In this document: positions 1 through 64,000 of the stretch, piece after piece
How positions within the stretch are numbered: position 1 is the stretch's first letter
How the letters are laid out: every line of letters begins with the position of its first letter
Origin: Bacteroidota bacterium
Lineage (GTDB): Bacteria; Bacteroidota; Bacteroidia; 2-12-FULL-35-15
Length of the DNA stretch: 64,000 bases
Assembly (NCBI GenBank): GCA_947479085.1
Contig: CANJYB010000002.1
Location: 1-64,000, forward strand
Reading direction: 5' to 3'
Position numbers and translations under genes: made by a program
Notes under the pieces: generated by a model
What the model was told of the DNA's origin: nothing
The model's input: the letters and a program-made list of their open reading frames with translations, nothing else
Database searches by the model: none

Positions 1-74
1 TCTCCCCACAAAACGGGATTGCGGATGTAGAATTTGCGATTGATAGAGTAAAAATAGTAAAAGAGATTGAATAA
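1..74 (+). CDS. 3' end of an unidentified gene (partial)
   Basis: Reading from base 3, an open frame runs into the window and ends at a TAA at 72-74. The visible C-terminus includes the stretch ADVEFAIDRVKIVKEIE. Only 23 residues are present, too few to name a family. In many Bacteroidota this position upstream of the tRNA-tuf block is taken by translation-related or recombinase genes, but nothing here identifies either. Confidence 0.45.
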   Translation, partial: SPQNGIADVEFAIDRVKIVKEIE

Positions 75-148
75 AAGATAACGGATTGGAAGCCGGAATC
101 ATCAATCAGAAAATAGTAATAGTTCTTTAAAATAAGTAAAATAATTAA

Positions 149-221
149 GCGGAAGTAGCTCATTTGGTAGAGCGTCAGCCTTCCAAGCTGAGGGTGGCCG
201 GTTCGAGCCCGGTCTTCCGCT
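149..221 (+). tRNA. tRNA-Gly (anticodon TCC)
   Basis: The cloverleaf can be folded by eye. The acceptor arms are GCGGAAG and CTTCCGC, with discriminator T at 221. The D-arm GCTC/GAGC, the seven-base anticodon loop CTTCCAA (anticodon TCC, glycine) and the T-loop GTTCGAG are all present. No CCA is encoded. It heads the tRNA-Gly/tRNA-Thr/tuf transcription unit. Confidence 0.96.
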
Positions 222-309
222 CTTAATAAATGGAATGTCATTAGTCATTAGACATTAGTAAAAAGTACAGTAACTAATGACACTTGACCACTGACCGATG
301 ACAAAATCA

Positions 310-381
<72 letters not shown>

Positions 382-462
382 CTGAAAAGAAAAGATTCAA
401 AAAAAAGAGTAAAGAAAACAATACAGTAAAATAAAAAACAACAAATAAATAAATAAATAACA

Positions 463-1650
463 ATGGCAAAAGAAAAATTCGACCGCAGTAAACCACATGT
501 TAACATTGGTACAATCGGTCACGTTGACCACGGTAAAACTACCTTAACCGCAGCAATTACTGTTGTATTAGCTGAAAAAGGTTTATCTGAAGTGAGAGAT
601 TTCTCTTCAATTGATAATGCTCCTGAAGAAAAAGAAAGAGGTATTACTATCAATACATCTCACGTTGAGTATTCAACTGCTAACCGTCACTATGCTCACG
701 TTGACTGTCCGGGTCACGCGGATTATGTGAAAAACATGGTTACAGGTGCTGCTCAAATGGACGGTGCTATATTAGTTGTTGCAGCTACAGATGGTCCTAT
801 GCCACAAACACGTGAACATATCCTTTTGGCTCGTCAGGTTGGCGTTCCTAAAATTGTTGTGTTTATGAACAAAGTGGATATGGTTGACGATCCTGAATTG
901 TTGGAATTAGTTGAAATGGAAATCCGTGAGTTGTTGTCTTTCTATCAGTTTGATGGAGCAGCTACTCCAATCATCCAGGGTTCTGCCTTAGGTGGTTTAA
1001 ATAAAGACCCGAAATGGTCTGCAAAAATCATGGAATTAATGGATGCAGTGGATAGCTACATTCCAATTCCTAAGCGTGAGGTTGATAAGCCTTTCTTGAT
1101 GCCGGTTGAAGACGTGTTCACTATCACTGGTCGTGGAACTGTTGCAACAGGTAAAATTGAAACAGGTGTTATCAATACAGGTGATGAGATTGAAATCATC
1201 GGGATGCAGGAAGAAAAATTAAAATCAGTTATTACTGGTGTTGAGATGTTCCGTAAAATCCTTGACAGAGGTGAAGCAGGTGATAACGTAGGTTTATTGT
1301 TACGTGGTATTGACAAGAAAGATATCCGCAGAGGTATGGTTGTTGTTAAACCGGGAACTATTACTCCTCACACTGAATTCAAAGCTGAGATTTACGTTTT
1401 GAAAAAAGAAGAAGGTGGACGTCACACTCCATTCCATAACAAATACCGTCCACAGTTTTACTTACGTACAACTGACGTAACAGGAGAAATTGAATTACCT
1501 GCAGGACGCGAAATGGTTATGCCTGGAGATAACGTAACTATTACAGTAAAATTAATCGTTCCGGTGGCAATGACTTTAGGTTTACGTTTCGCTATCCGTG
1601 AGGGTGGAAGAACAGTAGGTGCTGGTCAGGTAACCGAAATCCTTAAGTAA
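463..1650 (+). CDS. tuf: Translation elongation factor EF-Tu
   Basis: EF-Tu is the GTPase that delivers aminoacyl-tRNA to the ribosomal A site. Of 395 residues, the G domain shows GHVDHGKT (19-26), the switch region with RGITIN, DCPGH (81-85) and NKVD (about 136-139). The second domain has GRGTVATG and the C-terminal barrel ends AGQVTEILK. The length and start MAKEKF are standard. The ATG is preceded by an A/T-rich leader without a strong Shine-Dalgarno, as is usual in Bacteroidota. It lies between tRNA-Thr and tRNA-Trp and is followed by a hairpin at 1674-1704. Confidence 0.99.
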
Positions 1651-1673
1651 TTAAAAAAACAAAATTTAGTGTA

Positions 1674-1704
1674 ACAGTGCCCCGAAATTCGGGGCGCTGT
1701 TTTC
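1674..1704 (+). terminator. Hairpin after tuf
   Basis: GCCCCGAA/TTCGGGGC extended by ACAGTG/CGCTGT forms a strong stem followed by TTTTCT. It lies 24 bp after tuf and 70 bp before tRNA-Trp. It could terminate tuf transcription in part, or set the ratio of tuf to secE/nusG. The U-run is short, so readthrough is likely. Confidence 0.6.
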
Positions 1705-1774
1705 TACTAAATAAAGGGTGGTGCCGAAACAACTGGTTTGGCAAGTTTGGATGACACCTATTTGGAGTGAATTT

Positions 1775-1845
1775 ACAGGTGTAGTTCAAGGGTAGAATAG
1801 AGGTCTCCAAAACCTTTGATGGGAGTTCGAATCTCTCCACCTGTG
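1775..1845 (+). tRNA. tRNA-Trp (anticodon CCA)
   Basis: The acceptor arms are ACAGGTG and CACCTGT with discriminator G, as expected for tRNA-Trp. The anticodon stem GAGGT/ACCTT encloses the loop CTCCAAA, anticodon CCA. The T-arm has GGGAG-TTCGAAT-CTCTC. It lies directly before secE, a conserved arrangement (tuf-trnW-secE-nusG) in many bacteria. Confidence 0.95.
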
Positions 1846-1886
1846 CAAAGAAAGAAGTTATAAGTTTAAAGTTTCAAGCTAAAAAC

Positions 1887-2078
1887 ATGAGCAAATTCAA
1901 AACATACATTGACGAAACGACCAACGAGCTTTTTCATAAAGTAACCTGGCCATCCTGGAGTGAATTACAAAGCAGTGCTGTATTGGTTGCTATTGCATCT
2001 ATTATCATTGCACTCATTGTTTTTGCTATGGATTTTACATTCAACAAAGGAATGGAAGCTATTTATCATTTATTTTAA
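1887..2078 (+). CDS. secE: Preprotein translocase subunit SecE
   Basis: SecE is the small clamp subunit of the SecYEG translocon in the inner membrane. The 63-residue protein has the family pattern: an amphipathic N-terminal helix with KVTWPSWSEL (the conserved VTWP motif) and one C-terminal membrane segment (VLVAIASIIIALIVFAMDF). This single-span form is the usual one outside Enterobacteria. It is followed 43 bp later by nusG. Confidence 0.97.
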   Translation: MSKFKTYIDETTNELFHKVTWPSWSELQSSAVLVAIASIIIALIVFAMDFTFNKGMEAIYHLF

Positions 2079-2121
2079 AGAGTATTAAGTATTAATTACA
2101 AAGTATTAAGACTAATTAAGA

Positions 2122-2703
2122 ATGAGTGAGCAAATAAAAAAGGAAGCTGTTAAAACTGATAACGTTAAAAAATGGTATGTTATCCGTGCCATCAGTGGAC
2201 AGGAGAAGAAAGTAAAGCACCAGATTGAAGTGGAGATTAATCGTTTGGGTTTGGGAAATCACGTTTCGCAGATATTAATACCAACCGAAAAAATTTACCA
2301 ATTAAGAAACGGTAAGAAAGTTACAAAGGAACGTCCGTTTTACGGAGGTTATATATTAATAGAAGCTGCATTGGTAGGGGAAGTTCCTCATACTATTAAA
2401 AATGTTACCGGTGTTATCGGATTTTTGGGAGAAACCAAAGGAGGTTCTCCGGTACCGATGAGACTGGCTGAAGTAAACAGAATATTAGGTACAGTGGATG
2501 ATCTGGCAGAAAGCGATGCACAAATAAGCATTCCTTTTATAGTTGGCGAAACTGTTAAAGTTATAAACGGACCATTCAACGGATTTACAGGAACGATTGA
2601 AAAAGTGAATGAAGAGAAGAAGAAGTTGGAAGTAATGGTTAAAATATTTGGTAGAAAAACTCCGTTAGAGTTAGGATACCTTGAAGTAGAAAAAGAGAGT
2701 TAA
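2122..2703 (+). CDS. nusG: Transcription termination/antitermination factor NusG
   Basis: NusG binds RNA polymerase and couples it to Rho or to the ribosome. The 193-residue protein has an N-terminal NGN domain beginning about residue 17 (KWYVIRAISGQEKKV) and a C-terminal KOW domain (VNGPF-like VINGPFNGFTGTIEKV, about 145-162). A short charged N-terminal extension precedes the NGN domain. It lies between secE and rplK, the canonical order. Confidence 0.98.
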   Translation: MSEQIKKEAVKTDNVKKWYVIRAISGQEKKVKHQIEVEINRLGLGNHVSQILIPTEKIYQLRNGKKVTKERPFYGGYILIEAALVGEVPHTIKNVTGVIGFLGETKGGSPVPMRLAEVNRILGTVDDLAESDAQISIPFIVGETVKVINGPFNGFTGTIEKVNEEKKKLEVMVKIFGRKTPLELGYLEVEKES

Positions 2704-2805
2704 TAAAACTGTTTACTGTTAAAAGTTAAAAAGTTTGAAGTTGAGCTTCCATCAACAAACGACTTTAAAACGAACCAACTTTGAACTAAAAACTAAAAAA
2801 AGAAA

Positions 2806-3249
2806 ATGGCAAAAGAAATAAGTGCAATGATTAAATTGCAGATAAAAGGAGGAGCTGCGAATCCTTCACCACCAATTGGTCCTGCATTAGGAGCAAAAGG
2901 AGTAAATATCATGGAGTTCTGTAAGCAGTTCAATGCAAGAACACAGGATAAAGCAGGTAAAGTTATCCCGGTAATTATTACTGTTTATAACGATAAATCA
3001 TTTGAATTTATTACTAAAAATCCACCGGTAGCAGTTTCGTTATTGGAGATTACAAAAGTAAAACAAGGTTCAAAAGAATCGAACCGTAACAAAGTAGGGA
3101 ATGTATCCTGGGCTCAGATACGTGAAGTAGCAGAAGCTAAAATGCCGGATTTGAATTGTTTTACCATCGAATCAGCAATGAGCATGGTAGCAGGAACTGC
3201 CCGCAGTATGGGATTGACCGTAACAGGTGAGTCTCCTTTAAAGAAGTAA
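2806..3249 (+). CDS. rplK: 50S ribosomal protein L11
   Basis: L11 builds the stalk base and GTPase-associated region on 23S rRNA. All 147 residues fit the family: the N-terminal domain with proline-rich [17 protein letters not shown] (about 19-35) and the rRNA-binding C-terminal domain ending SMGLTVTG. The start MAKEIS follows an A-rich leader. It is first in the rplK-rplA-rplJ-rplL series. Confidence 0.99.
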
Positions 3250-3306
3250 GTTTAACAGGTGGAGCCCGAATAAAGTAAGGCGTTTGAACATCATAAATTA
3301 ATAAGA

Positions 3307-3999
3307 ATGAAAATTTCAAAGAAAAGAAAAGCCGCTTTGGCTAAGTATGATGCAACTAAGGCTTACACAGTAGCCGAAGCATCAAAAATCATCAAAGACA
3401 TTACAACCGTAAAATTTGATGCATCCATCGATATCAGCGTACGTTTAGGAGTAGATCCGCGTAAAGCAAATCAAATGGTTCGTGGTTCAGTAACATTACC
3501 TCATGGTTCAGGAAAAACAATGCGTGTTCTTGCATTGGTAACACCGGATAAAGAAGCCGAAGCAAAAGCTGCAGGTGCTGATTTTGTCGGGTTGGATGAA
3601 TATATTGAGAAAATTAAAGGTGGCTGGACTGATGTGGATGTTATTATCACTATGCCTTCAGTAATGGGTAAAGTAGGTGCTTTAGGACGTGTGCTTGGAC
3701 CTCGTGGTTTAATGCCTAACCCTAAAACAGGTACTGTTACTATGGAAGTTGGTAAAGCAGTTACTGATTCTAAAGGTGGTAAAATAGATTTTAAAGTTGA
3801 CAAAGCTGGTATCGTTCAGGCATTGGTTGGTAAAGCTTCTTTTGATGCAAATAAAATTGCTGAAAATGCAAATGAAGTATTGACTACCATTATGAAATTG
3901 AAGCCTTCATCTGCTAAAGGAACTTATGTAAGAAGCGTTTATATCTCTTCTACCATGAGCCCGAGTATCCAGATTGATGCTAAATTTTTAGGACAATAA
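3307..3999 (+). CDS. rplA: 50S ribosomal protein L1
   Basis: L1 forms the mobile L1 stalk near the ribosomal E site and in many bacteria represses its own operon. The 230-residue product has the signature region [20 protein letters not shown] (about 119-138) and the conserved FDASIDI start of domain I. Spacing to rplK is 57 bp and to rplJ 101 bp. Confidence 0.99.
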
Positions 4000-4100
4000 G
4001 AGATTACAAGAGTAATTAACAGTAAGGAGATAAGTGCTGAAGGAATAAAAACATTATCTGAACTGGCTTCCACTGGACAGATATATTAAAAACAACAGAA

Positions 4101-4625
4101 ATGAAAAAAGAAGATAAAACAGTAGTAATAGATTCGTTGGTTAAGGAATTAGCTAACAACAGTCATTTCTATTTGACCGATGTTGCTTCTTTAACTGCTG
4201 ATAAAACATCACAGTTGAGAAGAATGTGTTTTAACAAAAACATCAAAATGCTGGTAGTTAAAAATTCATTGCTTCAAAAAGCAATGGAGAGAAGCGAAGG
4301 CAAAGATTATCAACCGTTGTTTGGCTCATTAAAAGGTTCAACAGCAATTATGTTTTCAGAAGTTGGGAGTGATCCTGCAAAACTTATCAAGGAATTCCGT
4401 TCCAAAAATGATAAGCCTGTTTTGAAAGCAGCATTTGTTGAAGAGTGTGCTTACATTGGCGATAACCAATTGGATGTATTGGCTAGCATTAAATCTAAAA
4501 ACGAGCTTATTGGCGATATTATTGGATTGTTGCAGTCTCCTGCTAAAAATGTTATTTCTGCTCTTAAATCGAGCGGTGGCAAATTAGCTGGAATCGTTAA
4601 AACATTATCGGAAAAACAGGAATAA
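4101..4625 (+). CDS. rplJ: 50S ribosomal protein L10
   Basis: L10 anchors L7/L12 dimers to the ribosome through its C-terminal helix. The 174-residue protein has the N-terminal globular domain (LTSQLRRMCF-like region, KNSLLQKAM) and a long C-terminal helical region. The 101-bp gap before it is where an L10(L12)4 leader would sit in other bacteria. I cannot demonstrate that structure here. Confidence 0.97.
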   Translation: MKKEDKTVVIDSLVKELANNSHFYLTDVASLTADKTSQLRRMCFNKNIKMLVVKNSLLQKAMERSEGKDYQPLFGSLKGSTAIMFSEVGSDPAKLIKEFRSKNDKPVLKAAFVEECAYIGDNQLDVLASIKSKNELIGDIIGLLQSPAKNVISALKSSGGKLAGIVKTLSEKQE

Positions 4626-4687
4626 AAGAGTACAATTAAATAAAAAATTAAATAACTAGTAATTAACAATTAAAACAATAAATAAAA

Positions 4688-5062
4688 ATGGCAGATTTAA
4701 AATCATTCGCAGAGCAATTAGTAAACTTAACTGTAAAAGAAGTTAATGAATTAGCTCAAATTTTAAAAGATGAGTATGGTATCGAACCAGCAGCAGCAGC
4801 AGCAGTTGTTGTAGCAGGTGGAGGTGCAGGTGCAGCAGCAGTTGCAGAAAAAACTACTTTTGATGTAATCCTTGTTGAAGCAGGTGCAGCAAAATTAGGA
4901 GTTGTTAAAATCGTAAAAGATTTAACAGGATTAGGATTGAAAGAAGCTAAAGATTTAGTGGATGGAGCTCCAAAACCATTGAAAGAAGGTATTTCTAAAG
5001 AAGAAGCTGAATCAATGAAAAAACAATTAGAAGAAGCAGGAGCGAAGGTTGAGATTAAATAA
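4688..5062 (+). CDS. rplL: 50S ribosomal protein L7/L12
   Basis: L7/L12 is the multi-copy stalk protein that recruits translation factors. The 124-residue protein has the N-terminal dimerisation helix, an Ala/Gly/Val-rich hinge (about 37-54) and the C-terminal domain with [20 protein letters not shown]. It ends the ribosomal protein run. A long hairpin separates it from rpoB. Confidence 0.99.
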
Positions 5063-5094
5063 GCTTTCGGCTAATACACAATTATAAGGTCTGG

Positions 5095-5130
5095 AACCTA
5101 AGTTCTTCCTAAACGGGATGAGCTTAGGTC
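5095..5130 (+). promoter_or_regulatory. Hairpin between rplL and rpoB
   Basis: CCTAAG (5097-5102) pairs with CTTAGG (5123-5128). The interior TTCTTCC can pair in part with GGATGAG around a small loop, and T-rich sequence follows. The position suggests an attenuator or processing site that lowers rpoBC relative to L7/L12, as occurs at the same junction in other bacteria. The role is inferred. Confidence 0.5.
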
Positions 5131-5221
5131 TATGCCCTTTTGTTGTTTAAAGTTGTTTTATCTTATTAACCAGCTTGTTGTTTGCAATATAAAGTAAGAA
5201 CAGGCCTAAATCTTTAAAATC

Positions 5222-8200
5222 GTGGCTCAAACCAAAAAAACCCAAAGAATAAGTTTTGCATCTATTAAAAGTCAAATTGATTACCCTGACTTTTTAGATA
5301 TTCAACTTAAATCGTTTCAAGACTTTTTTCAGTTAGAAACTACATCTGAAAACCGTCAGAACGAAGGATTGTATAAAGTTTTCGCAGAGAACTTTCCAAT
5401 CTCCGATGCACGTAATAATTTCGTGCTCGAATTTTTAGATTATTTTATTGACCCCCCTCGTTACTCCCTTGAAGAGTGTATTGAGCGTGGTTTAACATAC
5501 AGCGTTCCGCTTAAGGCGAAAGTTCGTTTGTATTGTACCGACCCTGAACATGAGGATTTCGAAACCATCGTTCAGGATGTGTATTTAGGTACTATCCCGT
5601 ATATGACTCCAAAAGGTACGTTTGTTATCAATGGAGCAGAACGTGTAATTGTTTCTCAGTTGCACCGTTCACCAGGGGTGTTCTTTGGTCAGAGCCGTCA
5701 CGCAAACGGAACCAAACTTTATTCGGCACGTGTAATTCCTTTCAAAGGTTCGTGGATAGAGTTTGCTACCGATATCAACAGTGTGATGTATGCATACATT
5801 GACCGTAAGAAAAAATTACCGGTAACCACTTTGTTAAGAGCAATTGGTTTTGAAAGTGATAAACAAATCCTTGAAATATTCGGTTTGGCTGATGAAGTGA
5901 AGGTTAGCAAACCTGCTTTAAAAGGTGCACTTGGTCGTAAGTTAGCGGCAAGGGTATTAAAAACCTGGATTGAGGATTTTGTGGATGAAGACACCGGTGA
6001 GGTTGTTTCCATTGAACGTAACGAGGTTATTATTGACCGCGAAACCATCTTGGAAGAAAACCATATTGAATTGATTATTGATGCAAATGTTAAATCCATC
6101 ATTCTTCACAAAGAAGACGTGAATGCAGGAGACTATGCAATTATCTATAACACATTACAGAAAGATACTTCCAACTCTGAAAAAGAGGCTGTGGAGCATA
6201 TCTATCGTCAATTGCGTAATGCAGAACCACCTGATGAGGAAACAGCACGTGGTATTATCGATAAATTATTTTTCTCGGATAAACGTTATGATTTAGGAGA
6301 AGTAGGTCGTTACAGAATCAACAAAAAGTTGAACCTGACAACGCCAATGGATCATAAAACATTGACAAAAGAGGACATTATCTGTATCATCAAGTATTTG
6401 ATTGAGCTTATCAATTCAAAAGCTGATGTGGATGATATTGACCACTTAAGTAACAGACGTGTGCGTACAGTTGGTGAGCAATTGTATTCACAATTCGGAG
6501 TTGGTTTGGCACGTATGGCCCGTACTATTCGTGAGCGTATGAACGTTCGTGATAATGAGGTGTTCACGCCTACTGATTTGATTAATGCCAAAACATTGTC
6601 TTCAGTTATCAACTCGTTCTTCGGAACAAACCAGTTATCTCAGTTTATGGATCAAACCAATCCTTTGGCAGAACTTACGCACAAGCGCAGGCTCTCCGCA
6701 CTAGGGCCAGGTGGTTTATCCAGAGAGCGTGCAGGATTTGAGGTGCGTGACGTTCACTATACTCACTACGGACGTTTATGTACTATTGAAACACCGGAAG
6801 GACCAAACATTGGTTTGATTTCTTCATTGTGTGTATTTGCAAAAATAAATAAATTAGGATTTATTGAAACACCATACATGACTGTTACAAACGGTAAAGT
6901 GGATGTGGATAAAGATGTAATTTATTTAAGTGCAGAAGAAGAAGATTCTAAAACCATTGCACAGGCAAATGCGCCAATAGATGCAAAAGGAAACTTTGTG
7001 GATGCAAAAGTTAAAGCTCGTTACGAAGGGGATTTCCCGGTAGTAGATCCTGAAAAATTACATTTGATGGATGTGGCTCCTAACCAGATTGCTTCTATTG
7101 CAGCTTCTTTAATTCCATTCCTTGAACATGATGATGCGAACAGAGCTTTGATGGGTTCTAACATGCAACGTCAGGCAGTTCCTTTGTTACGTCCTGAAGC
7201 TCCTATTGTTGGAACAGGATTGGAACCATTGGTTGCCCGCGATTCCCGTGTGTTGATTAATGCAGAAGGTGAAGGTGTGGTTGAGTATGTTGATTCAAAC
7301 GAAATTGTAATTCGTTACAGCCGTTCGGAAGCAGAAAAACTGATTTCTTTTGATGATGATGTGAAACGTTATAAACTTACCAAGTTCCGTAAAACCAACC
7401 AGAGTACCTGTATCAACCTGAAACCAATCGTTAAGAAAGGCGAAAGAGTTACAAAAGGACAGGTATTGTGCGATGGATACGCAACTCAGAATGGTGAATT
7501 AGCGTTAGGTCGTAACATGAAAGTGGCGTTCATGCCATGGAAAGGTTACAATTTTGAGGATGCGATTGTAATTTCCGAGCGTGTTGCCCGTGAAGATATT
7601 TTTACATCTGTTCATATTGATGAGTATTCTTTGGAAGTACGTGATACAAAACGTGGTTTGGAAGAATTGACTGCTGATATTCCTAACGTTTCGGAAGAGG
7701 CTACAAAAGACCTTGACGAAAACGGATTGATTCGTATTGGTGCTGAAGTAAAAGAAGGAGACATATTAATTGGTAAAATCACTCCGAAAGGAGAGACTGA
7801 CCCATCTCCGGAAGAAAAACTATTGCGTGCTATCTTTGGTGACAAAGCAGGTGACGTGAAAGATGCTTCCTTGAAAGCGCCTCCATCATTACGTGGAATT
7901 GTTATTGATAAAAAATTATTCTCAAGAATAATTAAAGATAAAAAGACCAAATCAGAAGAAAAACCTTTGTTGGAGAAAATTGACAAAGAGCACACTGCTG
8001 AGATGATTGCTTTGAAAAATAAATTAGTTGATAAGCTTACTACTTTGGTGAATGGTAAAACATCACAAGGTGTGTATAATCTTTTGAAAGAAGAAGTGGT
8101 TGGAAAGAGTATTAAGTTTACTCAGAAAATGCTTGAGAAAATTGATTATGCTACTGTTAATCCAGGTAAATGGACAACAGATAAGGAAATCAACGAGAAA

Positions 8201-9031
8201 ATTAAAATCCTTCTTCACAACTACCAGATTCGTTACAACGATTTGTTAGGTGCTTTTAAACGTAAGAAATTTGCTGTAACTATTGGTGATGAGTTACCAT
8301 CAGGTATTATGCAATTGGCAAAAATATACATTGCTAAAAAACGTAAATTAAAAGTTGGAGATAAGATGGCGGGTCGTCACGGTAACAAAGGTATTGTTGC
8401 CCGTATCGTTCGCGATGAGGATATGCCTTTCTTGGATGACGGAACTCCTGTTGATATCGTGTTGAACCCACTTGGTGTGCCTTCACGTATGAACCTTGGA
8501 CAAATTTATGAAACCGTTCTTGCATGGGCCGGAAAAACATTGGGTGAAAAATTCTTTACTCCGATATTTGATGGTGCTACTACAGATCAGTTGAACGAGT
8601 GGACAGACAAAGCAGGTTTACCTCGCTATGGCCGTACCTTCTTAACAGATGGTGGTACAGGTGAGAAATTTGATCAGCCGGCTACTGTAGGTATTATCTA
8701 CATGCTGAAACTTGGTCACATGGTGGATGATAAAATGCACAGTCGTTCTATCGGACCATACTCTCTTATTACGCAACAACCTTTGGGCGGTAAAGCTCAG
8801 TTCGGAGGTCAGCGTTTTGGTGAGATGGAGGTTTGGGCTCTTGAAGCATTTGGTGCTGCCAACATTCTACAGGAAATCCTTACTATCAAGTCTGATGACG
8901 TGGTAGGTCGTGCAAAAGCGTACGAAGCTATTGTTAAAGGTGAAAATATGCCAACTCCGGGAATCCCTGAATCGTTCAACGTATTGTTGCACGAGTTAAG
9001 AGGATTGGGATTGAACATAGCACTTGACTAA
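5222..9031 (+). CDS. rpoB: RNA polymerase beta subunit
   Basis: This is the catalytic beta subunit of RNA polymerase, 1269 residues, which fits Bacteroidota. The start is GTG (GTG GCT CAA ACC). The rifampicin-pocket region around residues 470-490 ([20 protein letters not shown], then [18 protein letters not shown]) has the wild-type sensitive pattern. [26 protein letters not shown] and [12 protein letters not shown] (about 1046) are all intact. It is followed by rpoC after a structured 101-bp gap. Confidence 0.99.
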
Positions 9032-9035
9032 TATT

Positions 9036-9096
9036 AAGTTTAAAGTTCCAGGTTTCATGTTCGCATAAAGCGAGTGAAATCTGGAACACCAAACTT
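9036..9096 (+). promoter_or_regulatory. Multi-tier hairpin in the rpoB-rpoC gap
   Basis: Four successive arms pair: AAGTTT/AAACTT, GTTCCAG/CTGGAAC, TTTCA/TGAAA and TCGC/GCGA around an ATAAA loop. There is no T-run directly after it, so a terminator is unlikely. An RNase processing site or a structure affecting rpoC translation are possible. The function is inferred from position. Confidence 0.6.
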
Positions 9097-9132
9097 ATTT
9101 TGTTATTAATAATTTTTTAAATAAATAAAAAA

Positions 9133-12100
9133 ATGGCTTACAAAAAAGAGCATAAATTAAAAAGTAATTTCTCCAAAATTACCATCAGCCTTGCATCACC
9201 TGAAGCAATTCTGGAACGCTCGAGCGGTGAAGTAGTAAAACCGGAAACCATCAATTACAGAACTTACAAACCTGAAATGGGTGGTTTGTTCTGTGAGCGT
9301 ATTTTCGGACCGGTGAAAGACTGGGAGTGTGCCTGCGGTAAATATAAACGTATTCGTTACAAAGGTATTGTCTGCGACCGTTGTGGTGTGGAAGTAACCG
9401 AAAAGAAAGTACGTAGAGAGCGTATGGGACACATTGCATTGGTAGTTCCTGTTGCTCATATCTGGTATTTTAAATCATTACCGAATAAAATTGGTTACCT
9501 GTTAGGTTTACCAACAAAAAGATTAGACATGATTATTTACTACGAGCGCTATGTAGTAGTAAATGCAGGTGTTAAGGCAGTAGACGGAATCAATTACCTT
9601 GATTTCTTATCTGAAGAAGAATACCTGAATATTTTAGAAACTTTACCAAAAGAAAATCAATACCTGGATGATGATGACCCTAATAAGTTCATCGCGAAGA
9701 TGGGTGCTGAGGCATTACAGGCGTTGTTAGCCCGTGTTGATTTGGATTCATTGTCTTTTGACTTACGTCACAAAGCAAATACTGAAACTTCTCAGCAACG
9801 TAAAAACGAAGCATTAAAGCGTTTACAGGTGGTGGAAGGTTTCCGTCATGCTAATGAGCATGTGGAAAATCGTCCGGAGTGGATGATTGTAAAAATTGTT
9901 CCTGTTATTCCACCGGAATTACGTCCGTTGGTGCCATTGGATGGTGGTCGTTTTGCGACTTCCGACTTAAATGATTTATACAGACGTGTTATTATCCGTA
10001 ACAACCGTTTGAAACGATTAATCGAAATTAAAGCTCCGGAAGTAATCTTACGTAACGAAAAACGTATGTTACAGGAGTCTGTTGATTCATTGTTTGATAA
10101 CTCACGTAAATCGAATGCTGTTAAAACAGAGTCGAACCGTGCGTTGAAATCATTATCAGATTCATTGAAAGGTAAACAAGGCCGGTTCCGTCAGAACTTA
10201 CTTGGGAAACGTGTGGATTATTCAGCACGTTCGGTAATTGTTGTAGGACCAGAATTGAAATTACACGAATGCGGATTGCCAAAAGACATGGCAGCAGAGT
10301 TATTCAAACCATTTATCATCCGCAAGATGATTGAGCGTGGTGTTGTTAAAACTGTAAAATCAGCAAAGAAAATAGTTGATAAAAAAGAACCAATTGTTTG
10401 GGATATTTTAGAGAATGTATTGAAAGGACATCCTGTTCTTTTAAATCGTGCTCCGACATTGCACAGATTGGGTATCCAGGCTTTCCAACCTAAATTGATT
10501 GAAGGAAAAGCGATTCAATTGCACCCGTTAACCTGTACTGCGTTTAACGCGGATTTTGACGGGGATCAGATGGCAGTTCACGTTCCCTTGGGACATGCTG
10601 CAATCCTTGAAGCGCAATTATTGATGCTTGCTTCTCATAACATTTTGAACCCTGCTAATGGTGCTCCGGTGGCTGTACCTTCCCAGGACATGGTGCTTGG
10701 TCTGTATTACATGACCAAAGGAAAGAAAACCACTCCTGAAGAAAAAGTGAAAGGCGAAGGCTTAACATTCTATTCTCCGGAAGAAACTGTTATTGCATAC
10801 AACGAAAAACGTGTGGATTTACATGCATGGGTTAAAGTTCGTTTGGCAGTAAAAGAAGGTGGTAAAACAGTAAATAAATTAATTGAAACTACTGTAGGTC
10901 GTATTTTATTCAATAAAGTAGTTCCTGAAGAAGTAGGTTATATCAATGAATTATTGACTAAAAAATCGTTGCGTGACATTATCGGTAATATTGTGAAAGA
11001 AACCGGTATGGCGAAAACAGCGAAATTTTTGGACGAAATAAAAACCTTAGGTTATATGCACGCTTTCCGTGGAGGATTGTCGTTTAACCTTGGAGATGTT
11101 GTTATTCCGGAAGATAAACCGAAAATGATTGCTGACGCAAATGCACAGGTGGAAGAGGTGGTAGGAAACTACAATGCCGGTTTCATTACTAACAATGAGC
11201 GTTACAACCAGATTATTGATATCTGGACACATACTAACGCACGACTTACTGCAAAGGTATTGCACACGTTGACAAATGACCGTCAAGGATTCAACCCGGT
11301 GTATATGATGCTTGATTCGGGTGCAAGGGGTTCGAAAGAACAAATTCGTCAGTTGGGCGGGATGCGTGGATTGATGGCGAAACCTCAAAAAGGTGCTGGT
11401 GGAGGTGAGATTATCGAAAACCCTATCCTTTCTAACTTTAAAGAAGGTTTGTCCATCTTGGAGTATTTTATTTCTACTCACGGTGCACGTAAAGGACTTG
11501 CGGATACGGCTCTTAAGACAGCGGATGCGGGTTACTTGACAAGAAGACTTGTTGACGTTGCACAGGATGTTATTATCACCATCGAAGATTGTGGTACATT
11601 ACGTGGACTGATAGCTACTCCATTAAAGAAAAATGATGAAGTTGTTGAATCGTTATACGATAGAATTTTAGGTAGAACTACTGTTCATGATGTGTATAAC
11701 CCGTTAACTGGTAAATTAATAATTGCTTCGGGAGAAGAGGTGAAAGAAGATGATGCAAAAGCAATTTCTGAATCACCTATAGAATCAGTAGAAATACGCT
11801 CGGTATTGACTTGCGAAAGCAAAAACGGAGTGTGTGGAAAATGTTACGGACGTAACCTGGCAACAGGAAGAATGGTTCAGCGCGGAGAGGCTGTAGGAGT
11901 TATTGCTGCGCAGTCTATCGGTGAGCCGGGAACTCAGTTAACATTGCGTACCTTCCACGTTGGAGGGGTTGCGGGTGGCTCTGTTGCTTCTTCTAAATTA
12001 GAGGCTAAATACGATGGTATCCTTGAAATAGACGAATTGAAAACGGTAAAACGTAAATCAGGTAAAGAAATGATGGACGTGGTAATCGGTCGTTCGGCTG

Positions 12101-13431
12101 AGGTACGTATCATTGATGCTACTACCCGTATTGTTTTAACTACCGGTAATATTCCTTATGGTTCTCAGGTGTACGTTAAGAATGGTGAGAAAGTGAAGAA
12201 AGGCACCTTGATGTGTGATTGGGATCCGTATAATGCCGTGATTGTTTCGGAATTTGCAGGTAAACTGGAATTCGATAATATTGAAGAAGGTATTACTTTC
12301 CGTGAAGAATCGGATGAGCAAACCGGATTTAAGGAAAAAGTAATTGTGGAAAGTCGTGATAAATCTAAAAATCCTTCTATCCGTATTATTGTAAACAAAG
12401 AAGTGGTTCGTACCTACAACATTCCTGTAGGTTCTCACGTTATTGTAAACGATAAAGATAAAATTGAAACAGGACAAATCCTGGTTAAGATTCCTCGTTC
12501 GTCAGGTAAAACAGGTGATATCACCGGTGGTTTACCTCGTGTAACAGAGTTGTTCGAAGCCCGTAACCCAAGTAACCCGGCTGTGGTTTCCGAAATTGAT
12601 GGTATTGTTACTTTCGGTAAAATCAAACGTGGTAACCGTGAGGTGTATGTTGAATCAAGATTAGGTGAAAAGAAAACCTACCTTGTTCAGTTGTCTAAAC
12701 ACATCCTGGTTCAGGAAAACGATTTCATAAAAGCTGGTGAACCATTATGCGATGGTGCTATTACTCCGGCTGATATTCTTGCTATCAAAGGGCCAACCGC
12801 GGTGCAGGAATACTTAGTAAACGAGGTACAAGAGGTATATCGTTTGCAAGGTGTGAAAATTAATGATAAACATTTTGAAGTAATTGTTCGCCAGATGATG
12901 CGTAAAGTGGACATCAGCGAAGCAGGTGATTCTACATTCCTTGAAAAACAATTGATTAATAAATCAACGTTTATGGAAGAAAACGATAACCTATACGGAA
13001 AAGTGGTAATTACTGATGCAGGTGAATCTACCTTGTTTAAAGCAGGACAGATTATCAGCGCACGTAAACTGAGAGATGAAAACTCTTCGATGAAACGCAG
13101 AGATTTGAAAATAATTGAAGCACGTGAGGCTGTACCGGCTACTTCTAACCAGGTATTACAAGGTATCACCCGTGCATCGTTACAAACTCAAAGCTTTATG
13201 AGTGCGGCATCGTTCCAGGAAACTACTAAGGTATTGAACGAAGCAGCTGTGGCTGGTAAGGTTGATTACTTATTAGGATTGAAGGAAAACGTAATTGTGG
13301 GTCACTTAATACCTGCAGGTACCGGACTAAGAACTTATGAGAAACTGATTGTTGGTTCTCAGGAAGAGTACGATAAGCTGATGGCTTCGAAAAAAGAAGC
13401 TTTGGAGCAGGAGCAGGAAGAAGAAGCTTAA
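9133..13431 (+). CDS. rpoC: RNA polymerase beta' subunit
   Basis: This is the beta' subunit, 1432 residues, bearing the catalytic Mg2+ site. Visible hallmarks are the N-terminal zinc-binding cysteines (CACGKYKR...CDRCGVEV, from about residue 66), the clamp/lid region, [12 protein letters not shown] (about 471-482) with the three catalytic aspartates, and the second zinc site ([12 protein letters not shown]). The C-terminus is acidic (EQEQEEEA). The gene ends the operon, and a strong hairpin with a T-run follows 22 bp later. Confidence 0.99.
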
Positions 13432-13453
13432 TATTTAGTTAATAATAAGCGTG

Positions 13454-13489
13454 AAAAAAAAGGGATAACGAAAGTTGTCCCTTTTTTTT
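13454..13489 (+). terminator. Terminator of the rpoBC operon
   Basis: AAAAAAAGGGATAAC, a GAAA loop, then GTTGTCCCTTTTTTTT forms a stem flanked by A- and T-runs. It can therefore act on both strands, although a separate terminator serves the minus-strand gene. Confidence 0.88.
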
Positions 13490-13501
13490 GTGACTTTATT
13501 T

Positions 13502-13541
13502 TAAAAAAAAAATCCCCCGAAGGTTCGGGGGATTTTTTTTT
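13502..13541 (-). terminator. Terminator of the 13540-14442 gene
   Basis: ATCCCCCGAA/TTCGGGGGAT is a perfect stem flanked by an A10 run and a T8 run. It sits at the very 3' end of the minus-strand gene, overlapping its stop codon by two bases. Confidence 0.88.
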
Positions 13542-14442
13542 AGAATTCGAATGTTATGTTGTCGACATGGCCGCGGATGAAATGATGTATTAGTGTTTTG
13601 TCGGGCTGGCCGGCTAGTTTGCATATTATTTCTTTGTCTCCTGCGGTTACATAAATAGGTTGTGTGTTTCCAACCAAATCTGAGGTTACTGTTTTGTCGC
13701 CTATTTGTACTGTTGCTCCTTGTACTCCTACTCCTCTTTGTGTTACTTTGAAATCGGCTCCTATGTGGCGGATGCCGATGTCGTCTCTTTTGGACGCTGT
13801 TGCGAAGCCTTTGAAGAAGGTGGGGTTGGATGTGCGCCAATGTGAGGATAGGCGGGTGAGTGATGCGATGTCTTTGCGGATTAGGGTTATGATGTCGTTT
13901 ATGTCGGAGTTTGCTGTGTCTGATGTTACTTCGACTGATTGTGCTTCTCCGATTTTGGAGTTGAAGCTGGTGGCTGTGGTGACTGCGTCTGAGATGGCAG
14001 TGGCTGTTACTTCGTATGTGATGAAGGTGACGTTTGCCATTAGTGTTGCTGTGAATATGTTGGTGCTGAAGTTGGTGGCGAAGGGTAGTATTTCTTCGTC
14101 TTTGAAGTTATGGATTTCGGATGGTGAGTGGTTTACTTGTGCTAATAGGTCTAAGTCGTTTATTTCGATGGCGTATTCTTTTGTTTTTTCCATGATGTCT
14201 CCTGCCTGGAGTGCGAACTGTGTTTTGAGTTCGGATTTGCTGAGTGTGATTCCGGTGCCTGTTTGTTCTTTGGTGGGTGCGAGGTCTAGGAGTTGTTGTT
14301 TGTGTGCTTTGAGTGCGATTACTTTGTTTTTGAATGGTGTGTAAGCGTTCCAGAGGGTGCTGTTTCCAGCGATGTCGAGGAACTGGATTAGTTTGCTGTC
14401 GCGGTTTAGTTCGCGTGTTTGGTCGTCATTTAGTTGTGCCAT
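13540..14442 (-). CDS. Unrecognised 300-aa protein
   Basis: I do not recognise this family. The protein starts MAQLNDDQTRELNRD and has no signal peptide and no membrane segment. It is helical and polar through about residue 210, with a Thr/Ala/Asn-rich middle. The last 80 residues (GVGVQGATVQIGDKTVTSDLVGN) look like a carboxypeptidase-regulatory-like beta domain. Codon use is rich in G-ending and TG-rich codons compared with rpoC next door. Its upstream region holds a 21-bp repeat array. The terminator at its 3' end argues that it is real. An opposite-strand frame at 13664-14344 is a shadow. Confidence 0.8.
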   Translation of the reverse strand: MAQLNDDQTRELNRDSKLIQFLDIAGNSTLWNAYTPFKNKVIALKAHKQQLLDLAPTKEQTGTGITLSKSELKTQFALQAGDIMEKTKEYAIEINDLDLLAQVNHSPSEIHNFKDEEILPFATNFSTNIFTATLMANVTFITYEVTATAISDAVTTATSFNSKIGEAQSVEVTSDTANSDINDIITLIRKDIASLTRLSSHWRTSNPTFFKGFATASKRDDIGIRHIGADFKVTQRGVGVQGATVQIGDKTVTSDLVGNTQPIYVTAGDKEIICKLAGQPDKTLIHHFIRGHVDNITFEF

Positions 14443-14481
14443 TTTGTTAGAGTTTTGAATTAATATTAGTGTTTTATTTTT

Positions 14482-14853
14482 TTGTTAAGCAAATGTATAA
14501 ATTTATTTTTATTTGATTTATGTGGTTTTTTGAATTTTTTTGAAAATTTATGCTATTTGACATATTTGGCTTATTTTCAATGTGTTGTATTTTATGCTAT
14601 TTGTGCTATTGGTCGGGATGGTGTTGCTATTGGTATTTTTGGTGTTGGTATTGGGGTTTTTGGTGTTGCTATTTTGATTTTTGGGGATGCTGGGGGTGTT
14701 TTTGGTGTTGGTATTTGGGTTTTTGGGGTTGCTATTGGGATTTATGGGGTTGGTATTTGGGTTTATGGTGTTGCTGTGCTGACTTATGATAATGCTATTG
14801 CTAAGGTATGGAATAGGTTTTCTATACTACAAAGTGCGGTTTATATTCTATAG
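14482..14853. other. Intergenic stretch between two orphan genes
   Basis: This is about 370 of the 456 bp between the minus-strand gene ending upstream at 14442 and the plus-strand lipoprotein at 14899. It is G/T-rich on the plus strand and contains the 21-bp array at 14620-14808. A 123-codon plus frame spans it and reads as heptapeptides (GVAIGIF, GVGIGVF...). I treat that as a by-product of a period divisible by three, since the frame has no recognisable start context and no homology I can name. Confidence 0.55.
14620..14808. repeat. 21-bp-period degenerate array 1
   Basis: Nine consecutive 21-bp units run without an indel. The common core is GGTGTTGCTATTGG, then 2-3 variable bases, then TTTTT. 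Units with GCTATT alternate with units with GGTATT for most of the array, giving a 42-bp higher-order period. T5 (A5 on the other strand) recurs every 21 bp, or two helical turns. The array lies 178 bp upstream of the start of the minus-strand 300-aa gene. Confidence 0.85.
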
Positions 14854-14898
14854 AATAAATAAATAAATTATATTTACGAAGAATTAAAAACACAGATA

Positions 14899-16104
14899 AT
14901 GAAAATTAAAATTTTAACTATAGCTTTTTTAGTGGCTTTTCTAGGTGCTTGCTCTCCTATTTATAGGAAGGTAGCAATACCATATAATACTCAAACCAAT
15001 AAGATGGAGTGGAGTACCAATATTAATTTTGGCGGAATGAAGAATGAAGATATCTATGTTAAAATTATTCAATGGGCAAACTTAAAATATATTAATAAGA
15101 ATATCAAAACTCAAGATAAAGAAAATGGGATAATAAGTATTGCAGATAATGGAGAATATTTATTTAAAGGACACACGCGACAAATGTCATATTTAGTAAT
15201 TTTTTTGATTAAGGATGGTAATTGTAAAGTTTCTATAACTAATGTAACAATAAGGCATAGGCCCGCAGAATTTTATTATGACGAATATATAATGCGAAAT
15301 TTTGAATCGCATAAATTGGAAAACTGTTTTTTTTCGGTAGATAATTATTTTAATTTTAAAATGGAAGAAATAAAAAATGGTTTTGAGGGAAAGGAACAAA
15401 AGAGAAATATTATTTCCAATTATGAATCGGATATGTCATTAAAAAAATATGCATATCAGGATTCAGTAAGAACCTATCGAATGGAAGTAAAGGAGACGCT
15501 ACGATTCAAAAATATTTATGGAAGAAATATTATAGGTTTTAACTTGGTTCCATTATTAAATAAAGATTTCAATATATCATATGAACATTTTTTTGCAAAA
15601 CAAAAGTTTTCTATAAAATTGCCTTTTTATCTGGGATATTCTTCAAAGGGTTTATTAAATAATGATAGTACAGCATTCCAATACTTCTATGCTTATAATT
15701 TTTATAAGGGGCAGTTGAATGATACCTTTCACTTGAATTCATTTGAAAGGTATCATTCAACAATACTAAGTGGTAATTCTGTAGGATTGCACTTAAAGTA
15801 TTATCCAACAGGAGAGGGCAAATTGCGTGGCTTTGCTGCAATCGGGTTTGAATATTCTATTTTAAATATTTTAACAACCCATTCGTATAATGTTACTTCT
15901 TATTATCAAAATCCAATAATTAAAACTGACAATAAGACTGATAGATTGTATTCGTTTGGCGGCACAGCCTATGGAGGAATAGTTTATCAACCTAATAAGT
16001 TAATTTCATTATCAATGGACTTTGGGGTGCAACATGGGCTAAGTAATTTTGAATATGTTAAAACTTTATATAGATTAGGGATTGGAGTTGGAATGAGATT
16101 TTAA
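14899..16104 (+). CDS. Lipoprotein with DUF4468-like N-terminal and beta-rich C-terminal region
   Basis: The 401-residue product has a lipoprotein signal (hydrophobic stretch then LGAC, Cys about residue 18), so it is probably anchored in the outer membrane or periplasm. Residues about 40-110 (EDIYVKIIQWANLKY...NGIISIADNGEYLFKG) resemble the TBP-fold DUF4468 domain found in Bacteroidota lipoproteins. From about residue 205 the sequence alternates like a small beta-barrel or sandwich and ends GIGVGMRF, with a terminal Phe typical of outer-membrane barrels. The domain assignment is by eye and tentative. AT content is high. Confidence 0.75.
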   Translation: MKIKILTIAFLVAFLGACSPIYRKVAIPYNTQTNKMEWSTNINFGGMKNEDIYVKIIQWANLKYINKNIKTQDKENGIISIADNGEYLFKGHTRQMSYLVIFLIKDGNCKVSITNVTIRHRPAEFYYDEYIMRNFESHKLENCFFSVDNYFNFKMEEIKNGFEGKEQKRNIISNYESDMSLKKYAYQDSVRTYRMEVKETLRFKNIYGRNIIGFNLVPLLNKDFNISYEHFFAKQKFSIKLPFYLGYSSKGLLNNDSTAFQYFYAYNFYKGQLNDTFHLNSFERYHSTILSGNSVGLHLKYYPTGEGKLRGFAAIGFEYSILNILTTHSYNVTSYYQNPIIKTDNKTDRLYSFGGTAYGGIVYQPNKLISLSMDFGVQHGLSNFEYVKTLYRLGIGVGMRF

Positions 16105-16105
16105 T

Positions 16106-16226
16106 GACAATATTACCGAAATTAAAAATTGGTATAATTCCTGACTAATTGCACCTCGAATAATAAAATAAGTAAAAACGGGGTAAGACGAAAACCGATA
16201 AAAGAGTAGTTAAAAGTAAATAAAAT
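16106..16226 (+). repeat. Leader copy A in front of a small gene
   Basis: This 121-bp segment begins GACAATATTACC and ends with GACGAAAACCGATAAAAGAG shortly before the ATG at 16227. The segment at 16615-16733 begins and ends alike and is 119 bp long. Middle parts are diverged. The shared element suggests a duplicated leader or promoter. Confidence 0.6.
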
Positions 16227-16559
16227 ATGTATGATAAAATAAAAAAGGAAACAATTGAAAATATGTTTGGTGAGTGGGAGAGCGAATCGTTTGTAAAATA
16301 TCCAAATATTAGTGTAAAAATAAATCTCACTAAAGACAGACTATCTATAATCATAAAAAAGGATGATTTAATTTTTGAAGAAGTTTCAATTTCATCAAAT
16401 GCTCATTGGATTAATAAGTTTTTAAGTTTTACAGAAAAACAAAGATTTGTTGTATTCGAGGCAACAAAATCGGAGATGTTATTTGGAGAATTAGAAATGC
16501 CAGGATACTTTAATAGCGCTTATAAGTGGCAATTTAAGTTTAATAGAATTACTTCTTAA
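16227..16559 (+). CDS. Unrecognised 110-aa protein
   Basis: I recognise no family. The 110 residues are soluble, with no signal peptide, and contain alternating beta-like segments (KINLTKDRLSIIIKKDDLIFEEVSI) and a C-terminal GELEMPGYFNSAYKW. The whole resembles a small lipocalin or beta-sandwich type protein. It is followed by a good terminator at 16576-16610 and preceded by a leader that recurs before the next gene. Confidence 0.65.
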   Translation: MYDKIKKETIENMFGEWESESFVKYPNISVKINLTKDRLSIIIKKDDLIFEEVSISSNAHWINKFLSFTEKQRFVVFEATKSEMLFGELEMPGYFNSAYKWQFKFNRITS

Positions 16560-16575
16560 TTTCAATTTATACGAA

Positions 16576-16610
16576 GAAAACTCCTCACATTTTGTGAGGA
16601 GTTTTTATTT
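16576..16610 (+). terminator. Terminator after the 110-aa gene
   Basis: AAAACTCCTCACA, a short TTT loop, then TGTGAGGAGTTTTTATTTT is a perfect stem with a T-run. Confidence 0.88.
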
Positions 16611-16614
16611 TAAC

Positions 16615-16733
16615 GACAATATTGCAGCATTTTTTTAGATGGCATAATTTATGAAAAGGTTTGTGCAGTTAATTAAAATAAATAAGTGAACGGAAAAAGA
16701 CGAAACCGATAAAAAGTAGTCAAGAAAAAGAAT
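16615..16733 (+). repeat. Leader copy B in front of a small gene
   Basis: This begins GACAATATTGC and ends with AAGACGAAACCGATAAAAAG a few bases before the ATG at 16734. It matches leader copy A at both ends and in length (119 versus 121 bp). The middle has drifted. Confidence 0.6.
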
Positions 16734-17003
16734 ATGAATAGAATGAGTAGTAAGGAACGTAAAGCCTATGTTAAAATCTTTCAAGCGAATCTTGATAACA
16801 AAAAGAAAGGACTTGAGATATTAAAAGATTGCCAAAAGCAAGATTTACAGCGTGGTTTCTTTGAGCTGGTAATACCTATAATGGATGGGATAATAGAATA
16901 CAATGCTGTTATAACAAAACTAACTAGAGCCATCGAATTGTTGCAGAATCCAGCAGTAGAAACTATGGATGATGATGAATTTAGAGAATATATTAAAATG
17001 TAG
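16734..17003 (+). CDS. Unrecognised 89-aa helical protein
   Basis: The short, charged, all-helical product starts MNRMSSKERKAYVKIF and ends with an acidic tail (MDDDEFREYIKM). It has no signal peptide or membrane segment and no family I can name. It has its own terminator 22 bp downstream and shares its leader with the preceding small gene, which supports it as a real expressed gene. Confidence 0.65.
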   Translation: MNRMSSKERKAYVKIFQANLDNKKKGLEILKDCQKQDLQRGFFELVIPIMDGIIEYNAVITKLTRAIELLQNPAVETMDDDEFREYIKM

Positions 17004-17025
17004 TCTTATTAGCTATTTATTTTCT

Positions 17026-17059
17026 AAAACTCTTTACAGAAATGTAAAGAGTTTTTTTT
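17026..17059 (+). terminator. Terminator after the 89-aa gene
   Basis: AAAACTCTTTACA, loop GAAA, then TGTAAAGAGTTTTTTTT is a perfect stem followed by eight T. Confidence 0.88.
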
Positions 17060-17071
17060 GTTTGGAGCAAT

Positions 17072-17106
17072 TACCCCTGTCAGGGTTTGAAACCCTGACA
17101 GGGGTA
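17072..17106. repeat. Perfect palindrome, intergenic
   Basis: TACCCCTGTCAGGGTTT is followed, after one base, by its exact complement AAACCCTGACAGGGGTA. Strong dispersed palindromes of this type are frequent in Bacteroidota intergenic regions. It lies in the 440-bp gene-free stretch before htpG, which also holds the element at 17128-17240 and the palindrome at 17274-17305. Confidence 0.7.
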
Positions 17107-17127
17107 CTTTGGGAAGGAGTTAGGAAA

Positions 17128-17240
17128 CCTCCAAATCCGGAAAGGACCGGATTCGGAGGGAGGGGTTGATGAAAAAAGATACCGCGCGAGGACAGGAAGA
17201 CTGGTGTGTGCGAAGTGGTGAGGAGTCCGCTCTAAAATAG
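17128..17240. repeat. Dispersed ~110-bp element, copy 1
   Basis: This opens with a hairpin (CCTCCAAATCCGG, loop, CCGGATTCGGAGG; one mismatched pair) and continues with GATGAAAAAAGATACCGCG and a G-rich diverged tail. A second copy lies at 27805-27915 in the same orientation. No coding capacity is seen, so it may be a MITE-like or REP-type element. Confidence 0.75.
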
Positions 17241-17273
17241 TTTAAAGTTTAAAAGTTGTATGGCATCGGTGAG

Positions 17274-17305
17274 AAACCTTGAAGGTTTTGCAAACCTTCA
17301 AGGTT
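17274..17305. repeat. AACCTTGAAGG palindrome, copy 1
   Basis: AAACCTTGAAGGTTT, then GC, then AAACCTTCAAGGTT. A near-identical palindrome lies at 54036-54068, so this is a dispersed family. Confidence 0.7.
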
Positions 17306-17443
17306 GGAGTCTTTTGTTTAGTTTGGAGTTGCTGGAGGAGTATATTGCCATCTTGTCAGTTGGTGTGGGTTGGCATGTGGTTTGAATTGTGGGGTGCGCT
17401 AATTTATATTTTATAATTCTAAAAATTTAATTGATAAAAAACT

Positions 17444-19348
17444 ATGTCGACAGGTAAAATAAATGTTCAGACGGAAAATATTTTTCCGATTATTAAAAAG
17501 TTTCTTTATAGTGATCATGAGATTTTTTTGAGGGAGTTGGTTTCGAATGCGGTGGATGCGACTCAGAAATTGAAGACGCTGGCTGCTTTGGGTGAATCGA
17601 CTGCTGCGGTGGATAAGCTGATGGTGGAGGTGATAATAGACAAGGAGGCAAAGACGCTGACGATAAGGGATAACGGGATTGGGATGACGGGTGAGGAGAT
17701 TGAGAAGTATATTACGCAGATTGCTTTTAGCGGGGCGGAGGAGTTTGTGAATAAATATAAGGATAAGGCTGCGGAAACGAATGCTATTATAGGGCATTTT
17801 GGTTTGGGTTTTTATTCGGCTTTTATGGTGGCGAGGAAGGTGGAGATTTTTTCGCTGTCGCATAAGGAGGGTAGTGTGGCTGTGCGCTGGGAGTGTGATG
17901 GAAGCCCGAATTATGAGTTGGAGGAGACGACTAAGGTGGGTGTTGGGACTGATATTGTGTTGCATATTGCGGAAGATTCGGAAGAGTTTTTGGAGCAGTA
18001 CAGGGTGAATGAATTGCTGACGAAGTATTGTAAGTTTTTGCCGGTGGCGATAAAGTTTGGTACTAAGAAGGAATTTGTGGGTGAGGATGAAAATGAAGAG
18101 GAAGGAAAAACCGATGAGAAAAAAGAAAAGAAGGAAGTAGAGGTTGATAATATTATTAATAATCCTTCACCGGCCTGGACCAAGAAACCGGCTGATTTGA
18201 CGGATGAGGATTATAAAAAATTCTACAGGGAATTGTACCCGATGAATTTTGAGGACCCTTTGTTTCATATCCATTTGAATGTGGATTATCCGTTTAATTT
18301 GACCGGGATTTTGTATTTCCCGAAATTGAAAAAGGCGTTTGAATTGCAAAAGGATAAAATTCAGTTGTACAGTAACCAGGTGTTTGTGACGGATTCGGTG
18401 GAAAATATTGTTCCGGACTTCCTGGCATTGTTGCAAGGTGTGCTCGATTCGCCTGATATTCCGCTGAACGTAAGCCGTAGTTATTTGCAAAGTGATGGGA
18501 ATGTGAAAAAGATTTCGGCTCACATTACTAAAAAAGTGGCGGATAAACTGGAGGAGATTTTTAAGAATGACCGTAAGGATTTTGAAGCGAAATGGGAAGA
18601 CATTAAGGTGTTTGTTCAGTATGGTATGCTTTCGGAAGATAAATTTTATGATAAGGCACAAAAGTTTGCATTGCTGAAAAGTGTGGATGGTACTTATGCT
18701 ACACTGGAAGAATATGCAGAGAAGGTGAAACCAGTTCAGACGGATAAAGACAAGAAGGTAATTTATTTATATACCACCAATGTGGATGAGCAGCATAGTT
18801 TTATAGAAACGGCTAAGGATAGGGGTTATGATGTGATTGTATTTGATAGCCCGATTGATTCGCATTATATAAATCATTTGGAACAGAAGCTGGAGAATAC
18901 TTCGTTTGTGCGGGTAGATGCTGATACGATTGATAAAATAATTAAAAAGGATGAAGCACAGCCTTCGAAGCTTTCGGAGAAAGAGCAGGAAACGCTGAAA
19001 CCAATAGTGGAAGGAGTTGTTCCGAAAGAAAAATTCTCGGTGGTATTCGAAAGCCTGAGCGAAAAAGATGCACCGATGATTATTACCAAGCCTGAATTTA
19101 TGCGCAGGATGAAAGACATGAGCGCAATGGGCGGAGGCGGAATGCAGTTTTATGGTTCGTTGCCTGATATGCATAACCTGGTGGTGAATAGTAATCACCC
19201 ATTGATTTCAAAAATATTAAATGAAAAAGATGCGGGTAAACAAAAACAGCTAGCTAAACAAACGGCTGACCTAGCAATGCTTTCGCAAGGGCTGTTGAAA
19301 GGGGAGGAGCTGACTAAATTTATAAAACGCAGTGTAGAATTGATATAA
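17444..19348 (+). CDS. htpG: Molecular chaperone HtpG (Hsp90)
   Basis: HtpG is the bacterial Hsp90, a dimeric ATP-dependent chaperone in the cytoplasm. The 634 residues are close to family length. The N-terminal GHKL ATPase shows FLRELVSNAVDATQKL (Glu and Asn of the N box), DNGIGMT and GHFGLGFYSAFMV. An acidic/Lys-rich linker (about 205-230, EDENEEEGKTDEKKEKK) separates it from the middle domain, and the C-terminal domain ends SQGLLKGEELTKFIKRS. Codon use in the first 500 bp is markedly G-ending compared with neighbours. The start MSTGKINVQTENIF fits homologues. Confidence 0.98.
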   Translation: MSTGKINVQTENIFPIIKKFLYSDHEIFLRELVSNAVDATQKLKTLAALGESTAAVDKLMVEVIIDKEAKTLTIRDNGIGMTGEEIEKYITQIAFSGAEEFVNKYKDKAAETNAIIGHFGLGFYSAFMVARKVEIFSLSHKEGSVAVRWECDGSPNYELEETTKVGVGTDIVLHIAEDSEEFLEQYRVNELLTKYCKFLPVAIKFGTKKEFVGEDENEEEGKTDEKKEKKEVEVDNIINNPSPAWTKKPADLTDEDYKKFYRELYPMNFEDPLFHIHLNVDYPFNLTGILYFPKLKKAFELQKDKIQLYSNQVFVTDSVENIVPDFLALLQGVLDSPDIPLNVSRSYLQSDGNVKKISAHITKKVADKLEEIFKNDRKDFEAKWEDIKVFVQYGMLSEDKFYDKAQKFALLKSVDGTYATLEEYAEKVKPVQTDKDKKVIYLYTTNVDEQHSFIETAKDRGYDVIVFDSPIDSHYINHLEQKLENTSFVRVDADTIDKIIKKDEAQPSKLSEKEQETLKPIVEGVVPKEKFSVVFESLSEKDAPMIITKPEFMRRMKDMSAMGGGGMQFYGSLPDMHNLVVNSNHPLISKILNEKDAGKQKQLAKQTADLAMLSQGLLKGEELTKFIKRSVELI

Positions 19349-19395
19349 CACCCCTCTCTTTAATCCTCTCCCCGAAGGGGAGAGGGTTGGGGTGG
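19349..19395. repeat. CACCCCTC...TTAATC palindrome, copy 1
   Basis: CCTCTCCCC, loop GAA, GGGGAGAGG is flanked by CACCCCTCTCTTTAAT and TTGGGGTG. This is a dispersed family, with other copies at 20619-20660 and 35755-35793. It may serve as the htpG terminator. Confidence 0.75.
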
Positions 19396-19491
19396 AAAGA
19401 GGTAGTAGAATATTTTATTAATAATTAAAAAACAGTAGTACTTTTACAAACAACAAAAACCAAACAACAAAAACCAAAACAACAAAACAAA

Positions 19492-20097
19492 ATGAAAAGA
19501 GGAACAATAATTTTACTGGTGGTAGTAGGAATATTCTTACTGATCGGATTTAATGGTTGTAGTACATACAACTCCATAGTAACCATGGATGAGGGTGTTA
19601 CAGCGCAATGGAAACAAGTGGAAGTGGCTTACCAGGCACGTATGGATAAAACCAAAAACCTGTTTGAAATAGTTCAGTCGGCTGCCGACTTTGAAAAAGG
19701 GACTTTAAAAGAAGTGATGGCTGCACGCAGCAAAGCGACCAGCATAACCATTGACCCAAGTAATATAACTCCTGAAAAGTTAGCGGAATTTGAAAAAGCA
19801 CAAAGTGCTTTTGGTTCTTCTTTAGGCAGGTTAATGGCTGTTGCTGAAAATTATCCGCAATTGCAGAGTGTGGGAGCATTCAGGGATTTCCAAGTTCAAT
19901 ACGAAGGAATGGAAAACAGGATTGCTACGGAACGCAGATTATTTAATGAAGCATGTCAGGAAATGAATACGTCCATTCGTAGATTTCCAAGAAATATATG
20001 GGCAGGTATGTTTGGCTTCCAGAAACGAGCTTACTTTGAGGCACAGGCAGGAGCTGATACAGCACCAGATATTAAAAGTATGAGAGAAGGGAAATAA
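19492..20097 (+). CDS. lemA: LemA family protein
   Basis: LemA proteins are membrane-anchored helical-bundle proteins of unclear biochemical role. The 201-residue product has one N-terminal membrane segment (about 5-22) followed by FNGCSTYN, so processing as a lipoprotein is possible. The LemA hallmark ITMDEGVTAQWKQVEVAYQAR-like start (TMDEGVTAQWKQV, about 36-50) and helices through residue 165 follow. It heads a three-gene cluster with two TPM-domain proteins, the usual LemA-TPM association. Confidence 0.92.
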   Translation: MKRGTIILLVVVGIFLLIGFNGCSTYNSIVTMDEGVTAQWKQVEVAYQARMDKTKNLFEIVQSAADFEKGTLKEVMAARSKATSITIDPSNITPEKLAEFEKAQSAFGSSLGRLMAVAENYPQLQSVGAFRDFQVQYEGMENRIATERRLFNEACQEMNTSIRRFPRNIWAGMFGFQKRAYFEAQAGADTAPDIKSMREGK

Positions 20098-20179
20098 GAC
20101 CAAAGTATAAAGTATGAAGTCCAAAGTATTTTACTTAATCTACTTAGTACTTCAGACTTAATACTTAATACTCAAAAAA

Positions 20180-20617
20180 ATGTCGGCAAAAAAATTCTTT
20201 ACTAATGAGCAACAATTGGCTATTCAAAAAGCAATAGCCGATGCGGAACGTGCCACTTCGGGAGAGGTGCGGGTTCACATTGATGATGAATGTAAGGGAG
20301 ATGTGCTGGATGTAGCGGCTGATGTTTTTCATAAACTGAAAATGAATAAAACGGAACTGCGTAATGGGGTTTTGTTTTACCTCGCGGTATCTAATCGAAA
20401 ATTTGCAATACTTGGAGATAAAGGGATCAATCAAAAGGTTCCCGAAAATTTCTGGGACAATATTAAAGATACGATGCTTCAGCATTTCAAACAACAACAA
20501 TTTACGGAAGGTTTGTGTAAAGGAATTGAAATGGCAGGAGAAAAACTGAAATCTCATTTCCCCTTGCAAAGTGATGATAAAAATGAATTGAATGATGAAA
20601 TAAGTTTCGGGAAATAA
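20180..20617 (+). CDS. TPM-domain protein (short, cytoplasmic form)
   Basis: The 145-residue protein has the TPM (TLP18.3/Psb32/MOLO-1) fold: FTNEQQLAIQKAIADAERATSGEVRVHI at the N-terminus (about 7-34), then NGVLFYLAVSNRKFAILGDKGIN. It lacks the signal peptide and Gly-rich tail of the next gene. It lies 82 bp after lemA, separated by a short repeat-like AAGTAT-rich spacer, and probably works with LemA at the membrane. The family function is not settled. Confidence 0.9.
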   Translation: MSAKKFFTNEQQLAIQKAIADAERATSGEVRVHIDDECKGDVLDVAADVFHKLKMNKTELRNGVLFYLAVSNRKFAILGDKGINQKVPENFWDNIKDTMLQHFKQQQFTEGLCKGIEMAGEKLKSHFPLQSDDKNELNDEISFGK

Positions 20618-20618
20618 C

Positions 20619-20660
20619 ACCTCACCCCTTAATCCCCTCTCCAAAGGAGAGGGGGGAGGA
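20619..20660. repeat. CACCCCTTAATC palindrome, copy 2
   Basis: CCTCACCCCTTAATC is followed by CCCTCTCC, loop AAA, GGAGAGGG and GGAGG. It is the same family as 19349-19395 and nearly identical to the copy at 35755-35793. Confidence 0.78.
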
Positions 20661-20704
20661 TTTAAAATACGGTTTGATAAGACAGCAATACAACAATTTA
20701 TTAG

Positions 20705-21496
20705 ATGCTAAAAAAATACTTTTCCTTTCTATTTATAATTTTCATTTCCACTTCTGGTTTATTAGCAATAACAGATAGCATCCCGGAAAGACCAAATCCG
20801 CCAAGGCTGGTAAATAATCTTTCCGTTCAAATGCATGATTTCCTTTCTGCATCTGATGAGGACCGATTGGAAAAAAAGCTAGAAGATTTCGCAAATCAAA
20901 CTTCCAACCAGATTGTAATTGTAATTGTTGATGATTTAAAAGGTTTGGAACCTTATGACTTTGCTGTACGTTTACATCATAACTGGGGAGTGGGCCAGGC
21001 AAAACAGGATAATGGAATTGTAATTGTTGTAAAACCAACAGGAGGAAAAGGCCAGCGGAAGTCTATCATTTCTGTTGGTTATGGACTGGAAGGAGCTATT
21101 CCTGATTTGACCGCAAAACAAATAGTGGATAATGAACTGAACTCCAGTTTTGCTAATGGTGATGTGTATGTAGGTTTTGATAAAGCAACCGATGTGTTAA
21201 TGTCTCTTGCAAAAGGAGAGTATAATTCTGACCAATACGGACAAAAGCATTCAAAAAAGGGATTTCCAAGAGGTTTAATTATCCCCATAATTTTCCTGAT
21301 TATATTTATTATTATTCGTTCTTCTAAAGGAGGCGGAGGCAGAGGTGGAATGAGTATGGGTTCCGGTTTTTTCCTCGGTTCTATGATGGGACGAGGATTT
21401 GGTGGAGGTGGCTGGGGAGGCGGAGGTTCTTCAGGAGGTTTTGGTGGCTTTGGTGGAGGAAGTGCAGGCGGAGGTGGAGCCAGCGGAAGCTGGTAA
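20705..21496 (+). CDS. TPM-domain membrane protein with Gly-rich tail (YgcG-like)
   Basis: The 263 residues comprise a signal peptide (about 1-22), a TPM domain (about 45-165, with TSNQIVIVIVDDLKGLEPYDFA and NGIVIVVKPTGG), one membrane segment (about 192-208) and a C-terminal tail of almost only Gly, Ser, Phe and Met (about 211-263). This is the standard YgcG/DUF4860-like layout: an extracytoplasmic TPM domain, then an anchor. Low-complexity GGA/GGT codons encode the tail. It is the third gene of the LemA cluster. Confidence 0.92.
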   Translation: MLKKYFSFLFIIFISTSGLLAITDSIPERPNPPRLVNNLSVQMHDFLSASDEDRLEKKLEDFANQTSNQIVIVIVDDLKGLEPYDFAVRLHHNWGVGQAKQDNGIVIVVKPTGGKGQRKSIISVGYGLEGAIPDLTAKQIVDNELNSSFANGDVYVGFDKATDVLMSLAKGEYNSDQYGQKHSKKGFPRGLIIPIIFLIIFIIIRSSKGGGGRGGMSMGSGFFLGSMMGRGFGGGGWGGGGSSGGFGGFGGGSAGGGGASGSW

Positions 21497-21501
21497 TATT
21501 T

Positions 21502-22428
21502 CTATTCAGCCAGCCATTTTTCTACTTCACTCTGATCCAGAACAAAATAATTGACATCGTGTTCTACAGTACTGTTATTTACAAGATAGATTGTAGGAAG
21601 AACAGTTCCCGCCAGGTAAAAAAAGCTTTTTCCGTTTAACATGCAATGAGGAATACCTTCCGTATGTGTGTCATCAAAAAAGGATTGTAGTTTTTCTTGT
21701 TTACCATCTAAAACAAAATAAAAAGGAATTTCGGGATTACGTTCGTGCATTATGCGAATTTTTTTTGCAGCAATTCTGCAATGCGAACAGGTAAGACTGA
21801 GAAATGCAATGATATGTTTTCCCTGAGATAAGGTTTTGGGAGGGATATTTAAAGAAGCGTTATTATATAAAGTATCTAACTCGATTTTGAAATTTTCTTC
21901 TGGCTTGTTAAGATAAGCTTCCGAATAATTCAGTTCAACCGGGTTAAGAATAAATGGCATTAAGAAAGACGCTAAAAAGACCGGAATTATTAATAGCCTA
22001 AGTTTGTTCTTCAACTCCCAGCCTTGATGGCACTTGTAAAGAATAAAGAACACAACTATCATTATGATGTTTTTTATTAAAGCTTGTAAAGGAGTCATTT
22101 GAAGATAGGTGCCAAAACAACCACAATTGCCTTTATTCCCTAAAATTGCCATTAATAAAATCAAATAAACACAAAAGAATACCAAAATACCAATCCCTAG
22201 CTTGTAACTGAATTTCCGAAGATTTACATTAAGTACCAATAAGATTCCAATTAAAAACTCTACCGCAATCATCAGACGGGCAACAAAAGGAGCAATTTGC
22301 CAATTAAAACCTAAGTCAACAAAAGTAAATTCAAATGGTTCGATGGGGTACAATTTGGTGTAACCGGAAAAAATAAAAATGGCACCCATGAAGATGCACA
22401 AGAGGGAAAAGAGGGTTTTTTTTAACAC
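21502..22428 (-). CDS. MauE/DoxX-type membrane protein fused to a thioredoxin-like domain
   Basis: The N-terminal half has four membrane spans of the MauE/DoxX type (SGYTKLYPIEPFEF, AVEFLIGILLVLN, NCGCFGTYLQMTPLQALIKNI). The conserved GNCGCFG motif is typical of MauE-like partners of disulfide or quinone redox systems. After a fifth span, residues about 190-308 form a periplasmic thioredoxin-like domain with a CSHC redox motif (LTCSHCRIAAKK). An upstream TTG at 22458 opens the frame but lies within the terminator of the preceding gene. The GTG at 22428, just ahead of the first span, is a better start, and ATG at 22389 is a fallback. A role in oxidative folding or vitamin-K-epoxide-like redox is inferred. 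Confidence 0.85.
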   Translation of the reverse strand: MLKKTLFSLLCIFMGAIFIFSGYTKLYPIEPFEFTFVDLGFNWQIAPFVARLMIAVEFLIGILLVLNVNLRKFSYKLGIGILVFFCVYLILLMAILGNKGNCGCFGTYLQMTPLQALIKNIIMIVVFFILYKCHQGWELKNKLRLLIIPVFLASFLMPFILNPVELNYSEAYLNKPEENFKIELDTLYNNASLNIPPKTLSQGKHIIAFLSLTCSHCRIAAKKIRIMHERNPEIPFYFVLDGKQEKLQSFFDDTHTEGIPHCMLNGKSFFYLAGTVLPTIYLVNNSTVEHDVNYFVLDQSEVEKWLAE

Positions 22429-22441
22429 GATTGGGTAGAAA

Positions 22442-22478
22442 TAAAAAACGTCCCACAAAATTGCGGGACGTTTTTTAT
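22442..22478 (-). terminator. Terminator after the small lipoprotein gene
   Basis: AAAAAACGTCCC(A/G)C and GCGGGACGTTTTTT form a stem around AAAATT. It lies 15 bp past the lipoprotein stop on the minus strand and ends before the GTG start of the following gene. Confidence 0.85.
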
Positions 22479-22492
22479 TGATTCAACAAGGA

Positions 22493-22693
22493 TTAGTTGA
22501 TTGAACAAGTTTCTCCAGATGTTGCCAAAGCAGTACAAGCATCAGTTGCTTTCTTCTTTGTGTTATGCACTGTATAAACCGAAGTATAATTGTAACTTCC
22601 GGAAGTGTAAGTACAAGTACATGTGTAATCTTTTTTGCAAGAAGTAACTGACAAAGCAGAAACAACAGCAACTAATAGTAAAATTTTTTTCAT
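22493..22693 (-). CDS. Small Cys/Thr-rich lipoprotein
   Basis: The 66-residue precursor starts MKKILLLVAVVSALSVTSC, a classic lipoprotein signal with the lipid-bearing Cys at about 19. The mature part is about 48 residues, rich in Thr, Tyr and Cys (YTCTCTYTSGSYNYTSVYTV; one pair of close cysteines plus two more near the C-terminus). It is a common type of tiny surface lipoprotein in Bacteroidota with no assigned function. It has its own promoter (22723-22751) and terminator (22442-22478). Confidence 0.8.
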   Translation of the reverse strand: MKKILLLVAVVSALSVTSCKKDYTCTCTYTSGSYNYTSVYTVHNTKKKATDACTALATSGETCSIN

Positions 22694-22722
22694 TGTGTTA
22701 TGATTTTTTAGTTAATAAGGCG

Positions 22723-22751
22723 CAAAGGTAATACTAATTTTGAAAGGACAA
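22723..22751 (-). promoter_or_regulatory. Bacteroidota-type promoter of the small lipoprotein
   Basis: On the minus strand, TTG (-33 element, 22751-22749), an 18-bp spacer, then TACCTTTG (-7 element, 22730-22723) matches the TTG-N19-TAnnTTTG consensus. It lies 30 bp upstream of the ATG at 22693. Confidence 0.75.
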
Positions 22752-22780
22752 GTTTTTTAAAAATATTTTTAAGCTTTGGT

Positions 22781-23182
22781 TTATTTTATTTCTTTTACCG
22801 GAACTGAGCTATAAACACTAACACCATTTACAGCTTGGATGTTAATTGGCAGACCATTGCTGGAATTAATAGAACTTGCGCTAATCTCTTTTACATTAAC
22901 GGGTAGGGTTCCATAAAAACTATTACCACTGATTTCCTTTAGATTAATAGGGAGTGTACCATAAACGCAGCTTCCTCCAACACTCCTTATATTTAAATCC
23001 ATATCACTTTCAAGTTTTACATTTATGGAGCCGTCATCATTTATTGGAATGGAACTAAAATGGTTAAAGTTGGTTTTGTCTGCTCTTGCTTCGTTTACTT
23101 ATTTGGTATTTTGAAACACGATGGCTACCAGTGCAACGGCTATTACCGTAAGCACTATCTTTGTGTAAAGGTCAGTTCTCAT
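22781..23182 (-). pseudogene. Small repeat-containing membrane protein with an in-frame stop
   Basis: From the ATG at 23182 the frame encodes MRTDLYTKIVLTVIAVALVA (a single membrane segment). It then meets TAA at 23101-23099 (codon 28) and continues in the same frame without another stop to 22781. The downstream part has a repeated unit of about 16 residues (VYGTLPINLKEISGNS, FYGTLPVNVKEIS..., VYSSVPVKEIK). MRTDLYTK-type anchors with such VYG/LPVN repeats are a family I have seen in Bacteroidota. The frame on both sides of the stop is consistent with one ancestral gene. A sequencing error or stop readthrough are the alternatives. Confidence 0.7.
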
Positions 23183-23220
23183 TTTTATCTGGTTTAAATT
23201 ATTGAAGCCAAATGGAGGGG

Positions 23221-24075
23221 TTATTCTCCGAAAAACTCTTTTAATGTAAAGGTATCCTTTAGTCTTATCCCTTTTTCAGTTCGCTGAACGGTGCAACATT
23301 CATTCACCGAATCGTGTTCAAGAAATAAAATGTAATTATGGTCGGCTGCAGTATTCAGAAATTTTTCTTTTTCAGTCAAGGTCATTAATGGACGGGTATC
23401 ATAACCCATTACGTATGCTAAAGGAATATGACCGGTGGATGGAATAAGGTCGGCCATAAAAACAATTGTGTTTCCTTTGTAATTGATATGAGGAAGCATC
23501 ATCGCATCGGTATGCCCATGCATATAGGTTACAGAAATAGCTTCTCCGAATTGCCTGGTGTTTTCTCCATCAATAAACTTTAGTTGCCCGCTTTCCTGGA
23601 TGGGTAAAATATTTTCTTTTAAAAAACTGGGTTTTTCGCGCGGATTTGGTTTTGTGGCCCATTCCCAATGTTCACTGTTACTCCAGTAAGTTGCATTTTT
23701 AAAAGTTGTTTGGAATTTTGTTTTGTCTTCATTGTACTTTATGCTACCTCCGCAATGGTCGAAATGAAGATGAGTTAAAAACATATCGGTTATATCATCC
23801 TTGCCGTACCCTAATTGTTTAAGGGAATTTTCGAGTGTATCATTTCCATTTAAAAAATAATGACTTAAAAATTTTGCGTCCTGTTTGTTGCCAAGTCCAT
23901 TATCAATTAACATTAAGCGATTCTCGTCTTCAATAAGTAAACACCGCATGGCCCAGTTGCATAGATTGTTTTCATCGGCAGGATTTGTTTTGTTCCAGAT
24001 TGATTTTGGAACAACACCAAACATGGCTCCCCCATCTAATTTAAAATTACCGGTATTTATAGTATGTAGTTTCAT
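23221..24075 (-). CDS. MBL-fold metallo-hydrolase
   Basis: This is a 284-residue metallo-beta-lactamase-fold hydrolase. The metal-binding motif THLHFDHCGG (HxHxDH, about residue 102-111) and the later GHTDAMM (third His) and FMADLIPS (Asp) are present. No signal peptide is seen, so it is cytoplasmic. The layout resembles AHL-lactonase/AttM-like members, but the substrate cannot be told from sequence. It ends the minus-strand run, 11 bp before the end of the OmpA-family gene upstream of it in the transcription direction. Confidence 0.9.
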   Translation of the reverse strand: MKLHTINTGNFKLDGGAMFGVVPKSIWNKTNPADENNLCNWAMRCLLIEDENRLMLIDNGLGNKQDAKFLSHYFLNGNDTLENSLKQLGYGKDDITDMFLTHLHFDHCGGSIKYNEDKTKFQTTFKNATYWSNSEHWEWATKPNPREKPSFLKENILPIQESGQLKFIDGENTRQFGEAISVTYMHGHTDAMMLPHINYKGNTIVFMADLIPSTGHIPLAYVMGYDTRPLMTLTEKEKFLNTAADHNYILFLEHDSVNECCTVQRTEKGIRLKDTFTLKEFFGE

Positions 24076-24086
24076 TTATAAAAATC

Positions 24087-26579
24087 TTATTTAATAATCA
24101 ACATTTCCACACGTCTATTTTTCTGCCTTCCTTCTGGAGTTTTATTGTCTGCAATCGGTTGTGTCTGCCCAAACCATTCAACTTTAAAACGATTTTCCTC
24201 AATTCCTTTTTTAACAAGGTATTTCTTAACAGCTTCTCCACGTTTCTGAGAAAGTTTCAAGTTGGCAGCCGGCAGACCTTGATTATCCGTATGACCGGAA
24301 ATTTTTAATCTCCATTTTGGTTTCTTAGCAAGTAATTTTGCCAATTCGTCAAGTGAAGAATAAGACTCCTTTTTAATAACATCATTGCCAGTTGCAAATT
24401 CAAGGTTACTGAACGCTTTGGCTACAATAGCTTTTTCCACTGTGTCCAATTTAATGGCAACGTCCTGTGTTTTTAATTGACCTAATGTACTTGCATCGGT
24501 TTTTAAAACAATAAAGTGTAAGTACCCATCGCGGTTATCTTTAATTGCTTTTTTGGCAATGCCACCAACTACAACTTTTACATCAAAAACAGTATCGATA
24601 TGTTCGCCCTGCAATTTGAAACGAACCAGTTCATCAGCTGGTAAGTCATCAAAACTGAAACTACCATCTTTGTTTTGAACAACCGTACGCAGAGATGCAC
24701 CAGCACTATCCACTAAAATTAATTTTACCTCTGGGCAACCATTATTGCTTGCCGGCCCTGGCTTGTCAGGACATTGGTCAGTTTTATCAGGGATGCTGTC
24801 ATTATCTCTATCAGGGCATCCTTTAAATTGCTTTAATCCAAATTCTTTAGGACAATCGTCTTCTTTGTCAATAATTCCATCACCATCTGTGTCAGGGCAA
24901 CCATTGAATTGTGGTAATCCCGGAACGTCCGGACAGGCATCCTGTTTGTCAATTATCTTATCACCATCTCGGTCAGGGCATCCGTTGAATTCAGGCAATC
25001 CTTTGTCGTCCGGACAAAGGTCATCTTTATCCTGCACATGGTCGCCATCACGGTCGGGGCATCCTAAGAACTCCCAAACTCCGGGAACATCAATACATTT
25101 GTCTCTGTCATCTGATACGTGATCTTTATCCCGGTCGCGAACACGAGGAAACAATAATGGTATTCTGAGCATTGCTTCTATATCAGCTCCGTAAATAGTA
25201 TTGGTGGTTACGAAAGGAGAAATGTTGGAAGTCCCTATTATCAATGGGCCGATGCGCAATCCCAAACCTATCTTAAACATTCCCATCTGGTCGTAAGATA
25301 CAGGAACAAAAACGCCAAAGTGGCGATGATCCCAACGGGGGGTTAAACTAATAATTGACATTTCGTGCACTTTGGCTGGTTTGTTTTTAAACTGAATGGC
25401 ATAACGGGGAGTAAGGTTGATGTAAAAATCTTTCCAGATATTATAATCAATTTGCATTGATAATACGGTGGGCAGGTTCATGGTGAATGAAGAGTTATCA
25501 TTTGCCTGAAAGGAAGAGTATTTGGTTTGCAGTAATGTGTCTAATTGAGTAATGCTGCCGGCATCAATGGTATTAAGGTTCCAATTAAGAGTACTGGGGT
25601 TGAAGGTTTGATTCAATGCGTTTTTGTATTTTACTCTTCCTATATCTAAAACAGAAAGACCGATGCGTAATTTGTATTTATTCAAATCTTTTCGGGTTAA
25701 ATCTTTTTCTCCGTTCATTTCATATTTATAATCCTGGTAATGGGGACGCCATTCGTACACCAAACCCAGGTCGAGGCCGAAGGAAGGTTCGGATGATGCT
25801 TTGTAACTTAGTTCATTGGTGCCTCCGTTAAAGTTGGACGAATGCCCGTAACCTGCATCACCATGGGATATGGAAAGAAGAGTGTCATTGCTGAACTGGT
25901 AATGAAAATCTTTGATGTACATATAGGCTGCTGAAAAGCCTTGAACAAGTTTTGCAGTTGCTCCGGCTTTTAGAAAATGTTCGCCTTCTGCTTTAAATAC
26001 GTGTCCGTATGTTAAACCATATTCGACCCAGGTCATTGTTTGTATGCTGAGGTCTTTGTTGTTTATTAATGGTACCCAGAGGGAAGGGGCATTTAACTGG
26101 TTATATAAAAGGTCGGCAAGTTCTGCATCGAGGCCGTCTACGTTTACTATGGAACGTATTTTCCACTTTAATGCTATTGCATTTTTTTGATTTATGTTGG
26201 CCATGAATGATGGCAGGTAAATATTATTGGCAACGTAAACGGATTTTGGCAGGTGACCAGAGCGAACGCCAAGGTGTTTTTGAAATGGTTCTTCCTTGAA
26301 AGCATAATAATTATCGGTGTTGAAATCGTACCATTTGTATTTATTGGAATTGTAATCTAGGGCTTCGTGTTTTAAGCCTATGTAGTTATTATATAATCCG
26401 GCACTGGTGCCAAGGAGAATGAAATCTGTTTTTAAGCGGGAATCGACCACGGAAGCGGGCTGCAAATCGGTGCCGAGTATGCCGGAATAATTACTGTTGT
26501 TATAACCCATAAAATCCTGGGCGGAGGAAGTGAAAGAAATAAGGAATAAGGTGGCGGCTATTAGTGTGTGTTTTATCAT
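24087..26579 (-). CDS. Outer-membrane protein: DUF5723-like barrel, TSP type 3 repeats, OmpA domain
   Basis: The 830-residue protein has a signal peptide (MIKHTLIAATLFLISFTSSAQ). A beta-rich region of the DUF5723 type covers about 22-485. Next come five thrombospondin type 3 calcium-binding repeats (DRDGDHVQDKDDLCPD, DTDGDGIIDKEDDCP and similar, about 488-625). The C-terminal OmpA peptidoglycan-binding domain (ISGHTDNQG...LSQKRGEAVKKYLV...GRQKNRRVEM, about 715-830) ends the protein. It probably spans from outer membrane to peptidoglycan. The neighbouring MBL gene may be cotranscribed. Confidence 0.93.
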   Translation of the reverse strand: MIKHTLIAATLFLISFTSSAQDFMGYNNSNYSGILGTDLQPASVVDSRLKTDFILLGTSAGLYNNYIGLKHEALDYNSNKYKWYDFNTDNYYAFKEEPFQKHLGVRSGHLPKSVYVANNIYLPSFMANINQKNAIALKWKIRSIVNVDGLDAELADLLYNQLNAPSLWVPLINNKDLSIQTMTWVEYGLTYGHVFKAEGEHFLKAGATAKLVQGFSAAYMYIKDFHYQFSNDTLLSISHGDAGYGHSSNFNGGTNELSYKASSEPSFGLDLGLVYEWRPHYQDYKYEMNGEKDLTRKDLNKYKLRIGLSVLDIGRVKYKNALNQTFNPSTLNWNLNTIDAGSITQLDTLLQTKYSSFQANDNSSFTMNLPTVLSMQIDYNIWKDFYINLTPRYAIQFKNKPAKVHEMSIISLTPRWDHRHFGVFVPVSYDQMGMFKIGLGLRIGPLIIGTSNISPFVTTNTIYGADIEAMLRIPLLFPRVRDRDKDHVSDDRDKCIDVPGVWEFLGCPDRDGDHVQDKDDLCPDDKGLPEFNGCPDRDGDKIIDKQDACPDVPGLPQFNGCPDTDGDGIIDKEDDCPKEFGLKQFKGCPDRDNDSIPDKTDQCPDKPGPASNNGCPEVKLILVDSAGASLRTVVQNKDGSFSFDDLPADELVRFKLQGEHIDTVFDVKVVVGGIAKKAIKDNRDGYLHFIVLKTDASTLGQLKTQDVAIKLDTVEKAIVAKAFSNLEFATGNDVIKKESYSSLDELAKLLAKKPKWRLKISGHTDNQGLPAANLKLSQKRGEAVKKYLVKKGIEENRFKVEWFGQTQPIADNKTPEGRQKNRRVEMLIIK

Positions 26580-26882
26580 AATATTTTTTTGTCTTTAGGT
26601 TTTATGTAAAGAAAATAGTTGAGTTTCGTTTTACTTTTCAAAAGTAAAAATAATTTGTGAATGGATGGGTTTTATAAAAAAGTAAATGAAATTTTAAGAA
26701 AACTTTTTTGTGCTTAATTATATTTAAAATTACTACAAACCGAATAAAAAAAGGTGCTTGGGCTAAAGCCCTTATTGGGCATGGTTTCAATAACCCCAGC
26801 CTTAAGGCTGGGGTTACTAAATGAAACTACCTCCATTTAGGGACTTTAGTCTCATTAGTGGGTTAGTAGTGATTTTAAATAT
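26580..26882. other. Gene-free stretch with two palindromes
   Basis: These 303 bp separate the OmpA-family gene's 5' end from the HTH gene's 3' end. The stretch is AT-rich promoter-like DNA up to about 26755, followed by the palindrome pair at 26756-26826. Nothing else is recognisable. Confidence 0.6.
26756..26826. repeat. Paired palindromes of a dispersed type
   Basis: GGGCTAAAGCCC is followed by TAACCCCAGCC/GGCTGGGGTTA around TTAA, with outer arms GGTTTCA and ATGAAAC. These two-hairpin elements are common in Bacteroidota intergenic DNA. One may also end the HTH gene transcript. Confidence 0.65.
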
Positions 26883-27272
26883 TTATTGTTTTTTTTTGAG
26901 AAGGTCGTTGATTTGTTTCAGGTAGGCGTTTTCTTTTTTGATGTCTTCCATTTTAAGTGTTTCTATTTCTTTTTTTAGTGCTTCTATTTCATGTATTTTT
27001 TGTTCGAGCTGTATTTCGCATTCTGATTTTTGATTGGCGGGTGGTGGGATGGGTTCTGGTTTTTTGAGATTTAGTTGGGCGGAATAGATGGCAAAAAAAT
27101 CGTATTGGAGTGCAGTGGAGATGAGGAGTAATTGTTCGGTTTGGATGGAGGCGTATCCGTATATTCGGCTGATGCTGCCGGGATGAAAGTTTATGTCTTT
27201 TGCCAACATGCCTGAAGTTAGGTTATTGTCATAGACGTAGTTTTTGATGAGTTCTCCTATGTGTATTTTCAT
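26883..27272 (-). CDS. Small HTH protein with C-terminal coiled coil
   Basis: From the ATG at 27272 (an upstream in-frame TTG at 27293 is less likely) the protein is 129 residues. Residues 1-55 (IGELIKNYVYDNNLTSGMLAKDINFHPGSISRIYG) have the spacing of a Cro/XRE-like helix-turn-helix. A short Pro-rich linker (KKPEPIPPP) leads into a coiled coil (about 85-129, LEQKIHEIEALKKEIETLK). It is probably a DNA-binding regulator that multimerises. Its upstream region is occupied by a 21-bp repeat array starting 92 bp before the ATG. Confidence 0.75.
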   Translation of the reverse strand: MKIHIGELIKNYVYDNNLTSGMLAKDINFHPGSISRIYGYASIQTEQLLLISTALQYDFFAIYSAQLNLKKPEPIPPPANQKSECEIQLEQKIHEIEALKKEIETLKMEDIKKENAYLKQINDLLKKKQ

Positions 27273-27363
27273 TTTTGATTTGTTTTGTGTCAAAAATAAT
27301 AATTTTGGGTTGATTGAATGGTGGTCTTTTGAAATTTTTTCTTTGATTTTTTTGAGATAAAGA

Positions 27364-27636
27364 GGGGTTATTTAAGAGTTGAGTGTGAATATTGGGGAGT
27401 TGGGTGTGAATATTGGAAGGTGGGGAGTAAACTTTGGGTGGTATGATGTTCACTTTAAATGGTTGAGTATTCTCTTTGGATTGATTGGTGTTCTCTTTGG
27501 ATGGTGTGTTGTTAACTTGGAGTTGTTTGATTTTCACCTTTGATTGGTTGGTGTTCACTTTGGATTGTTTAAAGTTCACTTTAGGTGGTTTTTGGTTCAC
27601 TTTGTATAGTTTTTTATTCACTTTTGGGTGTTTTTG
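27364..27636. repeat. 21-bp-period degenerate array 2
   Basis: Thirteen 21-bp units run without indels. The clearest units start at 27448, 27469, 27490, 27511, 27532, 27553, 27574, 27595 and 27616 and open with GTTCACTTTGG or a close variant (ATTCTCTTTGG, GTTAACTTGG). The rest is G/T-rich and variable. The left-hand units (27385, 27406) have drifted to GTGAATATTGG. A minus-strand frame across it reads as heptapeptides (KQSKVNT, NQSKVKI), a consequence of the period. It lies upstream of the HTH gene. Confidence 0.87.
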
Positions 27637-27945
27637 GGGGATTAATGGAATTGTGTGCTTGGTTTTAAAGGCTTTGTGGGGTGGGTTTTGGGGTTTTGGA
27701 GGAGAGTAAATTAAAAGTTGCTACGAAGTATGACACTGGCAATCTGCACCCGACCCGCGCGAAGTATCCTTTTTTTTGGTTGGAGAGTTATTAAGTAGCG
27801 TTAACCTCCAAATCCGGAAAGGACCGGATTCGGAGGGAGGAGGTGATGAAAAAAAAAGATACCGCGTGTGGGCGGGAAGGATGGTTAGAAAAGGTGACAA
27901 AGTGTCTGCCCTAATAATTTTGGATTTTGGATTTTGGAGGGTGGG
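27637..27945. other. Gene-free stretch with dispersed element copy 2
   Basis: After the array comes G/T-rich DNA, the phrase GACACTGGCAATCTGCACC near 27731-27752, and then the element at 27805-27915 up to the end of the 912-aa gene. No gene is seen. Confidence 0.6.
27805..27915. repeat. Dispersed ~110-bp element, copy 2
   Basis: This has the same hairpin (CCTCCAAATCCGG...CCGGATTCGGAGG) and the same following GATGAAAAA...GATACCGCG as 17128-17240. The tail is diverged but keeps length and G-richness. Confidence 0.75.
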
Positions 27946-30684
27946 TTATTGAAGCTGGTAAACGTATATACTACCGTCCGAACTGCCGGTTATCAGGTTG
28001 AGGACGCCTTCGTTGTTTAAATCGTCAAGGCAGAAGGGGGTTTTGCCGGTTTTGGGGAATCCGTCCATCAGGTTTCCGGTGTCATTAAAGAGGTAGAGTT
28101 TGTTGTTTTTTTCGGAAATGACTCCAATGTTGGTGGTCCAGTCGCGGAAGAGAAAGAACTGGCTGGGTTGGGTCAGGGTGTCTTTAAAGTCGTATTTGAA
28201 GAGGACTGTTTTGTTTGGTGAATATACTTTGAGTTGGTTCCGGGTAAGGAATATGTATTCGGGTTTGGCATCGTTGTTCAGGTCGCGATAATCGAAATAG
28301 GGCGAGGTGGCGAATTCCTGCAGATGGATGGTTTCTTTTTTGCCGGTTAAACTGTATTTGGTGATGTTGCCTAATGTGTCGGCTGCAAGGATATAGGTTT
28401 TGGCGTATTCATTATCAGCATCGATGAAGAATGCGGGTATGCCCTGGTTGAACTGGTCTTTGATTTTTACTTTGGTTTCGCCCCGTTTGTCGAGGATGTA
28501 TATTTTTCCTTTGGTGTCGACTATGCAAAGGTGGTCTTTCCCGTTTGATTTAAAATATTGAAGGGGCAGGAATACGGTGTTGGCAGTTTTATCAAACTTG
28601 AAAGTGGTGACTTGTTCGCCATCGGCTTTGTAGCAGAGGATGTGTTTGTTTTCGGTGGCTATAAATATTCTGTAGTCTTTGTTGTTATCATAATCAGCCA
28701 CTGTTAAAGGATTAGTGGCGGTTGATTTTAATTTTATCGGGAAGCCTTTCATATCGTTTCCGTTTCGGTCGTACATATATATATACGAGCGGGTGTTGAA
28801 CAGCATTTGTAGTTTTTTGTTTTTGAGGACATCTATCTGAACTACATCGCTGATTATTTTTTCGGGTAGTTCTTTGGTCCAGATTATTTTTCCGGTGTTG
28901 GAGATGAGGTAAATTTTATTTGCATCGTCCTGCACTAATACTTCCTTAGCATTGGTGTTGTGATTGATTAAAAGAAACGGTTTTGAACTAACAGTGGTAT
29001 CGAGTTTGGCTTCCCAAAGGGTTCCTGTTTCCTGCTTTTGGGCGGGGTTGTATTTGAAATAAATGCTGCTGTAAAATGCATGATTGTTATTGGTGAACTG
29101 AATGCCAACAGCTTCGAACTTTTTAAATAAAAGGAGTTTGTTCTGAATTTCCTTTGATAAATCTTCGGTTAAAAACGAACTGTAAAAATCGGAAGAACGG
29201 GCAATGGCTGAATAAAGATATACGCTGGCTTCGCTGGAAATATTTTCGGAAAATGATTTGTAATTTTTATTGTTGAACAATGTTTTGTTGTTTTCAAAGT
29301 CATTGATTATTCTTTTTAATGCTTCGGGCGAATTGGCGAAGACCATATACTTTTCGATGGTGGTAAACCAGGTAGTTTTTATTTTGCTGAACTGCCATCC
29401 TAAAAGTTGCGGTAATACTCCAGGTAAATTGAGAAGCATTATTTTATGGTTTCGAAAACTGGTGGAGTCAGGTTTTTCATCATCTTCTTTGTTAATTGTG
29501 TTTGCTAATTCAATCATCGCAGATTCCGCTTTTCTGCCATCGGACGTATGCAAAACTGCATAGGTATTGGGAGCGAAGTCGGGTGAGTTGGGTTCTGTAA
29601 TTACGAGAGCTATTTCATTTGTTATTCGATTGACAATGGTGTTTTCGATATTGATATTATACTTTGCATTTATGCCTTTTACATATCCTGTATAAGAAGA
29701 AGATTGGTGTTTTTTGCTGAGATAATTTTTGTAATCGGTTTGAAAGGTTTTAATGTCGCTTATTCCAAAGAACAGTAACAGGGCGGTTTTGGAAGGAATT
29801 ATTTTGGTGAGTTCTATTTCCCTTGGTTTTTGTTTGCTGAATAAACTTAGAAAAGTATTTGTTGAATCGTTGGCCTGTGTAAATCCGCTAAGCATTAATG
29901 CATTCGGCTTTATGGTTATGTCCCAACCGGAACAATCAGCGAAGCGGGCTAAAGAAGAAGTCTGGGTAGTTGTCTCTTTCGAAGAAAAATGATTGAGAAG
30001 CTTTGGGAAGTTTTTATAATTGATATAAACATTGGCATCCACATTTTTGCCTGCTGAAGAAAGAACTTTACTGAAATACTTGTCCTTTGCAAGCGAAGTG
30101 CCTGACTTTAACTGACGAATAGATTCTTCCACCAGACTGCGTTTTGCACTCATCATTAAGGTTCCGTTTAAAAAAGCAAAATTGAGTTCAGGTTTTTCTT
30201 TTGGATGAATGGTGCCGATATTCACTCCTGCATAATCCACAAGGACTGGAAGTGTTTTGTTATTTATAGTTTTGAAAAACTCTTCGATAGAAGATTGATG
30301 AGTGATATTGGGCAAGCTATAGATATATAATAAATCAAAGGAATTATCAGAAGAAACATGAGCAGAAATTAAAACGGAATGGTTGTCGAGCAGTTCAGTC
30401 ATTTCGATATTCAGGTTTACCATCGAATCAACATACCGGGCTGTGGCATTCATTTTTGAAAATGTTTCGGTACTTATTAATTCTTCCCACATGATATTGG
30501 TTTGCGACAGTTTTTTCCAAACATTACGGGACTGTTTGCTTTCGAAAATAATTGTGGCGTTGGTAGGTATGGCATTTATACCGGCACTAACAGGAGTTTT
30601 AATTTCTTTTACATAAATCAGCCACCAAATGCCACCAACGGCACAGGCAACAATAAAAATAATAAAAGCAATTTTTTTAAACAT
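27946..30684 (-). CDS. Membrane-anchored protein with C-terminal PQQ/WD-like beta-propeller (DUF3352-like)
   Basis: The 912-residue protein has one N-terminal membrane anchor (about 4-26), so most of it is periplasmic. Residues about 35-540 resemble DUF3352-type sequences (PTNATIIFESKQS..., repeated PKxxLLLFFG segments). From about 560 to the end there are repeated blades with DANKIYLISNTGKIIW, YIYMYDRNGNDMKGFPI, ADYDNNKDYRIFIAT and a final NLITGSSDGSIYVYQ, indicating a PQQ/FG-GAP-like propeller. The function is unknown. It is divergently arranged from the lytic transglycosylase gene, which may share the 163-bp promoter region. Confidence 0.85.
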   Translation of the reverse strand: MFKKIAFIIFIVACAVGGIWWLIYVKEIKTPVSAGINAIPTNATIIFESKQSRNVWKKLSQTNIMWEELISTETFSKMNATARYVDSMVNLNIEMTELLDNHSVLISAHVSSDNSFDLLYIYSLPNITHQSSIEEFFKTINNKTLPVLVDYAGVNIGTIHPKEKPELNFAFLNGTLMMSAKRSLVEESIRQLKSGTSLAKDKYFSKVLSSAGKNVDANVYINYKNFPKLLNHFSSKETTTQTSSLARFADCSGWDITIKPNALMLSGFTQANDSTNTFLSLFSKQKPREIELTKIIPSKTALLLFFGISDIKTFQTDYKNYLSKKHQSSSYTGYVKGINAKYNINIENTIVNRITNEIALVITEPNSPDFAPNTYAVLHTSDGRKAESAMIELANTINKEDDEKPDSTSFRNHKIMLLNLPGVLPQLLGWQFSKIKTTWFTTIEKYMVFANSPEALKRIINDFENNKTLFNNKNYKSFSENISSEASVYLYSAIARSSDFYSSFLTEDLSKEIQNKLLLFKKFEAVGIQFTNNNHAFYSSIYFKYNPAQKQETGTLWEAKLDTTVSSKPFLLINHNTNAKEVLVQDDANKIYLISNTGKIIWTKELPEKIISDVVQIDVLKNKKLQMLFNTRSYIYMYDRNGNDMKGFPIKLKSTATNPLTVADYDNNKDYRIFIATENKHILCYKADGEQVTTFKFDKTANTVFLPLQYFKSNGKDHLCIVDTKGKIYILDKRGETKVKIKDQFNQGIPAFFIDADNEYAKTYILAADTLGNITKYSLTGKKETIHLQEFATSPYFDYRDLNNDAKPEYIFLTRNQLKVYSPNKTVLFKYDFKDTLTQPSQFFLFRDWTTNIGVISEKNNKLYLFNDTGNLMDGFPKTGKTPFCLDDLNNEGVLNLITGSSDGSIYVYQLQ

Positions 30685-30847
30685 TTATTTTGAAAATAAT
30701 TTATCTAAAGGTTTGACGAAATTAAATAATAGACCAAACCATGAAATAGGGATATAAGAATTTTACTAACATAAGATAGTTCTTAAAAAATGTTACATCA
30801 CTTTGGCAATTCTGTAATTTTACTACTTTTACCGACAATAAATTTTT

Positions 30848-32356
30848 ATGAAAAAAACAAAAAAGAAATCCTTTGTTATTGCTTTGTTCTTTGCTATTGC
30901 GGGGATGGGGAACTTTTTTTGTGGATATTCACAATCGGCTTATGCGCCTGATACTTTGTTTGACGACCCTGTTGCAGCTGTATTAGACAGTTTGAATTCA
31001 TTGAATCTGTTTGAAAAGGGTTTTGCGAAAATAAATTACCCAAGAAATTCCAAATATCATTTTGCATCCGACTCAGTTCCTCGCTATGATGAAAGTGTTT
31101 TTGAATCTCGTCTGGCAAAAATAGATGCTGAATCTCCTTTTGACTTGCAATACAATAGTGTCGTAAAAGGGTATATAGAGATGTATACAGTTCGGAAACG
31201 TGAACTGGTGGCAAGGATGATGGCATTGTCCCAATATTATTTTCCGATGTTTGAGGAGCAATTGGATAAATATAATTTGCCTTTAGAGTTAAAATATCTC
31301 GCTATTTGTGAATCGGCATTGAACCCATTGGCTCATTCGCGTGCAGGAGCTACAGGGCTTTGGCAGTTTATGTATCCAACCGGTAAACTTTATGGATTGA
31401 AAGTTACTTCATACGTGGATGAACGTTGCGATCCTTATAAATCAACAAAAGCAGCATGTGAGTATTTGAAATATTTATATAGTTTATTTGGCGACTGGCA
31501 AATGGTGCTGGCAGCTTACAATTGCGGGGAAGGGAATTTGGCAAGGGCTATCAGAAGGAGCGGAGGAAAAAAAACGTATTGGGAAGTGCGACCTTTTTTA
31601 CCTAGAGAAACACAGGGATATGTTCCTGCTTTTATTGCCGTAAATTACGTGATGAATTATACAGCTGAACATAATTTATATTCCGCTATTCCCAAGAAAA
31701 CATTTCTGCAGGTAGATACTGTGAGTGTAAAAAAGCAACTTTCGTTTCTGCAAATTTCCAATATACTTGATATTCCATTGGATGAATTAAATTACCTGAA
31801 CCCATGTTATCGCAAGCAGGTGATACCTGTGATAGCAGGAACTCAAAGTATATTAACTTTGCCATCGAATAAAATGGGGGCTTTTGTTAATAATGAAGAT
31901 GCCATATATAATCCTAACGGAAAAGATACCTTAAACAGTCAATCGGTGCTGGCTACCCAGGAAGTACAATATGTATATGTGGTAAAAAACGGGGAACACT
32001 TAAGTACAATTGCCAAAAAGTATAATTGTTCTGTTGCTGATTTGAAATCTTGGAACGGGATAACTTCCAATACTGTGAAACCTGGAAAAAAGCTTACTAT
32101 TTATGGGTATGAGAAGAAACCTGCTTCAACAAAAGTGACCGCAACCACAGAAACCAAAACTGTTGCAACCGCAGAGAAACCTCAAAGCAAAGGAAGTTCG
32201 GGCGAGTTTAAATTTTATACGGTACAAAAGGGGGACTCATTATACAGAATAGCATTGTTAAATAAAACCACTGTAGAAGAATTGAAACGACTCAATAACT
32301 TCGGGGATAAATTCAGCCTGATGCCCGGTCAGAAGATAAAGGTGGGGATGTTATAG
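30848..32356 (+). CDS. mltD: Lytic transglycosylase with two LysM domains (MltD-like)
   Basis: This enzyme cleaves peptidoglycan glycan strands to 1,6-anhydro products. The 502-residue precursor has a signal peptide (to about 29, GYSQS). The SLT domain (about 140-265) carries the catalytic Glu in AICESALNPLAHS (about 155) plus GATGLWQFM and AAYNCGEGN. Two LysM repeats follow at about 376-421 (YVVKNGEHLSTIAKKYN) and 456-501 (YTVQKGDSLYRIALLN). The EamA transporter gene follows after 9 bp. Confidence 0.95.
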   Translation: MKKTKKKSFVIALFFAIAGMGNFFCGYSQSAYAPDTLFDDPVAAVLDSLNSLNLFEKGFAKINYPRNSKYHFASDSVPRYDESVFESRLAKIDAESPFDLQYNSVVKGYIEMYTVRKRELVARMMALSQYYFPMFEEQLDKYNLPLELKYLAICESALNPLAHSRAGATGLWQFMYPTGKLYGLKVTSYVDERCDPYKSTKAACEYLKYLYSLFGDWQMVLAAYNCGEGNLARAIRRSGGKKTYWEVRPFLPRETQGYVPAFIAVNYVMNYTAEHNLYSAIPKKTFLQVDTVSVKKQLSFLQISNILDIPLDELNYLNPCYRKQVIPVIAGTQSILTLPSNKMGAFVNNEDAIYNPNGKDTLNSQSVLATQEVQYVYVVKNGEHLSTIAKKYNCSVADLKSWNGITSNTVKPGKKLTIYGYEKKPASTKVTATTETKTVATAEKPQSKGSSGEFKFYTVQKGDSLYRIALLNKTTVEELKRLNNFGDKFSLMPGQKIKVGML

Positions 32357-32365
32357 AAGGGAGCG

Positions 32366-33262
32366 GTGAGTACAAAATTCATTAACTGGGTTATATTAAT
32401 TATTTTAGCTCTTATTTGGGGAAGTTCATTTATCCTGATGAAAAGGGGACTTGATGTTTATTCGAGTGATGAGGTGGCAGGGCTTCGGATATTTATTTCC
32501 TTTCTTTTTCTTTCTCCATTAATTTACCGGCACGTAAAAAAGGAATTGTGGCAACACTGGAAAAGCTTTTTGGGTATGGGGGTATTCGGAAATTTTATTC
32601 CTGCATTTTTATTTACAAAGGCAGAAACGGGTATAAGTAGTTCGCTTGCAGGGATACTGAATTCATTAACTCCATTATTTACCTTAATATTAGGTGTACT
32701 TATATTTAAGGCAAAAACCCGCTGGGTAAATGTGGCTGGTTTGACATTGGGATTTGTTGGGGCGGTAGGTTTGATGACGGTGGGCAAAGATGTTGATATT
32801 AACAGTAATCTGGTTTATGGTTCTTATATACTATTAGCAACTATATTGTATGGATTGAGTGTAAACATTATAAAAAGTAAGTTGGGAGGAGTAAATTCAA
32901 TAACCGCAACGGTATGGGCCATGATGTTTATCGGCCCGCTGGCAGGGATTTATGTTTTCGGGTTTACCGATTTTACTACCCGGGTGGTGACCAACCCGAT
33001 TGCTTTGCAAAGTTTGGGTTATATCAGCCTTTTGGCAATATTCGGGACAGCCCTGTCGGTTATTATTTTTAATGTATTAATACGGAATACCAGCGCCCTT
33101 TTTGCTTCCTCTGTAACTTACTTAATCCCAATAGTAGCAATGGGTTGGGGGGTAATGGACGGAGATTCGATATTTCCTCTTCATTTTGTCTGGATAGGTT
33201 TGATTCTGTTGGGAGTTTACCTGGTAAACAAGAAAAAAGCCATCAAAGTATTGTCAGAATAA
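32366..33262 (+). CDS. DMT-superfamily (EamA) transporter
   Basis: The 298-residue inner-membrane protein has about ten hydrophobic segments in two EamA repeats (VILIILALIWGSSFILMKRG at the N-terminus, and SYILLATILYGLSVNII at about 150). EamA exporters move amino acids or metabolites, and the substrate is not predictable. The start is GTG with a good upstream GAAGGGAG Shine-Dalgarno-like run, unusual in this window, 9 bp after the transglycosylase stop. Translational coupling is likely. Confidence 0.92.
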   Translation: MSTKFINWVILIILALIWGSSFILMKRGLDVYSSDEVAGLRIFISFLFLSPLIYRHVKKELWQHWKSFLGMGVFGNFIPAFLFTKAETGISSSLAGILNSLTPLFTLILGVLIFKAKTRWVNVAGLTLGFVGAVGLMTVGKDVDINSNLVYGSYILLATILYGLSVNIIKSKLGGVNSITATVWAMMFIGPLAGIYVFGFTDFTTRVVTNPIALQSLGYISLLAIFGTALSVIIFNVLIRNTSALFASSVTYLIPIVAMGWGVMDGDSIFPLHFVWIGLILLGVYLVNKKKAIKVLSE

Positions 33263-33280
33263 AATATTTTACTACTTTCG
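33251..33280 (+). promoter_or_regulatory. Promoter of rplU-rpmA
   Basis: TTG at 33251-33253, a 19-bp spacer, then TACTTTCG at 33273-33280 is one mismatch from TAnnTTTG. It overlaps the last codons of the transporter gene and lies 53 bp before rplU. Confidence 0.65.
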
Positions 33281-33332
33281 TGCCCCCAAGTAAAAAATAC
33301 ATGGGAGTTATTAACAATTTAAAACTTAAACA

Positions 33333-33827
33333 ATGTACGCAATCGTAGAAATAGCCGGGCAACAATTTAAGGTAGAACGAGGCAATAAAGTCTATGTTCA
33401 CCGCCTAGATGCTAGCGAAGGGTCCAAAGTTGAATTCGACAAAGTAATGTTGATAGACAATGGCGGAAAAGTTCAGATAGGAACGCCTTCAATTGACGGA
33501 GCAAAAGTAGCTGCAACAGTTATTATGCACGTTAAAGGTGACAAAGTCATCGTATTTAAAAAGAAACGCAGAAAAGGTTACCAGAAGTCAAATGGTCACC
33601 GTCAGCAATTCACTCAAATCCTGGTGCAAGGTATTTTGGGAAAAGGTGAAACATTGAAAGATGAAGTAGCTGTAGCTAAAAAAGCACCTAAAGAAAAACC
33701 AGCAAAAGAAGAGGTGAAAGAAGCGGCACCTAAGAAGGCAGCAGCACCGAAAAAAGCAGCAGCACCTAAGAAAGCAGCAGCACCCAAAAAAGCAGCTCCT
33801 AAGAAAGCAGCAAAAAAAGCAGAGTAA
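33333..33827 (+). CDS. rplU: 50S ribosomal protein L21 with Lys/Ala/Pro tail
   Basis: L21 binds 23S rRNA in the large subunit. The first 103 or so residues are the normal protein (MYAIVEIAGQQFKVERGNKV ... RKGYQKSNGHRQQFTQI). About 60 extra residues follow, ending in tandem AAAPKK repeats and KKAAKKAE. The tail resembles histone-H1-like basic low-complexity extensions seen on some Bacteroidota ribosomal proteins and probably contacts rRNA non-specifically. rpmA follows after 25 bp. Confidence 0.97.
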   Translation: MYAIVEIAGQQFKVERGNKVYVHRLDASEGSKVEFDKVMLIDNGGKVQIGTPSIDGAKVAATVIMHVKGDKVIVFKKKRRKGYQKSNGHRQQFTQILVQGILGKGETLKDEVAVAKKAPKEKPAKEEVKEAAPKKAAAPKKAAAPKKAAAPKKAAPKKAAKKAE

Positions 33828-33852
33828 TTAACAATTAAAAAACTAAAATAAA

Positions 33853-34119
33853 ATGGCACATAAAAAAGGAGCCGGTAGTAGTGATAACGGTCGCGAATCG
33901 CATAGTAAACGTCTTGGAGTGAAAATCTTCGGAGGGCAATTGGCTATTTCCGGAAACATTATTGTACGTCAGAGAGGTACAAAACACAGACCGGGAGCAA
34001 ATGTAGGAATTGGAAAAGACCATACATTGTTCGCTTTGGTGGATGGTACAGTGGAATTCAGAAAGAAACGCGATGATAAATCGTATGTTTCGATTGTTCC
34101 CTTTACAGCTGAAGCATAA
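33853..34119 (+). CDS. rpmA: 50S ribosomal protein L27
   Basis: L27 reaches the peptidyl-transferase centre with its N-terminus. The 88 residues begin [20 protein letters not shown] with the expected conserved GxGSSxNGRDS-type motif and no N-terminal cleavable extension, unlike Firmicutes. It forms an operon with rplU and ends in a terminator at 34139-34182. Confidence 0.98.
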
Positions 34120-34138
34120 GGTTATTCAACACAATTTT

Positions 34139-34182
34139 TAAAAAATCTCCTGAGCTTCTGAAGAAGTTTAGGAGATTTTTTA
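34139..34182 (+). terminator. Terminator after rpmA
   Basis: AAAAAATCTCCTGAGCTTCT and AGAAGTTTAGGAGATTTTTT form a long stem with a T-run. Confidence 0.88.
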
Positions 34183-34267
34183 TTTTTCGAAGTAAAAGAT
34201 TTTAGATACTAGATGTTGGATTTTACCAACGCTAATATTATAATACTAACACTTAACATTTCAATTT

Positions 34268-35539
34268 ATGTTACAACTTACTTATATAAGGGAAAAAAAG
34301 GACGAAGCCATTGCGAGACTGGCGATTAAAAATTTTGATGCAAAACCAATCCTGGAGCAGGTTCTGGAGTTGGATAATGATAGAAGAAGAACTCAGAATG
34401 AGTTGGATTCTTTATTGAATGAAGCCAACACGATTGCCAAACAAGTGGGCGACCTTTATAAACAAGGGAAAAAGGCTGAAGCAGATGATTTGAAAAACAA
34501 AAGCGCTGCTGTAAAGGAAAGTTCGAATAAGCTTGCAGAAGCCTTGAAGTCGATAGAAGAAGAGCAACAGAAACTGCTGGTGACTGTTCCGAATACACCT
34601 AACTTAACAGTTCCGAAAGGTAAAACACCTGCGGAAAACGAAAATGTGTATGAAGAAGGTGCGATTCCGAAATTATATGAAGGAGCGAAACCGCATTGGG
34701 ACCTTACTACACAGTACGACCTGATAGATTTTGAATTGGGAAATAAACTGACAGGGGCGGGATTCCCTGTTTATAAAGGCAAAGGAGCAAGACTGCAACG
34801 GGCATTAATTAATTTTTTCCTTGACAGAGCTACTGCAGCAGGTTACCTGGAAATTCAACCACCTATATTGGTGAATGAAGCTTCGGGATATGCTACCGGA
34901 CAATTGCCGGATAAAGAAGGACAGATGTATCATGCAACAATTGATAATTTATACCTTATACCTACGGCTGAAGTGCCTATTACCAATATATACCGCGATG
35001 TAATAGTGAAAGCAGACCAATTGCCAATTAAAAATTGCGGCTATACACCTTGTTTCAGAAGGGAAGCGGGGAGTTACGGTAAGGATGTGCGTGGATTGAA
35101 CCGTTTGCACCAGTTTGATAAGGTGGAAATTGTTCAGATTGCTCATCCTGATAAATCTTACGAAACGCTGGAAGAGATGAGGACTTACGTTGCAGGTTTG
35201 TTAAGAGAGTTGGAGTTGCCTTTCCGTACACTAAAACTTTGCGGGGGGGATATGAGTTTTGCATCTGCTTTGACTTATGACTTTGAAACCTATAGTGCAG
35301 CGCAGGAAAAATGGCTGGAAGTGAGTTCTGTTTCTAATTTTGAAACTTTCCAAAGTAATCGTTTGAAGTTAAGGTTTAAAGAAGGAGATGGAAAGCCTGT
35401 ATTGGCGCATACCTTAAACGGAAGTGCATTGGCATTGCCAAGAATTGTGGCTTGTTTATTAGAAAACAATCAAACTGCGGAAGGAATCAGAATACCTAAG
35501 GTGCTGGTTCCTTATACAGGGTTTGATATGATTAAATAA
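34268..35539 (+). CDS. serS: Seryl-tRNA synthetase
   Basis: This class II synthetase charges tRNA-Ser. The 423 residues comprise the N-terminal antiparallel coiled-coil arm (about 28-105, rich in Glu/Lys/Leu) that grips the tRNA, then the catalytic core with motif 2 (FRREAGSYGKDVRGLNRLHQ) and motif 3 (NGSALALPRIVACLLENNQ, about 385-403). The length is normal. It stands as a single transcription unit with its own terminator. Confidence 0.98.
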   Translation: MLQLTYIREKKDEAIARLAIKNFDAKPILEQVLELDNDRRRTQNELDSLLNEANTIAKQVGDLYKQGKKAEADDLKNKSAAVKESSNKLAEALKSIEEEQQKLLVTVPNTPNLTVPKGKTPAENENVYEEGAIPKLYEGAKPHWDLTTQYDLIDFELGNKLTGAGFPVYKGKGARLQRALINFFLDRATAAGYLEIQPPILVNEASGYATGQLPDKEGQMYHATIDNLYLIPTAEVPITNIYRDVIVKADQLPIKNCGYTPCFRREAGSYGKDVRGLNRLHQFDKVEIVQIAHPDKSYETLEEMRTYVAGLLRELELPFRTLKLCGGDMSFASALTYDFETYSAAQEKWLEVSSVSNFETFQSNRLKLRFKEGDGKPVLAHTLNGSALALPRIVACLLENNQTAEGIRIPKVLVPYTGFDMIK

Positions 35540-35560
35540 AAATTGATAATTAGAATTGAA

Positions 35561-35590
35561 AGATCCCGAAGCGATTCGGGATTTTTTTTT
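35561..35590 (+). terminator. Terminator after serS
   Basis: GATCCCGAA/TTCGGGATT around GCGA, followed by a T-run. Confidence 0.88.
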
Positions 35591-35754
35591 GAAGGAGATT
35601 AAGATTATTTAAAGAAATAATAAGATCAGAAAAAGAATGATGAACAATATAAACCTAGCAAAATAATGGGGGGGGTAGGAAGATAGTATTTGATTTTTAT
35701 TTACGGGAAATAAAAAAGTATCGGAGATTAAAAAGAAAAAGTCTGTTTTCAATG

Positions 35755-35793
35755 CCTCACCCCTTAATCCCCTCTCCAAAGGAGAGGGGGTAG
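35755..35793. repeat. CACCCCTTAATC palindrome, copy 3
   Basis: CCTCACCCCTTAATC, then CCCTCTCC, loop AAA, GGAGAGGG. It is almost identical to 20619-20660. Confidence 0.78.
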
Positions 35794-35859
35794 GACGAAG
35801 GGTAACTTAAAAACTCCATTCTTGAGCAAACGGAGTGAAAAAAAATGTTTTTTGGGTAA

Positions 35860-36132
35860 GAAACGTCCAGAGGGAAGGTGAGAAAAATGAAAAGGAGAGG
35901 GGATAAAATGAGAAAGGGAGGAGTAAATTGAAGAAAGAGAGCAAGAAACAAGGGAAAGAGAGTCAATAAATGAAGAAAGAGAGGTAAGAAATGAAGAAAG
36001 AAGGGAGCTAATTGAGGAAAGAGGGCGATAAATTTTAGACGGAGAGAAAGAAAAATTAGAAAGAGAGGCATAAAAATTAGAAAGAGAGACATAAAAAGGG
36101 GAAAGAGCGACACGTAATTTGGGGGATAGATT
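35860..36132. repeat. 21-bp-period degenerate array 3
   Basis: Thirteen 21-bp units run without indels; unit starts are 35860, 35881, 35902 and so on to 36112. The pattern is an A-rich half (ATAAAAATTA, ATAAATGAAG) followed by GAAAGAGAG and two or three variable bases. The plus strand is nearly pure purine. It lies about 150 bp upstream of the T9SS pseudogene and about 70 bp upstream of its likely promoter. Confidence 0.87.
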
Positions 36133-36251
36133 GTATTGAATGGAAGGAGTAAAGTGAAAAACGGAAATTCAATAGTTTGATTATCAAATAAATAAAATAT
36201 TTGTAACTTTGGCGAAGCAAAGAAAGACCCAAAAGGTGTAAAGGGTGAATA

Positions 36252-37741
36252 ATGCTATTATTTAAAATAAAGGATAAAATGCGAATGAAAAAACAAGTTT
36301 TTTTAAGTTTAGTTTTTGCTTTGATGGCAATGTGGGCAAATGCTCAAAGCATTACTTTTGAGAGAACCTACGGAACAGTAAACAGAGATTATGGAGTTCA
36401 GGTGCTTGCTCTACCTGATTCGGGTTTTGTGTTTGTGGGAGGTTCGGTGGTGGGACTGAATAATGATGATATATTTTTTTACCGATTAAATAAATATGGG
36501 GATACCCTGTGGTTAAAAACGATTGGTGGGATTAACGGTGATGGACCGGCAGCAATAGTTAGAACGGCAGATAATGGATTTTTTATTACAGCAAATACTT
36601 CGAGTTATGGAATTGATGCACCTAATTCTGCCAACTGGTATGCTATTAAAACGGATGCCAACGGAAATATACAATGGACGCAGACTTAAGGGGTGGTAGG
36701 AAATGATTTTGCATACGATGGTATACAAACCAGCGATGGCGGTTATTTGATGGTGGGTTATGAGTATGGTGGGTTTGCTGTTGGTAAGGCTATTAAGATA
36801 GACAGTGCGGGTAATGTTCTTCATTCGGCATACCTTGGTGGTGGTTTCAGCAATTCTGTGATGCATACCTGTATTGAAAAATATCCGGGGAAATATTTAA
36901 TAGCAGGAAAAAATTATATAAATAATTATGATGCTTATGTGGCGGTATTGGATACTGCTTTCAATTTGCTTGATGATGCCACTTATCCTTTGGGGGTTAC
37001 TACTACACTGGCGGATGTGGCTTACAAGGCGTTGCCATTTCAGGATGGATATTTAATAGAACTTGCTTCGTTTTCGGGTACGGGTTCAAGGATTATGTGG
37101 CTGTTTGATAACCTGGATACCCTTAGGGTAATGGATATTCCGCTGAGTTACCAGTTAGTAAGTTCAAACATAAACACGAAATATTTTGATATGTGTGTTA
37201 CGTCAGATAATAAGTTTGCTTTTGCAACAACGGGTTATGACCTGGCATTTAACAGACAGGTGCTGATATTGAAAACAGATACATTGATGAATGTGGAATG
37301 GGATCATTATTATGGTTCGGCTAACCTGGAGCAAGGGAGTTCGATAGCGCAAACGTATGATAATGGTTTTGTGGTTTGCGGAATTTACATGTACACGCAA
37401 AATATAGGGCAAGCAACTGATGATTATTATATTATTATATTATTAAAACTGATAGCCTGGGCAATCAGAATGTAAATGTGGCGGTTAATGATTTTGAAAA
37501 AACTGATGAAGAATGGGGGATTTATCCTAATCCTTTTTCGGGACAGACCATAATAAAAAGTAATAAGTATAAATTACAACGTATATTGGTAAGAGATATT
37601 ATCGGAAATGTTGTTTTACAACTGGCAGTGAACGATTATCAATCGGTACTTGACATGCATGGTTTTTCGAAGGGAGTATATTTTGTGAGTATAGAAGACG
37701 AAACACAAAACATGGTTAACCGGAAAATAGTGATGCAATAA
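36252..37741 (+). pseudogene. Broken T9SS-secreted cargo gene
   Basis: The product was a secreted protein with a signal peptide (MKKQVFLSLVFALMAMWANAQ region), repeated blades with DTLWLKTIGG/IQWTQTYG-type motifs, and a C-terminal type IX sorting domain (WGIYPNPFSGQTIIKS ... KGVYFVSI, 37478-37741). Two lesions are visible. A TAA at 36687-36689 stands where the repeat expects Tyr (WTQT-stop-GVVGND). Near 37424-37440 the 8-bp unit TATTATAT is present twice, and removing one copy restores the expected DDYYIIKTDSLGN reading. The real start is probably the ATG at 36279 or 36285. An intact relative lies at 56452-58089. Confidence 0.88.
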
Positions 37742-37763
37742 AATAGTTCGAATTAAGGAATTT

Positions 37764-37796
37764 AAAATCCTGCTTTTTAAAGGCAGGATTTTTTAT
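37764..37796. terminator. Bidirectional terminator
   Basis: AAAATCCTGC and GCAGGATTTTTTATT form a stem around TTTTTAAAG. It lies between the convergent T9SS pseudogene and the DUF1653 gene. Confidence 0.82.
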
Positions 37797-38011
37797 TCCT
37801 TAATAAAATTAAAGCGGGGAATTAATTTTCCTTCCACTTCTACTTTTTCAGTAAACATTTTTAATGGACGCACCCAAACGTTTTCGCCTTCGGGCTGATA
37901 TAAGGCTTTGTAAACTACCAATTCTTCTAACGTTTCGCTGTGGCGAGCTATTCCGATTACCTCGTAAAAATTTCCTTTGTAGTGTTTGTATTTTCCCGGT
38001 TTTAATTTCAC
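37793..38011 (-). CDS. DUF1653 domain protein
   Basis: This 72-residue cytoplasmic protein belongs to the DUF1653 family by its pattern: KPGKYKHYKGNFYEVIGIA near the N-terminus, then ETLEELVVYKALY and VWVRPLKMF. Family members are small beta-barrel proteins of unknown function. The start is GTG at 38011, 5 bp after the stop of the MBL gene, so the two are cotranscribed. Confidence 0.9.
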   Translation of the reverse strand: MKLKPGKYKHYKGNFYEVIGIARHSETLEELVVYKALYQPEGENVWVRPLKMFTEKVEVEGKLIPRFNFIKE

Positions 38012-38016
38012 TGGTT

Positions 38017-38655
38017 TCAGGTAAGGAAAGGATTGGTTTTTCTTTCGTGGCCAATATTAGTTGTTGGTCCGTGCCCGCTGTACACTTTGTAATCATCACC
38101 AAGAGCAAGTAATTTTGTTTTGATGCTATTAATAAGTGCATTGTGGTTGCCTCCCGGTAAGTCGCTTCGGCCAATGCTTCCATTGAAAAGAACATCACCG
38201 GCAATCATGAATTTCTGTTCGGTATTATAAAAAGTAATGCTGCCGGGAGAATGGCCGGGTGTGAAAACAATTTGCAGGGAGGAGTTTCCGAAATTTACGA
38301 TGTCGCCTTCTTCGAGGTAAACAGAAGGAGCTGGGGATGGCTGTGCCTGCAGGTTGTAAATACCCGCTACTGTGAGATAAGAGTCTAAAACTATTTGGTC
38401 GTTTTTATTCATTTCCAGTTTAAGATTGTATTTATCAGCAACAAAACCATTGCCGAAAATATGGTCGAGGTGGCAGTGTGTATTTAAAAGTTTTACGGGT
38501 TTTAACTCGTTTTGCTGAATAAAGTCTGCTAACTCGGACCGCTCGCGATTGTCGTAACAGCCCGGGTCGATAATGATACATTCTTTGGTTTCATCATAAA
38601 GAATATAAGTGTTTTCGTCAAAGGGCCCGAAGGTAAAATAGTGTATAGAAATCAT
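38017..38655 (-). CDS. MBL-fold hydrolase, glyoxalase II-like
   Basis: From the ATG at 38655 (an upstream TTG at 38682 is less likely) the protein is 212 residues. The metallo-beta-lactamase motif NTHCHLDHIFGN (HxHxDH, about 57-68), TPGHSPGSI and AGDVLFNGSIGRSDLPGG are intact, the pattern of hydroxyacylglutathione-hydrolase-like/YcbL enzymes that hydrolyse thioesters. It heads a two-gene unit with DUF1653. Confidence 0.92.
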   Translation of the reverse strand: MISIHYFTFGPFDENTYILYDETKECIIIDPGCYDNRERSELADFIQQNELKPVKLLNTHCHLDHIFGNGFVADKYNLKLEMNKNDQIVLDSYLTVAGIYNLQAQPSPAPSVYLEEGDIVNFGNSSLQIVFTPGHSPGSITFYNTEQKFMIAGDVLFNGSIGRSDLPGGNHNALINSIKTKLLALGDDYKVYSGHGPTTNIGHERKTNPFLT

Positions 38656-38753
38656 AAAAATATTTTCTTTCAAAATTAACAAAACTTATCAAGCAAAATA
38701 GATGGAAGGTAGGAGTATATTTATTAATTTAGCGTTCCTAATTTAAGCAAGAA

Positions 38754-41700
38754 GTGAAAAGAAATAGGTTTTCATGTAGTCAGATAGTTTTTATTTTATT
38801 TTTTGCATGCTTGTTTTTTTCAGGTAATGTTTCCATCGCCCAGTTTTATAGTGGCTCTCAAACTGATTTCGGGAAAAACAGGATGAAGTACGAAGACTTC
38901 TTCTGGACCTACTACTCATACGACCGTTATGATGTTTATTTTTATGAAGAAGGAAAAGAGGTAGCGAACTATGTTTCGAAATCTGTTAAAAGGCAGATGG
39001 AAGAAGTAGAGAAGCTGTTTGATTATTCTTTTGATGAAAAAATACAATTCATTTGTTACAACAAACAAACGGATTTTAAGCAAAGTAATATTGGTCTCGG
39101 CTTATCAGAAGAATATAATACCGGAGGAGTAACCCGGGTAGCGGGTTCGAAAATTATTTTGTATTTTGAAGGAGACCATGCCAAGCTGGATGCGCAGATA
39201 AGAAGCGGAATAGCGGAAGTGCTGATGGATCAGATGATGTATGGAGGGAAGGTAACCGAAATGTTTAAAAATAATACCCTTTTGAATTTACCTGAGTGGT
39301 ATACCAAAGGCCTCACGAGTTATGTTGCTACTGATTGGAATTCGGATATTGATAACCGGGTGAAAGATGGAATATTAGGAGGGAAGTACAGGAACATTAA
39401 TCGTTTGGAAGGAGAGGATGCAGTTTTTGCAGGTCATGCATTATGGAAGTACATTGCAGATAATTATGGAGAGGCTGTGTTTTCAAATGTTTTGTATATG
39501 ACCAAAGTGAGTAGGAATATTGATAATTCGGTAAGTTTTGTATTGGGTATATCTGTAAAAGGTTTGTGGAAGGAATGTTTTGAATCGTATACGCATAAGT
39601 ATAGTGAAAAAGATAATAGTAAAACATTGCCTCAGCAGCCAACTGTGCTGAAGAAAATAAAATCGACTAGGGTTTACAGCCAGATGAAAGTCAGCCCCGA
39701 TGGGAAATACATAGTGTATACCACCAATGAAATGGGGCAGTATAAAATATGGTTATATAATATTGAAAGAAATAAGGCGAAGCGAATTTTGAAATCGGGA
39801 CATAAGCTGGATAGAATAAATGATTATTCGTTTCCTTTATTGGCGTGGCATCCGAGCAGTAAGTTGTTTTCTTATATCATAGAAAAAAAGAACAGGGAAG
39901 TGATGACGACTTATGAAATTGAGAACAAGGAACGAAATTCCCGCAACATATTTGGATTTGAAAAGGTACTTGATTATTCCTACAATTCAGATGGAAAAAG
40001 ATTTGTGATGTCGGCTGTTCAAAAGGGACAATCGGATATTTTTGTTTTTACGGCTGCATCAAATGCATACGATCAAATTACTAAGGATATTTATGATGAT
40101 ATGACTCCGCGATTTGTACATAATTCAAAAGAAATTGTTTTTTCTTCGAACCGTCCGACTGATACTTTAAACTTTGACAGCAAGAAAAGAATACCTGATG
40201 CGCAATCGCATAAAGATTTATTTATGTTTAATAATGTAACAAAATCGAAAGTACTTACCCGCATTACCAATACACCAACCATTGATGAGAGCTATCCGGC
40301 AGACTATGACAGTACGCATATATCTTACTTGAGCGATTTGAACGGAGTGAGGAACCGTTACATTGCCCAGTTTGACAGTGCGATTGCTTTTGTGGATACT
40401 TCGGCACATTATAAAACGGTGGTTTCCTCTTTTCCTGTCACCAATTATTCGAGAAATATAATGGAACAGGATGTGAATGCGATGGCAAATAAACTAACGG
40501 AAATAATTTATGAAAACGGGAAATACAAAATGTATATCTCACCTATAGCAAATGCAAGTTCGATAACACCACTTTATTTGCTGAATACATCTTACAGAGA
40601 TTATAAAAACAGGATTGAGAAAAAGGAACAACAAGAGGTGGATTCGAAAAACAAAAACCTTTATGAAACACCTACTTTGGAAAATGTAAAAGTGATAGTT
40701 AATGAACCAAGAAAAACAGATACAACAGAAATAGACATAAATAATTATGTGTTTGAAAACGAAAAAAGAAAGGAAGAGAAGAAAACAGAGGAAGCTGTTA
40801 AAACGAATGGAGGGAATGATACTGCAGGAACATTTGCTAAATTGAACCAAGACTTTTTATTAGGGAAACAAAAAAATTACAATACCAATTATTCTGTTGA
40901 CTATGTGGTTTCACAATTGGATAATTCTTTTTCGAATACTTCGTACCAGAAATTTACGGGTGGAAGCGGACCTATTTATTTGAACCCGGGAATTAATGCT
41001 TTGTTTAAAATAGGGGTGACTGATTTGTTTGAAGATTATCGTATAACTGGGGCAATGCGTTTTTCGGGAGATTTGAACAGTAATGAGTTTTTTATCAGTT
41101 ATGAAAACAGGGCACAAAAGATTGACAGGCAGATTATTCTTCATCGTCAAGGGTTGCTGAATGTTTCGGATGACAATGCTATGATTAAAATTCATACACA
41201 TGATATCCGATACATTTGGAAATTCCCTTTCAGTGAGGTTGCAGGAGTGAGAGCTTCGGTAAGTTACAGGAATGACAGGGTTATTTATCTTGCAAACAGT
41301 GATGCAAATTTGAAAGAACCGAATAAATATGAAAACTGGGGAACGGGAAAGCTGGAATATGTGTTTGATAACACCATAAAAAAGGGACTTAATTTGTATA
41401 ATGGAACAAGAGCAAAGTTGTTCGGGGAATATTACAGACAAATAGATAAAGAGAAAACGGATTTTTTTGTGGTAGGCTTTGATGCACGTTTCTATAAAAA
41501 AATACATCGTTGTTTTATCTGGGCTAACCGAATTGCGGGAAGTACATCATTCGGAAATCAAAGGTTGATTTATTATTTGGGCGGTGTGGATAATTGGTTT
41601 GGTGCTAATAACCCAAGGAACTTTGACTATACTACAAATATTGCTACCGATCAAAATTACGCTTACCAAACATTGGCCACCAATATGCGAGGGTTTATAC

Positions 41701-42083
41701 AAAACGCAAGAAACGGAAATAGTTTTATAGTTGGTAACAGCGAATTGAGGTTCCCGATTTTTAAGTATTTATATAAGCGCCCGATACGAGCTGATTTTAT
41801 TGAGAATTTCCAATTGATGACTTTCCTGGATGTAGGAACTGCATGGACAGGAAAATCACCATATGATGATACAAATTCATTGAACACTACTGTGATTGGA
41901 AATGCCCAGTCAACTGTAATAATTACATTGAATACACAGCATAACCCGATTATCGGTGGATACGGCTGGGGTGTTCGTACGAGACTTTTCGGATATTTTA
42001 TTCGTTTGGACAGGGCATGGGGAGTGCAGGACGGAGTGGTTTTAACTCCTATTACCTATTTGTCGTTGAGTCTTGATTTTTAA
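38754..42083 (+). CDS. Large envelope protein: degenerate peptidase-MA, TolB-like propeller, C-terminal barrel
   Basis: The 1109-residue protein starts at GTG and has a signal peptide (about 1-30, ending SIAQF). Residues about 55-260 resemble a peptidase-MA/gluzincin domain, but the site where HExxH is expected reads AEVLMDQMMYGG, so catalysis seems lost. Residues about 300-560 contain PD40/TolB-type blades (SPDGKYIVYTTNEMGQYKIW, DIFVFTAASNAYDQITKD). Residues about 770-1109 look like an outer-membrane barrel ending LSLSLDF. It probably sits in the outer membrane with a periplasmic or surface propeller. Confidence 0.85.
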   Translation: MKRNRFSCSQIVFILFFACLFFSGNVSIAQFYSGSQTDFGKNRMKYEDFFWTYYSYDRYDVYFYEEGKEVANYVSKSVKRQMEEVEKLFDYSFDEKIQFICYNKQTDFKQSNIGLGLSEEYNTGGVTRVAGSKIILYFEGDHAKLDAQIRSGIAEVLMDQMMYGGKVTEMFKNNTLLNLPEWYTKGLTSYVATDWNSDIDNRVKDGILGGKYRNINRLEGEDAVFAGHALWKYIADNYGEAVFSNVLYMTKVSRNIDNSVSFVLGISVKGLWKECFESYTHKYSEKDNSKTLPQQPTVLKKIKSTRVYSQMKVSPDGKYIVYTTNEMGQYKIWLYNIERNKAKRILKSGHKLDRINDYSFPLLAWHPSSKLFSYIIEKKNREVMTTYEIENKERNSRNIFGFEKVLDYSYNSDGKRFVMSAVQKGQSDIFVFTAASNAYDQITKDIYDDMTPRFVHNSKEIVFSSNRPTDTLNFDSKKRIPDAQSHKDLFMFNNVTKSKVLTRITNTPTIDESYPADYDSTHISYLSDLNGVRNRYIAQFDSAIAFVDTSAHYKTVVSSFPVTNYSRNIMEQDVNAMANKLTEIIYENGKYKMYISPIANASSITPLYLLNTSYRDYKNRIEKKEQQEVDSKNKNLYETPTLENVKVIVNEPRKTDTTEIDINNYVFENEKRKEEKKTEEAVKTNGGNDTAGTFAKLNQDFLLGKQKNYNTNYSVDYVVSQLDNSFSNTSYQKFTGGSGPIYLNPGINALFKIGVTDLFEDYRITGAMRFSGDLNSNEFFISYENRAQKIDRQIILHRQGLLNVSDDNAMIKIHTHDIRYIWKFPFSEVAGVRASVSYRNDRVIYLANSDANLKEPNKYENWGTGKLEYVFDNTIKKGLNLYNGTRAKLFGEYYRQIDKEKTDFFVVGFDARFYKKIHRCFIWANRIAGSTSFGNQRLIYYLGGVDNWFGANNPRNFDYTTNIATDQNYAYQTLATNMRGFIQNARNGNSFIVGNSELRFPIFKYLYKRPIRADFIENFQLMTFLDVGTAWTGKSPYDDTNSLNTTVIGNAQSTVIITLNTQHNPIIGGYGWGVRTRLFGYFIRLDRAWGVQDGVVLTPITYLSLSLDF

Positions 42084-42115
42084 AAAATTCATTTTTGAAA
42101 CAGCCCATCTTTAAT

Positions 42116-42478
42116 ATGACAACATTAATTATTTTGCTTTGTATTGGCTTGTTTGCTGGAATATTAAGCGGATTGGTAGGGGTAGGAGGAGGAATAATAA
42201 TTGTACCTGCTCTAGTATATTTTTTGAGCATTAGTCAGCACGAAGCACAAGGGACTTCGCTTGCGGTTCTTTTATTACCTGTTGGAATTTTCGCAGTTCT
42301 TAATTATTACAAGGCTGGATATGTTGATGTAAAAACCACTTTAATAATAGCCTCTACATTTGTAATTGGTGGATTTATAGGTTCAAAGATTTCAATCGGG
42401 CTTGATCAAAATATGGTAAAAAAAATATTCGGTTGCCTGATGCTATTAATTGCTATTAAAATGATTTTTGGAAAATAA
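42116..42478 (+). CDS. TauE/SafE family permease, half-size
   Basis: From the ATG at 42116 (a TTG at 42095 is less likely) the protein is 120 residues with four hydrophobic segments. The family motif GILSGLVGVGGGIIIVPALVYF-like start (GLVGVGGGIIIVPAL) is clear. TauE/SafE transporters export sulfite, sulfoacetate or other organic anions and usually have two such repeats, so this single-repeat form probably dimerises. Its stop overlaps the region just before the next gene's ATG (42480). Confidence 0.88.
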   Translation: MTTLIILLCIGLFAGILSGLVGVGGGIIIVPALVYFLSISQHEAQGTSLAVLLLPVGIFAVLNYYKAGYVDVKTTLIIASTFVIGGFIGSKISIGLDQNMVKKIFGCLMLLIAIKMIFGK

Positions 42479-42479
42479 T

Positions 42480-43670
42480 ATGCCTGACCTGAAAAAGAAA
42501 ATCCAATCCCTCTCCAGGCAATACTTAGCAGAAACAATAGAAATACGGCATCATTTACATTCTCATCCTGAATTATCTTTCCAGGAATTTAATACTTCAG
42601 ATTATATAGCAAAAAAGTTAAAGGAGTATTCCATCCCGTTTACCCAGGGAATGGTTAAAACAGGAATTGTTGCATTAGTAGAAGGAAGAAATGCAAGCAA
42701 AAAAGTAATTGCTTTGCGTGCAGATTTAGATGCTCTACCAATTCAAGAAAGCAGCAATATAGATTATAAGTCAAAGAGTGATGGTGTAATGCATGCCTGT
42801 GGGCATGATGTTCATAGTTCTTCCTTGCTTACCACAGCAAGAATATTAAATGAACTTAGAAACGAATTCGAAGGGACAATAAAATTAGTTTTTCAACCTG
42901 GAGAAGAGAAGCTTCCGGGAGGAGCATCTCTGATGATAAAAGAAGGCGTGCTTGAGAACCCTCACCCGGAGAGTATTTTTGCACAGCATGTTTTTCCGAG
43001 CATGGAAGTTGGAAAAGTGGGCTTCCGAAATGGAATGTATATGGCAAGTACGGATGAGTTGTATTTGACGGTTACCGGCAAAGGCGGTCATGCTGCGATG
43101 CCAGCAGATTATGTTAACCCTCTTTTAATTTCCTCAGCAATATTGACGGAACTTAACAAAGTATTTATGACGGAGAAACAAAAAGCTCCAACCGTGCTTG
43201 CATTTGGAAAAATAATTGGCATGGGTGCAACCAATGTTATTCCGGATGAAGTTAAGATTGAAGGAACCTTCAGAACAATGGATGAAGTGTGGAGAACGGA
43301 AACGCATATAAATATGAAAAGGATTGCAGAAGATATTGCAATAACAATGGGAGGGAAATGTGATTTCAGAATAGAACATGGGTATCCTTTTTTGGTAAAC
43401 GATGAAGTTGTAACTAACAGGGCAAGGGTAGCTGCAGAAGAATACCTTGGGAAAGAAAATGTGGAAGAATTGCCAATGAGAATGACAGCAGAAGATTTTG
43501 CTTTTTATTCCCAGGAAATACCTTCCTGTTTTTATCGTTTAGGAACCGGGAATAAATCTAAAGGGATTACCAGTGGAGTGCATACTTCCACATTTGATAT
43601 TGATGAAGATGCCCTGAAAATCGGTCCCGGTCTAATGGCCTGGATGACTATAAATGAATTAAATTCATAA
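42480..43670 (+). CDS. M20-family amidohydrolase/peptidase
   Basis: This di-metal amidohydrolase has 396 residues from the ATG at 42480; a TTG at 42468 would overlap the upstream gene. HHLHSHPELSFQEF is at the N-terminus, then ALRADLDALP, HACGHDVHSS (about 103-112), PGEEKLPGGA with the catalytic Glu pair, and the dimerisation-domain GKGGHAAMP. The pattern is that of the IAA-amino-acid/N-acyl-amino-acid hydrolase (hippurate hydrolase) group. It is coupled to the TauE gene and ends at a bidirectional terminator. Confidence 0.93.
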   Translation: MPDLKKKIQSLSRQYLAETIEIRHHLHSHPELSFQEFNTSDYIAKKLKEYSIPFTQGMVKTGIVALVEGRNASKKVIALRADLDALPIQESSNIDYKSKSDGVMHACGHDVHSSSLLTTARILNELRNEFEGTIKLVFQPGEEKLPGGASLMIKEGVLENPHPESIFAQHVFPSMEVGKVGFRNGMYMASTDELYLTVTGKGGHAAMPADYVNPLLISSAILTELNKVFMTEKQKAPTVLAFGKIIGMGATNVIPDEVKIEGTFRTMDEVWRTETHINMKRIAEDIAITMGGKCDFRIEHGYPFLVNDEVVTNRARVAAEEYLGKENVEELPMRMTAEDFAFYSQEIPSCFYRLGTGNKSKGITSGVHTSTFDIDEDALKIGPGLMAWMTINELNS

Positions 43671-43703
43671 AAAAACACCCAAAGAAATTTCTTTGGGTGT
43701 TTT
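43669..43703. terminator. Bidirectional terminator between M20 and recQ
   Basis: AAAAAAACACCCAAAGAAA/TTTCTTTGGGTGTTTT is a perfect stem in the gap between converging genes. Confidence 0.88.
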
Positions 43704-43723
43704 GATTTTGTTTTTTCAGAGAA

Positions 43724-45934
43724 TTAATTTCCGAACTCACTCATGAATTTGATTCGCATCAAACGCATTTCTTCTTCAGAATATTCTTCTTCTCCTAATT
43801 CTTTCAAAGCTTCTTCAATCGAATCACTTTCTGATTCCTTGAAGTATTGCAAAGCTTCTTGCTGTTTGTCTTCATCAAGAATATCATTGATGTAGTAACC
43901 AATATTTACTTTGGTTCCGGAAGAAACGATACTTTCAATTTCGGTAATCAAGTCAGATAAGCTTAATCCTTTTGCGCTTGCAACATCTTCCAAAGGTAAT
44001 TTTCTATCAATGCTCTGAATGATGTAAACTTTTAATCCTGATTTGTTGACAATGGATTTAACAACCATATCCAATGGTCTGTCAATTTCGTTCTCCTCAA
44101 CGTATTTAGAAATTAAATCAAGGAATGGTTTACCAAATTTCTGTGCTTTTCCTTGTCCCACTCCTGTAATATTAACCAGCTCATCCATTTTAATAGGATA
44201 CTGGATAGCCATTTCTTCGATGGATAATTCCTGGAAAATAACATAAGGAGGCAATTTTAATTTATGTGCGGTTTGTTTCAATAAATCTTTTAACGCACCA
44301 AATAAAACAGGGTCAGCGCCTGAGCCACCTTTGTTTCCTCCTCCACCACCTGCTTCGTCATCATCGCCTTCTGTTCCTTCGTAATCATGATCTTTGGTAA
44401 TCATCATGGAGTAAGGTTTTTTCATGAATGACTTACCTTCTTTTGTGATTTTAAGTATACCATAACTTTCTACGTCTTTAGCCAAAAGACCAGAAACTAA
44501 TGCCTGGCGAATAACAGCATTCCAGTATTTTTCATTCTTATCATCTTCAGCACCTTTACCGAAGCATTCAAGGTCGTTGTGTTTGTATGACTTTACGGTT
44601 GCCGTAATTGTACCCATCAAGACATTAATAATATCTTTGGTTTTGAATTTTTCCTTAACGTCTTCAACAGCCTCCAACACCAGCTCGACATCTTCCATTC
44701 CTTCAAACTTTTGTTTTGGGTTGCGGCAGTTGTCGCACATACCGTTGCAATCTTTTTCGTTAAATTCTTCACCAAAATAATGTAAAAGGAATTTTCTGCG
44801 GCAGCTTGAAGTTTCAGCATACGAAACTGTTTCATGAAGTAATTGCTTTCCGATTTCCTGTTCAGCAACCGGTTTGCCTTTCATGAATTTTTCCAATTTA
44901 ACAATATCATCATGACTGTAAAATGTTAGAAGATTTCCTTCTCCACCATCTCTTCCGCCACGTCCTGTTTCCTGATAATAACCTTCCAAAGATTTTGGAA
45001 TGTCATGGTGAATAACAAAACGAACATCCGGTTTGTCGATACCCATACCAAATGCTATTGTTGCAACAATTACATCAATATCTTCCATCAAAAAGGCATC
45101 CTGAGTGGTTGCCCTTTCTTTAGCTTCCAATCCTGCGTGATAGGCTTGTGCTTTAACACCGTTTACACGCAATGTTTCAGCAAGCTCTTCCACTTTTTTT
45201 CTGCTAAGGCAATAAATAATTCCTGATTTACCAGCTTGAGTTTTTACGTATTTAATAATTTCTTTAATCGCATTATTTTTAGGACGCACTTCGTAATATA
45301 AATTACTTCTGTTAAAAGAAGATTTATAAACGTTTGCATCGCTCATTCCAAGATTTTTTTGAATATCCTGTTGCACTTTAGGTGTAGCGGTTGCAGTTAA
45401 TGCAATAATAGGAACAGTTCCTATTTCTTCAATAATAGGACGCAGTCTTCTGTACTCAGGTCTGAAGTCATGCCCCCATTCCGAAATACAATGTGCTTCA
45501 TCGATGGCAAAGAATGAAATTTTTATTTCATTAAAGAATGCAACATTTTCCTGTTTGGTTAAACTTTCAGGGGCAACGTATAATAATTTAGTTTTTCCAT
45601 CTGTAATATCTTTCTTCACCTTTAATATCTCAGCTTTGGAAAGCGAGGAATTAAGGAAGTGAGCAATACCTTCTTCGTTTCCGAAATTTCGTAAAGCATC
45701 TACCTGGTTTTTCATTAAGGCAATAAGTGGTGAAATGATAATTGCAGTACCTTCACTAACCAGCGCAGGTAACTGGTAACATAATGATTTGCCACCACCC
45801 GTTGGCATAATTACGAATGTGTCTTTTTTTGCTAATAAACTTGTAATGATTTCCTCCTGCTGTCCTTTAAAGCTATCGAACCCAAAAAATTTCTGTAAGC
45901 ATTGATGAAGTGTTGCTGTTTCTACCTCGAGCAT
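43724..45934 (-). CDS. recQ: ATP-dependent DNA helicase RecQ
   Basis: This 3'-5' helicase of the RecQ family acts in recombination and fork repair. Of 736 residues, the helicase core shows FKGQQEEIITSLL, MPTGGGKSLCYQLPAL (Walker A, about 42-57), the DEAH box (AIDEAHCISEWGHDFRPEY), and QETGRGGRDG (motif VI). A zinc-binding RQC region (SSCRRKFLLHYFGE...CNGMCDNC) and an HRDC domain (about 560-630) follow, then an acidic C-terminal extension (SEEEMRLMRIKF). The Gly-rich linker GGGGGNKGG before HRDC is notable. Confidence 0.97.
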   Translation of the reverse strand: MLEVETATLHQCLQKFFGFDSFKGQQEEIITSLLAKKDTFVIMPTGGGKSLCYQLPALVSEGTAIIISPLIALMKNQVDALRNFGNEEGIAHFLNSSLSKAEILKVKKDITDGKTKLLYVAPESLTKQENVAFFNEIKISFFAIDEAHCISEWGHDFRPEYRRLRPIIEEIGTVPIIALTATATPKVQQDIQKNLGMSDANVYKSSFNRSNLYYEVRPKNNAIKEIIKYVKTQAGKSGIIYCLSRKKVEELAETLRVNGVKAQAYHAGLEAKERATTQDAFLMEDIDVIVATIAFGMGIDKPDVRFVIHHDIPKSLEGYYQETGRGGRDGGEGNLLTFYSHDDIVKLEKFMKGKPVAEQEIGKQLLHETVSYAETSSCRRKFLLHYFGEEFNEKDCNGMCDNCRNPKQKFEGMEDVELVLEAVEDVKEKFKTKDIINVLMGTITATVKSYKHNDLECFGKGAEDDKNEKYWNAVIRQALVSGLLAKDVESYGILKITKEGKSFMKKPYSMMITKDHDYEGTEGDDDEAGGGGGNKGGSGADPVLFGALKDLLKQTAHKLKLPPYVIFQELSIEEMAIQYPIKMDELVNITGVGQGKAQKFGKPFLDLISKYVEENEIDRPLDMVVKSIVNKSGLKVYIIQSIDRKLPLEDVASAKGLSLSDLITEIESIVSSGTKVNIGYYINDILDEDKQQEALQYFKESESDSIEEALKELGEEEYSEEEMRLMRIKFMSEFGN

Positions 45935-46195
45935 TGTTTTAAATGTTTTTTTATTTGTTTTTAAATTAAATTTGCAATGTAAATATATAATAAAAATTTG
46001 TCATAGCATCTAACTATTTATACATAATATTAAAAAAGCTATAAAGGGAATAAAATGAACGACAAAATTTGCGAAGTACTAATGTTTTCGGTGCAAAAAA
46101 AGGTATTTTTATTTATTTTGTATTTAAAAAATGTTTATATTGTTCAAAGAAATCATCGTAAAAAAATTTAAAATTCAAAAAGTATATTGCGGTAA

Positions 46196-46909
46196 ATGAA
46201 GGTAGCTGTTATTGTCCCTGCTTATAACGAAGAGAAATCCATTTCGATGGTGGTAAATGATATTAATCGTTTGGCAAATGAAAATAATTTTGAAATAGAT
46301 GCGGTGGTTGTTAATGATTGTTCAAAAGATTCTACTTCAGAAATAATTTCGAAATTAAATTGCATAGCGTTAAATTTACCAATCAATCTTGGAATTGGTG
46401 GTGCGGTGCAAACAGGATTTAAATATGCTTTTGAGAACGGCTATGACTATGCAATCCAGATAGACGGAGACGGGCAGCATCCGGCTGATGAAATTCCCAA
46501 ACTGATAAATTTTTCTGTAAGTAATAATTGTGATGTAGTAATTGGTTCACGATTTATTTCCAATGAAGGTTTTCAATCTTCCTCCATACGCAGGTTAGGA
46601 ATAAATTATTTTAAAAACCTGAACCGTTTTTTAGTTGGTGTGACTATTAATGATAGTACCTCCGGTTACAGGTTGTTAAACAGAAAGGCCCTGGAGATTG
46701 TGACAGAATATTATCCTGATGAATACCCGGAGCCGGAGGCAATAATATTATATTCGTTGAATGGATTAAAAATGGGTGAAGTTCCTGTAACGATGAAAGA
46801 GCGACAAGGAGGAGTTTCATCAATCGGGAAATCTGCATCTGTTTATTATATGTTTAAAGTAACCTTAGCAATTCTGTTTACTTTTATAAGAGTAAAATTT
46901 AAAAAATAA
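46196..46909 (+). CDS. Glycosyltransferase family 2 (DPM1-like)
   Basis: The 237-residue GT-A enzyme shows VPAYNEEKSISMVVNDI at the N-terminus, DGDGQHPADEIP (metal/nucleotide-sugar site, about 91-102) and SGYRLLNRKALE. There is no transmembrane segment until a weak hydrophobic stretch at the C-terminus. GT2 genes of this type followed by DUF2304, as here (18 bp gap), are a recurrent pair in lipid-linked sugar and O-antigen loci. Confidence 0.93.
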   Translation: MKVAVIVPAYNEEKSISMVVNDINRLANENNFEIDAVVVNDCSKDSTSEIISKLNCIALNLPINLGIGGAVQTGFKYAFENGYDYAIQIDGDGQHPADEIPKLINFSVSNNCDVVIGSRFISNEGFQSSSIRRLGINYFKNLNRFLVGVTINDSTSGYRLLNRKALEIVTEYYPDEYPEPEAIILYSLNGLKMGEVPVTMKERQGGVSSIGKSASVYYMFKVTLAILFTFIRVKFKK

Positions 46910-46927
46910 ATTATAAGTTAAATAACC

Positions 46928-47266
46928 ATGGTAAGAATTCAAATTATAGCAATAGTAGCGAGTGTAATGTTTTTATTATACATCGCGCGATTAATTATAA
47001 AAGGAAAACTAAGGGAAGAATATTCTATTGTCTGGATAGTCTGCACTGTTGTTTTAATCTTGTTTTCTTTCTGGAGAAACGGATTGGAAATCATTGCACA
47101 TACCTTAGGAGTATTTGAGGCCCCCAACCTTGTTTTTACAGGAGCCCTTTTTGCAACTTTTATTTACCTGCTTCACCTGTCTGTGGTGGTATCCAAGCTT
47201 CATTCGCAAAATAAGCAGTTAGCGCAGGACATTGCATTGTTGAAAGAGAAATTAGAAAAGAAGTAG
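46928..47266 (+). CDS. DUF2304 membrane protein
   Basis: The 112-residue product has three hydrophobic segments and the DUF2304 hallmark LREEYSIVWIVCTVVLI (about 29-45), ending in a short coiled coil (LHSQNKQLAQDIALLKEK). DUF2304 proteins accompany GT2 enzymes and probably help membrane attachment or lipid-sugar handling. Confidence 0.92.
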   Translation: MVRIQIIAIVASVMFLLYIARLIIKGKLREEYSIVWIVCTVVLILFSFWRNGLEIIAHTLGVFEAPNLVFTGALFATFIYLLHLSVVVSKLHSQNKQLAQDIALLKEKLEKK

Positions 47267-47324
47267 TTTCTTACCACTAAGGCACCAAGAACACAAAGAC
47301 ACACTAAGAATTTAATTAGTAGTG

Positions 47325-48008
47325 TTACACCATTCCTCCATTCAAATCTATACAGGTTCCGGTTAAGTATTCTGTTTCTCGGATGTATTGAATAGTGTTG
47401 AGAATATTTTTCGGGTCACCAAATTCATTAAAAGCAATTTTAGATTTTATTTTCTCCTGCAATTCCTGAGGTACAGTATTAATCATCCCCACTTTAAAAT
47501 AACCTAAATTAATATTGTTAATTGTAATCGATTTCTGAGCATTTTCAAGTGCAATGCTTTTTATCATCCCGTTGAGACCGGCTTTGGAAGCGGCATAGGC
47601 TGAAGTGCCCAAAACTCCTGTTTGTGCTACGATGGAAGAAAGATTTATTATTCTCCCGAAATTCTGTTCGCGCATAATTGGTAAAAGGGCTCTTACAAGA
47701 TAAAAAGTACCGTTAAGATTTACATTGATAACATTGGCCCATTCGTCCACATTGGATTTATGTGCAAAGGAATTATAGGAAATTCCAGCGCAATTAATAA
47801 GTGTAATTTTTTCTGATTGAGGTGTGACTCTTTTCACAAAAGCTTCCACTTCCTCATTGTTGGTAATGTCTAATTGCAAACAATTTTTGTATTGTTCACC
47901 TTCCGGTTTATTGATATGGTAGGTGCCAATAATATTTTCTCCTTCACGAAAAAAAGCATTAAATAAATAATTCCCTATTCCACCTGTTATTCCTGTAATG
48001 ATTATCAT
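47325..48008 (-). CDS. Short-chain dehydrogenase/reductase (FabG-like)
   Basis: The 227-residue Rossmann-fold oxidoreductase has TGITGGIGNYL (TGxxxGIG cofactor motif, residues 5-15), INCAGIS (NAG-type motif) and the catalytic YAASK in TSAYAASKAGLNGM with the upstream Ser (NLSSIVAQTG). Specificity, whether acyl, sugar or other, is not visible. It lies in the sugar/envelope cluster, 6 bp after the TPR/GT-C gene on the same strand, so the two are cotranscribed. Confidence 0.92.
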   Translation of the reverse strand: MIIITGITGGIGNYLFNAFFREGENIIGTYHINKPEGEQYKNCLQLDITNNEEVEAFVKRVTPQSEKITLINCAGISYNSFAHKSNVDEWANVINVNLNGTFYLVRALLPIMREQNFGRIINLSSIVAQTGVLGTSAYAASKAGLNGMIKSIALENAQKSITINNINLGYFKVGMINTVPQELQEKIKSKIAFNEFGDPKNILNTIQYIRETEYLTGTCIDLNGGMV

Positions 48009-48014
48009 CGTATT

Positions 48015-50093
48015 TTATTTATGTTCTTTAGCCTTTTCAGATTTTGCCCAGTTCAGATTTCCTGCAGCCAATTTATGATTGGGATTAATTTGCAATGCTT
48101 TGTTTGCTGCTTCAATGGCTTTGTCCCATTGTTTTAACTGTGTGTATGATGCAGCTATGTTGCTATAAGCATCAGCAAAGGCCGGTTTTAATTTTATTGC
48201 TTCTTCACACGCTTTTATGCATTCAGCATATTTTCCTGTTTGATAATATTGAAGACTTAAGTCAAGGTATTTTTCGGGTGTAGGTGAATTCTTAACATCC
48301 GTTTCATTAATAAGAGGTTTCACATTTTTATTTTCAGAAGCACTCAGGTAGTTAATGGCTTCTTGGTTGTTTGGAATAATCTGTAAAGTGTTTTGAGCCA
48401 GTTCGTGCAACCTATGCCAATCTCCGGTATTGTTATACACTTTCATCAACATGGAACGTGCACCAATATGCGCGGACGAAAGTTCTATTGCTTTGGTAAG
48501 ATTGGCAATTGCTTCCGGATATCTCCGTTGGTTAGCCAGAAACCTGCCATAAAAATACCAGGTGTCAGGATAATTGGCTCCACATTGGATACCACTTTTA
48601 AAATAATTTTCTGAACTTACTGCATCACCGGTTGCTTCTTTTAATACGCCCATATTTACATAAAGAAAAGAATAATTGGACCACATACTCAATGCCTGTA
48701 AAAAATATTTCTCAGCTTCCGGATAATTTCCTTTTGCCATCTGAGACAAACCATAGTTCATCAATCCCCGTGCATTTTTAGGACTTTTAATAGTTACATC
48801 CTTCCATAAAGTTTCTTCCGTATTCCATACTTTATTTCTTTCACGAACACCGTAAGCATAGCCTGATAAGATAACCAATACAAAAACAACAATAAGTTTG
48901 GAATACACTTTATCGGGAAAAGAAAAAGTTTTCTCATACTTCAATAGTATTAACCCAATGCTCCAACAAATGCTGATAACAAGACCAATGTAAGGGAAGA
49001 AAATCCGATGGTCGTTCAGCACTTCTGCAAATGGAATAACACTGGATGAAGGAACAAGGGCAAGAAAAAACCAAATGATTCCAAATGAAATGGGTCGGAG
49101 GCGAGCATCTTTAGAAACCAATAAAGCGGTAAAAATCAAGGAGCCAATAAATGCACAACCAAGAAAAAATTTAATATTCCAGATACTTTGTAATGCTTGC
49201 CAATCAGTATCGGCACTTAAATCAAAAGGGAAAAAGAAGGTGGTGAAATAATGCACAATGACAAATGGCTGGGTAATTAAAAAAGTATAAGTGGAAGCTC
49301 CGCCAGACTGCCATGTTTTGGGTGTAAAATGATCCACCCACTTATACATGATGGCACAAAATATAAAGGCAGGTAATGCAACTTTCAATGCCTTCCACCA
49401 TTTATTGATATACTCTTTGTTTAAGTTTCCATAAAGAGAACTCTTTTCTTCGAACAATAAAATATAGAAAAATAAAATAGGTGCAAACATAACAGTTGAT
49501 GGTTTTGCCAGGACTCCAATGGCTAAAGGAATTAAATAGATGAAAGTTTTTTTACAGAAGGGAGAAAATATATACATCATCAATGCAAGCACGACAAAAA
49601 AAGTGGACTGCAAATCGGAACGGGCAATGATATAGTTAATGGTTTCTGCATTGGCCGGGTGAAGCATATACCAGGAAGTGGCAATGGCAGCTATGTAAAA
49701 GTTCCAGGAGTTTTTATAGGAGACATTAAACAATTTGAAAATCAAAAAGAACATCAATATGCCTTGCAACAAATAGAGAAGGAAAGAAGATAAATGAAAA
49801 TAAAATAAATTATAACCTTTTCCCATCCAGTAATCAAGGGCTAAGGAGGCGCTTACTACTGGGCGGTAAGATTGATTTTGTGGTAAGGAGCTAAATGTAG
49901 TTCCATCTTTAAAAAACAAAGGAATGTTTTTAATATCCTGGATAAATAAATTATTCTCGATGGTATGCGAATCGTCAAAATGGAATGAATTATTAAAATG
50001 ATTGGAATAGGCAATGGTAACAGCAATAATAAGAACGGATAAAAACAGTAAGGTTTTTGTTTTTGGTAAATCTTCAAATAGTTGTTTGAGCAT
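48015..50093 (-). CDS. GT-C-like membrane protein with C-terminal TPR repeats
   Basis: The 692-residue protein has about ten membrane segments in residues 15-410. An early periplasmic loop has an acidic FHFDDSHTIENN motif, as in GT-C (TMTC/PMT-type) glycosyltransferases. A TPR array follows from about 450 to 690 (NARGLMNYGLSQMAKGNYPEAEKYFL, AFADAYSNIAASYTQLKQWDKAIEAANKAL). It is a plausible protein O-glycosyltransferase or lipid-linked-sugar transferase. It is divergently transcribed from the next GT-C protein at 50183. Confidence 0.85.
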   Translation of the reverse strand: MLKQLFEDLPKTKTLLFLSVLIIAVTIAYSNHFNNSFHFDDSHTIENNLFIQDIKNIPLFFKDGTTFSSLPQNQSYRPVVSASLALDYWMGKGYNLFYFHLSSFLLYLLQGILMFFLIFKLFNVSYKNSWNFYIAAIATSWYMLHPANAETINYIIARSDLQSTFFVVLALMMYIFSPFCKKTFIYLIPLAIGVLAKPSTVMFAPILFFYILLFEEKSSLYGNLNKEYINKWWKALKVALPAFIFCAIMYKWVDHFTPKTWQSGGASTYTFLITQPFVIVHYFTTFFFPFDLSADTDWQALQSIWNIKFFLGCAFIGSLIFTALLVSKDARLRPISFGIIWFFLALVPSSSVIPFAEVLNDHRIFFPYIGLVISICWSIGLILLKYEKTFSFPDKVYSKLIVVFVLVILSGYAYGVRERNKVWNTEETLWKDVTIKSPKNARGLMNYGLSQMAKGNYPEAEKYFLQALSMWSNYSFLYVNMGVLKEATGDAVSSENYFKSGIQCGANYPDTWYFYGRFLANQRRYPEAIANLTKAIELSSAHIGARSMLMKVYNNTGDWHRLHELAQNTLQIIPNNQEAINYLSASENKNVKPLINETDVKNSPTPEKYLDLSLQYYQTGKYAECIKACEEAIKLKPAFADAYSNIAASYTQLKQWDKAIEAANKALQINPNHKLAAGNLNWAKSEKAKEHK

Positions 50094-50182
50094 AGGTGTT
50101 TTTTCGATAGAGGTAAAATTAGTAAAATGTTTTAAATCTTATAATTGGATTTCCTTTATATTTGAACCGTTAATAGATAACT

Positions 50183-51730
50183 ATGTCAAAACTCCCTTCC
50201 TTTTACTCCTGTATCCTTGCTGTTGCATTTGGATTGGTATTGGGTGAATGTGTTTCGTTCTGGAATTTCATAGCGGATGATGCATATATATTAATGCGTT
50301 ACGCCATGAACTTAACCACTCATGGCCAGTGGGTTTATAATATCAATGATTACATAACAGCCATGACTTCTCCATTTCATGGAATGGTGGAAGCCATACT
50401 TTATTTTATAACAAGAGAATTACCCATTACCAATAAAATAGTTTCCCTTATTGCATTCATAATTATTTCCATTATTGGTTTCCGGCATTATAAGGGAAGC
50501 CGTCTTTCGCAAGTAATGTTCATTGTGTTTTTCAGTACATCTCCATTTGTAATGTTATGGACCATGGGAGGCTTAGAATCTCCTTATCTTTCGTTACTTT
50601 TATTTATACTTATATATATATGTGCCAAATTGATTAATCAATATACTTCCAAACGAATCATTTACCTGGCATTGTTTTCAGGTTTATGTTTTATTTGCCG
50701 TTACGATTCCATTCTTTTTGTTGCGCTCATTTTTCCATTCCTGTTTTTTAAGTTTGGCTGGAAACCTGCCGTTACCTGGGGAATATTTGCATCCGTTATT
50801 CCAATTCTTTGGTTATTGTTTTCCTACTACTATTATGGAGATATTTTTCCAACCTCGTTTTACGAAAAGCATCCTAACTTCAGCAACCGTCCATTTCTTA
50901 TTCAAAACTTAAATTACATCATCGATTTTTTAATCAGTTCAGGAATACTGCTCATGTTTGTTATCCTATTAATATGGAGTATTGCAAGTAAAAACCTGAG
51001 AGGGAAATTAGGTTTGCATTTCCGACATTACTGGTTTGCTTACTTTGGCTTATATGTAATATTCCTTTACGGAATGGGTTCGGCTACTGTACACATGATG
51101 TTTTCATACCGGATGTTTGTTCCCTATATTTCTGTATTTGCTTTCTTAATTGCTGAAATAGTAAAGCAACAAGAAGGAATCAGTATTTCAAAATATTTTA
51201 CTTTTTCTTTTGGCGCATTGACCGTTTTGGTTCTTGTTTTTAATGTATGGATGACCAATCATATTATGTATTCGGCTATTAACCCTTCCAGAAATCCATG
51301 GGATTACCCACGCACGAGTTTAAATGATTACATCATCAGCCAGGATATAATTGCCGAAAGCGGTGAACTGATTAATAAACATTGGAAAACACAACCGCAA
51401 TCTTCTTTGCGCGGACCAAGAATTCTGACTCCGGCTGAAGGAGTGGTTGCGTATGCTAATCCGGATGCATATATAATGGGTTACCTGGTGAGTTACCGAA
51501 AGAAATATGATTTCTTCCAGGCCCGACCTGTAGCAGATTATTTTGGCAATGCCTCTGTAATTCCCAACCCGATGATAGAAAATCCGGAACCTGCCATGCA
51601 AAAGATATTTGATGAAGCGTCACCTGTATATGGTATGCAATGTCATTGGTATATTTATTTTAAAGGAGGAATAACCGCCCCTAACCCGATACCTAATAAT
51701 ATTAATGATACAGAACGAAAGGGAGAATAA
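50183..51730 (+). CDS. GT-C-fold membrane glycosyltransferase-like protein
   Basis: The 515-residue protein has many membrane segments (residues about 10-390) and a soluble C-terminal domain. The first loop has FIADDAYILMRYAMNL...AMTSPFHG, the DDAYI...TSP pattern typical of arabinofuranosyltransferase/AftB-like and related GT-C enzymes using polyprenyl-phosphate sugars. The acceptor is unknown. A TATATTTG -7-like element lies near 50156-50163, just upstream. Confidence 0.85.
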   Translation: MSKLPSFYSCILAVAFGLVLGECVSFWNFIADDAYILMRYAMNLTTHGQWVYNINDYITAMTSPFHGMVEAILYFITRELPITNKIVSLIAFIIISIIGFRHYKGSRLSQVMFIVFFSTSPFVMLWTMGGLESPYLSLLLFILIYICAKLINQYTSKRIIYLALFSGLCFICRYDSILFVALIFPFLFFKFGWKPAVTWGIFASVIPILWLLFSYYYYGDIFPTSFYEKHPNFSNRPFLIQNLNYIIDFLISSGILLMFVILLIWSIASKNLRGKLGLHFRHYWFAYFGLYVIFLYGMGSATVHMMFSYRMFVPYISVFAFLIAEIVKQQEGISISKYFTFSFGALTVLVLVFNVWMTNHIMYSAINPSRNPWDYPRTSLNDYIISQDIIAESGELINKHWKTQPQSSLRGPRILTPAEGVVAYANPDAYIMGYLVSYRKKYDFFQARPVADYFGNASVIPNPMIENPEPAMQKIFDEASPVYGMQCHWYIYFKGGITAPNPIPNNINDTERKGE

Positions 51731-51783
51731 TCAGCTTTCGGTTTTACTAAAATACATTTTGTAATAAAATTAAAGATTAATAA

Positions 51784-52563
51784 ATGGAAACGAATAATGA
51801 AACTACAAACAATGATTCACTGGTAAATTACCGTGTGCTGAAGTTGGTAATATTGTTTATGCTGGTGCTTGCACCTATTATTTATTTAGTAGAAAACTCT
51901 GCCGAAGACCCTGCCATTCAGCAAGGCGCTACTACCCAGGCTGCAAGTGATATTCCTTCGCTGGAGAATGCTGTGAATACCAACCCTACTTTTGATAACC
52001 TGGTAAACCTATCCATGGCATATATTAATAATAAAACACCTGAAAAGAGTATTGCTTATCTGCAAAGAACCATTCAGTTGAACCCGAATAGTGCCATTGC
52101 TTATAATAATATGGGAGTAGCATATATTATGATGCAACAATACCAAGACGGAATAGATGCCTGCACCAAAGCACTGAGCATTGACGCTACCTTTCAGCTT
52201 GCAAAAAATAACCTGAAATGGGGAATGGACGAAAAGGCAAAATTGCAAGCTGCTGTTCAAACGCAGGAACAAACTCCGGATAGTAAAAAGGACGTAAACT
52301 ATTACATAGATAATGGTATGAGTTATTTCAGGATGAAAAACTATGACAAAGCCATAGAAATATGGAGCAAAATTGGCGACCTTGATAAAAAGAATACTAC
52401 TGCACTTAATAATATAGGTACTGCCTTTATGATGAAGAATCAGATAGATGATGCCATTGCTTTGTTCAAAAAGGCCATTGAATTTGAGCCCAACAACCAG
52501 TTGGCGAAGAATAACCTGGCTTGGGCTATGGACGAAAAAAAGAAAGCTGCCCCGGTAAAATAA
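51784..52563 (+). CDS. TPR-repeat membrane-anchored protein
   Basis: The 259-residue product has one N-terminal membrane segment (about 19-38) and five to six TPR motifs (NSAIAYNNMGVAYIMMQQYQDGIDACTKAL, then YYIDNGMSYFRMKNYDKAIEIW and TALNNIGTAFMMKNQIDDAIALFKKAI). It is probably a scaffold facing the periplasm. The TPR consensus resembles the C-terminal TPRs of 48015-50093, hinting that the two share partners in this envelope cluster. Confidence 0.9.
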   Translation: METNNETTNNDSLVNYRVLKLVILFMLVLAPIIYLVENSAEDPAIQQGATTQAASDIPSLENAVNTNPTFDNLVNLSMAYINNKTPEKSIAYLQRTIQLNPNSAIAYNNMGVAYIMMQQYQDGIDACTKALSIDATFQLAKNNLKWGMDEKAKLQAAVQTQEQTPDSKKDVNYYIDNGMSYFRMKNYDKAIEIWSKIGDLDKKNTTALNNIGTAFMMKNQIDDAIALFKKAIEFEPNNQLAKNNLAWAMDEKKKAAPVK

Positions 52564-52579
52564 ATTAATCAACTTAGTT

Positions 52580-52664
52580 CGTCATTGCGAGGGCTTTTCG
52601 CCCGAAGCAATCTATCCTAAAAGGACTGAATTAAGATTGCTTCGCAAAAGCTCGCAATGACGTT
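52580..52664. repeat. GTCATTGCGAGG-type palindrome, copy 1
   Basis: CGTCATTGCGAGGGC...CGAAGCAATCT is matched by AGATTGCTTCG...CTCGCAATGACG. This kind of dispersed palindrome is known from many bacterial genomes. A diverged copy lies on the other side of tatC at 53619-53693. Confidence 0.8.
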
Positions 52665-52731
52665 GGCTCCTATAAAATAAATTTATCAACTTCCATTTAC
52701 AATTTAGGATTTAACGGTTCTTAAATTCTAT

Positions 52732-52739
52732 TAACTTTG
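52732..52739 (+). promoter_or_regulatory. -7 element of tatC
   Basis: TAACTTTG matches TAnnTTTG and ends only 10 bp before the ATG, so the transcript would be almost leaderless. No clear TTG -33 element is seen at the expected distance. Confidence 0.5.
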
Positions 52740-52749
52740 CGCCCCTTAA

Positions 52750-53613
52750 ATGGCATTATTCGGACTTTTTTCAGGAAAAAAAACCAATGCGGCAGGCGAA
52801 ATGTCGTTCTGGGGGCATATTGATGCCCTGCGGGGACATTTGTTCCGTTCCGTTCTGGTAGTCATTATTATTGCCATTGTTACTTTCTTTTTCCCCGAAA
52901 TATTATTTGATAAAATCATCTTTGGTCCGCTAAGAAGCGACTTCCCTACTTACCGTGCTTTTTGTCATTTAGGGCATTGGCTTCAGGCTCATGGCCTGTT
53001 TAAAGATGGTAACGATCTTTGTTTCGGAAACTATACCTTCCATCTTCAAAGTCTGGGCCTTGCCGACCAGTTTACCAGCCAGATGTGGATAGCATTAATA
53101 GCGGGTTTAATAATAGGAGCACCTTATGTATTATGGGAAGTATGGCGGTTTATAAAGCCTGCTCTTAAAGACAGGGAGAAAAAAGCTTCCACAGCTTTTA
53201 TCGTTTCCGCCACCGGTTTGTTTTTATCAGGTGTGCTTTTCTCTTATTATATTATAGTACCATTGATGGTCAATTTCCTGGGGAACTATAAGGTATCAGC
53301 ATTGATAGAAAACAACTTTACTTTTGATTCCTATATTTCCACCGTTACCACCCTTACACTGGCCACCGGGCTTATTTTCGAATTGCCGATTCTTGTTTTC
53401 TTTCTTACCAAATTCGGGTTAATGTCTCCACAGTTTATGCGCAAGTACCGGAAACATGCCATAGTTATTATTCTTATTACTGCCGGAGTTATTACCCCTT
53501 CGCCAGATGTAACGTCCCAGTTGCTGGTGGCTTTGCCATTGTACCTTCTTTACGAAATCAGTATTTTTGTTTCTATGTACGAAATGAAACGAAAAGCAAA
53601 AGCTGAGTTGTAA
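52750..53613 (+). CDS. tatC: Twin-arginine translocase subunit TatC
   Basis: TatC is the receptor of the Tat pathway for folded proteins. The 287 residues include six membrane segments. MSFWGHIDALRGHLFRSV (about 17-34) corresponds to the conserved MSFxxHLxELRxRL start of homologues, so the first 16 residues are a short extension, or the start is at M17. FIKPALKDREKK, TPSPDVTSQ and the C-terminal YEISIFVSMYEMKRK fit the family. TatA/B are not in the window. Confidence 0.95.
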   Translation: MALFGLFSGKKTNAAGEMSFWGHIDALRGHLFRSVLVVIIIAIVTFFFPEILFDKIIFGPLRSDFPTYRAFCHLGHWLQAHGLFKDGNDLCFGNYTFHLQSLGLADQFTSQMWIALIAGLIIGAPYVLWEVWRFIKPALKDREKKASTAFIVSATGLFLSGVLFSYYIIVPLMVNFLGNYKVSALIENNFTFDSYISTVTTLTLATGLIFELPILVFFLTKFGLMSPQFMRKYRKHAIVIILITAGVITPSPDVTSQLLVALPLYLLYEISIFVSMYEMKRKAKAEL

Positions 53614-53618
53614 GTGCA

Positions 53619-53693
53619 CGTCATTGTGAGGTACGAAGCAATCTCATTGGTGGTGGGTATTATTAGGGATTTCTTCGTTCCTCGCAAAGACGA
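53619..53693. repeat. GTCATTGCGAGG-type palindrome, copy 2
   Basis: CGTCATTGTGAGG...CGAAGCAATCTC is matched by a diverged TTTCTTCG...CCTCGCAAAGACG arm. It directly follows tatC. Confidence 0.7.
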
Positions 53694-54035
53694 AGTCCAC
53701 AATAATAGAACTCCCTTAAATTATACCATTTTATTGTTCCCAAAAGGATAAAAGCGACTTAAAGCAGAGTTGCTTTTGTGCATTATCTTCTGCAGGGCTT
53801 ATGTGCAAAAGGAAATAGCAATTTTAAGAAAATGGTTTGAATTAACAAAAATCTACTGTTTAGCCCTTAATATTTAAAATTATTCACTTTATATTCTTCC
53901 GCCATAGTATTACCGGCACACTTATGCAAAAAGCACCTGCTTTTTTACATTTACCTACACACTTACGCAAAAAGTCAAAAAAGCATACTTATTCTGCCTT
54001 ACATTCCTCGCTTTCTATTTTCATTTCCTGCTATT

Positions 54036-54068
54036 AAACCTTCAAGGTTTTCAAAACCTTGAAGGTTT
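54036..54068. repeat. AACCTTGAAGG palindrome, copy 2
   Basis: AAACCTTCAAGGTTTT, C, AAAACCTTGAAGGTTT. Same family as 17274-17305. A half copy lies at 54628-54646. Confidence 0.7.
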
Positions 54069-54340
54069 GGCTTTCAACTTCCCTGAATAAAGTAACTGAA
54101 ATTTTGTGAATTCGTGCTTTTTAGTGCTTTTTTGCTCCCGTTACAAAAAAGTCAAAAAATTATCCTTATTCCAACTTATATTCTCCACTTTTCTCCAATC
54201 AATACCTTTTTACTCAAAAAGTTTCCGAGTTCATAAAGTTTACACGGAGATGGTACAGAAAACGACCGCGATGGTACAATAATGAAAAAAGGGAGAGTGT
54301 TTGCGCTTATATTCCTGCTTTGGTAATAAAATAGGGGAAT

Positions 54341-54380
54341 GAAAAAATCCCACTCTTTATTAAAGAGCAGGATTTTTTAC
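54341..54380. terminator. Terminator-like hairpin in the gene-free stretch
   Basis: AAAAAATCC(C)ACTCTTTA/TAAAGAGCAGGATTTTTT forms a stem with flanking A and T runs, about 270 bp past the end of the minus-strand 406-aa gene. Confidence 0.6.
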
Positions 54381-54439
54381 TTATTAAACCAACAAGGTTT
54401 TGAAAACAAGGGTGTCCGAAACCTTGTAAACCCTTGTTA

Positions 54440-54600
54440 TATATCGTCCCTACGGGACTTTTAAATTGTTTTCATTTTCTTTTCTACCGATATTTTGCCC
54501 CTAACGGGGCATATATCCATACTTAAATAGTCCTGTAAGGACGAAATATCGGTAGTAATAATATACAAGTTACCTCTCAAAGTCCCGTAGGGACGGCATA
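54440..54600. repeat. Cluster of GTCC...GGAC short hairpins
   Basis: Four short palindromes follow each other: GTCCCTACGGGAC, GCCCCTAACGGGGC, GTCCTGTAAGGAC and GTCCCGTAGGGAC. TACCGATATTT and AAATATCGGTA form outer arms. This is typical of a dispersed palindromic element of Bacteroidota. Confidence 0.7.
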
Positions 54601-54646
54601 TTAATTGTTTCGTACACCCATGTTTTTAAAACCTTGAAGGTTTCGA

Positions 54647-55867
54647 TTATACATTTGCAATAATGTTCTGAAAAATAAAATCAACTTCTATAACATAGTC
54701 ATGGGTAATGAGGTAATAGCTTTCTGTTCCGGGTTTTTCGGTGGTTGTGTAAATTTGGCTCCTTACTATTTCCAAGGGCCGGGTAAAAAAAGTTTGCATC
54801 CGTTCTCCTTTTTTGCGAAACTGAAGGGTGGCGGAAGCGCCACCGGTTAAGGCAAATAGCACCTTCTGGTTTTCGGTGGTAAGGTAGTTTTCCGTTTGCG
54901 ATGCCTCCCTAAGCAGCAGGAGTAATGCTTCATCCCTGTTGGTACGCGGGGTTTCATAGCTCGAAAAACAAAAGCCATTGTTTTTTTCTGAATCATAATC
55001 TTCTGCATTTACATTGGCATAAGCCAAACTTCCGAACTTATCGGGTATGGGCAAAGACAACGTTTCTTCCAAAATAGTTTTCCATCGTGAAGGTATTGTT
55101 CGGGTGGAATTGCTTGCGGTTACAAGGCTTTCCATCACTTCTTTTATACCAATATTGTTTTTTATCAATACATAATCAATGGTTGCTTTTTTGTATTCTA
55201 TAGTATTTGCGACCACTGCATTGTCAAGTTCAGCCATATTAAATACGAACCCTGATGAATTTTGAACATAGCCCTCCACAGGTTGCAACAAAATTTCTTT
55301 GAAAAACAACACCTTGAAAAGATAGTTTAATGATGCACTTTCATTAGCAAAGAACTCCGCCCCATTAGCGTCAATTTGTTTGGCAGTCCGTTTAAGCCTC
55401 AATATCGTTTCTCTATGTTTTTTTATTTCATCTTCCGTTTGTATGCGGGTTTTTCTTAATTCTCTTGTTTCCTTTTTGTATTGTTCAATTATTTTATTTT
55501 GTGCATCATACTCCATATAAGTTATTTTTTGACTACTGTAATCAGAGCTTAAAACACGAAAACGATTATCCGCATCCTGTTCTCTTTCCAGCAGTTCTGT
55601 TTTCCAGTTTTCAACTTGTTGAATTTTGTGTTGCCTCACTTTGGTAATATCCGAAATTTCTTTTGCAGAGCATATCGAGTGCACACGAGCATCTGAATTT
55701 TTAAATTCCTTCGATAGCCAGGCTTCGGCCTCCGCCTCTGTTTTCCAGCCAAGTTTTACGCCAAACTCCTGTTTGGCAATTTGCAAAGGCGAAATAACAT
55801 ACAAATCGTCAACAGTTAAGTTTTTTATCAGGTTTTCCAGTTGTGTTTTTATTTCGGTAAGAGTCAT
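54647..55867 (-). CDS. Unrecognised 406-aa coiled-coil protein
   Basis: I do not recognise this protein. It is soluble, with no signal peptide. Residues about 1-70 are a helical domain (ISPLQIAKQEFGVKLGWKTE). Residues about 70-165 form a long charged coiled coil (QVENWKTELLEREQDADN, KKETRELRKTRIQTEDEIKKHR). The rest is mixed, with a beta-rich end (FALTGGASATLQFRKKGERM, YYLITHDYVIEVDFIF). It stands alone in a repeat-rich island, with array 4 beginning 95 bp upstream. The 5' region carries TATGGTAAAAGTAAC at about 55901-55915, resembling the array motif. Confidence 0.8.
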   Translation of the reverse strand: MTLTEIKTQLENLIKNLTVDDLYVISPLQIAKQEFGVKLGWKTEAEAEAWLSKEFKNSDARVHSICSAKEISDITKVRQHKIQQVENWKTELLEREQDADNRFRVLSSDYSSQKITYMEYDAQNKIIEQYKKETRELRKTRIQTEDEIKKHRETILRLKRTAKQIDANGAEFFANESASLNYLFKVLFFKEILLQPVEGYVQNSSGFVFNMAELDNAVVANTIEYKKATIDYVLIKNNIGIKEVMESLVTASNSTRTIPSRWKTILEETLSLPIPDKFGSLAYANVNAEDYDSEKNNGFCFSSYETPRTNRDEALLLLLREASQTENYLTTENQKVLFALTGGASATLQFRKKGERMQTFFTRPLEIVRSQIYTTTEKPGTESYYLITHDYVIEVDFIFQNIIANV

Positions 55868-55961
55868 TGATTTTAAAGTTTATTAGAATTCTACATAATA
55901 TGTATGGTAAAAGTAACAGTTTTTTTGGCAACCCGTTTCAAAAATTCCTGAAAAAAGCCGG

Positions 55962-56255
55962 TTTTTGTCCATTTTTATTTTTTTAAGAGGTAAAAACGAC
56001 TAATTTTTGCCATAGTAAACTTTTATTATAGGCAAAACGGAGTGATTTATACCATACTAAACTTTTACTATAGGCAAAACGGAGTGATTTTTACCATACT
56101 AAACTTTTACTATAGGTAAAACCGAGTGATTTTTGCCATACCAAACTTTTACTATAGGTAAAATCGATTAATTTTTGCCATACTAATCTTTTACTATAGG
56201 TAAAATTGATTAATTTGAGTCATCACAAACTTTTACTATGGAAAAAACCAAGTTT
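55962..56255. repeat. 21/42-bp-period degenerate array 4
   Basis: Fourteen 21-bp units form seven 42-bp pairs without indels. Unit a is TTTTT(G/A)CCATACTAAAC plus TTTT. Unit b is ACTATAGG(T/C)AAAA plus CCGAGTGA or TCGATTAA. Within a pair, TTTTACC and GGTAAAA are inverted, so each 42-bp repeat can form a hairpin. Both ends are more diverged than the centre. Stops occur in all six frames, so it is not coding. It lies between the divergent 406-aa gene and the T9SS cargo gene. Confidence 0.9.
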
Positions 56256-56395
56256 TTTGCCTTCTCCAAATTAAGAAAGTGATAAATAATAGTTTTTAAG
56301 AAGCCTTAAATAAAAATATTTTGAAATTGTTATTTTATTCAATTTGTGAAATAAGGAAATATGTTTTTGGGATAATTTCAGACTTAATTTTTTAT

Positions 56396-56423
56396 TTGAT
56401 TACTATATATATATGTATATTTG
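56396..56423 (+). promoter_or_regulatory. Promoter of the T9SS cargo gene
   Basis: TTG at 56396-56398, a 17-bp spacer, then TATATTTG at 56416-56423, 28 bp before the ATG at 56452. It overlaps an upstream ATG at 56413, which therefore cannot be the start. Confidence 0.6.
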
Positions 56424-56451
56424 TTTAACCAAACCAAAAAAACATTTAATC

Positions 56452-58089
56452 ATGAGAAAATATTTACTAATCAGTTTGCTTGCTATAGTTAGCTTTGGAG
56501 CAACTGGGCAGGTGACATTTCAGAAAACCATAAGCGGAAACACTTCTGGCTTTGGAAAATCTGTATTACAAGCCAGCGATGGAGGTTATGTAATAGCCGG
56601 AAATGTGCAAAGTGTCAGTTTAGATTCAAACAATATATATTTAATAAAAACAAATTCCATTGGTACAGTAATATGGACAAAAACATTTGATGGTGTAGGA
56701 AACGATGAAGCAAATAAAGTTGAAAAAACAAATGATGGCGGATTTATTATTTCCGGAAATACAAATAGTTTTGGTGCCGGAGGTTATGATGTGTATGCAA
56801 TTAAGACTGATTCTATAGGTGATACTCTATGGACAAAAACTTATGGTGGGGTTAATGATGAGGGAGGTTATATAGCGAATGTAAATTCATTTACCAGTTA
56901 TATTAAACAAACCACCGATGGTGGTTACATTATTTCAAGTTCTACAAAGAGTTTTGGACATGGGGGTAATGATATATATTTAATAAAGACAAACACAAGT
57001 GGTGATACTTTATGGACAAGAACATTCGGAAGTAATAATGATGATTATGGCGGTGCTGTTTTGCAAACAGCCGAAGGCGGATACATTGTTACAGGTTCTA
57101 CCTGGGATGCCCTTTCTCAGGGCTTTAATGAATGTTTAATTAAAATTAATGCATCAGGAAATATTGTTTGGTCTTCAGGAGTGGGAAATGCAGACGGTAA
57201 TATGTTTGCAGCTACTTCCATTTTTCAAACTACAGATGGAGGATATGTTGCCGTAGGTAATGCCAGTGATGCTCTTACCGGATACACATTTTATATCACC
57301 AAATCAGATAGTGCAGGGAATGTGGTTTGGGGCAAAGGCTATTATTTGGGTACATGCGGTGTTTCAATGTGTGGGGCATCAACAGCTTTATCAAATGGTA
57401 ATTTCATCATTCCTTGCATTGTAAATAGAATTGATACGGGCTTAAACTATAGCAGTAATGCTTTTTTACTAAAGGTAGACAATATTGGAAATCAGGTTTG
57501 GGCAAAAAGTTATGGTAAATTATTTGAATGGGAAGGTACATATCAGGCCGAACAAACAAATGATGGAGGTTGTATAATTATTGGCTATTCTCTTTCGGGT
57601 GCTCATTCTGATACTTATCTAATAAAAACAGATTCGTTTGGTAGTAGTGGTTGTAATGAATATTCTGAAAATTCCGTTCCGGCAACTTCCCCCCCGAACG
57701 TAACGGTAACCCCTCTTTTTTCTTCCGGAAGTGGATGTATAGTTCATTCCGCTCCGGCACAGGTTAGCGCTCTTAGTTTAACAGAAAATAATTATTGTTC
57801 AAATGTTGGTATTTATGAAACGAAAAATGAAGCTTTTATTACTATTTATCCAAACCCTTTTTCTTCCCAAACCACAATTACCTTTAGTGAAGAGCAAAAA
57901 CACAGAACCATCTTAATCACCGATGTATTAGGAAACATCATCCAGCAACAAACCACCACTAACAAACAACTTACCCTTGATATGAGCGGAGGGGCAAAGG
58001 GGATTTATTTTGTAAGGGTGATGGATGGTTCGGCAAGCTCACCAACAGAAAAGAAAAATGTAGTGAACAGGAAGATAGTGGTGGAGTAG
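56452..58089 (+). CDS. T9SS-secreted repeat protein
   Basis: From the ATG at 56452 the protein is 545 residues. It has a signal peptide (MRKYLLISLLAIVSFGATGQ) and about seven repeats of roughly 50 residues with DGGYVIAGN...IYLIKTNSIGTVIWTKTF, a propeller-type array. The C-terminal type IX sorting domain covers about the last 80 residues (IYPNPFSSQTTITF ... LDMSGGAKGIYFVRV ... NRKIVVE). It should be exported by Sec, then by the T9SS, and attached to or released from the surface. The broken gene at 36252-37741 is a relative. Confidence 0.92.
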   Translation: MRKYLLISLLAIVSFGATGQVTFQKTISGNTSGFGKSVLQASDGGYVIAGNVQSVSLDSNNIYLIKTNSIGTVIWTKTFDGVGNDEANKVEKTNDGGFIISGNTNSFGAGGYDVYAIKTDSIGDTLWTKTYGGVNDEGGYIANVNSFTSYIKQTTDGGYIISSSTKSFGHGGNDIYLIKTNTSGDTLWTRTFGSNNDDYGGAVLQTAEGGYIVTGSTWDALSQGFNECLIKINASGNIVWSSGVGNADGNMFAATSIFQTTDGGYVAVGNASDALTGYTFYITKSDSAGNVVWGKGYYLGTCGVSMCGASTALSNGNFIIPCIVNRIDTGLNYSSNAFLLKVDNIGNQVWAKSYGKLFEWEGTYQAEQTNDGGCIIIGYSLSGAHSDTYLIKTDSFGSSGCNEYSENSVPATSPPNVTVTPLFSSGSGCIVHSAPAQVSALSLTENNYCSNVGIYETKNEAFITIYPNPFSSQTTITFSEEQKHRTILITDVLGNIIQQQTTTNKQLTLDMSGGAKGIYFVRVMDGSASSPTEKKNVVNRKIVVE

Positions 58090-58097
58090 AAATAATA

Positions 58098-58190
58098 ACC
58101 GCAGAGAAAAAGGAGTAAAACGCAGAGAGCCGCTGAGAATATTATCTCAGCGGCTCTCTGCGTTTATTTCTCATGAGGCCTCTGCGGTAA
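58098..58190. repeat. Long perfect palindrome after the T9SS gene
   Basis: ACCGCAGAG and CTCTGCGGT form outer arms. The inner arms AACGCAGAGAGCCGCTGAGA and TCTCAGCGGCTCTCTGCGTT are perfectly complementary around a short AT loop. It is a MITE- or REP-like element of the CGCAGAG type and may act as a terminator. Confidence 0.8.
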
Positions 58191-58278
58191 AAACTTAACA
58201 AATACTTTTTCCTTTTCCGCCCAATCACTATTCCCTTCCAGCTGTTCACTATTCCCTATTCGCTATTCACTATTTTTC

Positions 58279-58286
58279 TACCTTTG
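58279..58286 (+). promoter_or_regulatory. -7 element of asnS
   Basis: TACCTTTG, 24 bp before the asnS ATG, matches the Bacteroidota consensus exactly. No clean TTG lies at the -33 position. Confidence 0.6.
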
Positions 58287-58309
58287 CACTCTTAATTTTT
58301 AAAAACAGA

Positions 58310-59752
58310 ATGGAAACCTTAAAGAGAACCAAAGTAAAAGACCTGCTGCAATCAACAGCTTATGGAACCGAAGTAACAGTAAAAGGATGGGTACGTACCT
58401 TTCGTAATAACCAGTTTATAGCCATCAACGATGGAAGTACCATCAATAATATACAGGCCGTTGTCGATTTTAATACTGCAGACGAAGCATTGTTAAAACG
58501 CCTTACCACAGGTGCCGCCATCAGTGTTACAGGAGAGTTAATAGAATCGCTTGGCAAAGGACAAAAAGTAGAGGTGAAGGTTAAAACACTGGAAATACTT
58601 GGAGATAGCGATGCAGAAAAGTTTCCTCTTCAGCCAAAGAAACATAGTTTGGAATTTCTGAGAGAGATAGCTCATCTTCGTTTCCGCACCAATACGTTCA
58701 ATGCAGTGTTCAAGGTACGTCATGCATTAGCCTATGCCATACATAAGTTTTTTAATGACAAAGGATTTGTTTACCTGCATACCCCTGTTATTACCGCCAG
58801 CGATGCCGAAGGAGCAGGAGAGATGTTCCGTGTTACTGCTTTAGACTTTAATAACCCGCCACGAACCGAAACGGGTGAAGTGGATTTTAAACAGGACTTT
58901 TTTGGCAAAAGCACCAACCTTACTGTTTCCGGTCAGCTGGAAGCCGAGTTGGCAGCAATGGCATTTGGGGAAGTATATACTTTTGGTCCTACTTTCCGTG
59001 CAGAGAATTCAAACACCACTCGTCACCTTGCTGAGTTCTGGATGATAGAACCGGAAGTAGCATTCAATGATTTGAACGATAACATGAACCTTGCAGAGGA
59101 ATTATTAAAGTATGTAATCAAACATGCTTTGGAAACCTGCGGGGATGAAATAGAATTTTTGAAGAACCGTTTGCTGGAAGAAGAAAAAACAAAACCGATG
59201 GACGAGCGTTCGGAACTGGACCTGACAGCCAAGTTAAATTTCTGTTTGGAAAACGATTTTGAACGATTGACTTATACAGAGGCAATCGAGATTCTGAAAA
59301 ACTCAAACCCGAACAAGAAAAAGAAATTCAAATACCTCATCGATAAATGGGGTGCAGACTTACAAAGCGAGCACGAACGTTACCTGGTAGAAAAACATTT
59401 TAAGAAACCGGTTATACTTACTGATTATCCTAAAGAGATAAAAGCATTTTACATGCGCCAGAACGATGACGGTACAACAGTAAGAGCAATGGATATTTTA
59501 TTTCCCGGCATTGGCGAAATAATAGGAGGTTCGCAAAGGGAAGAAAGACTGGACCTGCTGGAAAAACGAATGGGCGAAATGCACATCCCTGTTGATGAAT
59601 TATACTGGTACCTGGATACCCGCAGGTTTGGTACCGCTCCTCATGCAGGGTTTGGCTTAGGATTCGAAAGGCTGGTTTTATTTGTAACCGGTATGACAAA
59701 TATCAGGGATGTAATTCCATTTCCGAGAGCACCAAAAACGGCAGAGTTTTAG
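58310..59752 (+). CDS. asnS: Asparaginyl-tRNA synthetase
   Basis: This class IIb synthetase has 480 residues. The N-terminal OB-fold anticodon-binding domain covers about 18-100 ([21 protein letters not shown]). The catalytic core has motif 2 ([19 protein letters not shown]), the Asn-specific FWMIEPE region and motif 3 ([15 protein letters not shown], about 450-464), ending [10 protein letters not shown]. The last codons and the 3' flank are copied twice more in tandem just downstream. Confidence 0.98.
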
Positions 59753-60075
59753 AACAGGAAAGCCACGCAAAGGCGCAAAGAACGCAAAGGAAATAGTAAG
59801 TATAACCTCTGCGTTCTTTACCTTTCATAGTTTCTTTTATTTTCCACGAGCACCAAAAACAGCAGAGTTTTAGAACAGGAATGTCACGCAAAGGCGCAAA
59901 GTTCGCAAAGGAAATAATAAGTATACCCTCTGCGTTCTTTACGTTTCATAGTTTCTTTTATTTTCCACGAGCACTAAAGACGGCAGAGTTTTAGAACAGG
60001 AATGTCTCGCAAAGGCGCAAAGAATACAAAGGAAATAGTAAGTATTATCTCTGCGTTCTTTGCGTCTTTGCGTGA
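59720..60075. repeat. Three tandem 121-bp repeats including the asnS 3' end
   Basis: The segment from the last asnS codons (GAGCACCAAAAACGGCAGAG, 59728 on) through CACGCAAAGGCGCAAAG and CTCTGCGTTCTTTACC recurs at a spacing of exactly 121 bp, with anchors at 59729, 59850 and 59971. The third copy is cut short and ends in TTTGCGTGACA. Copies differ at a few percent of positions. The CGCAAAGGCGCAAAG...CTTTGCG arms also make each copy a hairpin. The 392-bp gap to rpoN holds nothing else except a TACTTTTG element at 60110-60117. Confidence 0.85.
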
Positions 60076-60144
60076 CATAATTATTGCGTGACATCATTAC
60101 TTTTATTATTACTTTTGTAAAAATAATTAGCGAGAACGATAGGT

Positions 60145-61599
60145 ATGTTAAGGCAGATACAAACACAAAAACTTAGTCAGAAATTATCTCCGCAGCAAAT
60201 TCAGTTAATGAAAATGTTGCAGTTACCTACCATTGCTTTGGAGCAGCGCATCAAGGAAGAAATAGAAATGAATCCTGCCCTGGAAGAAGGACCGGAAACA
60301 GATGAAGAAACAGATACAGACTTAGAAGAAGAAAACTATGATGCTGCCGAAGAGGATGATGACTCAAGGGAAGATTTTACCCTGAGTGATTACATGGATG
60401 ATGATGAAGGCGCATCATATAAAGAAAAGGTAAACAACATCAGCCCTGATGATGAGCGAAAAGAAATTCCATTTTCTGTAGGGCAAACCGCACAGGACTT
60501 ATTGGAAGCGCAACTGGGCATGAAAGAACTGAACGACCACCAATTCCAGGTCGCTTTATTCCTGATTGGAAACCTGGATGATGACGGGTACCTGCGCAGG
60601 GAATTAAGTGCCATTGTGGATGATATGGCCTTTACACAAAACATTACTACCACAGAAGAAGAACTGAAAGAACTACTTACCATCATACAGGATTTCGACC
60701 CAGCAGGGGTAGGTGCAAGAGATTTACAGGAATGTTTGCTAATTCAATTACGAAAGAAAGAAGTGCAAACCATGATAGTGGAGTTGGCCATAGAGGTGGT
60801 GGAAAAACAAATGGAAGAATTTTCCAGGAAGCATTACGATAAGATTTCAAAGAAACTGGAGATAGATGATGAATTACTGAAAGAAGTAATTCATGAAATA
60901 TTAAAGTTGAATCCCCGTCCGGGCAATTCGATGGCCGATGGACAAAAGAGCATGCAGCAGGTAATACCTGATTTTACTATTACCAACGAAGATGGAATTT
61001 TAAATCTTACCTTGAATGGGCGTAACTTCCCAGATTTAAAGGTGAGCAAGGAATACATCGAAATGCAAAAGGAGTATGCAAAGAACAAGAACAAGGAAGG
61101 AAAAGAAGCATCTACTTTTGTAAAACAGAAACTGGATGATGCCCGTTGGTTTATAGATGCACTGCAGCAGCGTGGGCAAACATTACTATATACCATGAAT
61201 GCTATCATGGAATTTCAGCGCGATTATTTCCTTACGGGAGATGAAACACAGTTGAAGCCAATGATATTGAAAGACATTGCGGAGCAGATAGGATTGGATA
61301 TATCAACTGTCTCCCGGGTGTCGAATAGCAAATATGTCAACACACCATTTGGTACATTCTTATTAAAAACATTTTTCAGCGAATCGTTAACCAATGATGA
61401 AGGAGAAGAAGTTTCGACCCGTGAAGTAAAAAAGATATTGGAAGAATGTATTTCTGCAGAAAATAAAAAGAAACCACTTACTGATGATAAACTGGTGGCC
61501 ATCCTTAAAGAAAAAGGATACATCATTGCCCGCAGAACTATAGCCAAGTATCGCGAACAGCTGGAAATTCCGGTAGCAAGGTTAAGAAAGGAATTATAA
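60145..61599 (+). CDS. rpoN: RNA polymerase sigma-54 factor
   Basis: Sigma-54 recognises -24/-12 promoters and needs AAA+ activators. The 484-residue protein has region I (QTQKLSQKLSPQQIQLMKMLQLP, about 7-29), an acidic region II (about 45-110), the core-binding domain, a central HTH (DIAEQIGLDISTVSRVSNSKYV) and the C-terminal RpoN box (ARRTIAKYREQLEIP, about 463-477). The next gene starts at the base after its stop. Its activators would have to be elsewhere in the genome. Confidence 0.97.
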   Translation: MLRQIQTQKLSQKLSPQQIQLMKMLQLPTIALEQRIKEEIEMNPALEEGPETDEETDTDLEEENYDAAEEDDDSREDFTLSDYMDDDEGASYKEKVNNISPDDERKEIPFSVGQTAQDLLEAQLGMKELNDHQFQVALFLIGNLDDDGYLRRELSAIVDDMAFTQNITTTEEELKELLTIIQDFDPAGVGARDLQECLLIQLRKKEVQTMIVELAIEVVEKQMEEFSRKHYDKISKKLEIDDELLKEVIHEILKLNPRPGNSMADGQKSMQQVIPDFTITNEDGILNLTLNGRNFPDLKVSKEYIEMQKEYAKNKNKEGKEASTFVKQKLDDARWFIDALQQRGQTLLYTMNAIMEFQRDYFLTGDETQLKPMILKDIAEQIGLDISTVSRVSNSKYVNTPFGTFLLKTFFSESLTNDEGEEVSTREVKKILEECISAENKKKPLTDDKLVAILKEKGYIIARRTIAKYREQLEIPVARLRKEL

Positions 61600-62247
61600 A
61601 TGGAAACAGGAATAGAAACTGTACCACAAAAATCAGGAGAAGAAAAATTAGCCTCGGTTATTTCTTTTATTCTGCATCCTTTATTAATGCCAACGTATGG
61701 TTTCCTGCTTATCTTCTCTACAAGGAATTACATTTCCATGTTCACTCCTTATAATTATAAAATAGCAATTGTAAGCGTAACCTTTCTGTTTACATTTGTA
61801 TTGCCCACCATCAATGCACTTATTTTATTAAAGATGGGACGAATAAAAAGCCTTGAAATGGACACCCCTGCTGAAAGGGTTATTCCTTATGGAAGTACAG
61901 CTGTTTATTATTTTGCATTGTTTTATTTGTTTTACAATAAGCAGCTACCTGCTGTTTTTAAAATACTGGTATTAGGTGCTGCCATTTCCATTTTACTTAC
62001 ATTAATAATAAATTATAAATGGAAGATAAGTGCTCACACCATTGGAATAGGCGGAATAGCAGGAGCGACCTTAGGCATGATGTACAGGTTACAGGTCGAC
62101 CTTAACTTTATGTTTATGCTGATAATTCTGTTGGCGGGTTTTGTTTCTTTTGCAAGATTAAAGCTGAATGCACATACTCCGGCACAGGTATATACAGGAT
62201 TTTTGCTTGGATTTATGGTAGAACTGGTATTAATGTTCACCATGTAA
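61600..62247 (+). CDS. PAP2-like membrane protein
   Basis: The 215-residue protein has six hydrophobic segments. KISAHTIGIGGIAG (about 142-155) and ARLKLNAHTPAQVYTGFLLG (about 186-205) have the spacing of the two His-containing PAP2 phosphatase motifs (SxHT and RxxxxxHxxxQV). The first PAP2 motif (KxxxxxxRP) is represented at best by DTPAERVIP. Activity on a lipid phosphate is plausible but unproven. The ATG abuts the rpoN stop, so the genes are coupled. Confidence 0.8.
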   Translation: METGIETVPQKSGEEKLASVISFILHPLLMPTYGFLLIFSTRNYISMFTPYNYKIAIVSVTFLFTFVLPTINALILLKMGRIKSLEMDTPAERVIPYGSTAVYYFALFYLFYNKQLPAVFKILVLGAAISILLTLIINYKWKISAHTIGIGGIAGATLGMMYRLQVDLNFMFMLIILLAGFVSFARLKLNAHTPAQVYTGFLLGFMVELVLMFTM

Positions 62248-62259
62248 AAATAAAAGGAG

Positions 62260-62333
62260 TGGAGAATACCGGATTCGAACCGGTCGCCTCTTCACTGCCA
62301 GCGAAGCGCTCTAGCCAAATGAGCTAATTCCCC
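62260..62333 (-). tRNA. tRNA-Ala (anticodon GGC)
   Basis: On the minus strand the acceptor arms GGGGAAT and ATTCTCC include the G3-U70 pair that marks alanine tRNAs, with discriminator A. The anticodon loop CTGGCAG gives GGC. The T-arm has GGTTCGAATCC. CCA is not encoded. It lies between convergent and divergent genes as a stand-alone unit. Confidence 0.96.
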
Positions 62334-62416
62334 TTAAATTTTGGATTGCAAATGTAGTTAAATATTTATGTCCCTGCATGAAACATTTGAGTAATTTTAA
62401 CTGTTAATAGAATATA

Positions 62417-63511
62417 ATGATAGGATACCGTTTTACAAATCATACTCCACCCAATCAGACACCTTTCGAAAAGCTGTTTGATATTTTTAAGCAACTCATT
62501 ACTTATACGAGTGGAGATTTCAGTGAAGCCATTAGTTGGTTGACAGAGCTGGATAAGGAATACAAACTTACCGAACCGGATTATGGTATTGGTGATTTTA
62601 TACAGGAGCTGAAGGATAGAGGATATATTAAAGATGATGAGCCGGGCTCCGGAAATATTGTGATTACTGCCAAAACAGAACAAGCTATTCGTCAGCAGGC
62701 ATTAGAAAAGATATTCGGGAAGCTGAAGAAAGGTAAATCAGGAAACCATTCAACTAAGTATACAGGTAGCGGTGAGGAGATGAGTAGTGATACCCGCCCG
62801 TTTCAATTTGGTGATGGTTTGGAACAAATCTCGATGCTGGAATCATTAAAGAATGCGCAGGTTAATAATGGTATTGGCAATTTTCAAATCACGGAAAATG
62901 ATTTGGAAGTAAAAGAGAAAGAGCATAAAACACAAACCTCTACTGTGCTGATGATTGATATTTCTCATTCAATGATTTTGTATGGAGAAGATAGAATCAC
63001 TCCTGCAAAGAATGTAGCCATGGCGCTTTCGGAACTAATCAAACGGAAATACCCGAAGGATACTCTTGATATTATTGTGTTTGGTGATGATGCATGGCAG
63101 ATAGAAGTTAAGGATTTACCTTACTTAAAGGTTGGACCATTTCATACTAATACCTTTGCAGGATTAGAACTGGCAATGGATTTATTGCGAAGAAGAAAAA
63201 ATGCCAACAAACAGATATTTATGATTACCGATGGAAAACCTACCTGTATAAAGGAACATGGTAAGTATTATAAAAACAGTTTTGGGTTGGACCAAAAGAT
63301 ATTGAACAAATGCCTGACCCTTGCTCAAAGTTGCAGGCGATTAAAAATACCTGTTACTACTTTTATGGTTGCCTCTGACCCTTACCTGCAGGAGTTTGTT
63401 CACGATTTTACAGAAGCCAATAATGGTAAAGCTTTTTACACTTCATTACAAGGATTGGGAGAATTTATATTTGAAGATTTTGAACGGAATAAAAAAAGAA
63501 CATTTAAATAA
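62417..63511 (+). CDS. VWA-domain protein
   Basis: The 364-residue cytoplasmic protein has an N-terminal helical region with a Glu/Lys-rich linker. A von Willebrand A domain starts at about residue 175: the MIDAS motif is DISHSM (DxSxS type, about 178-183), then GLELAMDLLRRR and MITDGKPT. It is followed 16 bp later by an AAA+ ATPase gene. VWA plus MoxR/Mg-chelatase-type ATPase pairs act as metal-insertion or remodelling machines. The substrate is unknown. Confidence 0.9.
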   Translation: MIGYRFTNHTPPNQTPFEKLFDIFKQLITYTSGDFSEAISWLTELDKEYKLTEPDYGIGDFIQELKDRGYIKDDEPGSGNIVITAKTEQAIRQQALEKIFGKLKKGKSGNHSTKYTGSGEEMSSDTRPFQFGDGLEQISMLESLKNAQVNNGIGNFQITENDLEVKEKEHKTQTSTVLMIDISHSMILYGEDRITPAKNVAMALSELIKRKYPKDTLDIIVFGDDAWQIEVKDLPYLKVGPFHTNTFAGLELAMDLLRRRKNANKQIFMITDGKPTCIKEHGKYYKNSFGLDQKILNKCLTLAQSCRRLKIPVTTFMVASDPYLQEFVHDFTEANNGKAFYTSLQGLGEFIFEDFERNKKRTFK

Positions 63512-63527
63512 AGAAATAAAAAAACGT

Positions 63528-64000
63528 ATGAATAACATCACCACATTAGGAGAATTAAAGAAATCGGGATATATAAGTAAGACGATAAAAGAAGAGTTAA
63601 GGGATAACCTTATTGCCAAAATCAAAAAGAAAGAAAATGTATTTAAAGGAATCATTGGTTTTGAAGACACCGTAATTCCTGAAATAGAAAGAGCGATACT
63701 TTCGAGACATAATATGAATTTGCTTGGTTTAAGAGGTCAGGCAAAGACCCGTATTGCAAGGCAAATAGTAGAACTATTGGACGAGTACACACCTATAGTT
63801 GCAGGAAGTGAGTTGAATGATGACCCATTGAATCCTATTTCTGATTATTCAAAAAAGTTAATTGCAGAGCAGGGTGATAAAACACCCATCGCATGGATGC
63901 ACCGTTCGGAAAGGTATGTAGAGAAACTGGCAACACCTGATGTATCCATTGCCGATTTGATTGGTGATGTGGACCCTATAAAAGCTGCCAACTTGCGTTT
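63528..64000 (+). CDS. AAA+ ATPase (magnesium chelatase I/MoxR-like), partial
   Basis: The gene starts at the ATG at 63528 and is cut by the window edge after about 157 residues. IGFEDTVIPEIERAILSRHN leads into NLLGLRGQAKTRIARQIVELL, in which GLRGQAKT is the Walker A loop (about 67-74). The closest pattern is the ChlI/BchI-like or MoxR-like AAA+ family that partners VWA proteins, as the preceding gene suggests. The rest of the gene lies outside. Confidence 0.88.
   Translation, partial: MNNITTLGELKKSGYISKTIKEELRDNLIAKIKKKENVFKGIIGFEDTVIPEIERAILSRHNMNLLGLRGQAKTRIARQIVELLDEYTPIVAGSELNDDPLNPISDYSKKLIAEQGDKTPIAWMHRSERYVEKLATPDVSIADLIGDVDPIKAANLR

Follow-up and report, generated by a model that had tools for sequence, protein, structure and literature searches.

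The window analysed here, 64,000 nucleotides of DNA from a Bacteroidota bacterium, contains a row of 42-bp tandem repeats, array 4, between two divergent genes (Table 1). What is this array, and to which of its neighbours does it belong? The initial annotation saw it as filling the divergent gap between an orphan gene, which it took to be a coiled-coil gene, and a T9SS cargo gene, and the position between these two genes is confirmed: the product of the orphan gene has no Pfam match, and the gene on the other side encodes a C-terminal sorting domain. The period of 42 bp also stands, but the extent proposed there (55962–56255, seven copies) starts about 26 bp too early and counts seven copies where there are about 6.6. 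TRF reports 83% matches and 1% indels for array 4. At lag 42 the whole array is 0.84 identical to itself; at lag 21 the value falls to 0.25, so that the unit contains no 21-bp sub-repeat. The best lag identity over 200 bp of the gap is 0.88, against a maximum of 0.465 in 200 rounds of shuffling (two-base blocks, lags 8 to 129). Five consecutive 42-bp steps are free of indels, and the neighbouring units in these five pairs agree at 33 to 41 of 42 positions. The array is closed to translation in all six frames, as the initial annotation held, with 6, 11, 5, 3, 6 and 13 stop codons. It occurs once in its own genome, and an Rfam scan of 55000–57400 returned 0 matches at the gathering threshold. 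The word TATGGTAAAAGTAAC, pointed out earlier near the 5′ end of the orphan gene, is present at 55903–55917; it falls within an inverted near-copy of a word of the array-4 unit that on its own is not significant against shuffled flank (z 1.7).

Table 1. Features of the window around array 4 and related arrays
Feature	Position	Strand	Basis and remarks
Type A array-associated gene, 300 aa	13540..14442	-	Next to rpoC (rpoC recognised by eye); no Pfam match
Array 1, period 63/21	14618..14773	.	TRF; 176 bp 5′ of type A gene
Array 2, period 42/21	27431..27624	.	TRF
Array 3, period 42/21	35906..36107	.	TRF
Orphan gene, 406 aa	54647..55867	-	Array 4 lies 121 bp 5′ of its start
Inverted near-copy (14/16) of unit word 56084–56099	55902..55917	-	Repeat search; between array 4 and orphan start
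Array 4, 6.6 tandem copies of a 42-bp (2 × 21) unit	55988..56261	.	TRF
TATATTTG, promoter word between array 4 and T9SS start codon	56416..56423	+	Sequence position
T9SS cargo-type gene (Por_Secre_tail)	56452..58089	+	PF18962, E 2.2e-13, C-terminal sorting domain

Array 4 is a member of a genome-wide class of non-coding tandem arrays that advance in steps of 21 bp or a multiple of it (21n) and have mostly unrelated sequences. In 848,334 bp, a fifth of the genome, 45 of the 70 tandem arrays of 61 bp or more listed by TRF have periods divisible by 21. Merging neighbours leaves 42 arrays, which extrapolates to about 200–210 in the whole 4.28 Mb genome. A lag scan restricted to DNA outside ORFs of 200 aa or more gave 69, 60, 40, 40, 24 and 31 intergenic segments at lags 21, 42, 63, 84, 105 and 126; among the remaining lags between 6 and 69 none gave more than 8 (lag 7). 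Few pairs of loci have matching units. The step is 21 in 360 of 382 pairs of similar neighbouring units, with 1,564 mismatches and nine steps off by 1–3 bp; the 76 arrays counted were preselected for 21n periodicity, and the figure thus speaks for few indels and is not an unbiased estimate of the step. Array 4 belongs to this class because 42 is 2 × 21 and because of its neighbours, and although many members have a 21-bp sub-repeat, others besides array 4, for instance the arrays in locus L153 and at L135 1838–2048, show only multiples above 21.

Three simple sources of the periodicity were considered and rejected. An origin in heptamers is contradicted by the lack of signal at lag 7. Phased A-tract curvature is not the reason, because the half-turn lags 10 and 11, around the 10.5-bp helical repeat, lie below expectation. 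Coding of seven-residue repeats fails for array 4, which is closed in six frames, and no codon-position pattern of substitutions is seen in 75 arrays of the class (mean z −0.35; above 2 in 3 of 75); long ORFs do run across other arrays, because a 21-bp unit without a stop stays open.

Many of the arrays adjoin genes of about 170 to 310 aa, which we sorted into families A to D. Representatives of all four (five of A, three of B, two each of C and D) have no Pfam match at the curated score, the nearest being one type A protein at 31.9 bits against the 32.3 bits set for CarboxypepD_reg. Eight proteins covering A to D and the orphan came nowhere near a curated score in NCBIfam and gave weak PHROG hits only, and ten proteins of the orphan and families A to D had no match in PADLOC. 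A D protein is predicted to consist of long helices followed by a fibronectin-III-like domain (pLDDT 92.5, pTM 0.54); no relative of it was found by sequence in the PDB, and none among phage, plasmid and viral sequences with one query protein each. Profile comparison gives probabilities of 3.9% for C–D, 2.8% for B–D, 1.1% for A–D and 0.1% for C–B, with nominal p-values of 0.011 to 0.047 for the A, B and C profiles against D. The families are thus mutually dissimilar in sequence, and they may still be distant kin that descend jointly in a simple way.

The pairing of array and gene recurs well beyond the genome in which it was seen. Family D, first noticed at the asnS locus of a relative, G015, is present in 9 of 36 genomes of the genus and, across the class, in 26 of 395 genomes and 12 of 196 genera. 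A 21n array accompanies 21 of 26 D loci, always on the 5′ side; in four of the five loci lacking one, the contig ends no more than 161 bp upstream. Outside the genus, 14 of 22 fetched D loci have an array at a threshold lowered from 0.62 to 0.60, and of the other eight, three begin within 64 bp of a contig end. Among 30 fetched loci of family C, which is found in 9 of 247 genomes, 29 have a 5′ array. Family B, present in 15 of 247 genomes, has an array at 23 of 30 fetched loci, and here both sides are used: 13 arrays lie 5′ of the gene and 11 lie 3′. For B and C, sides were assigned by locus half and are therefore approximate where a locus is truncated. The control periods 19, 20, 22 and 23 are found at 0 to 2 of 30 loci for B and C and at 2 of 26 D loci, and none of 30 asnS control loci has a 21n array. 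As the families were noticed beside arrays in our own genome (G000) and in G015, the G000 loci and L153, the G015 discovery locus, are not independent; leaving out G000, the counts are 20 of 25 for D, 21 of 22 for C and 20 of 27 for B.

At G027:C55, G050:C28, G238:C67 and C68, G004:C51 and G093:C72, a D gene sits no more than about 65 bp from the end of a contig. Assemblies may break at arrays, and array counts in draft genomes may accordingly be too low.

Arrays and family D also go together at the level of whole genomes. In 40 stretches chosen by position or by asnS and not by arrays or families, we found 10 21n arrays in 178 kb of D-bearing genomes of the genus (counting G016, which has a partial D match only) and 1 in 526 kb of D-less genomes. 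The four control periods together give 3 and 0 in the same stretches; outside ORFs of 150 aa or more, the 21n arrays number 7 and 0.

To which gene does array 4 belong? Of the 36 genomes of the genus, only its own yielded the orphan gene, whose product matches none of the profiles of A to D. One relative turned up among the 395 genomes of the class that were searched, in G152: it is co-linear with the orphan at 26% identity, both begin MTLTEIK, and it follows immediately, on the same strand, after an array and a D gene. This single relative is a weak point of the sequence link between the orphan and the modules, as we call the pairs of array and gene. A second tie comes from position. T9SS-type genes stand beside asnS in G015, G005 and G004 (the contig of G005 stops 148 bp ahead of its T9SS match). 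In G015 the order is array, D gene, T9SS gene, asnS. In G004 a type A gene takes the place of the orphan in the same orientation (profile E 8.7e-24), with a 42-step array 114 bp 5′ of it (gene and array together at L135 795–2048), followed by an HTH-like gene, three T9SS-type genes and asnS. Hence three genomes have three different modules 5′ of the T9SS–asnS block: orphan and array 4, type A gene and array, and array and D gene. The T9SS gene, for its part, has its own promoter word, TATATTTG, which we take to be a Bacteroidetes-type −7 promoter word; in ordinary genes of this genome the general form of the word, TAnnTTTG, peaks at −60 to −15. Because of the G152 relative, the modules at the orphan's place in G004 and G015 and this separate promoter word, we assign array 4 to the orphan gene as an array–gene module, an assignment that is very probably right. 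The unit of the G004 array contains a TTCTAATATTAGAA palindrome.

The second place at which modules differ is the stretch behind rpoC. An array is present there at 6 of 30 loci in the genus, all six in D-bearing genomes, 4 of the 30 having under 700 bp of downstream sequence and no array; the D-bearing genomes G005 and G027 have no array behind rpoC. The contents are a type A gene with array 1 in our genome and an array with a D gene in G015, and the stretch looks as if it were an exchange site. The arrays downstream of rpoC at L293, L292, L295, L296, L297 and L299 have neighbours that differ from one relative to the next.

How might such an array work? Twenty-one base pairs are two turns of B-DNA, and the step of array 4 is four turns. 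The reading that we prefer, with a probability of about 0.45, is that the array is a helically phased, protein-binding stretch of DNA, in the case of array 4 attached to the orphan gene. It would act as DNA, offering a row of sites on one face of the helix every two turns (every four in array 4); a protein would load cooperatively along these sites, and the loaded protein would control or mark the neighbouring module gene. The class, its steady step, its links to several gene families, the co-occurrence across genomes and the two ties of the orphan to modules are what we observe; that a protein binds, which protein it would be and what would follow is what we infer from them. A phased DNA scaffold explains a steady step with free sequence and the closeness to module genes, and it is unhurt by missing covariation (see below). 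Since most arrays have no site in common, a shared protein that reads sequence is unlikely, and binding would be structural or would be carried out by a cognate protein at each locus. Homogenisation by recombination could also keep the step fixed, and some arrays of our genome adjoin ordinary genes. The initial annotation had favoured operator sites for a dimeric regulator; the steady step of 21 bp is compatible with such sites, and the dyad symmetry that they call for does not rise above chance in array 4.

Taken more broadly, and with the same tentativeness, the arrays may represent an undescribed kind of module spread over several families of Bacteroidia, in which an array defined by its spacing is paired with a gene of unknown family, the pairs are exchanged between fixed places of the chromosome, and the array serves as a phased nucleoprotein scaffold independent of sequence. 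Array 4 with the orphan would then be an example of such a pair.

A less probable alternative makes the arrays the side products, or the exchange sites, of a mobile or cassette-type process by which DNA is duplicated in steps of 21 bp; the genes would then be cassettes that come and go there. The differing modules at one place, next to the T9SS–asnS block and behind rpoC, are what such a process would leave. Inverted units occur at the edges of 16 of our 42 arrays, and two dispersed elements carry an array with its flanks to two places each: one of about 420 bp, 91% identical between L042 3451–3872 and L034 19514–19934 (arrays C17 and C2), and one of about 510 bp, 80% identical, at L032 5545–6053 with a relative in L035 (arrays C13 and C19). 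An inspection by eye of sequence starts in 11 module regions, however, revealed no recurring recombinase; one region, L276, carries a transposase gene of the IS1595 type at a distance of 2.2 kb from its D gene. Duplication alone also leaves the constant 5′ placement at C and D genes unexplained. A cassette process may work together with a DNA scaffold, or with the RNA considered below.

Within the L042 copy of the shorter element, the last unit and an inverted copy form a perfect 42-bp palindrome (3755–3796), and in the longer element of L032 and L035 oppositely oriented units stand on either side of a small central hairpin.

Unlikely, in our judgement, is that the arrays are transcribed and act as RNA, as a 5′ leader or as a separate repeat RNA in the manner of type III toxin–antitoxin systems. 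Array 4 gives this idea little encouragement. Each of its repeats had been described in the initial annotation as an imperfect hairpin, but the unit is no more symmetric than random intergenic sequence: its dyad z is 1.14, not above chance, and among up to 400 random intergenic 42-mers sampled from the same genome, 25.5% equal or exceed it in symmetry. A dyad z of 3.1 to 3.4 under a laxer null was removed by this stricter one. Earlier fold z-scores of −3.6 and −4.8 stem from shuffles that destroy the periodicity; against column-permuted 21-bp units, a scheme that splits the 42-bp unit in two, the values are −0.61 and 0.13. With neither fold nor strict dyad score above chance, a hairpin or dyad was rejected as the defining feature of array 4.

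For the class at large the evidence on RNA is more divided. The arrays of C and D genes lie 5′ of the gene, where a leader would be. Compared with column-permuted controls on the given strand, 9 of 34 D arrays and 15 of 42 arrays of our genome have a fold z below −2, and D arrays are modestly more dyad-symmetric than random intergenic 21-mers (p 9e-5; p 0.09 for our own arrays). Between positions −80 and −10, 2 of 54 module genes have the housekeeping word TAnnTTTG, compared with 67 of 213 ordinary genes (p 7e-6), the ordinary genes coming from our genome only and the module genes from several, namely from 27 of 35 array-bearing D loci (without L168, L169, L177, L178, L192, L197, L202 and L203) and 27 of 30 C loci (without L217, L229 and L231); within 150 bp, 4 of 29 D genes have it. 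As the word is scarce between array and gene, transcription may start upstream of the array. Upstream of D arrays, on the other hand, it is not clearly enriched (8 of 29 sense and 6 of 29 antisense, against a background of 0.21). Compensatory changes at dyad pairs number 101 where 104.8 are expected (77 of 126 arrays), and the arrays have no strong strand bias, with purine fractions of 0.527 and 0.531. Arrays of B genes often lie 3′ of the gene, and their presence on both sides suits DNA better than a leader RNA. The structured RNA that the initial annotation had offered as its other reading is therefore not supported, given the lack of compensatory changes and of an Rfam match and the arrays 3′ of B genes.

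It is very improbable that array 4 is instead an upstream regulatory element of the T9SS cargo gene. That gene is 152–190 bp away with its own promoter word in between, several other arrays flank genes whose ends resemble sorting domains by eye, and 21n arrays of different sequence lie 5′ of the T9SS block in G015 and G004 as well. But in these two genomes a D gene and an HTH-like gene, respectively, stand between array and T9SS gene, and DNA of array 4 itself has no convincing counterpart among the best ten candidates per genome in the relatives, G015 and G004 included (the best match, E 5e-4 over 40 bp, is in G015). Enrichment at arrays of the broad gene cluster containing the sorting-domain-like genes is also weak, with 12 against 7.5 expected. 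A neutral minisatellite without function, for which unrelated units at different loci and the uniqueness of array 4 in its genome might speak, is scarcely credible, given one step length with few indels in unrelated units and the close association with particular genes in different families within the class.

Several known systems combine tandem repeats with a neighbouring gene. Type III toxin–antitoxin systems (ToxIN, CptIN, TenpIN) have a short tandem array, usually 5′ of a small protein gene, and array 4 likewise adjoins a protein gene on its 5′ side, 121 bp from the orphan. Unlike these systems, however, the arrays described here step in multiples of 21 bp, have mostly unrelated units without covariation and in part lie 3′ of the gene; D and the orphan have no Pfam match to the toxins ToxN, CptN or TenpN and no PADLOC match, and the predicted D structure of helices and a fibronectin-III-like domain does not suggest a known RNase. 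The iteron arrays of plasmid origins are tandem units of about two helical turns next to a gene, and in all three respects our arrays resemble them. But array 4 has chromosomal neighbours (tatC, asnS, rpoN), and 42 arrays occur in a fifth of one genome; the array-4 neighbours that were scanned (the orphan, the T9SS cargo gene and asnS) include no replication initiator. CRISPR arrays share the regular step with array 4 and have unique spacers between their repeats, whereas array 4 has no unique spacers and its entire 42-bp units are alike. We know of no close precedent in bacterial chromosomes for repeats that retain their spacing but vary freely in sequence. The intergenic TAACTGA heptamer repeats, which are numerous and occur partly in Bacteroidetes, lie 5′ of genes and share one common 7-bp word (PMC4679880); in our arrays the words vary by locus, the step is 21 and lag 7 gives no signal. 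A literature search whose reach mostly excluded subscription papers and bioRxiv preprints found no description of 21n arrays, and provisionally both the class and its pairing with genes look undescribed.

Because the class pairs with several protein families whose representatives have no curated match in the libraries searched, it gives a handle on many uncharacterised genes, and it raises the question of what could recognise DNA at 21-bp intervals irrespective of its sequence. The pairing also occurs in some distant relatives outside the genus. A pattern scan of named genomes, from which our own was possibly left out, gave 11 loci with one match each. Three matches fall within 21n arrays, in a Methylococcaceae MAG (L282), in Sphingobacteriales TSM_CSS 53 (L288) and in a Bacteroidetes MAG (L290); one, L289, falls in a weak 21n array, and the remaining matches look like chance. 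In the L282 and L288 stretches no relative of A to D was found at E 0.1. L290 has its array at 876–1085 and a relative of family B (E 2.8e-31) about 6.5 kb away, from about 7568 on. The arrays of the other two lie at L288 1–471 and L282 73–387, and a 193-aa gene of L288 starts 116 bp behind its array. In the window itself, further repeats lie beyond the T9SS gene: a long, near-perfect palindrome between it and asnS (about 58119–58164), and, in the interval from asnS to rpoN, a 121-bp repeat present in 2.8 copies (59720–60061).
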